Positions 1-64,000 of a stretch of 64,000 nucleotides of DNA are shown here, one piece after another. Each line of letters opens with the position of its first letter. Position 1 is the stretch's first letter. A program made the translations under genes and the position numbers. The notes below the pieces were generated by a model, which made no database searches, was not told the DNA's origin, and saw only the letters and a list, made by a program, of their open reading frames with translations. Where the stretch lies: the NCBI GenBank assembly GCA_013286145.1, contig JABDGH010000003.1, positions 1-64,000 of the forward strand. Reading direction: 5' to 3'. Source of the DNA: Verrucomicrobiota bacterium. Its GTDB lineage: Bacteria > Verrucomicrobiota > Verrucomicrobiia > Methylacidiphilales > UBA1321.

Positions 1-1359
1 ACACGTCGCGCCGGAACGCCCGTGGAGAAGGATGCGCAGGTCGCCCTCCTCCTCGAAGCTGAAACGCCGGTGGTGACCCTCGTCTGCAAGACCTCGACTT
101 TGCATGTGAAGGAAATCCTGCGCACCACGCTGGAGGAAAATCTCGCCATGATCCGCGATACGATTCGCTATCTCGTTGAAAACGGACGCGAGGTCATCTT
201 CGACGGTGAACACACCTTCGAGGGCTACAAGCAAGACGCCGCCTACACGACCGCCTGCTACCAGGCTGCCGACGAAGCGGGCGCTTCCCATCTTGTGCTC
301 TGCGATACCAACGGCGGCTCGCTCCCCTCGGAAATCGCGAAGATCACCCGCGAGCTTTTGGCCAAGGTGAAAAAGGCGAAGCTCGGCATCCACACCCACG
401 ACGATTGCGGTCTCGGCGTCGCCAATGCGCTCGCGGGCATCGAGGCGGGCGCACTGCAAATCCAGGGCACGGTCAACGGTTACGGTGAACGCACTGGCAA
501 CTGCAACCTCATCACCAGCATCGCCAATCTCCAGCTCAAGATGGATCGGCGCGTCCTTTCCGACGAAAAGCTGGCACAGTTGCGCGATCTCTCGCTCTTC
601 GTGGATGAAGTCGCCAACCAGCGCCCGAGCGGTCGCGCACCTTTTATCGGCAGCGCTGCGTTCGCGCATAAGGGCGGCATCCACGTCAACGCCGTGAACA
701 AGCTCGCGCGGAGTTACGAACACATCGAACCCGAACGGGTCGGCAATCATCAACGTGTCCTTGTCGGCGAACTGGCGGGACGCGCCAACATCATGCTCAA
801 GGCCCGCACGCTCGGCCTCAAGCTGGAGGAAAAAAGTCCCGAGGCCCTCAAGGTGCTCGAACAGATCAAGCATCTCGAAAACGAAGGCTATGAATTTGAA
901 GCTGCCGACGCCTCGTTCGAGTTGCTCGTGCGTAAGGTGCTCAATCAATACAAGGCTTCCTTCGATCTGCTGGAATATCACGTCTCGATCCGCAAGAACG
1001 CCGAGAAGAAAGAGGACACCTGCGAAGCCACGATCAAGCTGATGGTCGATGGCGAAAAAGTCCATACCGTGTCGGAAGGCGACGGCCCGGTGAATGCGCT
1101 CGATGCCGCCCTGCGCACGGCGCTCATCCGTTTTTATCCCGCGCTGGCGAAGATGAAACTGGTCGATTACAAGGTGCGCATCATCGACTCCACCAGCGGC
1201 ACTGCGGCCAAGACGCGTGTGTTCATCGAGTCGAGCGACGGCGATTCGACCTGGGCCACCGTCGGCGTTTCGTACGACATCATCGAGGCTTCGTGGCTCG
1301 CCCTGCGCGACAGCGTCGATTACTGCCTGACGCGGGAAAAGGCCCCCGGGAAAAAATAA
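1..1359 (+). CDS. cimA: Citramalate synthase (alpha-isopropylmalate synthase family), 5' end outside window
   Basis: Frame open from base 1; LCDTNGGSLPSEI, GIHTHDDCGLGVANALAGIEAGALQIQGTVNGYGERTGNCNL and a C-terminal LeuA-dimer-like regulatory domain. Confidence 0.9.
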   Translation, partial: TRRAGTPVEKDAQVALLLEAETPVVTLVCKTSTLHVKEILRTTLEENLAMIRDTIRYLVENGREVIFDGEHTFEGYKQDAAYTTACYQAADEAGASHLVLCDTNGGSLPSEIAKITRELLAKVKKAKLGIHTHDDCGLGVANALAGIEAGALQIQGTVNGYGERTGNCNLITSIANLQLKMDRRVLSDEKLAQLRDLSLFVDEVANQRPSGRAPFIGSAAFAHKGGIHVNAVNKLARSYEHIEPERVGNHQRVLVGELAGRANIMLKARTLGLKLEEKSPEALKVLEQIKHLENEGYEFEAADASFELLVRKVLNQYKASFDLLEYHVSIRKNAEKKEDTCEATIKLMVDGEKVHTVSEGDGPVNALDAALRTALIRFYPALAKMKLVDYKVRIIDSTSGTAAKTRVFIESSDGDSTWATVGVSYDIIEASWLALRDSVDYCLTREKAPGKK

Positions 1360-1596
1360 TAGGCTGTTTAAGCTTTTTAGGCTTTCTAGAGCTACCTCCT
1401 TTGAACTTATTTAGAATATACTGAACCCATGATCACCTTTTCCTTCCCCTCCGTCATCCTGAGCGAAGTCGAAGGATCAGTTCAGCCTGCTTTCTCCCAA
1501 TCCTGTCCAAAAATTCCGCTGCCTTTCCCTTTAAAAAAATTCCGTAAATTTAGTCCAATTTGGTAATTCCGTAATTCCGTCAAAATTCCTTTTCCC

Positions 1597-4413
1597 ATGC
1601 CCGAACTCGCCAAAGCTTACGAACCGCAACAGGTCGAAGATCGCCTCTATCAAAAGTGGCAGGATGGCGGCTATTTCAAGGCCGATCCGAAATCGACCAA
1701 GCCCGCCTATTCCATCGTCATGCCGCCGCCGAATGTGACGGGCAAGCTGACGCTCGGGCACGTCCTCAACAACACGATCCAGGACATCCTGTGTCGCAAG
1801 GCGCGCATGGAGGGCAAGGAAGTGCTCTGGCTTCCCGGCACCGACCATGCCGGACTCGCCACGCAAACCGCCGTGGAAAAGCATCTGCGCCAGACCGAAA
1901 AAAAGACGCGCCACGAGATTGGCCGCGAGGCGTTTGTGAAGCGCATCTGGGACTGGAAACACGAATTTGGCGGCATCATCACGCAGCAACTTCGCAAAAT
2001 CGGCTGCTCCTGCGATTGGTCGCGCGAACGCTTCACGATGGATCCTGATTACGAACGCGCCGTGCAGGAAGTCTTCGTAAAGCTCCACAGAGAAGGCCTC
2101 ATCTATCGCGGCACACGGATGGTCAACTGGTGCCCCGGTTCCCTCACCGCCATTTCCGACGAGGAAGTAATCCCGACCAAGCAGAAGGGCTCGCTTTATT
2201 ACGTGAAGTATGAATTGGTCTCCGTGGTAGCCGCCGCTGTCCCTAGCGGCGATGAATTTCCCTCCGGCAATCCCCAAGCCCCGCCGCTAGGGACAGCGGC
2301 GGCTACCACTTATCTCGAAGTCGCAACCACGCGTCCCGAAACGATCATGGCCGACGTTGCCCTTGCCGTGAAACCGGGCGGCAAGTGGGCGCATCTCGTT
2401 GGCAGGAAGGTATGGCGTCCGCTCCACCGCGAGCAAATTCCCATCATCGCCGACGAGGCCGTGGAAGAAGGCTTCGGCACTGGTGTGCTCAAAGTCACGC
2501 CCGCCCACGACAAGACCGATTACGAAATCGGCAAACGCCACAAGCTGCCCGTCATCGACATCCTCACGCCGAACGCAAAAATCAACGATCCCGGTGAGCA
2601 CGATGCCTCCGAACTTCATGGGCTGGATCGCTTTGAGGCGCGGAAAAAATCGGCAGAACTGCTTAAAGATCGCGGCCTGCTTGTTAAAGAAGAACCTTAC
2701 GAAAATACCGTCGGCTTCAGCGAACGCGCCAACGTTCCCATTGAGCCGCGCCTGAGTTCTCAATGGTTCCTGAAGTATCCAAACATCAAGGAAGCACTCG
2801 CCCTGCTGCAAAAAGGCCACGTCAAATTTCATCCCCAGCATTGGACAAAAGTCTATCAGCACTGGCTCGAAAATATCCAGGACTGGTGTATCTCCCGTCA
2901 GGTCTGGTGGGGGCATCGGATTCCGGTTTGGTATCGGGTTGATCACACTCCACTGATTGATTCATCCTCATCACCCACTGAAATCGTCGAAGTTGAAAAA
3001 TTCAGAAAGGATTTCGCTAAAGGAAATCTTTGGGCACCAGACGAAATCCTTTGTCAGATCGAATCCCCCGGCGAAGGCTGGGTACAAGACCCTGACTCGC
3101 TCGACACATGGTTCTCGTCATGGCTCTGGGCCTACGAGACGATGCAGACCGAGGACGGCACGCGGCAAAAGTTTTATCCGACCAGCGCACTCGTCACTGG
3201 TCCCGACATCATCTTTCTCTGGGTGGCGCGGATGCTCATCGCCGGGCTTCATTTCAAACCGAATGGAGCCGAAACGCTCGAAACGAATCTTGCCTTCAAG
3301 GATGTCTATTTCACCGGACTGATCCGGGACAAGCAGGGTCGAAAACTCTCGAAGTCGCTCGGCAACTCGCCCGATCCGCTTGAACTCATCGCCAAGTATG
3401 GCGCAGATGGTCTGCGCTTCGGTCTTGTCCGTATCGCACCACAGGGCGCCGACATCCGCTTCGACGAAAAGCAGATCGAGGAGGGCCGCAATTTCTGCAA
3501 CAAGCTCTGGAACATCTGCCGCTTCCGCGCCATGCAGGGGCCGATTGATCCGAAGGCTGATCCGTTCCAGCACTCGCGCTCGATCTTCGCCGACGAACTT
3601 CTCGACCGGCTCCACTTCCTCCTCGAAGGCGAACGCAATGCCATCGAAGCGCTGAATCAGTACAATTTCAGCGAAGCCGCCAGTCAGCTTTACGATTTTG
3701 TCTGGAACGAATTTGCCGCGCGCTATGTTGAGGCGGCAAAAATCGATTTCGCTCAAACCGATTCCCCCACTCGCGCCGGAACTCTCGCCACTTTTGACTA
3801 TGTGATGAGTCATGTCCTGCGCCTGCTCCATCCTTTTGCGCCGTTCGTGACCGAGGAGCTCTGGTGCGAACTCGGTTTTGGTGCGGAGACCGTTCAACTC
3901 CAAAACTGGCCTGTGAAATCGCCGCGTTCAAAGGATTGGTCGCCCCGTGCGCAGGAAATTTATATGACCGCCGATGTGGGTCGTACGCTTCGAGGTGAAA
4001 TCAAGCTCCCCTCCAACCAGAAAATTCCATTTTTTCTCGTTACCAGCGCACTCGTTTCCAAGAAACGCCCACTGGCCGATGATCAAAAGGCGGTGTTGAC
4101 GGCATTCCTGAATGCTTCCGAAATCCAGGTTCTTGATTCCCCGCCCGCCAATCCCGGACCGAAAGCTTTCACCCAACTTGGCGATCTTTACCTCCCCGCC
4201 ACCGGCCTGGTCGATCCCGGCGTGGAAAAGGATCGTCTGGTCAAGGAATTGGCGAAGGTGGAGAAGGATCTCGAACAGACTCGGCGCAAGCTGGGCGATG
4301 CGAATATGCTCGCGAAGGCTCCGCCTGCTAAACTGGAAGAATGGCGCGCATTGGAAATTTCCCTGGGCGAAAAGGAGAAATCACTTCGTGAGAGCCTGGC
4401 GAAGTTGGAATGA
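1597..4413 (+). CDS. valS: Valine--tRNA ligase
   Basis: MPPPNVTGKLTLGHVLNNTIQDIL (HIGH region), KLSKSLGNSPDPLELI (KMSKS), YLEVATTRPETIMAD editing domain, C-terminal coiled coil. Confidence 0.96.
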   Translation: MPELAKAYEPQQVEDRLYQKWQDGGYFKADPKSTKPAYSIVMPPPNVTGKLTLGHVLNNTIQDILCRKARMEGKEVLWLPGTDHAGLATQTAVEKHLRQTEKKTRHEIGREAFVKRIWDWKHEFGGIITQQLRKIGCSCDWSRERFTMDPDYERAVQEVFVKLHREGLIYRGTRMVNWCPGSLTAISDEEVIPTKQKGSLYYVKYELVSVVAAAVPSGDEFPSGNPQAPPLGTAAATTYLEVATTRPETIMADVALAVKPGGKWAHLVGRKVWRPLHREQIPIIADEAVEEGFGTGVLKVTPAHDKTDYEIGKRHKLPVIDILTPNAKINDPGEHDASELHGLDRFEARKKSAELLKDRGLLVKEEPYENTVGFSERANVPIEPRLSSQWFLKYPNIKEALALLQKGHVKFHPQHWTKVYQHWLENIQDWCISRQVWWGHRIPVWYRVDHTPLIDSSSSPTEIVEVEKFRKDFAKGNLWAPDEILCQIESPGEGWVQDPDSLDTWFSSWLWAYETMQTEDGTRQKFYPTSALVTGPDIIFLWVARMLIAGLHFKPNGAETLETNLAFKDVYFTGLIRDKQGRKLSKSLGNSPDPLELIAKYGADGLRFGLVRIAPQGADIRFDEKQIEEGRNFCNKLWNICRFRAMQGPIDPKADPFQHSRSIFADELLDRLHFLLEGERNAIEALNQYNFSEAASQLYDFVWNEFAARYVEAAKIDFAQTDSPTRAGTLATFDYVMSHVLRLLHPFAPFVTEELWCELGFGAETVQLQNWPVKSPRSKDWSPRAQEIYMTADVGRTLRGEIKLPSNQKIPFFLVTSALVSKKRPLADDQKAVLTAFLNASEIQVLDSPPANPGPKAFTQLGDLYLPATGLVDPGVEKDRLVKELAKVEKDLEQTRRKLGDANMLAKAPPAKLEEWRALEISLGEKEKSLRESLAKLE
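2224..2309. repeat. 28-bp perfect inverted repeat with 30-nt loop inside valS, in frame
   Basis: gtggtagccgccgctgtccctagcggcg (2224-2251) is the exact reverse complement of 2282-2309. Confidence 0.95.
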
Positions 4414-4427
4414 TGCTTTCACGAGCC

Positions 4428-4530
4428 GTCATCCTGAACGAAGTCGAAGGATCGGCTTCCGAAAGGTGCACACATAATTCGAAAATCGATGGTTTGCCGG
4501 GAGCTGATCCTTCGACAAGCTCAGGATGAC
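4428..4530. repeat. Paired-arm dispersed repeat (GTCATCCTGAACGAAGTCGAAGGATC ... GATCCTTCGACAAGCTCAGGATGAC)
   Basis: Inverted arms 4428-4453 and 4506-4530; same family as 31015, 44448 and 53200 elements. Confidence 0.85.
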
Positions 4531-4583
4531 GGAAACTGAATAATAAATGCGACGGTCATAGACCGCCGCTACATTAGAACTAA

Positions 4584-5600
4584 ATGAAACCCGTGATTTA
4601 CGTCAACAAGTTGACCAAGATTTATCGCACCTATCAAAAGGAGTCGGGGTTCTGGGGCGCGTTTAAAGGGTTGGCGCATCGCCGATACAAAGAGACGGCG
4701 GCGGCAAAAGAAGTAAGCCTGACGGTGAACGAAGGCGAACTGGTGGGCTTTCTCGGGCCGAACGGCGCGGGAAAAACCACCGTGTTGAAAATGCTTTCAG
4801 GTCTGCTGTATCCGACGAGCGGTGAAGCGACTGTGCTGGGATTCACGCCGTGGAAGCGCCAGAACGAATTCAAGCGGCAATTCGCGCTGATCCTTGGTCA
4901 AAAAAACCAACTCTGGTGGGATCTGCCTGCGGCGGAATCACTGGAACTGAACCGGGTGATCTACGGACTGGACAAGACCTCAGCCCAGCGAACCATCGAC
5001 GAGCTGACCGAATTGCTCGATGTGCGCGACAAGCTCGACGTGATGGTGCGTGAACTTTCCCTTGGGGAGCGAATGAAGATGGAGTTGATCGCGGCGTTGC
5101 TCCATCGCCCCAAGGTGCTTTTTCTCGATGAACCGACCATTGGACTCGACGTGCTTTCGCAAAAGAAAGTGCGTGAATTTTTGCGCGAGTACACCGCGCG
5201 CAATAAGATCACGACACTCCTTACCTCGCACTACATGCAGGACATCGAGGAACTTTGCGACCGGGTCATCATCATCGATCATGGACAGGTTTTTTTCGAT
5301 GGCGCCTTGCAGGACATCATCGACCGGCTGGCCACGCACAAGATCGTCACGCTCAGCCGGCGCAAGGGACTTCCGGAAATTGATTTCACGCCTTATGGCG
5401 AAATTCAGGAAAAAAATTCCAGCCAGGTGCGCTTGAAAATTCCGCGCAAGCAGATCGTTGCCGCCAGCCGTGATTTGATTGCCGCGCTTGAAGTGGATGA
5501 TTTCACCGTGGAGGATGTCCCCATCGAGGATATTATCCGCGAGGTTTTTGCCTCTCGAAAAAGCGAATGGGCTGAAAAGAAAGCCTCTCTCCCTGCCTGA
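4584..5600 (+). CDS. ABC transporter ATP-binding protein (ABC-2 type)
   Basis: Walker A GPNGAGKTTVLKML, signature LSLGERMKMELIAALLHRPKVLFLDEPTIGLD. Confidence 0.92.
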   Translation: MKPVIYVNKLTKIYRTYQKESGFWGAFKGLAHRRYKETAAAKEVSLTVNEGELVGFLGPNGAGKTTVLKMLSGLLYPTSGEATVLGFTPWKRQNEFKRQFALILGQKNQLWWDLPAAESLELNRVIYGLDKTSAQRTIDELTELLDVRDKLDVMVRELSLGERMKMELIAALLHRPKVLFLDEPTIGLDVLSQKKVREFLREYTARNKITTLLTSHYMQDIEELCDRVIIIDHGQVFFDGALQDIIDRLATHKIVTLSRRKGLPEIDFTPYGEIQEKNSSQVRLKIPRKQIVAASRDLIAALEVDDFTVEDVPIEDIIREVFASRKSEWAEKKASLPA

Positions 5601-5614
5601 GCATCGCCGGGATA

Positions 5615-6523
5615 TTACTCGTTTTTACGAGGGAACATTTCGCGGATGATTTTTTGAATGAGCGCGGCGGTTGCCTGGCATCGTTCACCGGCAGTTTGAA
5701 CGCTCACGGCAAATTTTTTACTGCGGGATTCCGGCGGCAATTCATTCGAGAGCAGATACGCATACCCGAGCAACGGGGTCAGGTGATTATTGAGATCGTG
5801 GAGGTGCTTGCGCAGCACCTGGCCCTGGGCAAAATCACCATCGCCTAGATGGAGATGTGATTCGGCCAGTTTCCAGTCGGAAGGAGTGGTAACCTTGAAG
5901 TTGATGTCGTGGTAGAGGACGATCCGCACCGGATGTCCCATTTTTTCAACTACCGCAGTGTCATCCGTAAACGTGTCACCTGATTGCAGGGCGATTTTAT
6001 AGGCATCACGCAACAGTTTGGTGCGAAAAATCTGCGGTGTTTGCACCGTCCATAGCTGGGATCGATCTATCGTCTGTTTTACCAAGCCATCCTCGGCCAC
6101 TTCTTTCAGGGTGTCGCTGCAAGGCGCGCCGCAGACAGCGGCAGCCGATAGCTTGGCCGCAGCCAGAACGACATCGATGAGTTCCTTGGTAATAAAAGGA
6201 CGCGCCGCATCATGGATCATGACGAATTCGGAGGAGTCTGAAACGGCGTTGAGGCCGGCTTGAACTGAGTCCTGGCGTTGCGCTCCGCCCGGCACCAATC
6301 GGATGTTGCCCTTGCCGTGCAACGGGGCAATGACGGCATTCATTTCCCCTTCGCTGCCCGGGCGGACAACAAGAATGATTTCCGACGGCACCTGCGTTTG
6401 CAGCAGCCGTTCCAAGGTGTGGAGGAGAAGTGGCCGACCTCCCAGCGGAGTCAGCAGCTTATCAAAACCCATGCGTTGACTGCGACCAGCAGCCACAACA
6501 ACCGCGCTCAAGGATTCGCTCAT
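5615..6523 (-). CDS. ispD: 2-C-methyl-D-erythritol 4-phosphate cytidylyltransferase with C-terminal DHp-like extension
   Basis: AAGRSQRMGFDKLLTPLGGRPLL, MIHDAARPFI, WTVQTPQIF, FTDDTAVVEKMG; C-terminus LRKHLHDLNNHLTPLLGYAYLL resembles a histidine-kinase H-box. Confidence 0.9.
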   Translation of the reverse strand: MSESLSAVVVAAGRSQRMGFDKLLTPLGGRPLLLHTLERLLQTQVPSEIILVVRPGSEGEMNAVIAPLHGKGNIRLVPGGAQRQDSVQAGLNAVSDSSEFVMIHDAARPFITKELIDVVLAAAKLSAAAVCGAPCSDTLKEVAEDGLVKQTIDRSQLWTVQTPQIFRTKLLRDAYKIALQSGDTFTDDTAVVEKMGHPVRIVLYHDINFKVTTPSDWKLAESHLHLGDGDFAQGQVLRKHLHDLNNHLTPLLGYAYLLSNELPPESRSKKFAVSVQTAGERCQATAALIQKIIREMFPRKNE

Positions 6524-7299
6524 GGTTTTTTCTTCCCGTCCTTGTCTTTATCATTTTTCAAGGCCGTGTCATCCTTGTAAAAGACGGGGCCGTTCTTTTT
6601 CAAGTTGGCAACGAAAACGGCCAGATTCTCGCCGACCTGCTTGTCATTGATCAACCGTCCCAGCGCACCCTGCCCTGTCTTGGCCTGAACCAGCAAGTCA
6701 TCCGCATTGCTTACCATGGACTTGAGCTTGGCAATCGTATCCTTCAAATCCTGGGTGCTGGTATCGGAAAGCACGTCGTCATTAAACTTAGTGATCATAT
6801 CGTCCACCTTGGTCGCGATGTCGTTGGCCCTCTGAATCAGAGGCTGCGCGCTATTGGCCAATTCATCCAGACCCACCGATTTTTGCCCTTCAATCAATTG
6901 CCCGTCTTTGACAAAGGACTTCTTTTGATCTTCAGGCGTGTTGTCCGGATATTCGACCGGCTGGACTTCGACAAAGCGATCACCCAAAAGACCGGAGCTT
7001 CCGATGATATATTTTGCGTCTGTGCGTATGCCGACTTTTTTATCGATCTTTAAGTGAACCTCCACTTTTTGGGTGTCCGGCACAGGATGAGGATCGCTCG
7101 TAACCTTGCCGATGCGGGCACCGGAAAGATAGACATCGGAACCCTTGAGCAGGCCGCTCGCATTGGGAAAGCGGACGGTAAGATTATAGGTCGGCTTGAA
7201 AAGATCGTTTACCGCCCCGAAAAAAATAATCAGGGTGCAAATGACCGCGATGCCTCCCATGAGAAAGAGGCCGACTTTGGTTTCGAGATTTTGTTTCAT
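6520..7299 (-). CDS. mlaD: MlaD/MCE-family substrate-binding protein of an ABC transporter
   Basis: N-terminal TM then VRFPNASGLLKGSDVYLSGARIGKV MCE motif; adjacent to ATPase and permease genes. Confidence 0.88.
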   Translation of the reverse strand: MKQNLETKVGLFLMGGIAVICTLIIFFGAVNDLFKPTYNLTVRFPNASGLLKGSDVYLSGARIGKVTSDPHPVPDTQKVEVHLKIDKKVGIRTDAKYIIGSSGLLGDRFVEVQPVEYPDNTPEDQKKSFVKDGQLIEGQKSVGLDELANSAQPLIQRANDIATKVDDMITKFNDDVLSDTSTQDLKDTIAKLKSMVSNADDLLVQAKTGQGALGRLINDKQVGENLAVFVANLKKNGPVFYKDDTALKNDKDKDGKKKP

Positions 7300-7311
7300 A
7301 AGTAGAGGTTC

Positions 7312-8094
7312 CTAGAATATAGCATCACTGGCGTCCGATATACCGTTAACAAAGCGTTTCACGATGGGGTCTTCCGATTCAAGCACCACTTTGGGTTCAC
7401 CCACACAATAGATACGTCCCTCGTGAAGCAAGGCAATCCGGTCACCAACTTCCCGGGCGCTGACCATATCGTGCGTGACGATGACGGAGGTCATGTTCAA
7501 TTCGTCTCCGAGCCGGATCATTAGCTTATTGATGCTGTCGGCCACAATGGGATCAAGCCCGGAGGTGGGCTCATCATAGAGCATCAGGGCTGGTCGCGCG
7601 ATGGCTGCCCGAGCCAGGGCGACGCGTTTGCGCATGCCGCCGCTTAATTCGGCAGGCCATTTATTTTCCTGATTGGGTAGATCGACGATTTTGAGCGCGC
7701 GCGCAACCTCGGCGCGAATCTCGTCTTCCTTGACGCTCCTTCTTTCACGCAACGGAAAGGCGACATTTTCTCCCACCGTCAGCGAGTCGAAAAGCGCGCC
7801 GTTCTGAAAAAGCATCCCGGTCTCTTTGCGCAAGGGAACCAATTGCTCTTCGGAGAGCTTGGCCAGATCCTTGTCGCGAAACCACACCTCTCCCTTATCG
7901 GGCTGCATCAGGCCAAGGATGTGCTTGAGGAGCACGCTCTTCCCGCCGCCGCTACGTCCGATAACGACGAGGTTTTCTCCCTCGCGAATTTCGAGATCGA
8001 CACCGCGCAATACTTTTTGGCGACCGAGTTTTTTCTCCACGCCAACAAGACGCACCAGTGGCGGGGATTTGGATTGGGAAGTGGAATCGGTCAC
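7312..8094 (-). CDS. mlaF: Mla-type ABC transporter ATP-binding protein
   Basis: GRSGGGKSVLLKHILGL Walker A, ELSGGMRKRVALARAAIARPALMLYDEPTSGLDP. Confidence 0.92.
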   Translation of the reverse strand: MTDSTSQSKSPPLVRLVGVEKKLGRQKVLRGVDLEIREGENLVVIGRSGGGKSVLLKHILGLMQPDKGEVWFRDKDLAKLSEEQLVPLRKETGMLFQNGALFDSLTVGENVAFPLRERRSVKEDEIRAEVARALKIVDLPNQENKWPAELSGGMRKRVALARAAIARPALMLYDEPTSGLDPIVADSINKLMIRLGDELNMTSVIVTHDMVSAREVGDRIALLHEGRIYCVGEPKVVLESEDPIVKRFVNGISDASDAIF

Positions 8095-8101
8095 GGGAGG
8101 T

Positions 8102-8881
8102 TTAAAGAAGAGCGTTGAGTAGGAAAGTGAAGAAAAAATTCGCGATCAAAACGATGATGAAGGAATCAACGACGGCTTCGGTAGTCGCCAGGCCGACGCC
8201 TTCAGCCCCCTGCGAAGCCTCCAGGCCTTTGTTGCAACCCACGAATAGAATGATGATGCCGAAAAAGAATCCTTTGACCAAGCCGATCCAGACATCCTTG
8301 GCGTGTGTGTACTTGACCATGTTGTCCCAGTAGTAAACGCCGGGCACCGAGAGAATATCGACGGCAACATAGTAACCGGAACCGATGCCGCAAAGGATGG
8401 CCAGGCCGACCAAAACGGGCATGGAAATGAGCATGGCAAGAAAGCGCGGGACGATGAGATATTCCGTGGGATAAACCGCGAGCGAACGCAGCGCGTCGAT
8501 CTGCTCGGTGATTTTCATCGTGGCCAATTCTGCGGCCATGGCCGATCCGACCCGGCCCGCGATCATGAGTGCGCACAACACCGGCCCCAATTCCCGGCAC
8601 ATGGCAATGGCCACCACGGGTCCAACACCGGAGCTAAGTCCCAGATCCTTGAATTGAAATTCGGTCTGGGCGGCAAAAACCGCACCGATAAAACCGCCGG
8701 TAATAATGACGACAGGCACTGATTTTCCCCCGATAAAATCGATCTGGTGAATGAGGAGTTGGAGACGAATCCGGTAATGGAAGAGGCATCGGATGGTATC
8801 TTGAAATAGAAAAACAATCTGTCCTGCCATCTGGAGCATGCGCATGAAGCGGGCACCGAGTTGCTGCGCGTAGCGGGTCAT
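8102..8881 (-). CDS. mlaE: MlaE-family ABC transporter permease
   Basis: AMCRELGPVLCALMIAGRVGSAMAAELATMKITEQIDAL, typical of MlaE permeases. Confidence 0.93.
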   Translation of the reverse strand: MTRYAQQLGARFMRMLQMAGQIVFLFQDTIRCLFHYRIRLQLLIHQIDFIGGKSVPVVIITGGFIGAVFAAQTEFQFKDLGLSSGVGPVVAIAMCRELGPVLCALMIAGRVGSAMAAELATMKITEQIDALRSLAVYPTEYLIVPRFLAMLISMPVLVGLAILCGIGSGYYVAVDILSVPGVYYWDNMVKYTHAKDVWIGLVKGFFFGIIILFVGCNKGLEASQGAEGVGLATTEAVVDSFIIVLIANFFFTFLLNALL

Positions 8882-8949
8882 GCAGCAAAAATAGGCGGAG
8901 AGCCGTTTAGTGACAAGGAGTTCCAGCTAGAGACTATCCAAAAATATTC

Positions 8950-9723
8950 CTACAGCCTGACCGGGACATTGTGAGCAGCCATGTAGGATTTGACTTCGCC
9001 AATGGTGAATTTGCCATAGTGAAAGACGCTGGCGGCCAGAACGGCGTCTGCCTTCCCCTGATCGAGCACCGCCGTGAAATGGCTTAATTCCCAGGCACCC
9101 CCGCTGGCCACGACGGGCACGGGAACCATTTCGCTGATCAGGCGGGTGATTTCGAGATCGTAGCCGGTCTGCATGCCGTCTGAATCGATACTATTGAGAA
9201 CGATTTCCCCCGCCCCCAATGCCACAGCCTTTTGCGCCCAGGCACGGGCTTCCCAGGAAGTCCGTTCACGTCCACCGCGAGAAAAGACGGACCATTCGCC
9301 TGGCGCGGTCTTTTTTGCATCAATGGAGACAACCATGCATTGCCGGCCAAAAGCCCCGGCACCGTCGGAAATGATTTCAGGGCGGACCAGTGCCGCCGAA
9401 TTGAGGCTGATTTTATCGGCGCCAGCGCGCAAAAGTGTCCGCATATCTTCCACCGTACGCACGCCTCCTCCCACTGTTAGTGGCATGAAACAGCGGTCAG
9501 CGGTACGCTCAATGACCTCAATAATGGATTTGCGGCCTTCAGACGATGCGGTGATGTCAAAAAAGACGAGCTCGTCTGCCCCCTGATCGTTGTAGCGGAT
9601 GGCCAGTTCAACCGGGTCTCCCACGTTACGCAGGCCATTTTCCTCTGCCCGGCCAAATTGTTGACCGCGGGTAACGCGCCCGTTATGGACATCGAGACAG
9701 GGGATGACGCGTTTGGCGAGCAT
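8950..9723 (-). CDS. hisF: Imidazole glycerol phosphate synthase subunit HisF
   Basis: MLAKRVIPCLDVHNGRVTRG, PLTVGGGVRTVEDMRTLLRAGADKISLNSAA, VVASGGAW. Confidence 0.96.
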   Translation of the reverse strand: MLAKRVIPCLDVHNGRVTRGQQFGRAEENGLRNVGDPVELAIRYNDQGADELVFFDITASSEGRKSIIEVIERTADRCFMPLTVGGGVRTVEDMRTLLRAGADKISLNSAALVRPEIISDGAGAFGRQCMVVSIDAKKTAPGEWSVFSRGGRERTSWEARAWAQKAVALGAGEIVLNSIDSDGMQTGYDLEITRLISEMVPVPVVASGGAWELSHFTAVLDQGKADAVLAASVFHYGKFTIGEVKSYMAAHNVPVRL

Positions 9724-9835
9724 GGGGCTTATAAGTAGAGACGTGGCGCTTACGAAACAACTTTACCGGACACGATCCCCGAGAATAGTTTCCTCGCACG
9801 GTGATTCAGCGTCTGAAACTATGCCAGCAGGAACC

Positions 9836-10471
9836 TTAAAACGGCGAGCGGGGAACGTAGATTTGATCCCCTGGCTGCAAATGAGGATCAGCACCCTGAT
9901 TCTTGGCAGCATCTGTAGCGTTAACGATAAAAGGCTGCTGTCCGGGGCGGAGAATGCGTACCGCGCCTCGTTTCGCATACTCCGTAAAACCGCCGCAGGC
10001 ATTGATGGCACCCAGAAGGGTCAGATCCGAGGTATAAACCACACGCTGGGGGGTGCGAACGTCACCTCCCACATTGACATAACGTTCTTCGAAAAGGATC
10101 GTAATGTGCGGAAAGGTATAAATTTTTTTCTCTTTGTAAGCCGCCATTATTTCCTGAGCCAAATCATCCGTTGTGCGGCCAACCGCATGAAATGTACGGT
10201 CTTTTAGAAGTGCCATGGAAATATCACCCGTGGCGGGAATTGCCACTTCGTCAAAAGTACCTGCATCCGGAACCCCGGTTAATTTAATGGTGAGTTTATC
10301 ACCCACCCGTATCAGATCACCAGAGTTACCGCCCACCCCAACACTCGGCGATGGCGCAGGAAGTGGATCAACTTGATTCTGAGTAGGTGTGGAGGACGAC
10401 ATACCTCCACAGCCAGTGAGGAGTACGCAACTGACGACGATGCCCAAACGACGAAGTGTATTTAAGAACAT
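9836..10471 (-). CDS. Polysaccharide export lipoprotein (Wza/SLBB family)
   Basis: Lipobox VLLTGC; polysaccharide export and SLBB-like segments (VNVGGDVRTPQRVVYTSDLTLLGAINACGG). Confidence 0.88.
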   Translation of the reverse strand: MFLNTLRRLGIVVSCVLLTGCGGMSSSTPTQNQVDPLPAPSPSVGVGGNSGDLIRVGDKLTIKLTGVPDAGTFDEVAIPATGDISMALLKDRTFHAVGRTTDDLAQEIMAAYKEKKIYTFPHITILFEERYVNVGGDVRTPQRVVYTSDLTLLGAINACGGFTEYAKRGAVRILRPGQQPFIVNATDAAKNQGADPHLQPGDQIYVPRSPF

Positions 10472-10474
10472 AAT

Positions 10475-12664
10475 TTAAAATTCGTCACTATCACTGTCTT
10501 TTTGACGGCTGGAAACCAGGCTGGGTTTGCCATTGGTCTTGGCGCCATTCGCGTGCTTCCTGGTTTTTTGACGATCCGCTTTTTTATAATAATTCCCGTA
10601 ATTGCTGTAGTAGTAGTAGGAATCATCGCTCTTAATGGCCACGCTGTTTAGCACCATTCCGATGCAATTGCCGTGCACTTCCTCTATGGCACGCTTGGCC
10701 CTGAGGGAAATATCGCGCGGATAGCGACGGTGTTGAATGACGAGAATAACGTAATCGACTTCACGCGCGATAATCGAACCGTCGCTGATGCCAAGCACTG
10801 GCGGGGAATCGATCAACACGATGTCATAGCGTTGTTTCAAATCATCAAGCATGTGGCGGATTTTATCACCTGAGAGGGAGCCAACCTCGGAACTCGGCGC
10901 GGCCCCGGCGGTTAAAACATGCAGGGAAGGAAGAGACGTTTGCTGAATAAACTCCACCGCATCGCCATCGCCTCTCAGATAGTTGGCCACGCCATGGTCA
11001 TTGGGCATGTTGAGCAGATCGTGGATGGTCGGACGACGCAGATCGCAATCAACCAAAATAACAGATTGGCCCGCCTGGGCGCATACGACGGCCAGATTGT
11101 AAATCGTGGTCGATTTACCCTCGCCGGGGCCTCCGCTAAGCACGGAAAGAGCCGGCCCAATGCCATTCTCCACCTTCAAATTGAGCTTGGCTCGCAGAAT
11201 TCGGTAGCCTTCGGCATGGGGTAATCGCGCCGACTCCTCGTTCAGTGGTATGGGTCCGCCTTTATTGGGAATGACGGTTAAAACCGGCAACCCGAGGAGC
11301 TGTTCAGCGTCCGCCATCGTTTTGATACTGGTATCGAGATATTCGATGAGGAAGGCAACGACGATTCCAAAAAAGATACCTGCCGCGACAGTAATCATCG
11401 TCAAGAGTGACTTATTGGGCTTGGATGGATGATCCGGTGGGGAAGCGCGAGAAAAGATTCTGACCGGGCTTTGCACGAGAGAGCGATCGAGTTGAAGCTC
11501 ATTTAAATGAATGGTGTAAGCGTCAAGAAGACTCTGCTGCTTGTCGCGTTCGTGTAAGGCTTCGCGATAAGGTGCCAGCTCATTACCCTGATCCGCTGCG
11601 ATTTTCAAAGTCAGATCTGTCACTATTTGTTTCAGTCCTGCCTCCCGTTGCTCAGCCATCGCGACATCCACCACAATGGCACGACGCATTCCCGCAATCA
11701 TCTCCGTGATTTGCTCGCGTTGACGCGCAAGTTCCGCTCGCGCAGATTCAACGCGGGGATGATTTTCATCAAAACCTTCCTTGAGCAGATTGGCGATGTC
11801 ACTTTCCAGCTTGAAAGCGCTTGCACGCAAAGCGGTGATGTTGCCTCCATCACGCCCGATGGCGATCATCGTATTGATAAAATCGTCGTCATTCAGGCCT
11901 TTAACTTGCTCCACTAAAACACGACGGTTATCGGCATCTTGCTTGGCAGCCAGCAAATCCCTCTGGCGTTGAGAGAGATCCTGTTCATTCCGGAGAGAGT
12001 TACCATCAACATCGGCAATGTCTATGCCTTTGGCGTGCATATCTTTCTGCATCGTTTCCACGATCGCTCTCTTTTCCTCCACCAATTTCTGCTGCGTTGC
12101 TATTTTTTCGCGATAGGCATCCTCACCGCTACCATTGCGTTTATTCTCCTCATCATCGCGCAGGGCCTTGTATCGATCCGCTATGGCATTGGCGATATTG
12201 GATGCTTCCTGGTTATCCTGGCTATCGGCGCTAATTTCGAGAATATTGGTTCCACGTTCGTAATCGATCGAAACCTTCCTGTGCATATATTCCAATGCCA
12301 ACGAGGGGGGAAGGCTTGCCATATTTGATTTAAAATCCCGTTTGGCCCAAACCTCATCGAGTTTTAAATCTTTGATGACCGGATTCATGACATCTCCTGA
12401 CTGCAAAATTTCCAATGCAGACTGAAAGGCAATAGGATCAAAAGGCGGTGCCTGAGGGCCAAGAAAACCCGGTATGTTTGGATCGTTTCGAGGAAAAACC
12501 TGAATCTTGGAGGTAGCCGTGTAAATCTTCGGGAGAACCTGCTCGATAACGTAGGTACCGCTGACGGTGGTCAGGATAAAAATAGTGAAAATCACCCAGA
12601 GACGGCTGCGGATGACCTTAAAATATTCCCGCAAATTTATCGTATTATCGGAATTTTCAAGCAT
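10475..12664 (-). CDS. Polysaccharide biosynthesis tyrosine autokinase (Wzc/GumC-CpsD-like)
   Basis: Wzz-like N-terminus, coiled coil, SGGPGEGKSTTIYNLAVVCAQAGQSVILVDCDLRRP, Tyr-rich tail SYYYYSNYGNYY. Confidence 0.92.
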   Translation of the reverse strand: MLENSDNTINLREYFKVIRSRLWVIFTIFILTTVSGTYVIEQVLPKIYTATSKIQVFPRNDPNIPGFLGPQAPPFDPIAFQSALEILQSGDVMNPVIKDLKLDEVWAKRDFKSNMASLPPSLALEYMHRKVSIDYERGTNILEISADSQDNQEASNIANAIADRYKALRDDEENKRNGSGEDAYREKIATQQKLVEEKRAIVETMQKDMHAKGIDIADVDGNSLRNEQDLSQRQRDLLAAKQDADNRRVLVEQVKGLNDDDFINTMIAIGRDGGNITALRASAFKLESDIANLLKEGFDENHPRVESARAELARQREQITEMIAGMRRAIVVDVAMAEQREAGLKQIVTDLTLKIAADQGNELAPYREALHERDKQQSLLDAYTIHLNELQLDRSLVQSPVRIFSRASPPDHPSKPNKSLLTMITVAAGIFFGIVVAFLIEYLDTSIKTMADAEQLLGLPVLTVIPNKGGPIPLNEESARLPHAEGYRILRAKLNLKVENGIGPALSVLSGGPGEGKSTTIYNLAVVCAQAGQSVILVDCDLRRPTIHDLLNMPNDHGVANYLRGDGDAVEFIQQTSLPSLHVLTAGAAPSSEVGSLSGDKIRHMLDDLKQRYDIVLIDSPPVLGISDGSIIAREVDYVILVIQHRRYPRDISLRAKRAIEEVHGNCIGMVLNSVAIKSDDSYYYYSNYGNYYKKADRQKTRKHANGAKTNGKPSLVSSRQKDSDSDEF

Positions 12665-12717
12665 AGGAGAATTTCTTCCGCCTTGTGAACCTTAAAATAG
12701 CACCCAAAAACAGAAGA

Positions 12718-13956
12718 TCAATAGGTCCCTCGTACGCCCAAGTAAACCTGATCACGCGTATATTCTCGGAAAGCAAGCTGTGAGGAGACATTGGTGAAGG
12801 TATATCCCATGTCAAAATCGAAGTTTTTATTAAAGTGATAGTCCAGCCCCGCATCAACAGCGAGGACATCCTCGGTAAAGCTTGGGACGGTGCCGGGCAG
12901 AATCAATTTTGCCGTGTAGTCGCTATGAGTGAAGATGCCCTCCAAGTGGGCTGAAATACTGGGCGTAATGTCGTATTTGAATTTCGAGGTAACCCGATCC
13001 GCCTCCTGCCCAACGGCGGCAATCACGTCGGTGTTGACGACATTATGAACATAATTGAAATCAAGGGAACTGCGCTGACCGAGACGCCAGTTGGCTGTCA
13101 ACGATGCGTAAGGCGAGGACGACGTGCCTACATTTTGCCCATCCGTGATGGTACCGCCACCCCGGAAGCCGATGACCAATGAAGGAGTAGTCTGCCAATC
13201 AACACCCACATTGCCTGTGTAGTTGGTATAGCCCCGCGAAATTGATTCGTAAGAAACATTGTCAAAAATACCGCCAAAAACGAGCGAGTAGGTTGGCAGA
13301 ATGGCAAAATTAATATCCTGATTCACAGTATTTTGCATGTTGTTCTGCTCGATGGCGATCGCCGAATCCTGATAGGCCACAACATTGTTCGTATAGGTGG
13401 TAACGGAACCCACCAGCGGAGTCCACTTGGCAGTAAATTCCACCGAGGAGAGATTATCGATATAGGCGCCATTGCGGAAAAGAGTGCCAGTAGAATCCAT
13501 TAACCCAGGCTCGGTGTAATAATGGAATTGCTCACGCACATCGAGATTGTAACGCTCTGAAAACGCATGATTGTACCGCGCCACAAACTCGTGATTTAGG
13601 TCGAATTGATCGCCGGGACGATTTTCAAAATAGGTCACATCAAAAGTATAGCGGAGTGAAAAATCACTACTATCCATTGGAAAATCCAAAAGAATAGTGG
13701 GCGAAAAATCGGTCGTAAAGCTGTCCACCTTGTGTGATTTTGCGGTAAAAATATTATCGTCATATCCCTCTCGAAGAGAGGCTGAAATCGTATAAAACTT
13801 TGTTTTTTCACTGCTATCACCCGTCATGACGGTTCCCTGCTGTTCCGGTACGGGCGCAGTTTGAGTGGAAATGACTTCGTCACCTGCGATGACCAGACGA
13901 TTGCCAAGTAGTGAAGTGAACGCGATGAGACCGATAATAAGGGAACGTTTCGGCAT
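12718..13956 (-). CDS. Outer membrane beta-barrel protein of exopolysaccharide locus (BBP2-like)
   Basis: Start set at MPKRSLIIGLIAFTSLLGNRLVIAG signal peptide; alternating aromatic strands to C-terminal DQVYLGVRGTY; upstream part of the ORF looks non-coding. Confidence 0.75.
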   Translation of the reverse strand: MPKRSLIIGLIAFTSLLGNRLVIAGDEVISTQTAPVPEQQGTVMTGDSSEKTKFYTISASLREGYDDNIFTAKSHKVDSFTTDFSPTILLDFPMDSSDFSLRYTFDVTYFENRPGDQFDLNHEFVARYNHAFSERYNLDVREQFHYYTEPGLMDSTGTLFRNGAYIDNLSSVEFTAKWTPLVGSVTTYTNNVVAYQDSAIAIEQNNMQNTVNQDINFAILPTYSLVFGGIFDNVSYESISRGYTNYTGNVGVDWQTTPSLVIGFRGGGTITDGQNVGTSSSPYASLTANWRLGQRSSLDFNYVHNVVNTDVIAAVGQEADRVTSKFKYDITPSISAHLEGIFTHSDYTAKLILPGTVPSFTEDVLAVDAGLDYHFNKNFDFDMGYTFTNVSSQLAFREYTRDQVYLGVRGTY

Positions 13957-14142
13957 ACAGAAGAGCATCAAAGCGATTTTTTGTGCTCTTGCAAGGCTCT
14001 TTTTACATATTTTTATGGTGAAAAGGTGTCGAAAGCCGTTGGAGGCTTGAAGATTCATCTCGAATGAGAGTAAATAAGATGCCTTTATCAAAAATGGTTG
14101 CCCAACCATCCAGACCGCCCTACTTCTACCCTTTTCTGCTTT

Positions 14143-15114
14143 ATGATCCAATCTTTCGTGTTTAATGACGGGAAGCTCGTCGCCAGCAATCTCGATAGCG
14201 ACGCCTTAAAACTCGTTCGGGCCGATAAAGGGTTGCTCATCTGGGTCAATCTTTTTTCACCCACCGCAGAGGAAACAAAAACTATTTTGGAAGACGTCTT
14301 CTCTTTCCACCCCCTCGCCATCGAGGATTGTCTTTCCGTCAGCCGTTACCCCAAAATCGAGGATTACGAGGATTACCTCTTTCTGGTGATGCATGCCGTG
14401 GCCTTCAACAAGGAAGAGCACTTTCGCACGACGGAACTCGATTTTTTCATCGGGAAATCTTTTTTGGTCACCCATCACTCGGAACCCCTGTCGATGGTCA
14501 CAAGCACCATCGAGCGAATTCAAAAAAATCCCGTGGCGATCACGCGCGGCATGGATCGCCTGGCCCATTTTCTTCTCGATACGATGATCGATGCGTATCA
14601 ACCGGTGCTTAATGACCTGACCAACGAAATTCGTACCCTGGAAGATTCTGTCTTTATTGCGCGACACTCCGAGCCCACGGTGATTCGCGAATTCCGCGAG
14701 CGCAAAAAAGAGCTTTCCGACTTGCAGCAGATTGTTCATCCGCAGCGCGATGTTGTGAACCGGATGGCCCGGGGTGAATTCAAGCTGATCCGGCCCGTGC
14801 TACTTCCCTATTTTCGCGATCTGCACGGCAATTTAAATCGCATCGACAGTACGGCCGCCACTTTGAGCGACCAACTCTATCTCACTCTAGATGTTTTCCT
14901 GAACAAGGCCTCTTACGAGACCAATGAAGTTATTAAAATACTGACTCTGCTTACCGCGCTGACATCTCCAACCTTGCTGATCGGTACATGGTACGGAATG
15001 AATTTGCAGATGCCCGAGTATAGAATGCCCGATGCTTATCTGGTAGCCGTGATCGTGGATCTCGTGAGCACCGTCGGACTTGTCGCCTGGTTGCGGCGCA
15101 AGCATTGGCTGTAA
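14143..15114 (+). CDS. corA: CorA family divalent cation transporter
   Basis: C-terminal IGTWYGMNLQMPE (GMN motif variant) and two TM helices. Confidence 0.92.
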   Translation: MIQSFVFNDGKLVASNLDSDALKLVRADKGLLIWVNLFSPTAEETKTILEDVFSFHPLAIEDCLSVSRYPKIEDYEDYLFLVMHAVAFNKEEHFRTTELDFFIGKSFLVTHHSEPLSMVTSTIERIQKNPVAITRGMDRLAHFLLDTMIDAYQPVLNDLTNEIRTLEDSVFIARHSEPTVIREFRERKKELSDLQQIVHPQRDVVNRMARGEFKLIRPVLLPYFRDLHGNLNRIDSTAATLSDQLYLTLDVFLNKASYETNEVIKILTLLTALTSPTLLIGTWYGMNLQMPEYRMPDAYLVAVIVDLVSTVGLVAWLRRKHWL

Positions 15115-15152
15115 GTTAGAATCAGGCACCGGACCGCCTTCTCCTCCTCGCC

Positions 15153-16355
15153 GTGAAAAACACCTTCCTGGACAAGCTTATCAACCGGATCGACCGCGTC
15201 GGTCAGGAGGATCTTCAGGCTTATCTGCAACGCCTGAACAACGAGAAGGGCTTTTTTGAGACGATCTTCAATACGCTTCAGGAAGGAATCGTGGTCGTCG
15301 ATTCCCAAGGCAAAATCCGCTATCTCAACCATGCCATCACCACGTTGCTTGGCATTGATCCGGCAAAAGCGATGGGCACACCGATGGCTCAACATCTCAA
15401 GGAACTCGACTGGCCCAGGATACTGGCCGAGGGGCGTGTGGTGAATCGTGACCTGGAAGTTTTTTATCCCCAGCAACGTTACCTTAATTTTTATCTTGTA
15501 CCGCTCGAGGACAAGGATACCTCCCTGCTCGGCTATGCGATTATTTTTCACGATCTCACGACGAATCGGGCCCAGGCCCGCGAAGCAATCGAGTCCGAGA
15601 AACTTAACGCGGTCACCCTTCTTGCCGCCGGAGTCGCCCATGAACTCGGTAATCCGTTGAATTCGCTCAATATCCATCTTCAACTGCTTGAGCGCGATCT
15701 TCGCAACCGGCAGGCAAGCGCTGGCGAGGATGACAATTTGCTCGAATCGATCCGCGTTGCGCGGAGCGAAGTGGGGCGACTCGATACAATTATCAATCAA
15801 TTTCTTCGCGCGGTTCGTCCCGCGCATGCCACGCGTTCGATGGTCAGCATCAACCAGGTCGTGGAGGAATCGCTTTCTTTTCTTCAACCCGAGATCAAGG
15901 ATCGCGATGTCATCCTGCAGGAGGAATTTACCGAGGGATTGCCCCTGATCCCGGCCAATCCCGATCAGCTCAAGCAGGCTTTTTACAATCTGATCAAAAA
16001 TGCCGTGCAAGCCCTCAGCCACGGCGGCATTCTGCGGGTAACCACATCGCGTTCCGACACGCATCTGCAAATTTCCTTTGAGGATAACGGCACCGGGATT
16101 TCGACCGAAGACATGGCGCACATCACCGAACCTTACTTCACGCGTAAAAAGGACGGCACGGGACTCGGGCTTTTCATCGTGCAGCGCATTCTTCACGAAC
16201 ACGGGGGACATCTCGAACTCCTGAGCGAACCGGGGCGCGGCACAACGGCACGCATTCTTTTGCCTCTGTTGGAACGACGTGTCCGGCTCCTCGGTTCGGG
16301 TGATGAATCCGCAACAAAAACGATCCCCCCTGAACTCAAGGAAGGCACCGCGTGA
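15153..16355 (+). CDS. PAS-containing sensor histidine kinase (NtrB-like)
   Basis: GTG start; [23 protein letters not shown]-box, [12 protein letters not shown]-box, [14 protein letters not shown]-box. Confidence 0.93.
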
Positions 16356-17737
16356 CCTCCGAGGTGAAAAATAATCTCCCGACCCTGCTCGTCGTCGAGG
16401 ATGAAAAAAATACACGGGACGGCTTGCGGCGATACTTTGATGGTAAATTCGACATCTATCTTGCGCCTGACGTAACGACAGCGATGAACGTTCTCGAATC
16501 ACAGCCAGTCGATGTGCTTCTCACCGATCTCCGGCTGATGGGAGGAACCGAAGGCCTGGATCTTTTGGTGCGGGCGCAATCCATTTCCCACCCGCCGGTC
16601 TGCGTGCTGATGACCGCCTACGGCTCCGAAAAAGTCGCCGTGCAGGCGATGAAACGCGGCGCTTACGATTACATCACCAAGCCCCTCGATCTTGAAAAAC
16701 TCGATGTCGTGCTGACTCGCGCCCTTCACTCCCGTAAAGTCGAAACGGAAAATCTGCAACTGCGCGAGGAACTCGATAAGAAATTTGGACTGGAGAAGCT
16801 TATCGGCAACGCACCCGCGATGGTGGAGATTTATGATCGTATCAGGCAGGTTGCGCCCACCAACGCCACCGTCCTGATCGAGGGGGAAAGCGGCACGGGC
16901 AAGGAATTAGTGGCCCAGTCGCTCCACATGCTCAGTCCACGCAAGTCGGCGCGTTTTGTCGCTGTGCATTGCGCGGCCCTTTCCCCCCAGTTGCTTGAAA
17001 GTGAATTGTTCGGCCATGAGAAGGGAGCCTTTACCGGCGCCATCGAACGGCGCATCGGGCGTTTTGAGGAAGCGACTCACGGCACCATCTTTCTCGATGA
17101 GATCGGTGAGATTGATGCCGTGACCCAAGTGAAGCTTTTGCGGGCCCTCGGCGAACAAACCATCCAGCGCGTCGGCAGCAATCAAAACTTGAAGGTGGAT
17201 GTGCGGGTGGTGGCGGCAACGAATAAAAATCTTGAGGCGCAGGTGCGCGAGGGCAAATTCCGCGAAGATCTTTTCTATCGTCTCGATGTTGTACCGATCC
17301 ACCTGCCCCCCCTGCGCGAACGACGCGAAGACATTCCGCTTTTCATCAATGCTTTTGTTCAGGAATACTCCCGCCAAAACCATAAGCGCATCTCCGGCCT
17401 TTCGATGGATGCCCAGGAAGCGCTCCAACGCTACGATTGGCCGGGCAATGTGCGCGAACTGCGCGCCGCCATCGAACACGCGGTGGCCCTTTGCCGCGGG
17501 GAACGCATCGGAGTACGTGACCTGCCAGCGCGTATCCTGGGGCAATCTAATACGCTATTGAGCCCGGCGCAAAGTGGTGTACCATCCGCCCAGTCCAACT
17601 TAAATTTGGAAACCTTGGAAAAGAGTTTTATTCAACAGGCACTTCACTTGACAGATCGGAACGTGACGGAAGCCGCCAAACTGCTAGGTATAAGTCGGCG
17701 CACCCTTCACCGCAAAATCAAGGCTTATCAGATATAA
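16352..17737 (+). CDS. Sigma-54-dependent response regulator (NtrC/ZraR-like)
   Basis: REC domain, GESGTGKELVAQSLH, ELFGHEKGAFTGAIERRIGRFEEA, Fis-like HTH AAKLLGISRRTLHRKIKAY; overlaps kinase stop. Confidence 0.95.
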   Translation: MTSEVKNNLPTLLVVEDEKNTRDGLRRYFDGKFDIYLAPDVTTAMNVLESQPVDVLLTDLRLMGGTEGLDLLVRAQSISHPPVCVLMTAYGSEKVAVQAMKRGAYDYITKPLDLEKLDVVLTRALHSRKVETENLQLREELDKKFGLEKLIGNAPAMVEIYDRIRQVAPTNATVLIEGESGTGKELVAQSLHMLSPRKSARFVAVHCAALSPQLLESELFGHEKGAFTGAIERRIGRFEEATHGTIFLDEIGEIDAVTQVKLLRALGEQTIQRVGSNQNLKVDVRVVAATNKNLEAQVREGKFREDLFYRLDVVPIHLPPLRERREDIPLFINAFVQEYSRQNHKRISGLSMDAQEALQRYDWPGNVRELRAAIEHAVALCRGERIGVRDLPARILGQSNTLLSPAQSGVPSAQSNLNLETLEKSFIQQALHLTDRNVTEAAKLLGISRRTLHRKIKAYQI

Positions 17738-17742
17738 CACTC

Positions 17743-19539
17743 ATGAATATCATCCAGGCCATTTTGCATGAAATTGAGGTAGGGAAAGCCCGGGCGATTG
17801 CTCGCATTGCCCCCCTCGCCGTAACCCTTCTTGTCGTTGCTCTATTTTACGATTGTGAGGTTTATCATGGGCTGAACGACGCTCAGTCCATGGATAATGC
17901 CCAACTGGCGCGTCAAGTTGCCACCGGATCGGGATTTACCACGAAATTTTTACGCCCTCTTGCACTTGTTCAGCTTAATGAGCATGCCGCCCAAACGACG
18001 GGGAAACTCTTTCCCGCGAATCAATTTCCTGCTGGAACCCCACGTATCATTCCGGATACCTACAATGCGCCAGGTTATCCCTATCTGCTTGCCGGTTGGT
18101 TCCAATTGATCCGCCCTCAATTTGATCAAACGTGGCAAGAGATCGGCACCAAACATATGTACTCGGGAGATATTTTTATCCCCGTGTTCAATCAAATTTT
18201 TATACTTCTGACAGCATTCTTTGTTTTTGGACTGAGCCGTGTTCTTTTTGATGAACGGGTCGCCTGGATATCCCTCATGGCCTTTCTCGGATCGGATATA
18301 ATCTGGCAATATTCGATCACCGCGCTTTCAACCAACGTCCTGATATTTCTGGTCACGGCGTTGCTGTTTGTCTCATTGAAACTTTTTTGTGTGGCGGAAG
18401 ATCATTTTGAAAATGATGAGCCTTTTTGGCCCGCCTGGATTTGGGCCCTTATCGCAAGCCTTCTCCTTGCCGCCGCTTGCCTGACCCGACTGCATCTTTT
18501 GGTTCTCCTGGTACCTCTTCTACTTTTTGTGGCCCTGGTACCGCGAACTAATTTTTTGTTACTTCCACTCGTCGCAATCATAGTGATTGGACTTGTTGTT
18601 CCCTGGTTTTGGCATATGTACGCGGTTTGCGGCAATCCCCTGGGATCTAATCTATCTCAATTGCTCTACGGCGAAGATAGATACAAAGACAATCAGATCT
18701 TTTGCCAGACCAGCATTCCTGGATACGAGCAGATGCTTAAGGGTTTAAGTAGAAAAGAGCTCCTCGGCTTTAGCTGGCACTTTGAACATGGATGGGATCT
18801 CTTGGGATCCAATCCGATGATTCTGCTGTTCGCGGCCAGTATCCTGCATCGATTTAGACGGCGGCGAGTGAATGCATTCCGCTGGTTTATTATCGGCAGT
18901 GCTTTTTGCATTATTGCCGTCAATAACATGGGGACATCCAGCCCTGCAACAATAGGGCCTTGGAATACCCTGGTCGTGCTTTTCCCCGCCATGGTTGTCA
19001 TTGGCAGCGCTTTCTTTTTTATTCTTCTTGATCGCCTGGATCTGCAGCTCTGGCTTCTGAACAATACAGCCATTATTGCGGTGGTGGGGCTTATCACGGC
19101 ACCGCTCATTTTGACCATAAGTGGTCGTAATAATAATACCAGATACTACAATTACCCTCCCTACGTTCCATTTTTTGATAACCAGGTTGCACATTTTGTG
19201 CGCCCCGATGAATGGGTGACTTCGGATATGCCGTGGGCCACCGCCTGGTACGGAGATCGCGCATCACTTTGGCTACCTGATTCGGTCAAGGATTTTGAAA
19301 ATTTCCACGATACCTACTGCCCCACCGGCATTATGCTTCTGACACCCGTCACGTGGGATGCACCCATGAGCAATTTAACCTCGGTTTCTGGTGAATACCA
19401 CGAATGGCTTCCCATTGTTATTGGAGTAAGCCTGCCCCCCTCCTTTCCTCTTCCTGCTTTTACCAATTATTCGGCACAGGCAGCGGATTACTATTTGTGG
19501 AGTGATGTGCCGAGATGGAATGCTCCAGTTATCCGCTAA
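17743..19539 (+). CDS. Multi-TM membrane protein, possible GT39/ArnT-like glycosyltransferase
   Basis: Long ORF with repeated hydrophobic helices and a luminal-type C-terminal part. Confidence 0.6.
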   Translation: MNIIQAILHEIEVGKARAIARIAPLAVTLLVVALFYDCEVYHGLNDAQSMDNAQLARQVATGSGFTTKFLRPLALVQLNEHAAQTTGKLFPANQFPAGTPRIIPDTYNAPGYPYLLAGWFQLIRPQFDQTWQEIGTKHMYSGDIFIPVFNQIFILLTAFFVFGLSRVLFDERVAWISLMAFLGSDIIWQYSITALSTNVLIFLVTALLFVSLKLFCVAEDHFENDEPFWPAWIWALIASLLLAAACLTRLHLLVLLVPLLLFVALVPRTNFLLLPLVAIIVIGLVVPWFWHMYAVCGNPLGSNLSQLLYGEDRYKDNQIFCQTSIPGYEQMLKGLSRKELLGFSWHFEHGWDLLGSNPMILLFAASILHRFRRRRVNAFRWFIIGSAFCIIAVNNMGTSSPATIGPWNTLVVLFPAMVVIGSAFFFILLDRLDLQLWLLNNTAIIAVVGLITAPLILTISGRNNNTRYYNYPPYVPFFDNQVAHFVRPDEWVTSDMPWATAWYGDRASLWLPDSVKDFENFHDTYCPTGIMLLTPVTWDAPMSNLTSVSGEYHEWLPIVIGVSLPPSFPLPAFTNYSAQAADYYLWSDVPRWNAPVIR

Positions 19540-19548
19540 AGACATTAC

Positions 19549-20364
19549 CTAACTTAAACTCACCTGGCTGATCTTTTTAATTTTCTCTCCAAGAAAGCGT
19601 TCGACCAAACGTGAGAATTGCGCCGGAAGATCGGTCGCACAAATGGTGATTCGGCCTTTCCCGGATCCGGAAGAACGCTTGATCGCGGAAGTTTCCAACG
19701 TCCGGGCAAGGGCAGCGGCAGCGTTTTGAGCGGAATCGACCAAAACCACTTCGGGGCCGAGAATCCGTTGAGCCAGCGGTTTCAACAACGGATAATGTGT
19801 GCAAGCCAGCACCACGGTATCGACTCGCGCTGCTTTCATCGGAGCCAAGTATTCCTCCAGGATAAGATGCGTGGCGGGATGCGAAAGCCAGTCCTCTTCC
19901 ACGAGAGACACGAGGAGCGGCGCGGCGATGGCCGTAATCATCACCTCTGACCGGGATTGGCGCAGCAGGTTTTGATACGCCTCGCTCTGGATCGTTCCAT
20001 GTGTGCCAATAATGCCGATCCGCTGATTACGGGTTGCCGAGAGCGCCGCCTCTACGCCCGGGGCAATCACGCCTATGACCGGGATGTCCGATTCCTTTTG
20101 CAGAACCGCCAGCGCATGGGCCGAAGCGGTATTGCAAGCCACCACCACCGCCTTCACTCCGTGGCTACGCAGGTAAGCCATGTTTTCGCGCGAATACCGG
20201 ATAATCGTATCGGGCGATTTATTGCCGTAAGGAACGCGCGCTGTGTCGCCCAGATAAAGAATGTCCTCTGAGGGCAGCAATTCGCGCATGGCCTGGACGA
20301 CGGTCAACCCGCCAACACCGGAATCGAAGGCGCCTATCGGGCAATCGGAAAGAGACGTATTCAT
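19549..20364 (-). CDS. murI: Glutamate racemase
   Basis: IGAFDSGVGGLTVVQAMRELLPSEDILYLGDTARVPYG, VVACNTASAHAL, VLACTHYPLLKP. Confidence 0.95.
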   Translation of the reverse strand: MNTSLSDCPIGAFDSGVGGLTVVQAMRELLPSEDILYLGDTARVPYGNKSPDTIIRYSRENMAYLRSHGVKAVVVACNTASAHALAVLQKESDIPVIGVIAPGVEAALSATRNQRIGIIGTHGTIQSEAYQNLLRQSRSEVMITAIAAPLLVSLVEEDWLSHPATHLILEEYLAPMKAARVDTVVLACTHYPLLKPLAQRILGPEVVLVDSAQNAAAALARTLETSAIKRSSGSGKGRITICATDLPAQFSRLVERFLGEKIKKISQVSLS

Positions 20365-21881
20365 GGATTACTGGTCGAAGGTGAAGCTGGTGGATTGACG
20401 GTGTTGGTGCCTGATCTCGTACGGCTCGAAACTGGCGGAGAAGTCGATACCGTGGGAGATGTTGGATCGGAACCCGTCGATGATTTTGCCGGCGTGGTGG
20501 GATAAATATTGACCACGGGAGGCTCGTCCGGTTCAGCGGGAGCTTGTTCGGCACCGGGACTGGAAGAAGGGACTGCTGGTTCGTTTAAATTAAGCGGTTT
20601 GCTGGGTATCACCGCTCCGGTGTGAACCACCGCTGAAGTGCCCGGCGTTACATCGGCAGGGGATGTTCCAGAGGGGATTACCTCTTTCTTTGTTTTGCTC
20701 TTTTTCGTCTTGGGCGTTTCCAGCGTGGTGGATGGGGCCACCAACTTCGGTGTCGGATCTGATGAGATAACTGTCCTGCCACTATTCCTGGGAACGCTTG
20801 GATCATGGGACAGACCTGAAGGTGCCACAGATGCCGGGACGATTGTTTTGGACGGTGCGGGTGCCAAATTTTGATCCGGGTTGGAATCCGGCAACGACAT
20901 CCTTTTTCCACCCATCACATTCATATACCTGATCAAACCTCGGGCAATCGCTTCCGCCAATCGCTGCCTATATCCCAAGGTGTTGATTTGCGCCGCCTCC
21001 ATGTGATTGGAAACAAAGCCACCTTCAACTAGGATGGCAGGCAGGATATTTTGTTTGATGACGACAAATCGCGCCCGCTTGACCCCTCGATCCGCCGTGG
21101 TATCGCCCGAATTGAGTTTGATGATTTCCGAGTGAACCATGGAAGCTAATAAAATGTTCAGTGGATCATAGTCATTGCCGGGAAGTTTCTGGATGTCGGA
21201 ACGGGTCAAATAGGCGGAGGATGTGGAAGCTGCCCCGCGCGGTGAAAGACAATAAGTCTCCAATCCCCGCGCCTCCGGTGTGGCCGAATTGAAGTGGATG
21301 CTGACAAAGGCATAATCGGGGTAAAAGGAGGCGATGTGCACCCGCTCGTAGAGATCGACAAAAACATCCGAACGACGCGTAAAAACAGTTTTGATCCCCT
21401 GCCCGCGTAAAATTTTTTCCAGCAAAAAAGCCGTGTCCAACGTGTAATCTTTTTCCGCGCCCAACCTGCTGGTCGCGCCGTTATCCGAACCGCCGTGCCC
21501 CGCATCAATGACCACCCCGCGAATGGCATGACGTCCGGAAACTTCCGTGGGGCGCAGAACTGGTTCAAAAAGTTTAATCACGTCCATGCGCGACACCAAC
21601 AAATCATGATCGCCGTTCTCGATGGGAAAACTCAGGACGTAATGGACTCCATCAAGATATAACTCGCTGGTTCCCGCCTTGAACCTGATCGTATGCTGCG
21701 TATTTCGGCTCTCAAACTCGTTACCCGAAGGCGTTTGGTAGGAAAACCCGTAGAAGTTGCAGAAAGACTGGAGCGTGACGTATTCGCGACCATTGACCGT
21801 GGCTGTCCCCCAATCAAATGCCTGTAGCGGATGCGCCAGGCTGAGACAGAAAAAGGCGAACGCCAGACATGCCTTTGTCAT
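20361..21881 (-). CDS. N-acetylmuramoyl-L-alanine amidase with long Pro/Ser/Thr-rich tail
   Basis: GVVIDAGHGGSDNGA, FVSIHFNSA, ILVEGGFVSN amidase_3 motifs; about 170-aa low-complexity C-terminus; overlaps murI start. Confidence 0.9.
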   Translation of the reverse strand: MTKACLAFAFFCLSLAHPLQAFDWGTATVNGREYVTLQSFCNFYGFSYQTPSGNEFESRNTQHTIRFKAGTSELYLDGVHYVLSFPIENGDHDLLVSRMDVIKLFEPVLRPTEVSGRHAIRGVVIDAGHGGSDNGATSRLGAEKDYTLDTAFLLEKILRGQGIKTVFTRRSDVFVDLYERVHIASFYPDYAFVSIHFNSATPEARGLETYCLSPRGAASTSSAYLTRSDIQKLPGNDYDPLNILLASMVHSEIIKLNSGDTTADRGVKRARFVVIKQNILPAILVEGGFVSNHMEAAQINTLGYRQRLAEAIARGLIRYMNVMGGKRMSLPDSNPDQNLAPAPSKTIVPASVAPSGLSHDPSVPRNSGRTVISSDPTPKLVAPSTTLETPKTKKSKTKKEVIPSGTSPADVTPGTSAVVHTGAVIPSKPLNLNEPAVPSSSPGAEQAPAEPDEPPVVNIYPTTPAKSSTGSDPTSPTVSTSPPVSSRTRSGTNTVNPPASPSTSNP

Positions 21882-22040
21882 CCTAGTATGAAGCCAAACT
21901 CAGCGACATGCGGCAAGGAAATAGCGGGATTTATCATCCGCCATCCTGAGCTTGTCGAAGTATCTCCAATTATTTTGCTCAAGGGATACTGAAGGAAGGA
22001 ATGGTTTGAGATCCTTCGGCAAGTCCATGATGACGGACAT

Positions 22041-22079
22041 AAAAAAAGAACCCCGAAGAAGTTTCCTTCCTCGGGGTTC
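22041..22079 (-). terminator. Rho-independent terminator of rRNA operon
   Basis: gaaccccga..tcggggttc stem with A-run on + strand (T-run on -), immediately after 5S. Confidence 0.85.
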
Positions 22080-22083
22080 ATGG

Positions 22084-22200
22084 TACTGGCAACGACCTAC
22101 TCTCGCACAACCTAGAGATGCACTACCATCGGCGAACGCGCGTTTCACTTCCGTGTTCGGAATGGGAACGGGTGGGGCCACGCTTCTAAGGTCACCAGAC
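22084..22200 (-). rRNA. 5S ribosomal RNA
   Basis: Reverse complement contains CCGTTCCCATTCCGAACACGGAAGTGAAACGC and GCGAGAGTAGGTCG; ends approximate. Confidence 0.93.
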
Positions 22201-22464
22201 TGCTGCGCAGGGCAGTTAAGCTTCGCCTAAAGCGGAGCTTACCGGTTCTTCGCAGAATTTCTGGTGTCATCTTGATGCGACTTTCGGTTTCAAAGAACAA
22301 GGGGTGTTCCCTGAAAATTATAGGTAAAGGGCCGTTATTTAAAAAACAAACGGCTCGAAAAATAAATACTTACTTTTTGCGAGGCAAACGATCTTGTTGT
22401 TCCCAGCCCAGTGTCTGGCTCCTCCGAAGAGGAAACAAACTTGGGCCGGGCAAGATCAAGCCAA

Positions 22465-25310
<2,846 letters not shown>

Positions 25311-25586
25311 TTCTCTTATTTTGCCCAGGTTGTTAAGGCCCGGGCACTTTCAGACGCCTCAGCATAAAGTTGTATTTACCCGAGCTTTTAGACAGACGCT
25401 GCAGTTACTAGCTGCAGAATCTATAAAAAGACTCAGTTAATTTACTTTACCTATAATTTTCAAAGAACTGCTGCGCAGGGCAGTAAAACACTTGCGTGTT
25501 AGACTGACTTTTGCAGGTTTGCTTTCGGTGCCTGGCTTGTGGCCAACCATTCGAGAGCGAAATCGTTTTATTTTTGGAAGGTGTGC

Positions 25587-25663
25587 TGGTGGGCCTGACT
25601 GGGCTCGAACCAGTGACCCTGCGCTTATCAAGCGCATGCTCTAACCAACTGAGCTACAGGCCC
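25587..25663 (-). tRNA. tRNA-Ile (GAT anticodon)
   Basis: GGGCCTGTAGCTCAGTTGGTTAGAGCATGCGCTTGATAAGCGCAGGGTCACTGGTTCGAGCCCAGTCAGGCCCACCA. Confidence 0.98.
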
Positions 25664-25714
25664 TGGTGTTATCTAAATGCTTTCTTTACTTTAGCCTACT
25701 GCCCGGCGCAGGCG

Positions 25715-25787
25715 TGGAGACAAGGGGATTCGAACCCCTGACCTATAGCTTGCAAAGCTACCGCTCTACCAACTGAGCTATGTCCCC
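25715..25787 (-). tRNA. tRNA-Ala (TGC anticodon)
   Basis: GGGGACATAGCTCAGTTGGTAGAGCGGTAGCTTTGCAAGCTATAGGTCAGGGGTTCGAATCCCCTTGTCTCCA. Confidence 0.98.
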
Positions 25788-26134
25788 GTTTCTGCCGACA
25801 CAAGTTAGTGCGGGTCGGGCGATGAGGTCAAGGGTGGGTGCCCTTTCTTTCTTCCAAAAATTATTGTTTGCAAAGAACAAGGCGACGAGTTTTCGTCGCA
25901 TGTTTTGAAGTGATGCTGGAGGGGAAAATTTCATCAGGAGATGATTTTCCCGGAGACAAAGTACAAGCAAATCCAGACTGAATTGTGCGTAACGTTGAGA
26001 CCTCTGGACTCTTTCGAGTCTGGAGGGTTTGAACGCGTGTCGGTCCTTGCGGATCGATTTAGCGTTCGACCTAGCGCTGCAGCATCTTTGTCCAGATCCT
26101 CCGAAGAGGTTGGAGCAGAGAAGTGCGAGCACTG

Positions 26135-27672
<1,538 letters not shown>

Positions 27673-28174
27673 TCAAACACTTTATTGCTAAAGGATTTGA
27701 TCATTATCAAAGACGTAAGCCTGCGTCCTGCGGCTAGGCAGGAGCAGGTTCTTCTGACCTTATCGGTCAAAACTTTGAGGCCCTGTCGATGTGAGTACTG
27801 ATTTGCATCAGTCTTCATCCGCGCAGGGCTAAGAACTCAACGTTCCGCACAATTCAATCTATTCGCTGTACTTCTTACTTTTGGTTGTCTCCACCGTGTG
27901 ATCTAGCGCGGCTAACAATTTGCGCCACACGGTTCCAGTAAAGTGTTCAAAGATCATAGATGTGCAGTTGGCCTGATACGTCATCCAGTTGAGGCTTTCG
28001 CTTCAACCGACGACGCTTCACCCGTTGTCCGTCTCTTTCATTTTTACCGAAAGACTACTGACTTCCGAGTGATGCCGGAGACAAGTACGCCCATTTTTGC
28101 TTCGCTTAAATCAGCGTAGCGGGCCGTCCTGAAGTCTCAAACTGCACCATCTTCCCCATTTCGGGGTAAGGGTT

Positions 28175-28245
28175 AACATATCGGAATGAAAAAAATGGTC
28201 AATAGGTTTTTAAATTATTTTTGCATATTTTTTTAAAAGAAGTTT
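28175..28245 (-). promoter_or_regulatory. Candidate rRNA operon promoter with AT-rich UP-like element
   Basis: On - strand TTGACC-16 nt-TATGTT preceded by A/T tracts, about 500 nt upstream of 16S. Confidence 0.5.
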
Positions 28246-28388
28246 TTCAGAGGAGAAATGGGTCTGTTTTTTGACGGAATTAACGAAAGACAAACAGAAT
28301 GAATGGAATTTTTTTAGGGAAAAATTTTGAATGATATTAAAAACTTATCAAAAAAAGTAGGCGGACATCCCGGGAGTTGCGTACGAAT

Positions 28389-29906
28389 TTATTTTATCAG
28401 AGGTAAAAAGATCGCATCCGTGGTGTTGTGCCAGACTTCGGCCCAACCCGATTCTCCTCTGAGTTTGGGATAAACAGCATCGGCGATGGGGACAAGGATG
28501 GCGTCGGGCGCGGGAGTGGTGAGGAGATTCTGCCAATCACCTTTGCCAAGAAAGAAGCCATCGATGCGGCGGTAGGTTTCCGGGCGATAGACGAGGTCGT
28601 AGCGGCCGTCCATGGAGACACGCATTTGCCCTCGTAATTGCCACATGGCGTAGCTGCCATAGTTGAAGGGGACGAGGAGCTTGCCGCGGATCTTTTGCTG
28701 CTGGAGATAATCGACCGCCTGGACGGGGCAGGAGTTGTCAGGGTAATCGAGCTTGAGCGCATTGGCGTGGAGAATAATCAGGGCCGCATAAAAGGGGATC
28801 AAGAGCAACCCCGAGAGCAAAGCCATGTAGCTGAGTCGATGGACGGGATGGGCGATACTTTGGAGGCGCGGTTCCTGCCGAAAAAGGCCGGGGAGAAGAG
28901 CGGCAACGACAGCAGCAAAGAGAGAGGTATGCCGAGCAGAAGTCATTGATAAACAAATGAATGCACCGATAATGATAATGACAAGACGATCCATTTTAGC
29001 CCACCCGTGACGATAAATCTGGATAACGAGACCAGCGACGGTGCCGAGGAGTAAAAGCTTGTATCCGGGATAGGCCATCAGTTGAGGCCACCACGAAACG
29101 GAAGCCCATTCGTCAAAACCGCGGCGTGTGGTCACGAGGGCGCGCCCGGTGGAGATCCAGAGTTGCCAGCCGAAGGGATTTACCAAGGTGGCGAGGGAGC
29201 ATAAGAAGAAGCGAACAAGCCACTTACGCCAATGGCCTCCATACCATGCCTCAACCATACAAACGCCCAAAAGCCACGCAAGGCCGATGCTGAATCCACC
29301 ATGGAGATTTGCCCAAATGATGATGGTGAGAATATAAAAGAAGGTCGGAATGGGACGGCCGTGTCGTTCACATTGGAACCAGAAGAGCCACAACGCGAAG
29401 AAGATATGCGTGAAGACCATGCAGCGGACGGTCGATTGGAAAGAGGGAAGAAGTGCAAGAAGAATGAGCGCATAAAAAGCTGCGGCGAGAGGTGAGTAGG
29501 TGCGTTGACGCAATCCGGCCCAAACCAGAAGAGTCAGGGTGATGGCCAGGGTGACGAGCTTCATGCCGACGATGGCGCTCGGTCCGCCCCATTGGTAGAG
29601 CGCATAAAAAACGAGGGCGCTGCCCCATTCGTGATCGGCAACGTTTTGGTAATCGGCGAGGTAGCTAAAGGTGTCGCCCGGAGGGAAATGGCCGGTTTCC
29701 CAGAGGGTTTCCCCCAAAGTGAGGCGATGCCAGAGATCGGGATCGGCAGGATTAAAGGCTGTTGCCTCCGCCCAGATTAAAAAAAGGAGATAGCACCAGA
29801 AGAAAATTTTTGCCCAGGGGATCGACACGCGGAACAGCGCACCACAAATCGGTGGGGTTTGAACAGGTTTTTGCGAAGGATTTTTGACGGAATTAACGGA
29901 AGTCAA
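28389..29906 (-). CDS. Multi-TM membrane protein, unknown function
   Basis: Long hydrophobic ORF; start overlaps upstream gene stop (ATGA). Confidence 0.75.
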   Translation of the reverse strand: MTSVNSVKNPSQKPVQTPPICGALFRVSIPWAKIFFWCYLLFLIWAEATAFNPADPDLWHRLTLGETLWETGHFPPGDTFSYLADYQNVADHEWGSALVFYALYQWGGPSAIVGMKLVTLAITLTLLVWAGLRQRTYSPLAAAFYALILLALLPSFQSTVRCMVFTHIFFALWLFWFQCERHGRPIPTFFYILTIIIWANLHGGFSIGLAWLLGVCMVEAWYGGHWRKWLVRFFLCSLATLVNPFGWQLWISTGRALVTTRRGFDEWASVSWWPQLMAYPGYKLLLLGTVAGLVIQIYRHGWAKMDRLVIIIIGAFICLSMTSARHTSLFAAVVAALLPGLFRQEPRLQSIAHPVHRLSYMALLSGLLLIPFYAALIILHANALKLDYPDNSCPVQAVDYLQQQKIRGKLLVPFNYGSYAMWQLRGQMRVSMDGRYDLVYRPETYRRIDGFFLGKGDWQNLLTTPAPDAILVPIADAVYPKLRGESGWAEVWHNTTDAIFLPLIK

Positions 29907-30634
29907 AATTTGGCGCGGAGCTGGCGGATCGGCAAGCCCACGGCCTTGGAGAGTTTTTGCGCGAGGCCGGAGCGGCGCTGAAGATCAGAGGAGAGAACCG
30001 AGTTGATGCAGCGAAACCAGGCGGTTTGCGTGGCGGGGTCGATTTGTTCGAGGTGCGATTGTTGCGCGGCATCGGCTCCGACAAGTTGCGCCCATACCGT
30101 CTGATAGCGCGCAGGGTTGTGAGTCTGGCGTTTCTCAATATGACCGAGGACGTGGTTGAGTGCCGTGCGTGCAGAGGGAATCGCAGCATTGGCAGACGGA
30201 GGAGTTTCCGATGCTGCGCGAGAAGCTCTAAAATGGATTTTCTCCTCGGCGGTAAGTGCGCGTCCGAGAGCCTCGACGGGAAGATCGTGGATGGCGTTAT
30301 GTTCGTTCTCCTCGGCAAATTGCGCGTAGGTAAGCGCCTCAACGCGCGGACGGAGTTGGCGCAGGAGAAGGTCAACGGGGAGATCGAGTCCAGCCTGGCG
30401 CGCCTGAAGAAGCAGTTGACGCTGGTTCTCAAGCCGGAGTTGGCGGTAACGACGAGTCTCGACAGCGAGGTAAGGCTGACTGGAGGAACCGTCGCCGATC
30501 ACGCGCTGGAGTCCCTTGGCCTCGACACTTCGACGTTGACGCGCCGATTTCAGCGTACGACCCAGGGTTAATTCGCGGTAGGTTTTGAGTTCCTCACGTT
30601 TTTCGCGAGGCTTTTGAAATTCACGCGGAGGCAT
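29903..30634 (-). CDS. DciA/DUF721-like protein with extended N-terminus
   Basis: C-terminal NPARYQTVWAQLVGADAAQQSHLEQIDPATQTAWFRCINSVLSSDLQRRSGLAQKLSKAVGLPIRQLRAKF resembles DUF721; start chosen at MPPREFQKP. Confidence 0.65.
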   Translation of the reverse strand: MPPREFQKPREKREELKTYRELTLGRTLKSARQRRSVEAKGLQRVIGDGSSSQPYLAVETRRYRQLRLENQRQLLLQARQAGLDLPVDLLLRQLRPRVEALTYAQFAEENEHNAIHDLPVEALGRALTAEEKIHFRASRAASETPPSANAAIPSARTALNHVLGHIEKRQTHNPARYQTVWAQLVGADAAQQSHLEQIDPATQTAWFRCINSVLSSDLQRRSGLAQKLSKAVGLPIRQLRAKF

Positions 30635-30947
30635 TTTCGTTGAGGGAGCGAAGCTGACGGAAGGTGTAGAGACCCGAATCGTGACCGTCGTTCCAGGTGG
30701 GCTGGAAGGCGTAGCCACCGACGAAACGAAAGTTGCGAAGCTCGAAGCTGTGCGGGCCATAGCTGACGTGGGGACGCTCGACATTGCCCATGACATCGGG
30801 TTCACCGCCACATGCGGCACAGGGGCAGGCGCGACGGAGTTTTTCGAGCGGGATAAAACTTTCCTGGCCATCGCTCCAGATGAAAGCGAGTTCGTCGCCG
30901 ATGGTTTCAGCGCGGAGGGGATGGAGTGTGGAGGGAGCCGGGGTCAT
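30621..30947 (-). CDS. DUF971 domain protein
   Basis: LRAETIGDELAFIWSDGQESFIPLEKLRRACPCAAC ... GGYAFQPTWNDGHDSGLYTFRQLR. Confidence 0.85.
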   Translation of the reverse strand: MTPAPSTLHPLRAETIGDELAFIWSDGQESFIPLEKLRRACPCAACGGEPDVMGNVERPHVSYGPHSFELRNFRFVGGYAFQPTWNDGHDSGLYTFRQLRSLNENASA

Positions 30948-31014
30948 GATGGACACTTCTGCAAGATTGTGGATGAACAGAGTGGAGTCAAGAGTGGGGC
31001 GAGCTTCAATGGAA

Positions 31015-31158
31015 GTCATCCCGAGCTTGTCGAGGGATCAGACACGTTATCGCATAAACAAGCCGCTGGAAGACATCCCGTTCGTTAGCTTTCTGTGCTC
31101 ATCCAGACCTTCTGATAAAATGCAGGCGCGTCTGATCCCTCGACAAGCTCGGGATGAC
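31015..31158. repeat. Paired-arm dispersed repeat
   Basis: gtcatcccgagcttgtcgagggatcagacacg (31015-31046) inverted to cgtctgatccctcgacaagctcgggatgac (31129-31158). Confidence 0.92.
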
Positions 31159-31174
31159 AGGCATTTTGGAGAGA

Positions 31175-32281
31175 ATGATCCGCCACCTTTATGTGCATGT
31201 GCCGTTCTGCGCGAAGGTGTGCCCCTATTGCGCGTTCCATGTGCACCTGGGTGGTGGAGCAGCACAGCGCGAATTTGTGAAGGCGTTGCGGATGGAATGG
31301 CAACGAGCTCGGGAGGAGTTTCCCCTCGCCCTGAAGACGATTTATTTCGGGGGCGGGACACCTTCGATTCTTTCGGCTGAGTTGTTTACAGAGTTGGCGG
31401 AGGAACTGGTAGCAGAAGGCACCTCTTCGTCAGATAGCCCTCCGCAGGAGTTTACGCTTGAAGTAAATCCGGCGACGGTCACACCGAAGAAGGCGGCGGC
31501 CTGGCGAGCGGCGGGCGTGAATCGAATCAGCCTGGGCGCGCAATCGTTCGATGCGGAGATGCTGCGGTTGCTGGGTCGGCAACATGCGCCGGAGGATATT
31601 GCCGGGACATGCGCGTTGTTGCGGGAGCAAGGATTTACGAACATCAATATCGACCTGATGTTCGCGTTACCGGGGCAAAGCGAAGCGAAGTGGGAGGCGA
31701 CGTTGCAGGCGGCGCTCTCATGCGAACCGAATCACATTTCGGCTTATGCGCTGACTTACGAGGAGGATACGCCTTTTTTCGAGAAATTGCAGCGGGGAGA
31801 ATGGCGTCAGGACGAGGCGCGGGAGATCGCGATGTTTACCCATACGCGCGAAGTCTTGGGCGCGGCGGGTTTGATCGATTACGAAATTTCCAATTTTGCG
31901 CGACCAGGATTTGAGTCACGTCATAACCTGGCTTATTGGCGCGGGGCCGATTACCTAGGACTGGGACCGAGCGCGTGCTCGACGATCGACGCGATGCGCT
32001 GGCGAAACGTCCCGAATACGAAAGCTTATGTGGAACGAATCGCACGCAACGAATCGGTGCGCGAAGAGAGGGAAGTCCTCGATGAGGCGACGCGCGCAAA
32101 GGAACGAATCATGTTCGGTTTGCGGATGCGCGAGGGTGTGGCACTGGAAGAATTCGGGAAAGATGTGACGCGCTTAAAGGAATTGGAAGCTGACGGATTG
32201 GCCTTCGAGGAGGCGGGGCGGGTGCGGTTGACGTCGCGAGGACAACTAGTGGCGGATGGCGTGGCGGGCATGTTTGTGTAA
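31175..32281 (+). CDS. hemW: Radical SAM heme chaperone HemW-like
   Basis: LYVHVPFCAKVCPYCAF, YFGGGTPS, EVNPATVTPKKAAAWRAAGVNRISLGAQSFDAEMLRLLGRQH. Confidence 0.92.
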   Translation: MIRHLYVHVPFCAKVCPYCAFHVHLGGGAAQREFVKALRMEWQRAREEFPLALKTIYFGGGTPSILSAELFTELAEELVAEGTSSSDSPPQEFTLEVNPATVTPKKAAAWRAAGVNRISLGAQSFDAEMLRLLGRQHAPEDIAGTCALLREQGFTNINIDLMFALPGQSEAKWEATLQAALSCEPNHISAYALTYEEDTPFFEKLQRGEWRQDEAREIAMFTHTREVLGAAGLIDYEISNFARPGFESRHNLAYWRGADYLGLGPSACSTIDAMRWRNVPNTKAYVERIARNESVREEREVLDEATRAKERIMFGLRMREGVALEEFGKDVTRLKELEADGLAFEEAGRVRLTSRGQLVADGVAGMFV

Positions 32282-32336
32282 ATGTCGCGTTATCGATCTT
32301 GCTTTTGGATCAAGATTCGGGATTTGTAGGCATGTC

Positions 32337-34229
32337 ATGGCTCGACGATCCTCCCGGCAAAATCAAGTCGCCCACCGCGAGGGATCCTCAACCTCTTCCC
32401 AAACTCATGCCACTGCCGGGGCTTCGCTCTTTTTCCAATACCGGAAATTGTTACAGGGATTATTGATCGTAGCCGCGGGATTGTGGATTTTCTGGCCCGC
32501 ACTCCACGGCGACTGGCTCATGGATGATGATCTCTACGTCACGAATAATCCGTTGCTGCGAGACCTGACGGGGCTGGGTAAAATCTGGTTCGCGCCTGGA
32601 AGTTTTATCGAATATTACCCCATCGAGGAAAGCGCGCTGTGGATGCTCTGGCAATTATGGTCCACGGACACGCTGGGTTATCACCTCGCCAATATCGTCC
32701 TGCATATTCTCAGTGCGCTTTTGGTATGGCGACTTCTCGGCAAGCTCGGCTTGCGATTGGCGTGGCTCGGTGGATTGCTTTTTGTCATTCATCCAATGGC
32801 GGTCGAATCAGTCGCTTGGATTTCGGAACTCAAGAATACGCTTTCACTGCCCCCTTTCCTCCTGGCGATGTGCGCCTATATCGACTACGAAAATCGCGGG
32901 AAACGGAAAGATTATTTCCTGGCCCTGGGACTGTTTCTGGTGGCGATGCTATGCAAGATCAGCATGGCGGCATTTCCGGCGATCATTCTGCTTTATGCCT
33001 GGTGGAAACGAGGCCGGATCAGGTGGAGCGATCTTAAAGCCAGCGCACCTTTTCTTGCCATCTCCATGGCGTTGGGTGTGGTCACGATTTTGGCTGGAGG
33101 CTCGTTTGGGCAAGCGAATCACCTGCATGCCCTAGCGGTTCCCCTGGGAGGTTTTTTGTCGCGACTGGCCTTGGTCGGATTATCAATCTCGTTTTATTTC
33201 GCCCAATTTTTCTGGCCGATGACGCCGTTGCCCCTGTATCCGCAATGGAGCATTAACCCTCCGTCGCTGATGCAATTCCTGCCCTGGCCAATGCTGGGCG
33301 GAGTATTCTACTGGATCTGGAAAAAGCGTGAAAGCTGGGGACGACACGTCTTGCTGGGATTGGGTTTCTTTTCCATCAACCTCGCGCCGTTTCTGGGCTT
33401 TATTTCCGTCTCCTACATGGCTTTTACGTGGGTGATGGATCACTTCCTCTACATTCCGATGATCGGTTTGATCGGCTTGGTCGTGGCGGGATTAGGACAG
33501 GTCGGCAACCAGCTTTCCGCTTCGATCCGCACATGCGGCATGGGCGTATTGGCTATCGTGATGGCATTGTTGACTTGGGAGAGCCATTGGTATGCGGGCA
33601 AGTTTGTTGATCAAGAAACGCTTTGGGCTTACACCCTTCAACATAATCCAGATGCCTGGATCGTCCGGTATGATTGGGGGGTTGCCTTGGTCAAGGCAGG
33701 ACGAATACCCGACGCAATTGTGCAATATGAAGAGAGCTTGAGGCTTAGCCCTCTTCAGCCGCGCCCACACAATAACCTGGGAAGCGCTTTGGTTCAGGTC
33801 GGCCGGATTTCGGATGCCATGGAACAATATCAGGAGGCCTTGAAACTCGATCCCGATTTTGCGGAGGCGCATTACAATCTGAGCTATACACTGATTCAAT
33901 CTCACCAGTTCCCTGAGGCAATCGAGGAAGCTGAAAAAGCCATCAAGCTTGACCCCAACTATGGCGATGCGTATGCCAACATGGGAGCAACGCTTCTGAT
34001 ATTAAACCGATTTTCAGATGCAATCGAGCCTTTGCAACAGGCTTTGCGAGTCAATCCCAGGAATGTCAATGCGCGCTATAATTTCGGAAGTGCGCTGCTT
34101 CAAACAGGTCACATTTCGGAAGCAATTGCTCAATATGAGCAAGCTCTTACGATCAATCCCAACTATACCGATGCCAAAAAAGGTCTGGCCAGGGCTCGTG
34201 CGATGCGGGCAGCGAACGGGACGAAGTAG
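32337..34229 (+). CDS. Membrane protein with C-terminal TPR repeats (TMTC/O-GT-like architecture)
   Basis: Many TM helices then about five TPRs (GRIPDAIVQYEESLRLSP, GRISDAMEQYQEALKLDPDFAEAHYNL ...). Confidence 0.85.
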   Translation: MARRSSRQNQVAHREGSSTSSQTHATAGASLFFQYRKLLQGLLIVAAGLWIFWPALHGDWLMDDDLYVTNNPLLRDLTGLGKIWFAPGSFIEYYPIEESALWMLWQLWSTDTLGYHLANIVLHILSALLVWRLLGKLGLRLAWLGGLLFVIHPMAVESVAWISELKNTLSLPPFLLAMCAYIDYENRGKRKDYFLALGLFLVAMLCKISMAAFPAIILLYAWWKRGRIRWSDLKASAPFLAISMALGVVTILAGGSFGQANHLHALAVPLGGFLSRLALVGLSISFYFAQFFWPMTPLPLYPQWSINPPSLMQFLPWPMLGGVFYWIWKKRESWGRHVLLGLGFFSINLAPFLGFISVSYMAFTWVMDHFLYIPMIGLIGLVVAGLGQVGNQLSASIRTCGMGVLAIVMALLTWESHWYAGKFVDQETLWAYTLQHNPDAWIVRYDWGVALVKAGRIPDAIVQYEESLRLSPLQPRPHNNLGSALVQVGRISDAMEQYQEALKLDPDFAEAHYNLSYTLIQSHQFPEAIEEAEKAIKLDPNYGDAYANMGATLLILNRFSDAIEPLQQALRVNPRNVNARYNFGSALLQTGHISEAIAQYEQALTINPNYTDAKKGLARARAMRAANGTK

Positions 34230-34302
34230 GGAATTTGCTGTAAGGAGATGGAGAACAACTTCGCCTCAATACTTCATCCATTATTTAAATATAATGAAAC
34301 TT

Positions 34303-34338
34303 CTTATCCCCTATTACCTGCTTTTAATAGGGGATAAG
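34303..34338. repeat. 14-bp stem-loop (AT-rich hairpin)
   Basis: cttatcccctatta / taataggggataag with 8-nt loop. Confidence 0.8.
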
Positions 34339-34404
34339 ATATTATACATACTGCATATCATGACAAATAAATCCGAATAGGCGAGGAAAATGGTGGTGCC
34401 CTAA

Positions 34405-37179
34405 TCAGCCGGTATTTTTGAGACCACCACTAACGCCATTGATGGTGAGCTTGATAACGGCGCGAATAGCGGCGGCTTCTGCGCTGGCTTTATCCTCAAG
34501 ACCGCGAAGACGGCGGATCATTTCAACCTGGATGTAGTTGAGCGGGTCGATGTAGGGATTGCGGAGCTGAACCGACTTGGCGAGGACAGGCTCTCGTTCG
34601 AGAAGCGCTTTCTGGCCGGTGATGTCGAGGATGGCAACCTCCGTGCGGTGAAATTCTTCTGCGATGCAGTCGAAGATACGCACACGAACCTGTTGCTCGG
34701 GTACAAGCGAGGCGTAACGGAACGCGATGCGCATGTCAGCCTTGAGGAGGGTAAGTTGGGCGTTGTCGATCGTGGCGCGAAAGAACATCCATTCCTTGTA
34801 CATGGTGCGCAGAAGCGCGGCCTGCTCGGGCCCCTTCTCGGCAAACTGGACGAGCGCGCTGCCCAGGCCGTACCAACCGGGAAAAACGAAGCGGCTTTGC
34901 ATCCAGGAAAAAACCCACGGGATGGCGCGAAGATCCTCAACCGACTTGGTGGTTTTGCGGAAGGCAGGCCGGGAACCGAGATTAAGGTCGCTGATTTCCT
35001 CGATGGGCGCGGCAGTGCGCCAGAATTCGATGAACTCCGAATCCTCGTGGACGAGCTTGTAATAGGTCTCATAAGCAAGTCGTGACATTTCGGTCATGGC
35101 TGTGCGCCAGGCCTCGGGAACCTTCGCTTCGCGCTGGGCAGCCTCGGCGCCGAGCAGAACACCATAGGCCATCTGCTCGATGATACGGAAAGCCAGATCT
35201 GGATCGTGGTAACGAGTGGAGAGAACCTCGCCCTGCTCGGTGACGCGAATGCTGGCATCGCAAAGACCGCACGGCTGGGCAAGGATGGCTTTGGCTGCGG
35301 GGCCGCCGCCGCGGGCAATGCTGCCACCACGTCCATGAAAAAGAGTCAGGCCGAGTTGGTGCGAATGGCAGGTGGTAGAGATTGTTTCCTGGGCCTGGAA
35401 GAGCGCCCAATTGGCGGTGAGATAACCGCAATCTTTGTTGCTATCAGAATAACCGAGCATGACCATCTGGTGATCGCGCCGAACGCGAAGATGTGCGCGA
35501 TAAGGCTCACAAGCGAACATCTCCCCGAGGATGCCGGAAGCGGCCTCAAGATCGCCGAGCGTTTCGAAAAGTGGCGCAATGTCGAGCGACACACCGACGA
35601 GATGCTGAAACACGAGGACTTCGAGAACATCGGAAAGATCGTGGGTCATGCTGATGACGTAAGCCCCTGCCACTTCTTCGCCGTAAAGTTCGATGGCGCG
35701 TTTCAGAACTCGAAGCGAACCGATGACATCGCCTGTTTCGGGCTTGAAAGTATCGGACTGAAGCGCGGGGGCCGGGCTGGACAAAATGCGAACGAGCAGG
35801 GAGACCCGATCCGATTCCGACAGCGCGGTGTAATCAGGCGCGAGATTGAGAGCATGGAAAATTTCCTTGGCGGCACTTTCATGACGACCGGAATGTTGGC
35901 GCAAATCGAGACGTGCGATACTGAGGCCGAAGAGGGTAACCTGCTGGCGAAGTCGATGCAGTTCGCCATCAGCAAGGAGCGCGGCGCGATGGGACTTGAG
36001 ACTTTCGTTGATGAGTTTGAGCAATTCAGCGATATCGTCCGTCTTTAGGATGGCGGTTGATTCTCCTCCCGTTTTCTCGCTTAACAACAACTGCGAGCTT
36101 TCGCTTTTTTGCGCTTCGATGAGCCGGGAGCGAAGATCGGCAAGCGCCAACCGATAAGGCTCGTGCGGGTAGCGGTCTCGCAGGGCACGGACATGGGGAT
36201 CGGAGTATTTGTCGGATTTGAGCAGTTCCGCCAATTCGGGTGAAATCGCATCGAGATAAGAGGAGACCGAGAGAAGCTTCGATAATTCGCGCAGAGAGGT
36301 TTGGATTTTATCAAGCGCAAGCCGTCGATGAAGCAGGAGCGTCTCCGCCGTGACGGCAGGTGTGACGTGGGGATTGCCATCGCGGTCGCCGCCCATCCAG
36401 GAGCCGAAACGAATCCAGCGCGAGGGAGCCTTGACCGTGGGATAAGTTTCCGCCAATGCGCGTTCGAATTCATCCTGCAAAAGCGGAAGCGTCTGCCAAA
36501 GCGTCGTGTCGAAATACCAGAGGCCGGTGCGAACCTCGTCGGTGACTTCGGGCCGGGCGGAGCGGGAACGATCCGTCAGCCAGAGCGAGGTAATTTCCCG
36601 TTCCAAGGCACGGGGATTGGCGATGCCGGTAATTTCGTCCTCAATGTAAGCCTCAGGATTATGCAGGCGCCCGGCAAGACGCTGGAGCTTGTTGAGCATG
36701 GTGCGGCGCTTGGCCTCGGTGGGATGCGCCGTAAAAACGAGTTCGATGGAAAGTTTGTTGAGTATCTGCTGGATGACTTCCGGAGAAACATCGCGGGCTT
36801 TCAATTCACGCAATGCCGCGCCAATCGATTCGCGCATCGGCGGCGATGGCAGGGACGCATATTGCGCACGGCGACGCTGACGCAACAGACGGACACGATG
36901 CGTCTCCTCCGCAAGATTGACCAATTCGAAATAGACAGTGAAAGCCATCGCCATGCAGGCGGCCTCGGAAACGGAGAGTTTCTGGACGGCGATCTCCAGT
37001 TCGCGCTCGGAGTTCGTGTCGCCGGTTCGACTGCTCTTGGCAAGCAGGCGAAGCCGTTCTTCGAGATCGAAGATGGCCTTACCCTCAAGCTTGACGATGA
37101 CTTCGCCCAAAATGCGGCCCAGTCGCCGGATTTCCGAGGAAAGCTTGTCGGGAGTGTTCTCAGGTAAGGAAGAGGGCAT
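34405..37179 (-). CDS. ppc: Phosphoenolpyruvate carboxylase
   Basis: VFTAHPTEAKRRTMLNKL, MLGYSDSNKDCGYLTANWALFQAQ, LTLFHGRGGSIARGGGP, IPWVFSWMQSRFVFPGWYGLGSAL. Confidence 0.97.
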   Translation of the reverse strand: MPSSLPENTPDKLSSEIRRLGRILGEVIVKLEGKAIFDLEERLRLLAKSSRTGDTNSERELEIAVQKLSVSEAACMAMAFTVYFELVNLAEETHRVRLLRQRRRAQYASLPSPPMRESIGAALRELKARDVSPEVIQQILNKLSIELVFTAHPTEAKRRTMLNKLQRLAGRLHNPEAYIEDEITGIANPRALEREITSLWLTDRSRSARPEVTDEVRTGLWYFDTTLWQTLPLLQDEFERALAETYPTVKAPSRWIRFGSWMGGDRDGNPHVTPAVTAETLLLHRRLALDKIQTSLRELSKLLSVSSYLDAISPELAELLKSDKYSDPHVRALRDRYPHEPYRLALADLRSRLIEAQKSESSQLLLSEKTGGESTAILKTDDIAELLKLINESLKSHRAALLADGELHRLRQQVTLFGLSIARLDLRQHSGRHESAAKEIFHALNLAPDYTALSESDRVSLLVRILSSPAPALQSDTFKPETGDVIGSLRVLKRAIELYGEEVAGAYVISMTHDLSDVLEVLVFQHLVGVSLDIAPLFETLGDLEAASGILGEMFACEPYRAHLRVRRDHQMVMLGYSDSNKDCGYLTANWALFQAQETISTTCHSHQLGLTLFHGRGGSIARGGGPAAKAILAQPCGLCDASIRVTEQGEVLSTRYHDPDLAFRIIEQMAYGVLLGAEAAQREAKVPEAWRTAMTEMSRLAYETYYKLVHEDSEFIEFWRTAAPIEEISDLNLGSRPAFRKTTKSVEDLRAIPWVFSWMQSRFVFPGWYGLGSALVQFAEKGPEQAALLRTMYKEWMFFRATIDNAQLTLLKADMRIAFRYASLVPEQQVRVRIFDCIAEEFHRTEVAILDITGQKALLEREPVLAKSVQLRNPYIDPLNYIQVEMIRRLRGLEDKASAEAAAIRAVIKLTINGVSGGLKNTG

Positions 37180-37280
37180 TTATGGAAGAAACAGTGTGCG
37201 AGTATTGCCAGTTGTAAACGGGATTTTTCCGCAAGAGCCGTGCCAAGGGAAGGAAGAATAGGGAGAAGCTTCCGCAGGAC

Positions 37281-38660
37281 TTATCGGGCCGCACCTGGAG
37301 CCGTCGTCCCGTCTGGTGCCTTAGATGTATTTTGACTCGCGGAAGCCGTTGTCTTGGCCGGGGCATTGACTGCCGCCTGACGTTCATTGTAGATGCGAAT
37401 GCTGCGCAATGAACTCACGGCCCGTTCCAACTGTCGATCCTGCGTCTTCGCCACGTCGGCCTGCTCCTCGGGCGTCAACGGACGTTTCGTCTCGGCCAGC
37501 ATGATGCGCCGCTCTTCCGCATCGGTGATTGGCACTTCGATATCGGGCGCGATTCCAACCTCGTGGATGGTTTTTTTACTAGGCGTATAATATTTTGCCG
37601 TCGTCAAACGGAGACCTACACCATTGCCGAGCGGTTGCACCGTCTGCACCGATCCTTTTCCAAAAGTCGTCTCTCCGACAAGGATCGCACGGTTCAAGTC
37701 CTTGAGCGCACCCGCCACGATTTCCGCCCCGCTCGCGCTGTAGCCGTTAATCAAGAGGGCGATCGGATAGTCGGGATGCTGACGCTCGGTTCGTGCGCGA
37801 AATTCCTGTTGCTGGTCGGGAGTGCGTCCCTTGGTTGAAACGATCACGACGTTCGGCGGCAAAAATTTCCCCGCCACATCGACCGCCGAATCGAGCAATC
37901 CGCCCGGATTATTCCGCAAATCGATCACCAGTTCCTGCATTCCGGAACGCTCCAGATTTTCCAGGGCATGATCGAGTTCGTCCGAGGTATTTTCGCCGAA
38001 TTGCTCGATCCGCACATACCCGATCTTATCCTGGCCCGCCATCGCCGCCGGAAGCATCTTGGCGTCTCTCACCGATGTAACGCGGATTGTTTCACGCACC
38101 AACTCCACTTCAAAAACATTACCGCCGCCCGGAGCGCTGGCAATCGTGCGTAGCAGCGTGAGTTGCGCTTTTTCACCCGTCTTTCCTTTGAGCGCCTGAA
38201 TTGCGACGGGCAGCGTCATTTTTTCCGTGCTCTTGCCGTTGATTTTCAGGATTTTGTCCCCCGGCATGATCCCGGCCCGGCCCCCGGGCGAATCCTCCAT
38301 GGGCGAAAGGATCACCAAAGATCCATCCTTCACGCCGACAACGATGCCTAGCCCGCTGAACTCGCCCTTCGTTTCCCTCTGCATGTCCTGGAAACTTTCC
38401 TCGTCAAGGAACTGGCTGTGCGGATCGAGCGAGGAAAGCATTCCGCGTAGCGCAGCTTGGGTCAGATCCTTGTAACTGACCTTGCTCTCATCCACATAAT
38501 CCTGACGCACCAACTGCATCACCCGCGCAAACAAGAGCGTCGATTCGTAGCTTTCATTCGGTTGTTCCGCGCCCGAGACCGAACGCCAGCTTTGCCAGCC
38601 CAATACGCCGTTCAGCAGAAAGAAGGCGGTCATTAGAACCGTGAGGCGCGCGCGTGTCAT
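37281..38660 (-). CDS. ctpA: Carboxy-terminal processing protease (S41 family)
   Basis: PDZ domain and LLINGYSASGAEIVAGALKDLNRAILVGETTFGKGSVQTVQPL catalytic Ser/Lys region. Confidence 0.95.
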   Translation of the reverse strand: MTRARLTVLMTAFFLLNGVLGWQSWRSVSGAEQPNESYESTLLFARVMQLVRQDYVDESKVSYKDLTQAALRGMLSSLDPHSQFLDEESFQDMQRETKGEFSGLGIVVGVKDGSLVILSPMEDSPGGRAGIMPGDKILKINGKSTEKMTLPVAIQALKGKTGEKAQLTLLRTIASAPGGGNVFEVELVRETIRVTSVRDAKMLPAAMAGQDKIGYVRIEQFGENTSDELDHALENLERSGMQELVIDLRNNPGGLLDSAVDVAGKFLPPNVVIVSTKGRTPDQQQEFRARTERQHPDYPIALLINGYSASGAEIVAGALKDLNRAILVGETTFGKGSVQTVQPLGNGVGLRLTTAKYYTPSKKTIHEVGIAPDIEVPITDAEERRIMLAETKRPLTPEEQADVAKTQDRQLERAVSSLRSIRIYNERQAAVNAPAKTTASASQNTSKAPDGTTAPGAAR

Positions 38661-38760
38661 TGCGAAATGAAATGATACCTTCTTTTTGCGATTTTACGAG
38701 TTTAAAGGCTTCACCGAGGTGATCGCTGGTCGCTGGGAAGTGGTAGTCAAGTAGTCTGGA

Positions 38761-38802
38761 CTACAGCAATCGCCGGAATTCTTCAATCGTCAGCCAGCAC
38801 CC
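38761..38802 (-). pseudogene. Possible HicA C-terminal remnant
   Basis: Out-of-frame peptide GCWLTIEEFRRLL* overlapping the HicB end. Confidence 0.4.
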
Positions 38803-38941
38803 CTAAATACTCCTGGATGGCAACCCGGATATTCTGCAAGGCTTCCTGTTCCGTCTCACCCTGAGAACAGCATCCCGGAAGACCGGGGCAGAATACCGCA
38901 TAGCCTTCCTCGGATTTGATCAAGGTAACATGGTAACTCAC
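38783..38941 (-). CDS. HicB-like antitoxin (small)
   Basis: VSYHVTLIKSEEGYAVFCPGLPGCCSQGETEQEALQNIRVAIQEYLGVLADD; GTG start likely, the ORF track begins upstream at 39007. Confidence 0.75.
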   Translation of the reverse strand: MSYHVTLIKSEEGYAVFCPGLPGCCSQGETEQEALQNIRVAIQEYLGVLADD

Positions 38942-39063
38942 ACGTAAATGGTCGTTGGACAACAGGGGCTTGTCAAGAAGCCAACTTGCACCGATTCCAC
39001 TAATCACAGCAAGCTCCTCCGATTTGGATTTCTGCTTTCTAAATTATTATATTGAAGTATCCA

Positions 39064-39112
39064 GATGCGTTGATATGTTTACTACGACACTGGCAATAAG
39101 TTGCAACGCATC
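39064..39112. promoter_or_regulatory. Hairpin in metH leader
   Basis: gatgcgttg (39064-39072) / caacgcatc (39104-39112) perfect 9-bp stem, 45 nt upstream of metH ATG. Confidence 0.4.
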
Positions 39113-39156
39113 GTGTTGCCTGACATGCCCTCACCAAGCCATATTCTCTTTAGCCC

Positions 39157-42915
<3,759 letters not shown>

Positions 42916-42917
42916 GC

Positions 42918-43550
42918 ATGAGTAAAGCCGCGCGCACCCCGCTTCGGCTTCATCCGGCGATAGCGGTCACAGCCATTTGCTTCTGCATCGCGCTGTTAAT
43001 CTGGAAGCTCTCCTTCGCGGATCCTCACCCCATACCCTTCAGCATCACCGGACAGGCCTGCCTGCTCATCGCCCTGTTGCTCGCCTTTCGTTACTGGCCG
43101 CCGATGATCCGCTGGGTGACGCGCATGCCCATTGCGCATCGCGTCATTTTCGCCCTGCTCATTGGCGGGATGATTGCGGGACACTTCACACTGAACACTC
43201 GCAAGTATTTTCCCCTCGTCGCGTGGGAAATTTTCCCGGTTGCCCGCGAAGAAGACCCCGTCCTCTGCCGCGAAATGATCGCCACGACAGCCAGCGGCAA
43301 AAACGTCCGCCTTCTGGTCGAGCAACTTATCCCCTCGATTGTTCAATTTGATCTTCCCGCAAACCCCGACGCGACCGAGCGCCTCATTCGTGTGCTGGCA
43401 AAAATCTACAATCAAAAACACGCGGATGATCCCGTCCAACAGGTCGACCTGATGGTCATGGCGGTAAAACTTCATCCCTCCACCAACGAATCGCGCACCC
43501 AACCTTCATGCGAACTTCTCAAGCATTACGACATCTCATCGGCCCGATAG
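42918..43550 (+). CDS. Hypothetical protein with N-terminal TM helices
   Basis: ATG just after metH stop; three hydrophobic segments and a soluble C-terminus; 3' end overlaps next ORF. Confidence 0.65.
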   Translation: MSKAARTPLRLHPAIAVTAICFCIALLIWKLSFADPHPIPFSITGQACLLIALLLAFRYWPPMIRWVTRMPIAHRVIFALLIGGMIAGHFTLNTRKYFPLVAWEIFPVAREEDPVLCREMIATTASGKNVRLLVEQLIPSIVQFDLPANPDATERLIRVLAKIYNQKHADDPVQQVDLMVMAVKLHPSTNESRTQPSCELLKHYDISSAR

Positions 43551-44410
43551 AATTGCTCCACGAGCAGGCGGGGCCGGGACTCCTGCGCCTGACGCGCTTG
43601 GGCATCGTGGCCTTGTGGATCGGCAAGTTATTGCTGGATCCTCTCTGGCGCCTGGCCGAAATTCCCCGCGAACTTATTTCACCCGTCGGTTTACTTGCGT
43701 TGCTGCCCGCAACAGCGGTGGATCAATTACTCACTCCATCGTGCCTGACTGCTTTTCTCGTTCTCACACTTTTTGTCCTGATCCTGTGCCTGACAAATCG
43801 CGCGTTCCATCTTACCTCCACAGTCGCAGCTATTTTACTGACAATTTATTCCTCCCTGATTCGCAGCTTTGGTCCCGCCGTGCATACCGACATCGTTCCG
43901 TTGCTGGCGGTTTCCGTGCTGGCTGGTTTCGCGTGGGCCGATTATTTTCAGGTCAAATTTGGTGGGGGAAAACCCTCCCAATCCAAGACGTGGAGTTCCT
44001 TTCCTCTCGTGACCATCGTCACCATCTTGTGCCTCTCCTACACACTTGTCGGCCTTAACCGGATGCTGAGCGGAGGCATCCATGTCTTCACCGGCGACAC
44101 GATGGAAGTCTGGGCCGTTGATGCCAGTTTGCGCGGCTATTATTTCAACACGAACATCGGCTGGCATGTCCCTGAGTGGCCCCTGGTCACGCTCATGCTT
44201 CGTCTTGGTTTGCCCTTCATCACGCTGTTTGAAATGACGGCGCTTCTCTGTCTGGTCTCATCCCATTATCGTTGGATTTTTATCCCCACGATGCTCTCGT
44301 TTCATTTGCTCAGCCTGGTGTTCATGAACATCTTTTTCTTCGATGACATGTTCCTCTACCTGCTCCTGATCGATTGGTCGCGTCGTTATCCAATTTTAAG
44401 CGCCCGGTAA
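43508..44410 (+). CDS. Multi-TM protein, possibly HTTM-like
   Basis: Hydrophobic ORF ending FHLLSLVFMNIFFFDDMFLYLLLIDWSRRYP, reminiscent of HTTM/VKGC-like domains. Confidence 0.6.
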   Translation: MRTSQALRHLIGPIELLHEQAGPGLLRLTRLGIVALWIGKLLLDPLWRLAEIPRELISPVGLLALLPATAVDQLLTPSCLTAFLVLTLFVLILCLTNRAFHLTSTVAAILLTIYSSLIRSFGPAVHTDIVPLLAVSVLAGFAWADYFQVKFGGGKPSQSKTWSSFPLVTIVTILCLSYTLVGLNRMLSGGIHVFTGDTMEVWAVDASLRGYYFNTNIGWHVPEWPLVTLMLRLGLPFITLFEMTALLCLVSSHYRWIFIPTMLSFHLLSLVFMNIFFFDDMFLYLLLIDWSRRYPILSAR

Positions 44411-44447
44411 AATTAGGAACTTACTGGCAAAGTTTTTAAAAAATTCG

Positions 44448-44587
44448 GTCATCCCGAGCTCGTCGAGGGATCAGACACGCTAGGAATAATCCACAAGTTG
44501 GATCATTGGAATGCAGGGTCTTTCCGTGATCGTTAAATTTTTAGGAAAATGAAAACGTGTCTGATCCCTCGACAAGCTCGGGATGAC
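44448..44587. repeat. Paired-arm dispersed repeat
   Basis: gtcatcccgagctcgtcgagggatcagacacg and cgtgtctgatccctcgacaagctcgggatgac. Confidence 0.92.
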
Positions 44588-44593
44588 AGGTTT

Positions 44594-46423
44594 TTAAGCG
44601 CCACTGGAACCGGCATCCTCTGCAGCACCCACACCGTGAGCCAAGGTTAGCAGCACGTCGGTCTTGGCCAGGGCTCCGATCAGGCGACGATCCTTCGGGT
44701 TATCCACGACCGGCAATCTCTCGCCATCGTGTCTTCCAAAAATCTCGAGCGATTCCTTGAGAGACGAATCACCCGTCAGGACAGGAATGTCATCACGCAT
44801 GAGATCGAGCGCGATGACAACCTGCGGCAAATCCTTGTCCTGTAAAAATGGCTTCAAGTCCTGCAAGGCAATGGCCCCCAGGAAACGACGATTCGCATCC
44901 ACGACATAAAGATGTTTGAACGTATGCGAGGCCAGCGCGCCCGCAATCTGCTCGAACCCGGCAGTCTCCGTCACACAAAAGGGCTCCTTTTTCATCAAGT
45001 CGCGCACATGCAAAAGAAAGAGCGGCGGCTCGGACTGCGAACGACCTCCGTGCAACTGCCGGCTGTAAACCGAATCGACATTCAAACTGCGAGCGACATA
45101 AAACGCCGACACGCAGGCGAGCATCAAAGGCATGACGGTTGCGTAATTAAGCGTCATCTCGAACATGATCAGAATAGCCATGATCGGCGCGCGGGTCGTG
45201 GCGGCGAGAAAGCATCCCATGCCGACGACGGCAAAACTGCCGGGCGTGATGTGCGAGTCGGGCAGTAACGCGCGCAAAATCTCTCCATAAAGAGAGCCGA
45301 TGATGGCCCCGCAAAAAAGTGTCGGCGTGAACACACCGCCCACGGCGCCGCTTCCGGTCGTCGCCACCGTCGCAAGCACCTTCAAAACAAGAATGGTCAG
45401 AAGGGCCACCCAGGTCCAATCGCCGTTCAACACCGATTCGACCACTCCGTAGCCGTTACCCCACACCTCAGGCTTCCAAATGGAAATCACCCCGACGACC
45501 AGGCCGCCCAGCCCGAGCTTGAGAAAAACCGGCAGATGCCCGCGTTTAAATAATGCTTCACCCCCGCGCAACAGCAGCAAGAAAAGCGGTGCGAGCAGTC
45601 CCGCAAAAACACCAAGTAAAGCATGGGCGATAAGCTGCCAGTTGGGAACAGCTCCAAAGTTGGGCATGTGATAAACAGGCTCCGCCCCGAGAAATTGCCG
45701 CGCCGTCACCGTGGCAACCACCGTCGCGACCAACATCGGCGCAAGGCTTTCCATCGCGATGGAACCGAGCACGATCTCCGCCACAAAAAAAGCCCCGGCG
45801 AACGGCGCATTATAAGCACACGCAATACCGGACGCAGCGCCGCAGGCCACGAGGAGTCGCAATCGCGCCGGGGTAAACCTGGCCGTGCGACCCAGCAACG
45901 AACCGCACATGGAGGAGAGTTGCACCATTGATCCCTCGCGCCCGATGGAACCGCCGGTCGAGATGGTCACCAGCGACGAAAGACTTTTAACGACGGTGGC
46001 GCGTACCCGGATGATTCCGTTGCCCAGGACAACCGCCTCCATGAAATCGAGCGACCGTCCCGCTGTTTCCCATTTCTGACCGAGGAGCAGAATCATCCCC
46101 GCAACTAGACCGCCAACCGCAGGTATTAATAGACGCCCCCACCATGGAAGATCGCTGGCCGCCCCTTCCAGGGAACCATCGTAATGAAGCAAAATCAGTT
46201 GCAACTGACGCAACCCTTCGCGAAAAGCCACTGAGGCAATGGCTCCGAAAAAACCGACCAATCCCGCCCAGAAAAAATTCGATTCCCACAAATCTCCCGG
46301 CCCACGCTCGGTCACCCAAACGCGCAAACGCAAAAGCTGAACGATGATGCGCCTAAAAAAACGCCGGGCTGGCGTAGGAGATGCTCCACCTGTCTTTGCG
46401 TCTGTCGGTGGAGGTCGATTCAT
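44594..46423 (-). CDS. ClC-family chloride channel/transporter with CBS domains
   Basis: TGGSIGREGSMVQL, GAVGGVFTPTLFCGAIIGSLYG, C-terminal CBS pair. Confidence 0.94.
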   Translation of the reverse strand: MNRPPPTDAKTGGASPTPARRFFRRIIVQLLRLRVWVTERGPGDLWESNFFWAGLVGFFGAIASVAFREGLRQLQLILLHYDGSLEGAASDLPWWGRLLIPAVGGLVAGMILLLGQKWETAGRSLDFMEAVVLGNGIIRVRATVVKSLSSLVTISTGGSIGREGSMVQLSSMCGSLLGRTARFTPARLRLLVACGAASGIACAYNAPFAGAFFVAEIVLGSIAMESLAPMLVATVVATVTARQFLGAEPVYHMPNFGAVPNWQLIAHALLGVFAGLLAPLFLLLLRGGEALFKRGHLPVFLKLGLGGLVVGVISIWKPEVWGNGYGVVESVLNGDWTWVALLTILVLKVLATVATTGSGAVGGVFTPTLFCGAIIGSLYGEILRALLPDSHITPGSFAVVGMGCFLAATTRAPIMAILIMFEMTLNYATVMPLMLACVSAFYVARSLNVDSVYSRQLHGGRSQSEPPLFLLHVRDLMKKEPFCVTETAGFEQIAGALASHTFKHLYVVDANRRFLGAIALQDLKPFLQDKDLPQVVIALDLMRDDIPVLTGDSSLKESLEIFGRHDGERLPVVDNPKDRRLIGALAKTDVLLTLAHGVGAAEDAGSSGA

Positions 46424-46532
46424 GGCGATGCATCCATGCTACCCGGCTTCCAACGCCCCGACGATGCAAAATCACTTGAAGCGAATTCCTCAGTGGAACA
46501 TTATCGATTAACATGGACGCCTCTTTTTTTCG

Positions 46533-46700
46533 TCATCCTTCGGTAACTGCGGCAGCAAGCCGCACCCTGAGCGAAGTCGAAGGGAGGAACCGAACCTGCG
46601 TATTTCACGCTTTTTTTAATATCGAACCATATCCCTCAACTGCGGTTCGGGTTAATCTTGTAATCGAATACACTTTCGACTCACCTCCGTTCGGGATGAC
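46533..46700. repeat. Degenerate dispersed repeat interrupted by extra sequence
   Basis: gtcatcct[tcggtaactgcggcagcaagccgcac]cctgagcgaagtcgaaggg ... tcgactcacctccgttcgggatgac. Confidence 0.5.
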
Positions 46701-46914
46701 AGACTTTTCCCACAAAACAGCGCAAGGCGTGACATGGCATGGTATCCGCTATTTTGTGAATAACTCTGCGAATAAACACCCCAATAACCTGTGGATGAGA
46801 TGCGCCGATGTACGGGGCAAGAAAAAACAAGTCTCCTCTTGCTAAAGAGAGATTCCCGAGAAGAATGCACCTCCAACTGAATTTCCTTTTCAACTTTTTC
46901 CCCATTATACTTCC

Positions 46915-48390
46915 ATGATCATGCCCGCTTCGCCTTCCGCCAATCCCAAGCCCCCAACACGGCGGAGCCGCGTCGCCTCCACCGAAGGTTCTTCAACAAG
47001 AGACATGATACCGCTCTACAGCGCAGAAGCCGAAAAAGCGGTGCTCGGCTGTATGATGGCGCAACCAGCAGAGGTAATCGACGAAGCCACCGTCTCATTG
47101 CTCAAGGAAGATTTCTTTGTTCCCGCCCATCAGGAAATTTTCGGCGCATTGCGGGAAATGCACAATGCGCGCGAAGCCATTGACGTGATGACCATTCACC
47201 AGTGGCTGACCGATCGCAAACTCGCCGAACCGTTGGACAGCCCGGGAATCCTGGCGGAGTTACTGGTTGGTTTTGCCACCCATCTCAACGTCGGCTCCTA
47301 CATCCGGATCGTTAAAGACAAGAGTCTCCTGCGCTGCCTGCAATCGGCCTGCGCCACCATCGTGACCGATATTGCCGACATGCCCGACTCGGTGTCCGAT
47401 GTGCTTGACCGCGCGGAAAGCGCCATCTTTCACGTCACCAACCAGGGCCTGACCAATTCAACCGTTTCCGCACGGGAGGAAATCGACCGGGCGATCACAC
47501 TGATCGAAAATTTCCAGAAACGCAAAGGTAACCTCCAGGGACTTCCCACCGGATTCCATAAGCTCGACGAACTCACCGCTGGCTGGAAAGCAGGTGAAAT
47601 GATCGTTCTCGCCGCGCGCCCCGGCCAGGGTAAAACAGCCCTTGGCCTGACTTTTGCACGTCATGCGCTTGATCGACGTTACGACGAGGCAACCGATTCC
47701 TGGAAAAAGCCGGGCTACGCTGTCGGCATCTTCAGCCTTGAAATGACCAATGAACAGCTGATGCTCCGTATGCTGGCCTCCTACGCCAGCGAACGCCTGC
47801 AGGATATTCGCCAAGGCACGCTTACCGAGCACTCGCTGCAAAAATTGCGCATGATTGCAGCCGACATGAAGGAATGGCCTCTCTACCTCGACGATTCTTC
47901 TTTTCTCACCATCAACCAACTTCGCGGCAAAGCACGCCGAATGAAAGATCGCTACGGAATCGAGCTTCTCGTCATCGATTACCTCCAGTTGCTGCGCTCC
48001 GAATCGACCCAGGCCAAGGATAATCGCCAGAATGAAGTGGCCGAAATTTCACGCGGCATCAAGGCGCTGGCCAAGGAGCTTGCCATTCCCATCATCATCC
48101 TCGCCCAGCTCAACCGCCGCAGCGAAGAAGCAGGGGCCGAGCCTGCCCTCCATAACCTGCGTGAATCAGGTGCCATCGAACAGGATGCAGATATGGTGAT
48201 GCTTTTGCACCGTCCTGATGCCACCAAGGACGAGGACGGAAATGAACGTCCCCAAGATACCATCATCCCCTACAAACTGAATATCGCCAAGCAACGTAAC
48301 GGCCCCACCGACCGACTTGATATTTTATTCCATGCACCTTATACTCGTTTTGATGATCCAATTCGCCATGAGGCACGTCCCCATTCTTAA
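46915..48390 (+). CDS. dnaB: Replicative DNA helicase
   Basis: IPLYSAEAEKAVLGCMM, LAARPGQGKTALGLTFARHAL, LLVIDYLQLLRS, LAQLNRRSEE. Confidence 0.96.
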   Translation: MIMPASPSANPKPPTRRSRVASTEGSSTRDMIPLYSAEAEKAVLGCMMAQPAEVIDEATVSLLKEDFFVPAHQEIFGALREMHNAREAIDVMTIHQWLTDRKLAEPLDSPGILAELLVGFATHLNVGSYIRIVKDKSLLRCLQSACATIVTDIADMPDSVSDVLDRAESAIFHVTNQGLTNSTVSAREEIDRAITLIENFQKRKGNLQGLPTGFHKLDELTAGWKAGEMIVLAARPGQGKTALGLTFARHALDRRYDEATDSWKKPGYAVGIFSLEMTNEQLMLRMLASYASERLQDIRQGTLTEHSLQKLRMIAADMKEWPLYLDDSSFLTINQLRGKARRMKDRYGIELLVIDYLQLLRSESTQAKDNRQNEVAEISRGIKALAKELAIPIIILAQLNRRSEEAGAEPALHNLRESGAIEQDADMVMLLHRPDATKDEDGNERPQDTIIPYKLNIAKQRNGPTDRLDILFHAPYTRFDDPIRHEARPHS

Positions 48391-48462
48391 TTATTTGTGT
48401 ACATGATTCAAAAAAATGAAATTATTAGTTGATTTTAGGAGATATGTGTTAAATAGTAGGAG

Positions 48463-49521
48463 GTGTATATAAAAAAACGTACCTCAACCGCCCGCTCCCG
48501 GATGGTAGCCGCACTTACGGGAGAGATCTTAAGTAACCCCGAACCAGCCGTTTTTCCAATCGCCAGCGAATATCAGCTTTGCGATCGATTTCATGTTAGC
48601 CGTGTTACAGTCAGACTTGCCTTAGGTGATCTTGAAAACCGTGGCCTGATCTTCCGCAAACATGGCAAAGGCACCTTCGCCCATGGCCGTTTGACACGTG
48701 TTCATCGAAATATCGGTGTCTTGATGAAATCTCCCCAAGCCGCCGAGCACCGCCCGGTTGCCGAAATAGTCCGTGGTGTGCAAACCGTCATGACTCCCCT
48801 CCGTTCGGCTGTCGTACTGATCGGCCTGGCACCCGAGGAATGGCGACCCGAAATGGCCAGCGGCCTGAGCGGCGTCCTCGTTTTTCCTCAAGATGTGACG
48901 CTCAAGGATTTAACCGTGCTTCAGGATCGAAAGTTACCCTATATCCTCGCGATGAAATCGTCCCTGCCAGGGCCCCAGATTCGCCTCGGCCAGATTACGG
49001 CTGCCCGGACTATGACGGAACAATTGCTGGCACTGGGTCATCGCCGAATCGCCCTGCTGTCGGGTTTTGAAGTTGGTCTTGATGCGCCCAAACGGGCAGG
49101 TGTTCATGAAGCATTGCATGCTGCGGGTATCAACCCGTCCGATATACCCGAATTTTCAGCCCATGACCAGGAAGGCGGCATCTTCCAGGCTGCCAGGGAA
49201 CTTCTACACTCACGCCCACGCCCCACCGCCGTGATTGCTTTCGACGACAGCCTCGGATCCATGGTGAGTTTTCAGGCACGCCGTTACGAAAATCTTCAGG
49301 TTCCTTCGGATCTCAGCATCGTCAGCTTTCACGACTGGCCTTACCTCAATTATATTGAGCCAGCGCTGACCACCGTACGATTCGAATTCTTTACCGCCGG
49401 TCAGCGCGCTGCAGAAGCTCTGGATCATGCAGCCACGACCGGCGAACCGGCTTCAGAAGTTGTTCTAGAACCCACCTATCGCCCAGGCCAGACACTCGCG
49501 CCTCCGCCGAGCGATCTTTAA
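48463..49521 (+). CDS. GntR-type HTH fused to LacI/GalR-type effector-binding domain (AraR-like architecture)
   Basis: HVSRVTVRLALGDLENRGLIFRKHGKGTFA then LGHRRIALLSG, IAFDDSLGSMVSFQARRYENLQVPSDLSIVSFHDWP; start codon uncertain. Confidence 0.88.
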   Translation: MYIKKRTSTARSRMVAALTGEILSNPEPAVFPIASEYQLCDRFHVSRVTVRLALGDLENRGLIFRKHGKGTFAHGRLTRVHRNIGVLMKSPQAAEHRPVAEIVRGVQTVMTPLRSAVVLIGLAPEEWRPEMASGLSGVLVFPQDVTLKDLTVLQDRKLPYILAMKSSLPGPQIRLGQITAARTMTEQLLALGHRRIALLSGFEVGLDAPKRAGVHEALHAAGINPSDIPEFSAHDQEGGIFQAARELLHSRPRPTAVIAFDDSLGSMVSFQARRYENLQVPSDLSIVSFHDWPYLNYIEPALTTVRFEFFTAGQRAAEALDHAATTGEPASEVVLEPTYRPGQTLAPPPSDL

Positions 49522-51464
49522 AATTGCAGGTAGGTGGATGTCTTAAGCCCCTGCTCGTAAGATTCGAGCAGGCGCATGCCTTCGTTGGGCTTGAGGACGT
49601 CCGCCTTGATCGCCCGGTCGATCTGCTCTTTCATCCCACGTTCGAGCAAAGTGGCGTCGTACTGCACATCACCCAAGACTTCCGCGATTGTGCTGCCGGG
49701 GATGGTCTCCTCGATGTAGAAACCGCTCTCTTCATCGGGATCGAGGAAGACATGCGCTTCATTCACGCGACCAAAAAGGTTATGAAGATCGCCCATGATG
49801 TCCTGGTACGCACCCAAAAGAAAGATGCCAAGGTAATAAGGTTTTCCGTTGAGTGCATGGAGCGGCAGTGTCTGGCGCACCTCGTCCTCGCCGTCGATGA
49901 ACTTGCTGATCTTGCCGTCTGAATCGCAGGTAATATCGACGAGCGTCGCATTATGTTCCGGCGCTTCGTTGAGCCGATGGATCGGAGCGATGGGGAAAAG
50001 CTGGCCCAGCGCCCAGTGATCCAGGAGCGATTGAAACACCGAAAAATTGCAGAGGAATTGGTCGCCAAGCGAATCCTTCAACTGGTTGATCTCGTCCGGT
50101 ATCGATTTTGAACCGCGGAAAAGACGGACGACACTCTCGGCAATTTCCCAGAAAAGCGTTTCGACCTGGGCCTTGGTCGCAAGATCGAGCAGGCCGAGAT
50201 CAAAGCGGGCCTGGGCGTCGTCCTTGATCTGCACCGCATCGTGAAAATGTTCGCGCCGATTTTTTTTATTCAAGGTCGCACGCAATTCGAGCAGGGCCGC
50301 CACGGGCTTGGACGGCTTGGCTCCCTCCGGCATCTCGAATGGCTTGGCCTTGGTTTTCTCGATAACCCCGAAGATATCGACGATCAGCACGGAATGATGC
50401 GCGACAATGGCGCGACCGCTTTCGCTGATCAAAGTCGGATGCGGCACTTTTTCCTCGTTGCAAACATCGGCCACGTTATAGACCACATCGCGCGCGTACT
50501 CGCCGAGGGTGTAATTCGTGCTGCTGTCGTAAGCGGAACGACTGCCGTCGTAATCGACGCCCAAGCCGCCGCCCACATCGAGATATTCCAATGGAAAACC
50601 GAGCTGCTTCAGCTTGGCGTAATAGCGGGCCGCTTCCCGCACGGCGCGCTTGACCGTCTGGATGTCGGGAATTTGCGATCCGATGTGGAAATGCATGAGC
50701 TTGAGGCAATCCTCCATCTGGTGTGCCTTGAGCATTTCAGTCGCTTCCATGACTTCGCTGGTGGAAAGTCCAAACTTGGCATTCTCTCCCCCGGAGGTTG
50801 CCCATTTGCCTGAACTTTTCGCCAGGAGCCGAATGCGAACACCGACGATGGGACGAACGCCGAGTTGCTGTGAAACTTCGATGATCGATTTCAGTTCCTC
50901 GACTTTTTCGACGACCATGATTGTCGTCTTGCCAAGCTTGCGTCCCAACAGCGCCATCTGGATGTAGAGCTGATCCTTGTAGCCGTTGCAGATAAGTAGG
51001 CATTCCGGATCGCGATGGATGGCCAGTGCGGCAAACAACTCGGGCTTGCTGCCGACTTCGATGCCGAATTTATAGGGCGCGCCCGCATCCATGATCTCTT
51101 CGACCACCTCGCGCAACTGATTCACCTTGATCGGGAAAACGCCACGATAGGGAGCTTGGTAACCAGCTTCAACGATGGCTGCCTGAAATTCTTCGTTGAG
51201 CACCTGCACGCGGTGACGCAATAAATCCTGAAAACGCAACAAAAGAGGAAACGTCAATCCACGGCCTCGTGCTTCCTCCACCACCGAAACAAAGTCGAGC
51301 ACCGGCCCCTGATCCTGGATTGGGCGCACGGTCATGTTGCCCGCATCGTTCACTCCAAAGTAGCCCGTGCCCCATCGCGCGATGTTATAAATGTTAAGCG
51401 CACGCGCGACATCCCACGGTTCTGACGGTATTCCCATTGGCTTTCTATAAGTCGTGGGCAGCAA
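49518..51464 (-). CDS. speA: Biosynthetic arginine decarboxylase
   Basis: GVFPIKVNQLREVVEEI (PLP lysine region), FGLSTSEVMEATEML, YLDVGGGLGVDYDGS. Confidence 0.96.
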   Translation of the reverse strand: MLPTTYRKPMGIPSEPWDVARALNIYNIARWGTGYFGVNDAGNMTVRPIQDQGPVLDFVSVVEEARGRGLTFPLLLRFQDLLRHRVQVLNEEFQAAIVEAGYQAPYRGVFPIKVNQLREVVEEIMDAGAPYKFGIEVGSKPELFAALAIHRDPECLLICNGYKDQLYIQMALLGRKLGKTTIMVVEKVEELKSIIEVSQQLGVRPIVGVRIRLLAKSSGKWATSGGENAKFGLSTSEVMEATEMLKAHQMEDCLKLMHFHIGSQIPDIQTVKRAVREAARYYAKLKQLGFPLEYLDVGGGLGVDYDGSRSAYDSSTNYTLGEYARDVVYNVADVCNEEKVPHPTLISESGRAIVAHHSVLIVDIFGVIEKTKAKPFEMPEGAKPSKPVAALLELRATLNKKNRREHFHDAVQIKDDAQARFDLGLLDLATKAQVETLFWEIAESVVRLFRGSKSIPDEINQLKDSLGDQFLCNFSVFQSLLDHWALGQLFPIAPIHRLNEAPEHNATLVDITCDSDGKISKFIDGEDEVRQTLPLHALNGKPYYLGIFLLGAYQDIMGDLHNLFGRVNEAHVFLDPDEESGFYIEETIPGSTIAEVLGDVQYDATLLERGMKEQIDRAIKADVLKPNEGMRLLESYEQGLKTSTYLQF

Positions 51465-51517
51465 TTTGCAATGCAGACTCGCGAAAATTTTATGACGGAT
51501 AGGTGACGATTTTCTTG

Positions 51518-52126
51518 CTAAGGCCGATAAATCTGTCCACGCCCAGTGGTGGGATCAATCTGCACACAGGCCCAATTGGACGGAAAACGAGCCGGATCGG
51601 ATTGCGTTGCCGCACGCAGGGTGAGAAACCATTTGGTTGCGGGATTCAAATCGGTGGACCCATCGGGTAGAAAATGGAAGACCCGTGTTTGATTATTCAG
51701 CTGCGTGTCGGTCGGATCCGGGGTCGCGATCTGGTTGTTCGCGCCAATGAGGGAAGAATGCTCGGGGGTGGCATCCATGACCACCGATGCCGGCAATAAC
51801 AATACATTACCGACCGGAGGCGTCGTTCCATCAGCCTTAAGCCAATGAAGCTGCATCGCACCATAGACTGGTAACTGCCGGGGTTGTGGCGGCAGATCAT
51901 AAATTCTTACCTCCACCGTCTCGTTCTGCGTCATGGCGCTCTGCCTCGCCGTGCTCAAGGTATCGTTGATCATTTCCGCACTGGTGGTTAAAGCGGCAGC
52001 CTGAACCACTGCGGTATAACCACCGATTGAAACTGCAAACAGAAAAACCATCAACACAATGGCCAGGAGCAATTCCAGCAGGGAAAAACCCGCAAGGCTT
52101 TTCTTGAATTTTAAGAATCGTGTCAT
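51518..52126 (-). CDS. Type IV pseudopilin-like protein (resembles Verru_Chthon cassette protein D)
   Basis: GFSLLELLLAIVLMVFLFAVSIGGYTAVVQ prepilin N-terminus; body like Verru_Chthon D from memory. Confidence 0.75.
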   Translation of the reverse strand: MTRFLKFKKSLAGFSLLELLLAIVLMVFLFAVSIGGYTAVVQAAALTTSAEMINDTLSTARQSAMTQNETVEVRIYDLPPQPRQLPVYGAMQLHWLKADGTTPPVGNVLLLPASVVMDATPEHSSLIGANNQIATPDPTDTQLNNQTRVFHFLPDGSTDLNPATKWFLTLRAATQSDPARFPSNWACVQIDPTTGRGQIYRP

Positions 52127-52149
52127 CCTGAGTTCCTCAAAGGATGACA
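52121..52149. repeat. Short inverted repeat spanning the pseudopilin start codon
   Basis: tgtcatcc / ggatgaca arms with 13-nt loop; similar to dispersed family arms. Confidence 0.7.
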
Positions 52150-52155
52150 AACCTC

Positions 52156-53046
52156 TTAGATAGCACAACTCCGTTGATTTCGTTTTTCGAGGTAACGCTG
52201 ATGATATTCTTCCGCGCGATAGAAATCGGGTGCGGGAAGAATTTGGGTCACCACCGGTCGTGAAAATTGACGTGATGCATCCAGCGCGGCCTTGGAAGCC
52301 TCCGCTGCCGTCTTCTGCGCTGGTGTATAATAAAAAATCACGGATCGATATTGGGTTCCCACGTCAGGCCCCTGCCGGTTCGGCGTTGTTGGATCGTGCT
52401 TCGACCAGAAAAGCTCCAATAATTTATCGTAGGAAATTTCGGCAGGGTCAAATTCGACATGCACCACTTCCGCATGACCCGTACGTCCCGTACAGACATC
52501 CTCATAGCCCGGATTTTTGAGCGTACCGCCCTGGTAGCCAACCGCTGTCTCGCGAACTCCCGGCAATTGTCGGTATGCGGCTTCAACGCCCCAAAAGCAA
52601 CCCGCGCCAAAACTTGCCTGTACCAGACCGGCCTGAACTCCATTTTTTTCCTTGCTCGACTCGACAAATTTCAAGGCTTCCGAATTCAGGCAATACCGCA
52701 ATTTGGTCGGTGGCGGGCCATCCTCAAAGACATGACCCAGATGCGCGTCGCATTGTGCACAGACAATTTCCGCGCGAACCATGCCGTGACTGGAATCCGT
52801 CACGGTCTCAACATTTTCTTTTTTTACCGGCTGGAAAAAACTGGGCCAGCCTGTGCCGGAATCGAATTTGGCATTGGAAGCAAAGAGCGGCAGATCGCAA
52901 CAAATACAGTGGTAAATACCGTCGCGATGATTGTCGTAAAACACGCCGCAAAAAGCTCGTTCAGTCCCCTTCCCGCGCGTGATTCGATATTGTTCATCGG
53001 TCAGTTGCTTTTTCCACTCTTCGTCCGTTTTGACTATTTTTTGCAT
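52156..53046 (-). CDS. msrBA: Bifunctional methionine sulfoxide reductase, MsrB-MsrA order
   Basis: [21 protein letters not shown] (MsrB) then [30 protein letters not shown] (MsrA). Confidence 0.94.
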
Positions 53047-53199
53047 AAGCCTTATCCATTTTTGCGGGGTTGATGTTCCGTGGAGCAATCCAAGCGAACC
53101 ATGCCTACTATACCACAACAGAAAACTCTTCAATCCACACCGTTTTGAGGTAGCACCTTAATTCGAGGAATTGAGAGAGCATCTTCAAAATAATCATCC

Positions 53200-53338
53200 G
53201 TCATCTCGAGCTTGTCGAGGGATCAGACGCGTGAGGGGTAATTGACAAGTTATGCAGTTTGAATCCGATGGCTTTTCGTGATCGCCTGACTTTTGGATAA
53301 GCAGGGTGTGTCTGATCCCTCGACAAGCTCGGGATGAC
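53200..53338. repeat. Paired-arm dispersed repeat
   Basis: gtcatctcgagcttgtcgagggatcagacgcg and tgtgtctgatccctcgacaagctcgggatgac. Confidence 0.92.
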
Positions 53339-53410
53339 AGCGCGCCTAGCACGTGTCTTATTTCCAAATTTGATATAAGTTTTTCCCGTCCAGAAAGCCA
53401 AGGAAAATCC

Positions 53411-54031
53411 ATGAAATCTCCCATTGAAGATACCATCTGGGCGTCAGAGTACGGTTCCGTGGCGATGGTACAGGCGGCATTCGATCGGTTTGGCCCTGAG
53501 TATCATCGGGCAATCATGGCCACTGGAGTTCCATCTGGCGCAGCGGAAGCCCTGATGTCTCATCTTCAACCCGATGCCCAGGGAATCGATTTCGGTTGTG
53601 GTTCCGGTGTGCTGGGCCTCGCTTTAAGAACGGCCGGACTGCACCAACTTTTGGACGGACTCGATCTCTCACCTGTCATGCTCAATCTGGCGCGGGAAAC
53701 GGGTTGTTACCGCCAACTACAACGTGCCAATTTGCTTTTGCCGAAAGAGTATCCCACCCTGTCAATACCTTACGATTTCGCCATTACCGTGGGACTGATC
53801 GGTGACTATGTGCCCTATTATGTTGCCCTTCCTTCCATCGTCCAGTCACTGCGTCCCGGTGGCCATCTCGGATTTGCGGTCGAACAAAAAAGCACCCCTT
53901 CTCACGCCATGGGAAAAATGGCCGCCGATCTTGGCCTGAGCTTTCTTTCCGAAACAATTCTTTCCGTTCCCGAGGCCAAACTTGCGGAACAAACCTACCA
54001 TTTTTTCGTCGCTCAACGAGCTAACGCATGA
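53411..54031 (+). CDS. SAM-dependent methyltransferase
   Basis: GIDFGCGSGVLGLALRTAG motif I, DGLDLSPVMLNLARE. Confidence 0.85.
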   Translation: MKSPIEDTIWASEYGSVAMVQAAFDRFGPEYHRAIMATGVPSGAAEALMSHLQPDAQGIDFGCGSGVLGLALRTAGLHQLLDGLDLSPVMLNLARETGCYRQLQRANLLLPKEYPTLSIPYDFAITVGLIGDYVPYYVALPSIVQSLRPGGHLGFAVEQKSTPSHAMGKMAADLGLSFLSETILSVPEAKLAEQTYHFFVAQRANA

Positions 54032-54049
54032 ATGGCGTAAATGACCCAA

Positions 54050-56716
54050 TCACTTCTTGTGCATGGTTCGGTCGGGGCCTACTTGCCGCGCATATTTTAA
54101 AACGATTTCCTTGATCGTGCCGACCTTGAAAGGTTTCATCACATAATCATCCATTCCGGCATCGAAACAGTGCTGTCGATCTTCCGGTGTAACGCCAGCG
54201 GTAACGGCGACAATCGTGGGGCGATGATTTACCACATGTTTTCGAACATGACGCGCGACGGTGAACCCATCGATATCCGGCATCTGTAAATCGAGAAGGA
54301 TGAGATCGTAGTTTCCTTTCTCGGCCATCTCAATGCCCGTTGTGCCATTTTCGGCCATATCGGGTTGATAACCAAGTGCGCGGAGAATCGTGAGCATCAC
54401 CTGCCGATTGGTCGGATTATCCTCCACCACGAGAATTTTAACCGGTAGATTCCCCGCAGAGTTCACATCGAGCAACCGCTGGGTACTCCGTGTGGTGGTC
54501 GCTGGCTCATTTTCACGGCCAGTCGCCCGGAGCAATTCCCGTTGCAGAGCCAGGGGTTTCCAAGGCTTGGAAATACTGCTGAAAAGATTGGCCTGACGAT
54601 AACGCGGATCCTGTTCATCCGTCACGCTGGAGCCAAGTAAAATCAAAGGCGTCGCCGCCGCAGTGGGTATCTTCCCCATGGCCATGGCAAGAGAGAGGCC
54701 ATCCATCTCAGGCATGAGCATATCGATGACAGCCACATCGAATTTCTCGCCCTTACTGAGCAAATCAAGCGCTTCCTTTGCCGAAGCACATGAGGTCACT
54801 ACCATGCGCCATCGGCGGGTATGCAAAACCAGCATCGAACGGCTCGTCTCGTTATCATCCACGATAAGCAAACGGCGATCCTCGAGCTTCGCCCCCACCA
54901 TTTCAGTCAATGTTTTGCGCCGTGCCGGGGCGGATGGAGCCTGGATGGTAAAAATAAAAATCGATCCATGCCCCAGATCGCTCGTGACCGTAACCGATCC
55001 ACCCATCAGTTCTATCAATCGTTTGCTAATAGCAAGGCCCAGACCAGTTCCCCCATAAGTGCGCGTAGCGGAGGCATCAACCTGGCTAAAGACTTGAAAA
55101 AGACAGTCCATCTTTTCCGGGGCGATGCCGATGCCAGAGTCCTTGATGGCAAAACTGATTTCCCATAAATCGTGGTCTTGAGTCGGATCCTCCCGATCGG
55201 TCGCGAGCTGATGCGCCTCGACTTCGATGTAAACTTCGCCTTCGGAAGTAAATTTGACCGCGTTACCGGCGAGGTTGAGCAGAATTTGACGCAAGCGATG
55301 ATCATCCCCCACCAGGCTGGCCGGAACGTCCTCGTGAATGTAATAGACCAGGTCGAGTTTCTTTTCGATGGCTTTCGGTGCCAAGACATCCAGGGATTCC
55401 TCCACACAACCGCGCAGATCGAAGGGATTATGGTTTAACGTAAACCGGCCCGCTTCGATCTTCGAAAAATCGAGAATATCATTGATGATGGAGAGAAGGG
55501 TTTCGCCACTGATGCGGATCGTCTCGACAAATTCGTGCTGGATGGACGTAAGCTCTGTTTCCATTAAAAGACCGGTCATGCCAATGACGCCATTCATCGG
55601 TGTACGAATTTCATGACTCATGTTGGCCAGAAATTCCGATTTTGCGCGGTTACCCACCTCAGCCATTGTCTTGGCTTCCAACAATCGATTCTCATTCTGA
55701 CGCCGCTCGGTAATGTCTCTTCCCGCCAGGGTATATAGAACCACTCCGTCCACGACCGTCCGGTCCAGGGTGACTTCCGAGAGAAAATGACGCCCCAAGC
55801 GCGAGAGGGCATTCGCCTCAACATAAGTCACCGTCGTTTCATTGATGCAATACTCACGCGCTTGCGCAAAAAAACCTTCGTCGATGAAGAGGGAATCGAC
55901 ATTTTGACCGATGAGAGGCGTATCTTCCTCGTAATCCCACAGCCGCACCGCCTCGCTATTGACCGAGAGGATTCGCCCCTCTTCATCCGTGGAAAAAATG
56001 GCTTCACTGACTGTGTTGAAAACAGCCATCAACTGCTTTTCGGAAGCGGTCAATTGCCGGGTCTCCCTGACAATCAAGTTCACCATGGGCCGAAAAATCA
56101 AAATAATCTCCGTCAGAAGCGTCAGGATGATGAGAGTGAAGATGATCAACTGGGTCAACAGGTACATGTGCCGTTTCCCCTCACGGTCATTCTGCGCTTG
56201 CAGGACAATCTGATTCAGTCCGTCAAGCATCTCGTGTTGAGCCTTTTCCTGGATATACCGCAGATTCGGATCACTGGCATTCAGAGTCTCTTGCGAAGCC
56301 GCCGCAACTTTCCGCGCAGCGCCCAGATAAGCCTGAACCTGGCTATCGACATGCCAGGGTTCGCCAAAATAGAGCGCCTGTAACCCCGATGAAAGATTGG
56401 GGGGCAGACCAAGCGTGGCATCACCATGGGTCAGGGCTTCCTCATCTTTCGCTATTTCATCAATGCTTACCCGCAATTGAGTTCGATAACTCTCCCTTTC
56501 GGCAACCGATTGAGCGTTCCCAATCATTGAACCGAAAAAAGCGATGCGCTGCGAATGCACCTGCTGTGCTTCGCTAATGCTGATAAATTGCGCATTTTCG
56601 CGTCCACTGATAACGCCAAAGTGCAGCGTCAAATAAGCCCCCAGGGAAAGAAGCGCTACAAGTACAAGCGCGAGGATATAGCGAAAAGTCAGCGCTCGTG
56701 GAATGTCTAGCCGCAT
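54050..56716 (-). CDS. Hybrid sensor histidine kinase with PAS, HisKA/HATPase and two REC domains
   Basis: [49 protein letters not shown] and [13 protein letters not shown] receivers. Confidence 0.95.
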
Positions 56717-56808
56717 GAAACAACACTACGGCATTGCCGGCTCAGATGCACGCCTTGTCCTAATTTTTTAAAAATGGGTTTTATTATCAGGCGTGCGGAA
56801 AATAAAAG

Positions 56809-56841
56809 AAAATCCCGGACAAGATACTTGTCCGGGATTTT
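56809..56841 (-). terminator. Strong hairpin terminator
   Basis: aaaatcccggacaag ata cttgtccgggatttt, 15-bp perfect stem after OMP stop. Confidence 0.9.
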
Positions 56842-56865
56842 CGACTGAACAGTTTGAAGACAGGA

Positions 56866-57684
56866 TTAGAAGTTATACTTCACACCAGCGGTGATCAGGT
56901 GCTGCCCCAAATAATCCGACTTAAAGGTATAGCTATTGGGCGAACCAGCAGCCAGATTGGAAAAATTAACTGAAGAAAACTGGGGATCGATTGCAACCAG
57001 GTACTTATATTCGGTGAAGACATCCCAGTTCCTGAAAACTTCGACATCACAACCAATCAATCCTTGGACAGCGGGCGAGAGGTTATCGGCATTGACGTGA
57101 TTGTTGCCACTATTCGTATTGCCAGTCGCGCTTGTTAAAGTGGCCCTGCTCAACTTGGTATATTCCAAACCGATACCAGAACCAAGGTAGGGAGTGAGTA
57201 TTGTACCCGTCTTGAGGCGGATGATGCCATTAACCATGAAGGCACCCGAGTCCTGAGTGCTCGATTCGGTAATGGTGCTTCCAGGGCTTCCCAAATAGCT
57301 AAACGTGGTTTTGGCTTTGGCACCCAGATAAAGAGCTTCGGCTTCGACGGCAGGCTGAAGCTTAAATTCGCCGTCGATTGTGTAGGATTCAAAATTGTAA
57401 CCAGCCTTGATTCCACCAACGCCTCCTACATCACCACTGGTGCTGCCACCCTGCTTAAATACGCCAGTCGAAGGGAAAGAGGTGGCCGTAGGATCAATCG
57501 AGGTGTGGGTGTTGTAGTTCTGGGCGAAGTTGGCACCACCATAGACACCGACATAATAGCCGGCATCGGTAGGACGAATCTCAGGAGCCATCATTCTCAT
57601 CTCCTTGGCATCAGGAGGACCAGCGTAAGCCGAAACTGTAATAACTGCGCAAAGGACTGTGCTGGCAATAACTTTTAATTTCAT
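56866..57684 (-). CDS. Outer membrane beta-barrel protein (paralog 1)
   Basis: Signal peptide MKLKVIASTVLCAVITVSAYAG; YYVGVYGGANFAQNY; ends HLITAGVKYNF. Confidence 0.85.
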   Translation of the reverse strand: MKLKVIASTVLCAVITVSAYAGPPDAKEMRMMAPEIRPTDAGYYVGVYGGANFAQNYNTHTSIDPTATSFPSTGVFKQGGSTSGDVGGVGGIKAGYNFESYTIDGEFKLQPAVEAEALYLGAKAKTTFSYLGSPGSTITESSTQDSGAFMVNGIIRLKTGTILTPYLGSGIGLEYTKLSRATLTSATGNTNSGNNHVNADNLSPAVQGLIGCDVEVFRNWDVFTEYKYLVAIDPQFSSVNFSNLAAGSPNSYTFKSDYLGQHLITAGVKYNF

Positions 57685-57779
57685 ATTTTCTCCGGGCTAA
57701 TTTTGGGAGAGGCATTATTTAGGAAAAAAGGATTTTTGACAACTTCTTTCGGAAATCGACAATTTAAGCTCACTAAAGA

Positions 57780-57812
57780 AAAACCTCGGACGAGAAACTC
57801 GTCCGAGGTTTT
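57780..57812 (-). terminator. Strong hairpin terminator
   Basis: aaaacctcggacgag aaa ctcgtccgaggtttt, 15-bp perfect stem. Confidence 0.9.
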
Positions 57813-57836
57813 CAGCTAACCAGTTTGAGGACTGGA

Positions 57837-58607
57837 TTAGAAACCGTACTTCACACCAGCAACGATCAGGTGCTGCTGAAGTTGATCGGGCTTGAAACGG
57901 TAATCGAGGCCGGAGATTCCTGCCACGTTGGAATACTTGAGATCCGTACCCAAGGCATCGATGAACTTATATTCCGTAAAGAGGCTCCAATGAGGAACCA
58001 CTTCGTAGTCGAAACCGGCCAGAAGCTGCACGGCGAAATCGACGTCGCTGCTGTTCAAACCAGTGATCTTGCCGGGACCTGCGACAGGAACGAGTTCTGT
58101 GTGAGCGGTGATATATTCTCCGCCAATACCTGCGCCAATATAAGGCGTAAGAGGGAAGTCGAGTTTGAAGCGGAGGATTCCGTTCACAAACCAGGCTGCT
58201 GAATTGTAAGACGTATTATCGTTAATAGGAATTACGGAAGTTGCCGTGCTCGTAGAGCCGATGTAAAGGGCTTCACCCTCCACTCCAGGCTGAAGACGCA
58301 AACCGTCAAAGATAGGATATGACTCGAAATTATAACCGGCTTTGATTCCACCTACGCCACCCCAATCCGCACTGGTGCTGGCTCCGGGAACGTCAAGATT
58401 GCCGCCAGCGAGGCTCAACGTGCGGCGGTCATTGCCGTAGTCGGTGCTAAATTGGGCGCCACCATAGATGCCCACATAAAAACCGGCGTCACATGCAGGA
58501 GCGGGAGCCATTTCCTTCATATCCTTCATGTCCTTGGAATCTCCGGCATGAGCCGAGATCGAGATGGCTGCTAAAAGAGCTGCCACGGTAAAAGCTTTGA
58601 ATTTCAT
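57837..58607 (-). CDS. Outer membrane beta-barrel protein (paralog 2)
   Basis: MKFKAFTVAALLAAISISAHAG; FYVGIYGGAQFSTDYGND; ends HLIVAGVKYGF. Confidence 0.85.
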   Translation of the reverse strand: MKFKAFTVAALLAAISISAHAGDSKDMKDMKEMAPAPACDAGFYVGIYGGAQFSTDYGNDRRTLSLAGGNLDVPGASTSADWGGVGGIKAGYNFESYPIFDGLRLQPGVEGEALYIGSTSTATSVIPINDNTSYNSAAWFVNGILRFKLDFPLTPYIGAGIGGEYITAHTELVPVAGPGKITGLNSSDVDFAVQLLAGFDYEVVPHWSLFTEYKFIDALGTDLKYSNVAGISGLDYRFKPDQLQQHLIVAGVKYGF

Positions 58608-58738
58608 TTTTATATTTCTCCGTTTGTTGGGGGTTGAAGTTGAGACTATCTGGACAAAAAGAATGGATGGCAACTTATTTTTACGAATTTACTTAAGCTC
58701 GGTTAAGTGAGATTTAGAAAGCACTTGATGGAACTTTT

Positions 58739-59059
58739 CTACGAGTAGCGCACATCTTTGCAAGGCTCCATCTCGTAGTCCAAAGTTTTGGTGGCGGTCA
58801 CGAAAGGCCCGAGTATTTGTCGCTCGAATTGGATGTAAACGGCGTTCTCGTGCACATAGGCCAGTTTGTCCAAATTTTCCACGTCGAAGGAAAAGAAGAA
58901 GGTGTGGGGATTGTTCGTCGTATCGACCCGTTTGCCCACCCGCAGGTTGTTGACTTCCGGTATCTTCAGCAGCCGGATTCGGATTTCCACCATGATTTCC
59001 TCCAGTTTGGAGGGGATAACTTCCGGCTTGGTCGTCAGGAGCATGAGATGGTGAATCAT
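58739..59059 (-). CDS. Dabb-family (stress-responsive A/B barrel) protein
   Basis: MIHHLMLLTTKPEVIPSKLEEIMVEIRIRLLKIPEVNNLRVGKRVDTTN ... FETLGPFV-type ending. Confidence 0.85.
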   Translation of the reverse strand: MIHHLMLLTTKPEVIPSKLEEIMVEIRIRLLKIPEVNNLRVGKRVDTTNNPHTFFFSFDVENLDKLAYVHENAVYIQFERQILGPFVTATKTLDYEMEPCKDVRYS

Positions 59060-59127
59060 AAAAGTGGCAGGCGAATGCGAAGTTTGCGGAGGCAAACGGT
59101 TCTGTCAAGTTTGACGACATGCCTGCA

Positions 59128-60099
59128 TCAGTCGCCGTAACCGTTCGGATGCTTCTGGTGCCAGGCCCAGGCACTCTCGATGATCGGTTGGAGGCGCGGG
59201 TATTTGGGTCGCCAGCCGAGTTCGCTGGTAATCTTATGTGAACTGGCAACAAGGCGGGGTGGATCGCCCGCGCGCGCTTCCTTGACTACCGCTGGAATGG
59301 GCGCGCCGGTCACTTTACGCGCAATATCAATCACCTGTCGCACGGAAAAGCCTTCGCCGCTGCCGAGGTTGTAACTGGCGCTCGTCTCACGCCCCAAAGC
59401 GAGCATGTGGGCGGCGGCCAGATCGTGAATATGGATGTAGTCGCGAATGCAGGTGCCATCGGGCGTGGCGTAATTTTCACCGTAAATCTCCACTTTTTCC
59501 TTCTGGTCGAGAGCGACCTTGAGGACGTTGGGGATGAGGTGCGTCTCAATGCGGTGATCCTCACCAAACTGCACGCTTGCACCGGCGGCGTTGAAATAGC
59601 GCAGGTTGACGTAAACCAGCCCGTGTATCTTGTCGTACCAGTTAAGGATTTGCTCGAACATGAGTTTCGACTGGCCATAAGGATTGATCGGTTTTTGGAT
59701 CAACCGTTCATCCATCGGGATTTTTTCCGGTGTGCCGTAAGTCGCGCAGGTGGAGGAAAAGATGAATTTCTTCACCCCGGCATCGACCGTGGCATCAAGG
59801 AGGTTGAGTCCGGAGGCCACGTTGTTGCGAAAATATTTGGAGGGATTGGTCATCGATTCCGCCACGAGCGCGTTGGCGGCAAAGTGCATGACCGCTTCCG
59901 GTTTTGCCCCTGCGACGGCAGCGAAAATTTCCTCCCGGTTGGCAAGATCGCCCTGGATGAATTGCGCGCGCTTATCGACCGCCGAGCGGTGACCTTCGGT
60001 CAGGTTGTCAAAAACGGTGACCTTGTGTCCGGCGTTAATCAGTTCCTCGGAACAGATGCTGCCAATATAACCCGCGCCGCCTGTGACAAAAATATGCAT
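59128..60099 (-). CDS. galE: UDP-glucose 4-epimerase
   Basis: FVTGGAGYIGSICSEELINAGHKV, FSSTCATYGTPEKIP, NPYGQSKLMFEQIL, YFNAAGA. Confidence 0.95.
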   Translation of the reverse strand: MHIFVTGGAGYIGSICSEELINAGHKVTVFDNLTEGHRSAVDKRAQFIQGDLANREEIFAAVAGAKPEAVMHFAANALVAESMTNPSKYFRNNVASGLNLLDATVDAGVKKFIFSSTCATYGTPEKIPMDERLIQKPINPYGQSKLMFEQILNWYDKIHGLVYVNLRYFNAAGASVQFGEDHRIETHLIPNVLKVALDQKEKVEIYGENYATPDGTCIRDYIHIHDLAAAHMLALGRETSASYNLGSGEGFSVRQVIDIARKVTGAPIPAVVKEARAGDPPRLVASSHKITSELGWRPKYPRLQPIIESAWAWHQKHPNGYGD

Positions 60100-60165
60100 G
60101 GTAAATTGAAAGCAGCCGTCGCGCTCAAGTCACGCGGGAAATTTTCATGTCCCTTTGCAAAAGCC

Positions 60166-60190
60166 GTCATCCCGGGCTTGTCGAGGGATG
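60166..60190. repeat. Single arm of dispersed repeat
   Basis: gtcatcccgggcttgtcgagggatg. Confidence 0.7.
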
Positions 60191-60201
60191 ATGGATTCCT
60201 C

Positions 60202-61941
60202 CTAAGCCGCTTTCTTTTTGGGAATCCGCTTCAACTCGGGCAACGGCTTGCGCAAATTGCGATAAATTTGCACGATCGAAACGCAATTGTTGATGACATA
60301 ATAGAGCGAAAGCGCTGCGGCGAAGTTGTAGAAAATGAAGAGGAAAACCAGTGGCATCCATTGGGCGATCTTTGCCTGCTGGGGATCGCCGATCTGCGGT
60401 GTCATCCGCATCATGACCATGGTCAATCCGGTTACCATGATCGGCAACGGATTCAGCGCGAGATGCTGTCCGAAAAGCATGATGGGCAACGTGTACACCG
60501 TATCGGGCTGGGTGAGATCGTGAACCCAGAGAAACGATTGCCCGCGCAACTCAACCGCGTTTATCAGCATGTAATAGAGACTGAAGAACACGGGCATCTG
60601 GACGAGAGCAGGCAGACACCCGCCAAACGGATTCACCCCATATTCGCGGTACATGGCAAACGTCTCGGTGTTGAGCTTTTCGGGTTGATCCTTGTGCTTG
60701 GCCTGGAGCTCTTTCAATTTCGGTGCCAGCGCCTGCATCCGTTTACCGGAACGATTAGCGATGCTTTGCAAAGGCCAGGTGATGGCTTTGATCATCAAAG
60801 TGAGGAGGATGATGGCCACTCCATAACTGCCTAAAATCGAGTACCAGAAATGGAGAATTTTCAACATCGGCACGATTAAGAAAACGAACATGCCGTAATT
60901 CATCAATTCGCCCTGCTCGGCTCCGAGCGCATTGAGATGGTCATAATCCTTCGGCCCGGCGTAGATACCGTAATTCAAGGCAATCGTTTGACCGGCAGGG
61001 ACTTTGACTTCCGGGAAAAAGGCCGAGGCCTCAATGTCAGGTTCAACGGTGGAAGGAACGGAACCGTATGAGTCGCGTGGGTTGAAACAATGGAAATCGG
61101 CGTGTTGGATGAGCCGGTCTGCGGAAGGCGTCAGCAGGACGGTGAAGAACTGATTTTCCACGCCAAGCCATTTCAAGGGAGCCGCATCGACATCCTTGCT
61201 GGAAAACATCTCTTTCTCATTATGCGTCTTGGTTCCGATAATGGGGATGAACCCCGGATTGAAATCGCTGACCGTCGTGAGATGAAATTTTTGAGCAAGC
61301 CAGCCCGAGCCAAGATACATGTTGGATACGGGCTGGTAATGGCCCGCGACTAGCAGGGGTTCAGCCCGACCTACGCTCAGGCCATAGGCAGGCAGGGTGA
61401 CTTCCGTCGCGCCGGTATTCGTCAGGCTGTCCTTCACTTGAAGGGCATAATCCTTGCCGAGAACGTAAGCCCGTTCCCATTTCACCCCGTTGGGCAGATC
61501 ACCGGAATAGACCACGCTGCCCGGGAGACCTTCCTTAACCTGAAAGCTGACTGTATCCGCTCCCGGCCATCCGCTGAGATCCATGACGTTCTCATGGGAT
61601 TGCTCGTTGAGCATGATGTTACCGTTTTTACCCTCCTTGTGCTTGAGGAGTTCCACTGCCTTGATCGCCGCACCGTGGGAAGTGAAGGTCACCCGCAGTT
61701 CATCGTTCTCTAAAAAAGTCAGTTGTTCGACGATTGGAACAGGCGGAGAAGGAACTGGCGTCGGGGTGACTGGCTGGATCGTTGTCGGACTATTGTTGGT
61801 CGCGGTTAATGTCTGCGCCGATGACTCAGGTGCTACGGCAACGGGAGGAGGCAGCTTGGGTGACGGCGCAGGATAAAAAATGAACAACGCGAACATCGCG
61901 AGTACACAGAGAAAAACGACGATACGGCCAGTGCGATCCAT
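60202..61941 (-). CDS. yidC: Membrane protein insertase YidC
   Basis: MDRTGRIVVFLCVLAMF; MYREYGVNPFGGCLPALVQMPVFFSLYYML. Confidence 0.96.
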   Translation of the reverse strand: MDRTGRIVVFLCVLAMFALFIFYPAPSPKLPPPVAVAPESSAQTLTATNNSPTTIQPVTPTPVPSPPVPIVEQLTFLENDELRVTFTSHGAAIKAVELLKHKEGKNGNIMLNEQSHENVMDLSGWPGADTVSFQVKEGLPGSVVYSGDLPNGVKWERAYVLGKDYALQVKDSLTNTGATEVTLPAYGLSVGRAEPLLVAGHYQPVSNMYLGSGWLAQKFHLTTVSDFNPGFIPIIGTKTHNEKEMFSSKDVDAAPLKWLGVENQFFTVLLTPSADRLIQHADFHCFNPRDSYGSVPSTVEPDIEASAFFPEVKVPAGQTIALNYGIYAGPKDYDHLNALGAEQGELMNYGMFVFLIVPMLKILHFWYSILGSYGVAIILLTLMIKAITWPLQSIANRSGKRMQALAPKLKELQAKHKDQPEKLNTETFAMYREYGVNPFGGCLPALVQMPVFFSLYYMLINAVELRGQSFLWVHDLTQPDTVYTLPIMLFGQHLALNPLPIMVTGLTMVMMRMTPQIGDPQQAKIAQWMPLVFLFIFYNFAAALSLYYVINNCVSIVQIYRNLRKPLPELKRIPKKKAA

Positions 61942-61951
61942 AAACTCTCTT

Positions 61952-62209
61952 TCAGGCTAAACGAATGGAGGAAGAGGAGGAGGATGGAGGCACCGGATCA
62001 AATCCTGCCCCTCCCCATGGATGACAACGCGAGATACGACGCAATCCCAAGCCAAGTCCCCGGCAAACGCCGTGAGTGCAAATGGCTTGCTCCGTGTAGG
62101 CGGAGCAGGTGGGACTAAACCGGCAGCAGCCCTGCATGCCGAACATAACTTTCAGCGGCGCAAAAACGACGCGATAGGCGCGGATTAAAAATACGATAAT
62201 GGACTGCAT
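61952..62209 (-). CDS. yidD: Membrane protein insertion efficiency factor YidD
   Basis: GCCRFSPTCSAYTEQAICTHGVCRGLGLGLRRISRCHPWGGAGFDPVP. Confidence 0.95.
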   Translation of the reverse strand: MQSIIVFLIRAYRVVFAPLKVMFGMQGCCRFSPTCSAYTEQAICTHGVCRGLGLGLRRISRCHPWGGAGFDPVPPSSSSSSIRLA

Positions 62210-62279
62210 GAGCCGCCAAGCATGGCCGACTTTCCAAAAAAGGCAATCGTCGGTCGTATTCTAATTAGTGGCCGCCTGC

Positions 62280-63209
62280 CTAGACTCGCCTTTCGGCTTC
62301 CAAGCGAAGACCGGCAATCATGGCTTTTCTCCGCTCGATGCCCAACCGGTGCTTCACCCGATGCCCCCAAATGTGGAGCTGTTGGTGAAGACGATTACCC
62401 AGGCTGTAGAGATGATGTTCCGCCTTCAATCCCCAGCCATAATGATCGGCCTGGCGCTGGAATCGTTCCTGTGCATGACGATAAAGCTCAAAATCGAAGC
62501 GGTTCAGGCGGCGAATCGCCTCCACGAGATCAGGCGATATTGAAAAGGAGCCATTGGCGGAAACATTATCCGGAACATAAAAATGCCATTTCCAACCGCA
62601 AACGCGGCCCAGGAGCATGAGCGAAAGATCGAATTGTTCCGTCAGGCCCACAAACTTGAAGTGACGATCAAGATTTTCCATGGCCATTTGCAAGTGCTTC
62701 CCGGAACAGGCTCCGAAGGGCAGGTCGGTGCCGACCCCGGCCAATGTGCGCGTCTGACAATTATCGAAGGAATAACCAAGTTCTGGATATTTCGCCAGGT
62801 TCCAATCGGTCTGGGCAGAATCGATCAGATGATCGGAAGGGATTATTTTATTGCGACATAACATCTTGTAATGAGAAACGGCACGCTGGACCGGATCGCG
62901 TAAAAAAGTGATGTATTCGACGGGAAACGGCAGCACCTCATGCAAACCGAACGGCATATGCCCCTTGAAAATCAGATATTGGCGGAGTTCGTCCCCCGAC
63001 ATTTTTTTTATCCGGGAGAGACATTTGCCCCAATTTTCGATCATCCCGCTTCCCAGTTCCGTATTGAAGTGTTTTCCCTCGCGATAATTCTTCACAAAGA
63101 GACCTCGAAGCGACATTCCCGCCGTCTTGGGAATGTGGAGGAAGACAACCTTGGGAATTGAGTCGGGAATACTTTCCATTTTTAAGCGCTTTAATCGCGC
63201 CTGCATCAT
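62280..63209 (-). CDS. Sulfotransferase family protein
   Basis: VVFLHIPKTAGMSLRGLF (5'-PSB-like) and YITFLRDPVQRAVSHYKML (3'-PB-like). Confidence 0.85.
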   Translation of the reverse strand: MMQARLKRLKMESIPDSIPKVVFLHIPKTAGMSLRGLFVKNYREGKHFNTELGSGMIENWGKCLSRIKKMSGDELRQYLIFKGHMPFGLHEVLPFPVEYITFLRDPVQRAVSHYKMLCRNKIIPSDHLIDSAQTDWNLAKYPELGYSFDNCQTRTLAGVGTDLPFGACSGKHLQMAMENLDRHFKFVGLTEQFDLSLMLLGRVCGWKWHFYVPDNVSANGSFSISPDLVEAIRRLNRFDFELYRHAQERFQRQADHYGWGLKAEHHLYSLGNRLHQQLHIWGHRVKHRLGIERRKAMIAGLRLEAERRV

Positions 63210-63394
63210 TGACGTGCGGTTGTAACCGAGAGTTACGGAATTTTAATTTATTTACTAAACAAGCCATGTTTATTTATCCAAGTCCATTTTTGTTTCGTAC
63301 GGTCTGTCTGACTGAAATTTCCCGAGGTTTGCTTCAATTTCACTCTTCGATCTCATGGACGATTCCACCCTGCTCGTGGTATTGAAGGAACGCT

Positions 63395-64000
63395 ATGTCA
63401 ACGCTCAAGGAAATGGCTGCATCGTTAAACCTGTCGGTTATGGCCATTTCCAAGGCTCTTCGAGATGCGCCCGATATCAGCGCGAGTACAAAAGCGCGTG
63501 TACAGGCCGAAGCACGGCGACGTCATTACATCCCCAATCGGGCTGCACAAAATTTGCGTTCGCGTCGTAGCGGTCTCGTCGGTGTCGTCGTTCCCCACAT
63601 AAATCATACTTATTATTCGCACCTGGTCTGGGGCGTGGAACGGCAGGCGGAGTCGAGCGGATTACAAGTCCTTCTGGCCCATTCCCTGGATCGCGCTGAA
63701 AATGAGATGCGCGAGGTGCAAAAGCTGATCGCCCGGCAGGTGGAGGCTCTGCTCCTCGTGCCTGCTGTCCGATGGCAACATCGACTGGCGACTTTGGAAC
63801 TGTTGCGTTCAAGCCGGATTCCAACGGTACTTTTGGATGCCTATCCGGCGGGCGCGGAAAATTTTCCTCATGTCAGTTGGGTGGTTTGTGATGACCATCG
63901 CGGATCCCAGATTGCCACGGAACATTTATTGCAGTTGGGCCATCGCGAAATTCTTTTTCTGGCCGGCCCGAACGGCTCTTCCTCCAGCGCGGGACGATTT
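63395..64000 (+). CDS. LacI family transcriptional regulator, 3' end outside window
   Basis: Own translation from ATG 63395, open to window end: MSTLKEMAASLNLSVMAISKALRDAPDISASTKARVQAEARRRHYIPNRAAQNLRSRRSGLVGVVVPHINHTYYSHLVWGVERQ; absent from ORF track because unclosed. Confidence 0.92.
   Translation, partial: MSTLKEMAASLNLSVMAISKALRDAPDISASTKARVQAEARRRHYIPNRAAQNLRSRRSGLVGVVVPHINHTYYSHLVWGVERQAESSGLQVLLAHSLDRAENEMREVQKLIARQVEALLLVPAVRWQHRLATLELLRSSRIPTVLLDAYPAGAENFPHVSWVVCDDHRGSQIATEHLLQLGHREILFLAGPNGSSSSAGRF

Follow-up and report, generated by a model that had tools for sequence, protein, structure and literature searches.

A head-to-head pair of GTAG REPs in the valS reading frame of a Verrucomicrobiota bacterium, probably translated as an extra loop

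The main text of Di Nocera et al. (2013; PMC3733652) describes GTAG REPs inside genes, as single elements and as dimers, in bacteria that include Verrucomicrobia, with Opitutus terrae the richest in such copies. It suggests that the intragenic copies sit in flexible linkers or loops. The in-frame hosts given there include uvrA and tRNA synthetases among housekeeping genes, and valyl-tRNA synthetase (ValRS) is not named as a host in that main text. Only for recB, in two Xanthomonas species, does it report REPs at nearly the same coding position in different species. As described by Bertels and Rainey (2011; PMC3116915), REPINs are extragenic inverted REP doublets with a spacer; they form hairpins and are associated with RAYTs. 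In Rickettsia, palindromic repeats of about 150 bp are translated in frame in unrelated host proteins (PMC10969869).

The element analyzed here lies in valS of a Verrucomicrobiota bacterium and shares features with all three systems. Like the GTAG superfamily as set out in the text of PMC3733652, its REPs have a GTAG tag and a stem-loop and are mostly intergenic, with some copies in frame. The superfamily also forms head-to-head dimers 20-100 bp apart, and the valS element is likewise a head-to-head dimer. Its REP type, called type A below, is a GTAG REP by tag and hairpin, and was not matched to a family listed in that paper. The inverted doublet, spacer and hairpin are those of REPINs, as is the RAYT association, seen for type A in a congener; unlike the REPINs described there, the valS doublet is inside a coding frame. 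Compared by description, it also resembles the Rickettsia elements in being probably translated in frame, but it is 86 bp long, differs from them in sequence and is found in Verrucomicrobia.

The window is the whole stretch of 64,000 nucleotides analyzed. valS occupies positions 1597-4413 of its forward strand and encodes an intact ValRS of 938 residues. The protein scores 1022 bits with NCBIfam PRK05729 (cut-off 704) and 887 bits with TIGR00422 (cut-off 612), and contains the Pfam domains tRNA-synt_1, Anticodon_1 and Val_tRNA-synt_C. Residues invariant across 34 ValRS are present in it. Judged by its sequence, the enzyme appears intact outside the inserted segment.

The original prediction described a perfect 28-bp inverted repeat with a 30-nt loop inside the valS frame. 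We found the 28-nt arms at 2224-2251 and 2282-2309, 100% complementary and 30 nt apart, which is far above chance expectation. RNA of positions 2200-2335 is predicted to fold at -73.8 kcal/mol, whereas dinucleotide-shuffled versions give -41.2 ± 3.5 (z -9.5). The palindrome (2224-2309) is not one single palindrome but two REPs placed head-to-head, similar to a REPIN. Each arm contains GTAG and its own hairpin, CCGCCGCT-GTCCCT-AGCGGCG; the GTAG is unpaired at the foot of a stem-loop with a 7-8 bp stem and a 6-nt loop. The first monomer is located at 2227-2251 on the forward strand and is translated VAAAVPSG. It is followed by the 30-nt spacer (2252-2281, forward strand) and the inverted second monomer (2282-2306, reverse strand), which reads PLGTAAAT on the forward strand. 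TCCGTG, the usual neighbor of the tag in type-A REPs, is found at 2221-2226 of the forward strand. TCCGTG or TCCGAG adjoins 43 of the 93 type-A monomers in the congener G007.

The valS frame crosses the element as S-VVAAAVPSGDEFPSGNPQAPPLGTAAATT-Y, an exact match to the translation given earlier. Through the forward monomer only the GTA-GCC-GCC frame is open. Of the two other forward frames, one stops at the TAG in GTAG and the other at the TAG in CCCTAG, so the reading frame is forced. All five in-gene elements found in G007 read the forward REP in the GTA-GCC-GCC frame. This common open frame is an outcome of survival and not a sign of selection for the peptide.

Comparison with relatives indicated that the segment is extra to ValRS. 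It is missing from about 100 ValRS loci, most of them verrucomicrobial, in which the site is a short turn; this rules out a clade-wide ValRS feature. In the relatives, (L)YY.(R/K)YE leads almost directly to the TTRPET motif, as had been predicted: 14 residues separate fixed markers in most of them and 39 do so in the window, about 25 more. The alignment thus finds the segment absent in nearly all relatives rather than conserved in the clade. Replacement seems to have affected about five residues (some 15 nt) of the ancestral turn, so either the insertion itself was not clean or the site changed afterwards. The closest full-length ValRS, 87% identical, has its own unrelated insert at the site, and the exact boundaries of the insertion are therefore unreadable. 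Forks within the genus are not resolved in the ValRS tree, which gives no count of insertion events. An assembly artefact is unlikely because valS continues in a single frame on either side of the element.

Mapping on structure, proposed with the original prediction, placed the segment in a loop between strands. In an AlphaFold2 model, residues 212-235 have pLDDT below 50 and are flanked by strands at residues 191-207 and 239-244. In Thermus ValRS (1gax sequence), residues 204-209 correspond to the site. The segment has no match among PDB sequences. The model suggests that the segment is disordered and links two β strands. At 2947-3039 (residues 451-481), another loop is modeled with low confidence and exceeds its counterparts in relatives in length. 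This second loop has no REP likeness by eye, and the congener G001 has a REP in the same region.

The arm is not unique in its genome. A pattern search, which the original prediction had called for, found 13 type-A monomers (0-1 mismatch) at nine places in the own genome, and eight further monomers of the stem variant GTAGCCGCCGATGTCCCTATCGGCG. This variant is compensated, with both sides of the stem altered together (CGCT/AGCG versus CGAT/ATCG). The majority of the type-A monomers are located outside long coding frames. Most matches at three mismatches simply repeat these hairpins as seen from the opposite strand. Six of the seven congeners contain type-A matches, 7 to 122 per genome with the highest number in G007; the pattern is nearly palindromic, so such counts include some hairpins twice. 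G003 is the sole congener with no type-A pattern match. Outside the genus, 0-2 matches are found, equal to the level of the control pattern.

Dimers in the own genome (n = 4) have spacers of 29-30 nt, and some are outside long coding frames. The valS spacer belongs to the same length class as those of the intergenic dimers and is unlike them in sequence. In G007 the spacers are mostly 19-22 nt. Singlets are about as frequent as doublets in the own genome. The REP survey covered sampled genome stretches only; in G007, 5 of the 74 sampled type-A elements are within genes.

Other repeats are found beside valS. Downstream of the gene, a single intergenic REP of another GTAG type (GTAGCGGCGGTCTATGACCGTCG, 37 matches in the genome) is located at 4550-4572 on the reverse strand. 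The resemblance of the valS arms to 4549-4572, noted in the original prediction, holds at the level of the GTAG superfamily. The REP type is different, which rules out the valS arm being a copy of that element. In addition, a repeat TCATCCTGARCGAAGTCGAAGGATC flanks valS on both sides (1454-1478 and 4429-4453, exact to pattern), and an inverted copy accompanies it near 4498-4516.

The genus also encodes RAYTs associated with such REPs. A RAYT gene of G007 (C49; 166 residues; NCBIfam REP_Tyr_transpos, 102 bits, cut-off 80) is located between two head-to-head type-A REPs, one of them with a single stem change. A related RAYT in the own genome (C6:25597-26049, 149 residues) scores 82.6 bits with the NCBIfam REP-associated tyrosine transposase model, and is bracketed by head-to-head REPs of type GTAG CCGCCGACGGCCCGTCGGCGG. 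In the own assembly, which is 66% complete, none of the RAYTs found has type-A REPs themselves as its flanks. An alignment of RAYT homologues (row L202 excluded) contains the HUH (HIH/HLH) and Tyr motifs. Such RAYTs are published to recognize GTAG REPs in single-stranded form, with cleavage at CT (PMC8266576). In valS a CT is present at 2220-2221, shortly ahead of GTAG, and the insert may start there. The first PF01797 match in the own genome was another RAYT-type transposase gene (C2:707-1072) with long, TIR-type inverted repeats. These flanking repeats are non-GTAG, which rules the gene out as a likely partner.

We conclude, with a probability of roughly 0.9, that the valS segment is a non-autonomous mobile head-to-head GTAG REP pair that inserted in this lineage and is translated as an extra loop. 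The dispersed arm, its GTAG hairpin, the absence from nearly all relatives and the RAYT association in the genus support the tolerated REP-type insertion originally predicted, and the dimer structure and the intact frame are observed as well. The pair would have been inserted into valS by transposition in the window's lineage, most likely by a RAYT that works in trans on REP hairpins in single-stranded DNA. The GTA-GCC-GCC frame is open through the forward REP, and the spacer keeps the inverted REP open. Translation would yield a segment of about 29 residues rich in Ala, Pro, Gly and Ser. Because the site is a short turn between β strands just ahead of the editing domain, an additional disordered loop there probably leaves folding and activity of the enzyme intact. 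The effect on ValRS would then be near neutral.

The loop could instead be a variable part of ValRS that expanded by coding change in this lineage, palindromic by chance or codon bias and not mobile. Its length does vary in the genus, and in G003 it has 29 extra residues whose likeness to REPs is not above background. However, the arm repeats exactly at many other places, contradicting a palindrome by chance or codon bias. It also bears the GTAG tag, occurs beside a RAYT and has a fold z-score of -9.5. We regard this expansion as very improbable. A similar non-REP expansion is seen in the same ValRS loop of G003 (AFAGMAPES, L045:3550-3759) and G001 (AFGGMAPES, L042:3550-3858).

REPs recur in valS of the genus: three of its seven valS genes contain a total of four insertions, which occupy three sites. 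In G001, the loop occupied in the window contains two inverted copies of another GTAG REP, GTAGCCGTCGACCTCCGGGCGACGG, that have decayed slightly. The stems of its two monomers are compensated (TTG/CAA versus TCG/CGA). A second loop in the same gene contains an exact single copy of the GTAGCCGTCGACCTCCGGGCGACGG REP. In G002, a type-A dimer with perfect 32-nt arms is located at a third place, ahead of the KMSKS motif. The same in-frame position thus holds different REP families in different species, type A in the window and GTAGCCGTCGACCTCCGGGCGACGG in G001. The valS insertion is not an isolated accident within the genus.

Genes other than valS are also hosts. In G007, type-A elements are found in PolX, MetH, a GlcF-like protein, UvrA and DsbD. 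In-gene copies were screened by codon score at a fixed threshold, and alignment revealed the one in DsbD, so the true number is at least five. The linker of DsbD between DsbD_N and the membrane domain (L127, L217-L222) contains an in-frame GTAG REP or remnant in seven of eight species. At least three REP types are represented. The weakest remnant, in G003, is 84% alike, compared to a background 95th percentile of 68%. The remnants have diverged, yet the frame is kept. A further seeming remnant (VARRSTATTE) is located ahead of the thioredoxin domain in DsbD of G007 (L220).

These cases bear on whether the segment reaches the protein. Ribosomes might pass over it by programmed bypassing, or it might be removed from the RNA, leaving a protein without it, and a perfect hairpin of this length within a conserved gene does resemble bypassing elements. 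The segment is nevertheless in frame and stop-free. In-frame REPs elsewhere occupy the sole open forward frame and the diverging DsbD remnants have kept theirs, both of which would be superfluous under bypassing. This makes bypassing or removal the least probable of the explanations considered.

Selection for the element within valS is also improbable, although less so. Its mRNA hairpin may slow ribosomes before the editing domain, or the loop may tune the enzyme. If true, this would account for the repeated REP insertions in valS of the genus, four at three sites, and the predicted RNA hairpin is very stable. On the other hand, REPs are also located in linkers and loops of unrelated genes. 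The valS genes of G004, G005 and G006 have no REP at this loop, and the two arms of the G001 pair no longer match perfectly.

Together with the DsbD linker, a mobile REP pair in valS raises the tentative idea that some protein loops of the genus are standing docking sites, where one REP may take the place of another or insert anew, perhaps through RAYTs that target REPs already present. The recurrence of different REP families in one loop may reflect targeting, conversion or tolerance alone. In-frame REP insertion is of a known kind, and the finding that REPs of several families share coding loops within one genus goes a little beyond it. In valS a mobile hairpin probably gives an essential enzyme an additional translated loop, and the same genus has a RAYT system and parallel cases. 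The genus may therefore serve as a natural experiment for studying how proteins gain sequence from short mobile DNA and why certain protein loops contain REPs again and again.

Follow-up and report, generated by a model that had tools for sequence, protein, structure and literature searches.

On the reverse strand of the window, which is the whole stretch of 64,000 nucleotides analysed here, ispD is the last gene of the arrangement mlaE-mlaF-mlaD-ispD. Its open reading frame starts with ATG at position 6523, runs to 5615 and encodes a protein of 302 residues, whose C-terminal peptide agrees with the one quoted in the first-pass annotation. The protein is a complete IspD, the MEP cytidylyltransferase and an essential enzyme of isoprenoid synthesis, followed by a two-helix DHp (HisKA-type) module without HATPase, which is referred to as the tail in the following. 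The features of the locus are located as given here:

8102..8881 (-): mlaE, permease (Pfam MlaE, 1.5e-75)
7312..8094 (-): mlaF, ABC ATPase (Pfam ABC_tran, 2e-33)
6520..7299 (-): mlaD (Pfam MlaD, 1.6e-16), overlapping the ispD start (ATGA)
5615..6523 (-): entire ispD gene with its stop codon, 302 aa, encoding IspD plus the C-terminal DHp module
5852..6523 (-): IspD catalytic domain, residues 1-224 (Pfam, invariant residues, Foldseek)
5831..5851 (-): short linker, residues 225-231 (helix 214-226 ends here and the next helix begins at 232)
5636..5830 (-): DHp (HisKA-type) helical hairpin, residues 232-296 (profile, fold, conservation)
5741..5830 (-): DHp helix alpha-1, residues 232-261, with the H-box HDLNNHLTPLLGYAYLL (AF2 helices)
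5798..5800 (-): codon of His242, the predicted phosphoacceptor, invariant in 20 of 20 tails
5786..5788 (-): codon of Asn246 (H+4), where HisKA proteins have their phosphatase residue; the same in all 20 tails
5636..5719 (-): second DHp helix (alpha-2), residues 269-296, which contains the invariant R294 (AF2 helices)

The IspD domain and the gene neighbourhood

In a Pfam scan of the 302-residue protein the IspD family (PF01128) was matched by residues 6-224 with an E-value of 3.3e-62, which confirms the first-pass annotation in that the IspD motifs end at about residue 225 and the reading frame continues beyond them. The residues R17, K22, D105, R108, R154, T162 and K210 are invariant across 36 IspDs. 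Furthermore, the IspD part adopts the normal IspD fold in the AF2 model and matched solved IspDs in Foldseek with E-values down to 5.9e-24. No HATPase domain was found in the same Pfam scan; as the HATPase_c/CA domain is lacking, the protein is not a histidine kinase.

The ATGA overlap between ispD and mlaD (7299..6520) is present, and the linkage to an Mla lipid-transport operon that had been derived from it holds insofar as mlaEFD-ispD is a real gene arrangement. It is, however, not specific for the tail: mlaEFD-ispD is also kept in the tail-less families f4, f5 and f9, and the tail-bearing ispD of genome G025 has no adjacent mla genes, so that a tail-specific link to Mla was rejected. In one context (L170, genome G008) the MlaD protein encoded upstream of ispD comprises 384 residues, and part of its MlaD match is repeated; neither MlaE nor MlaF was matched within the 11 kb read there. 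The start of a citramalate/isopropylmalate synthase-like protein (YDTTLRDG) was seen near ispD, in convergent orientation, in four contexts of families f2 and f6 (L171, L172, L175 and L176). Elsewhere in the window, at 25587-25787, tRNA-Ile(gat) and tRNA-Ala(tgc) adjoin each other, an arrangement like that in rRNA operon spacers.

Similarity of the tail to histidine kinase DHp domains

The residues behind the IspD domain had been interpreted as the H-box and second helix of a HisKA/DHp domain with no HATPase. When the last 77 residues were scanned alone, HisKA (PF00512) was matched with an E-value of 6.8e-4 and 20.1 bits, which is below the gathering score of 26.9. Among 20 tails, HisKA was matched by 15; the best match was that of an f3 tail (2e-7, 31.4 bits), which lies above the gathering score, and the majority of the individual tails fall under this Pfam cut-off. 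The next match of the tail in the same genome was the DHp domain of a hybrid kinase on C21 (HisKA, HATPase_c, Response_reg), and the next profile matches in other genomes were mostly kinases with HDxNN or HExNN boxes, HATPase_c being present in all six that were checked.

The AF2 model of the full protein, a monomer model, places the DHp helices at residues 232-261 and 269-296. Modelled alone, the tail forms a hairpin of two helices (positions 2-31 and 37-66 of the tail) with a pLDDT of 92.6. All of the top 18 matches of this model in the PDB (Foldseek) were histidine kinase DHp chains, ZraS superimposing with an rmsd of 1.0 Å over 62 columns; the E-values were weak, 0.058 at best, as expected for a hairpin of 72 residues, and the ranking was one-sided. 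Both in sequence and in fold, the best matches of the tail are the DHp domains of true histidine kinases. The HisKA profile match, which the first-pass annotation had named as the check, the fold matches to kinase DHp domains and the recurrence in relatives (see below) thus bear out its interpretation, and its numbering of the H-box histidine as His242 is correct (codon at 5800-5798).

Conserved residues and selection

Five residues, namely R238, H242, N246 (H+4), G253 and R294, are invariant among the 20 tails. The window protein has D at H+1 (D243), as do 16 of the 20 tails; the remainder carry Q (two), R (one) or A (one). All of these replacements belong to the f2/f6/f7 group, where they affect four of five tails while H and N stay; in f1, f3 and f8 the H-box reads HDxNN or HDxSN and D243 is kept. 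On a helical wheel of helix 1, R238, H242, N246 and G253 are turned from the hydrophobic face by 108-172 degrees, and such an outward placing is not required by packing alone. In HisKA proteins the requirement for an acid (E/D) at H+1 is confined to kinase activity, and that for T/N at H+4 to phosphatase activity (PMC3510030). As N246 is kept in 20 of 20 tails but D243 in 16 of 20, receiver docking, phosphotransfer or phosphatase work would fit the pattern better than a kinase substrate. The lack of the H+1 acid in four of 20 tails would argue against a conserved role as kinase substrate, and H242 is a plausible phosphoacceptor.

The tail is under purifying selection. In two f3 pairs its dN/dS was 0.080 and 0.059, with values near 0.05 for the IspD core, and the tails of G009 and G010 differ by 13 synonymous and no replacement changes. 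Synonymous sites are near saturation in the wider pairs of f1. A looser dN/dS of 0.32 was obtained for an f8 pair, in which the tail includes a proline-rich extension. The f8 IspD-DHp proteins (L019 and L020; 381 and 412 residues in total) carry this long extension after the DHp module, with repeated SPLSP-like units.

Distribution and evolutionary history

We found ispD in 94 of 98 relatives searched, and in many genomes of the same order the match reaches the last residues of the tail. The census of the tail, for which protein ends were read and the tail profile was run over 62 genomes of the order, yielded 22 genomes with a tail from families f1, f2 (in part), f3, f6, f7 and f8, distant tails sharing 23-28% identity. 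The fusion, which had been proposed to be sought in related genomes, hence recurs in six families. Families f4, f5 and f9 and four of the five genomes of genus g12 are tail-less; for f4 this was read from the protein ends in three genomes and taken from the absence of a profile match in the rest. Samples of 385 genomes from the class and 390 from the phylum gave no tail-like match of comparable strength outside the order, and no degraded tail was seen downstream of the tail-less ispD genes of genus g12.

On a tree of the IspD core (53 rows) five tail changes are forced by well-supported branches, which are most naturally read as a single gain at the base of the order followed by four losses. 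According to held-out profiles the f1, f3 and f8 tails resemble each other more than they resemble kinases, and those of f2, f6 and f7 give a mixed picture, the most divergent ones (one of f2; f6 and f7) scoring no better than some kinases. Independent captures of the tail were set aside, as a single origin is favoured by the held-out profiles. An artefact, be it the sequencing frameshift to a neighbouring gene that the first-pass annotation had named as a refutation or a misassembly joining ispD to a kinase gene, has nothing in its favour and is practically excluded, because the tail is conserved in one single reading frame in 22 genomes, including the single-contig assembly G018, and because purifying selection acts on it with low dN/dS.

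Tail retention and two-component signalling

All 22 tail-bearing genomes encode at least 21 receiver domains (PF00072), compared with 2-11 in the tail-less genomes of the order, the high counts being lower bounds (at least 62 at the top). HATPase domains number from 12 to at least 62 in tail-bearing and 3-11 in tail-less genomes of the order. ABC ATPases, which served as a control, overlap between both groups (27-54 and 14-30, respectively). Within genus g12 the tail-bearing genome G025 encodes 21 receivers and its four tail-less sisters 4-7, at similar numbers of ABC ATPases (30 versus 25-30). Tail loss and receiver poverty agree in all four independent pairs (p = 0.125 in a two-sided sign test), a comparison for which the receiver threshold was chosen after the counts were known and in which significance is out of reach with only four events. 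In f4 and f9 this link is confounded by genome reduction. Furthermore, receivers are not sufficient for the tail, since other Verrucomicrobiota outside the order possess many kinases and no tail. The retention of the tail except in lineages poor in two-component proteins suggests a direct link between metabolism and signalling.

With respect to a possible partner, no receiver gene was recognised beside ispD in eleven contexts, inspected by eye on the ORF starts. A comparison for a receiver orthologue that is present in G025, G021 and G023 and absent from G020, G033, G024, G015 and G014, which covered all but a few receiver regions of G023 and G021, gave no convincing candidate. The hybrid kinase L208 and the CpaE/TadZ-like protein L218 were set aside as generic, and the DHp-REC protein L165 was dismissed as a universal partner, its DHp part matching only a few f2 proteins.

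Proposed function and alternative explanations

With a probability of roughly one half, we consider the tail to be a receiver-docking DHp module, which would couple IspD and thereby the state of the MEP pathway to two-component signalling. IspD would work as a homodimer, and its two C-terminal hairpins would pair into a DHp four-helix bundle without a CA domain. In Bacillus subtilis IspD the C-terminal helix contributes to the dimer interface (PMC5099578), and in the DHp bundle of ChpT, which cannot autophosphorylate, the N-termini are adjacent (PMC3433190), so that the bundle could plausibly continue the dimer axis of IspD. On this bundle R238, H242, N246 and G253 would point outward and form the surface where receiver domains of the two-component network dock, and toward these it would most likely act as a phosphotransferase of the Spo0B/ChpT type or as a phosphatase. 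Signals would run in one of two directions: a response regulator would be informed of the state of IspD (MEP/CTP supply), or a receiver would adjust IspD through the shared dimer axis. The more specific proposal that IspD is a metabolic sensor, in which the phosphotransfer or phosphatase activity of the DHp module toward a response regulator would depend on whether MEP or CTP occupies the enzyme, is rather doubtful in our view; if it were true, an essential housekeeping enzyme would replace the sensor and kinase half of a two-component system.

The main rival, which we regard as somewhat unlikely, is that a captured DHp hairpin merely strengthens the IspD homodimer and carries neither phosphate nor receiver traffic. 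Dimerisation is inherent to DHp hairpins, IspD already uses its C-terminal helix in the dimer interface (PMC5099578), D243 is not conserved, and no partner receiver was found in the eleven ispD contexts or in the eight-genome presence/absence comparison. A role in dimerisation and stability, however, leaves unexplained why the outward H242 and N246 are invariant across six families with distant tails at 23-28% identity, and why within the order the tail is absent solely from receiver-poor lineages. H242 might also be the substrate of another histidine kinase, whose CA domain would phosphorylate it in trans and so switch IspD on or off; IspD would then be the output, and no response regulator would be involved. 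The f1, f3 and f8 tails would suit this purpose with their HDxNN or HDxSN boxes and the retained D243, and their genomes encode at least 17 HATPase domains; against it stand the Q, R or A at this position in four of the five f2/f6/f7 tails, where H and N stay, and the fact that a histidine kinase normally phosphorylates its own DHp domain. We judge phosphorylation in trans to be quite improbable.

Relation to known systems

Spo0B and ChpT are known precedents for DHp bundles that serve phosphotransfer and have no kinase activity. Both are dimeric histidine phosphotransferases with a DHp bundle as their core; they are devoted to phosphorelay, and their C-terminal domain is kinase-like but has no function as a kinase. 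Judging from its sequence and models, the tail would resemble them as a DHp hairpin without autokinase activity whose H-box histidine is available to receivers, but its partner domain is IspD. With the DHp domains of hybrid histidine kinases with HDxNN boxes (L002:2091-529 and L190:2334-661) it shares the H-box histidine, the N at H+4, the two-helix hairpin and the profile and fold matches, and with L190:2334-661 additionally the G at H+11 and the Y at H+12. Unlike these kinases, IspD-DHp has neither an HATPase/CA nor a receiver domain, is placed behind a metabolic enzyme and does not always keep the acid at H+1. The protein also resembles IspD and the IspDF fusions in its complete IspD catalytic domain with the expected invariants and, as in IspDF, in having a C-terminal extension, which is here a signalling-type module, whereas in IspDF it is IspF, an enzyme acting later in the pathway.

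The literature searched contained no IspD-DHp fusion, nor any paper naming both IspD and HisKA. If the tail docks receivers, the flux through an essential pathway would be tied straight to two-component signalling without a kinase domain, and the fusion would show the reuse of DHp as an enzyme add-on. Because receiver-poor lineages lost the tail repeatedly, the signalling idea can be put to the test.

Small proteins in which a DHp-like hairpin (HDLNN or HDFNN) is followed by a receiver, without HATPase, were observed in genomes G012 (L165:1489-2127 (+), 212 aa) and, in similar form, G025 (L215:1134-1919 (+)). The tail has the DHp-like hairpin, the HDLNN motif and the missing HATPase in common with L165; it is fused to an enzyme, whereas the hairpin of L165 is fused to a receiver domain. 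In this order, DHp modules without a CA domain may be a more general theme.
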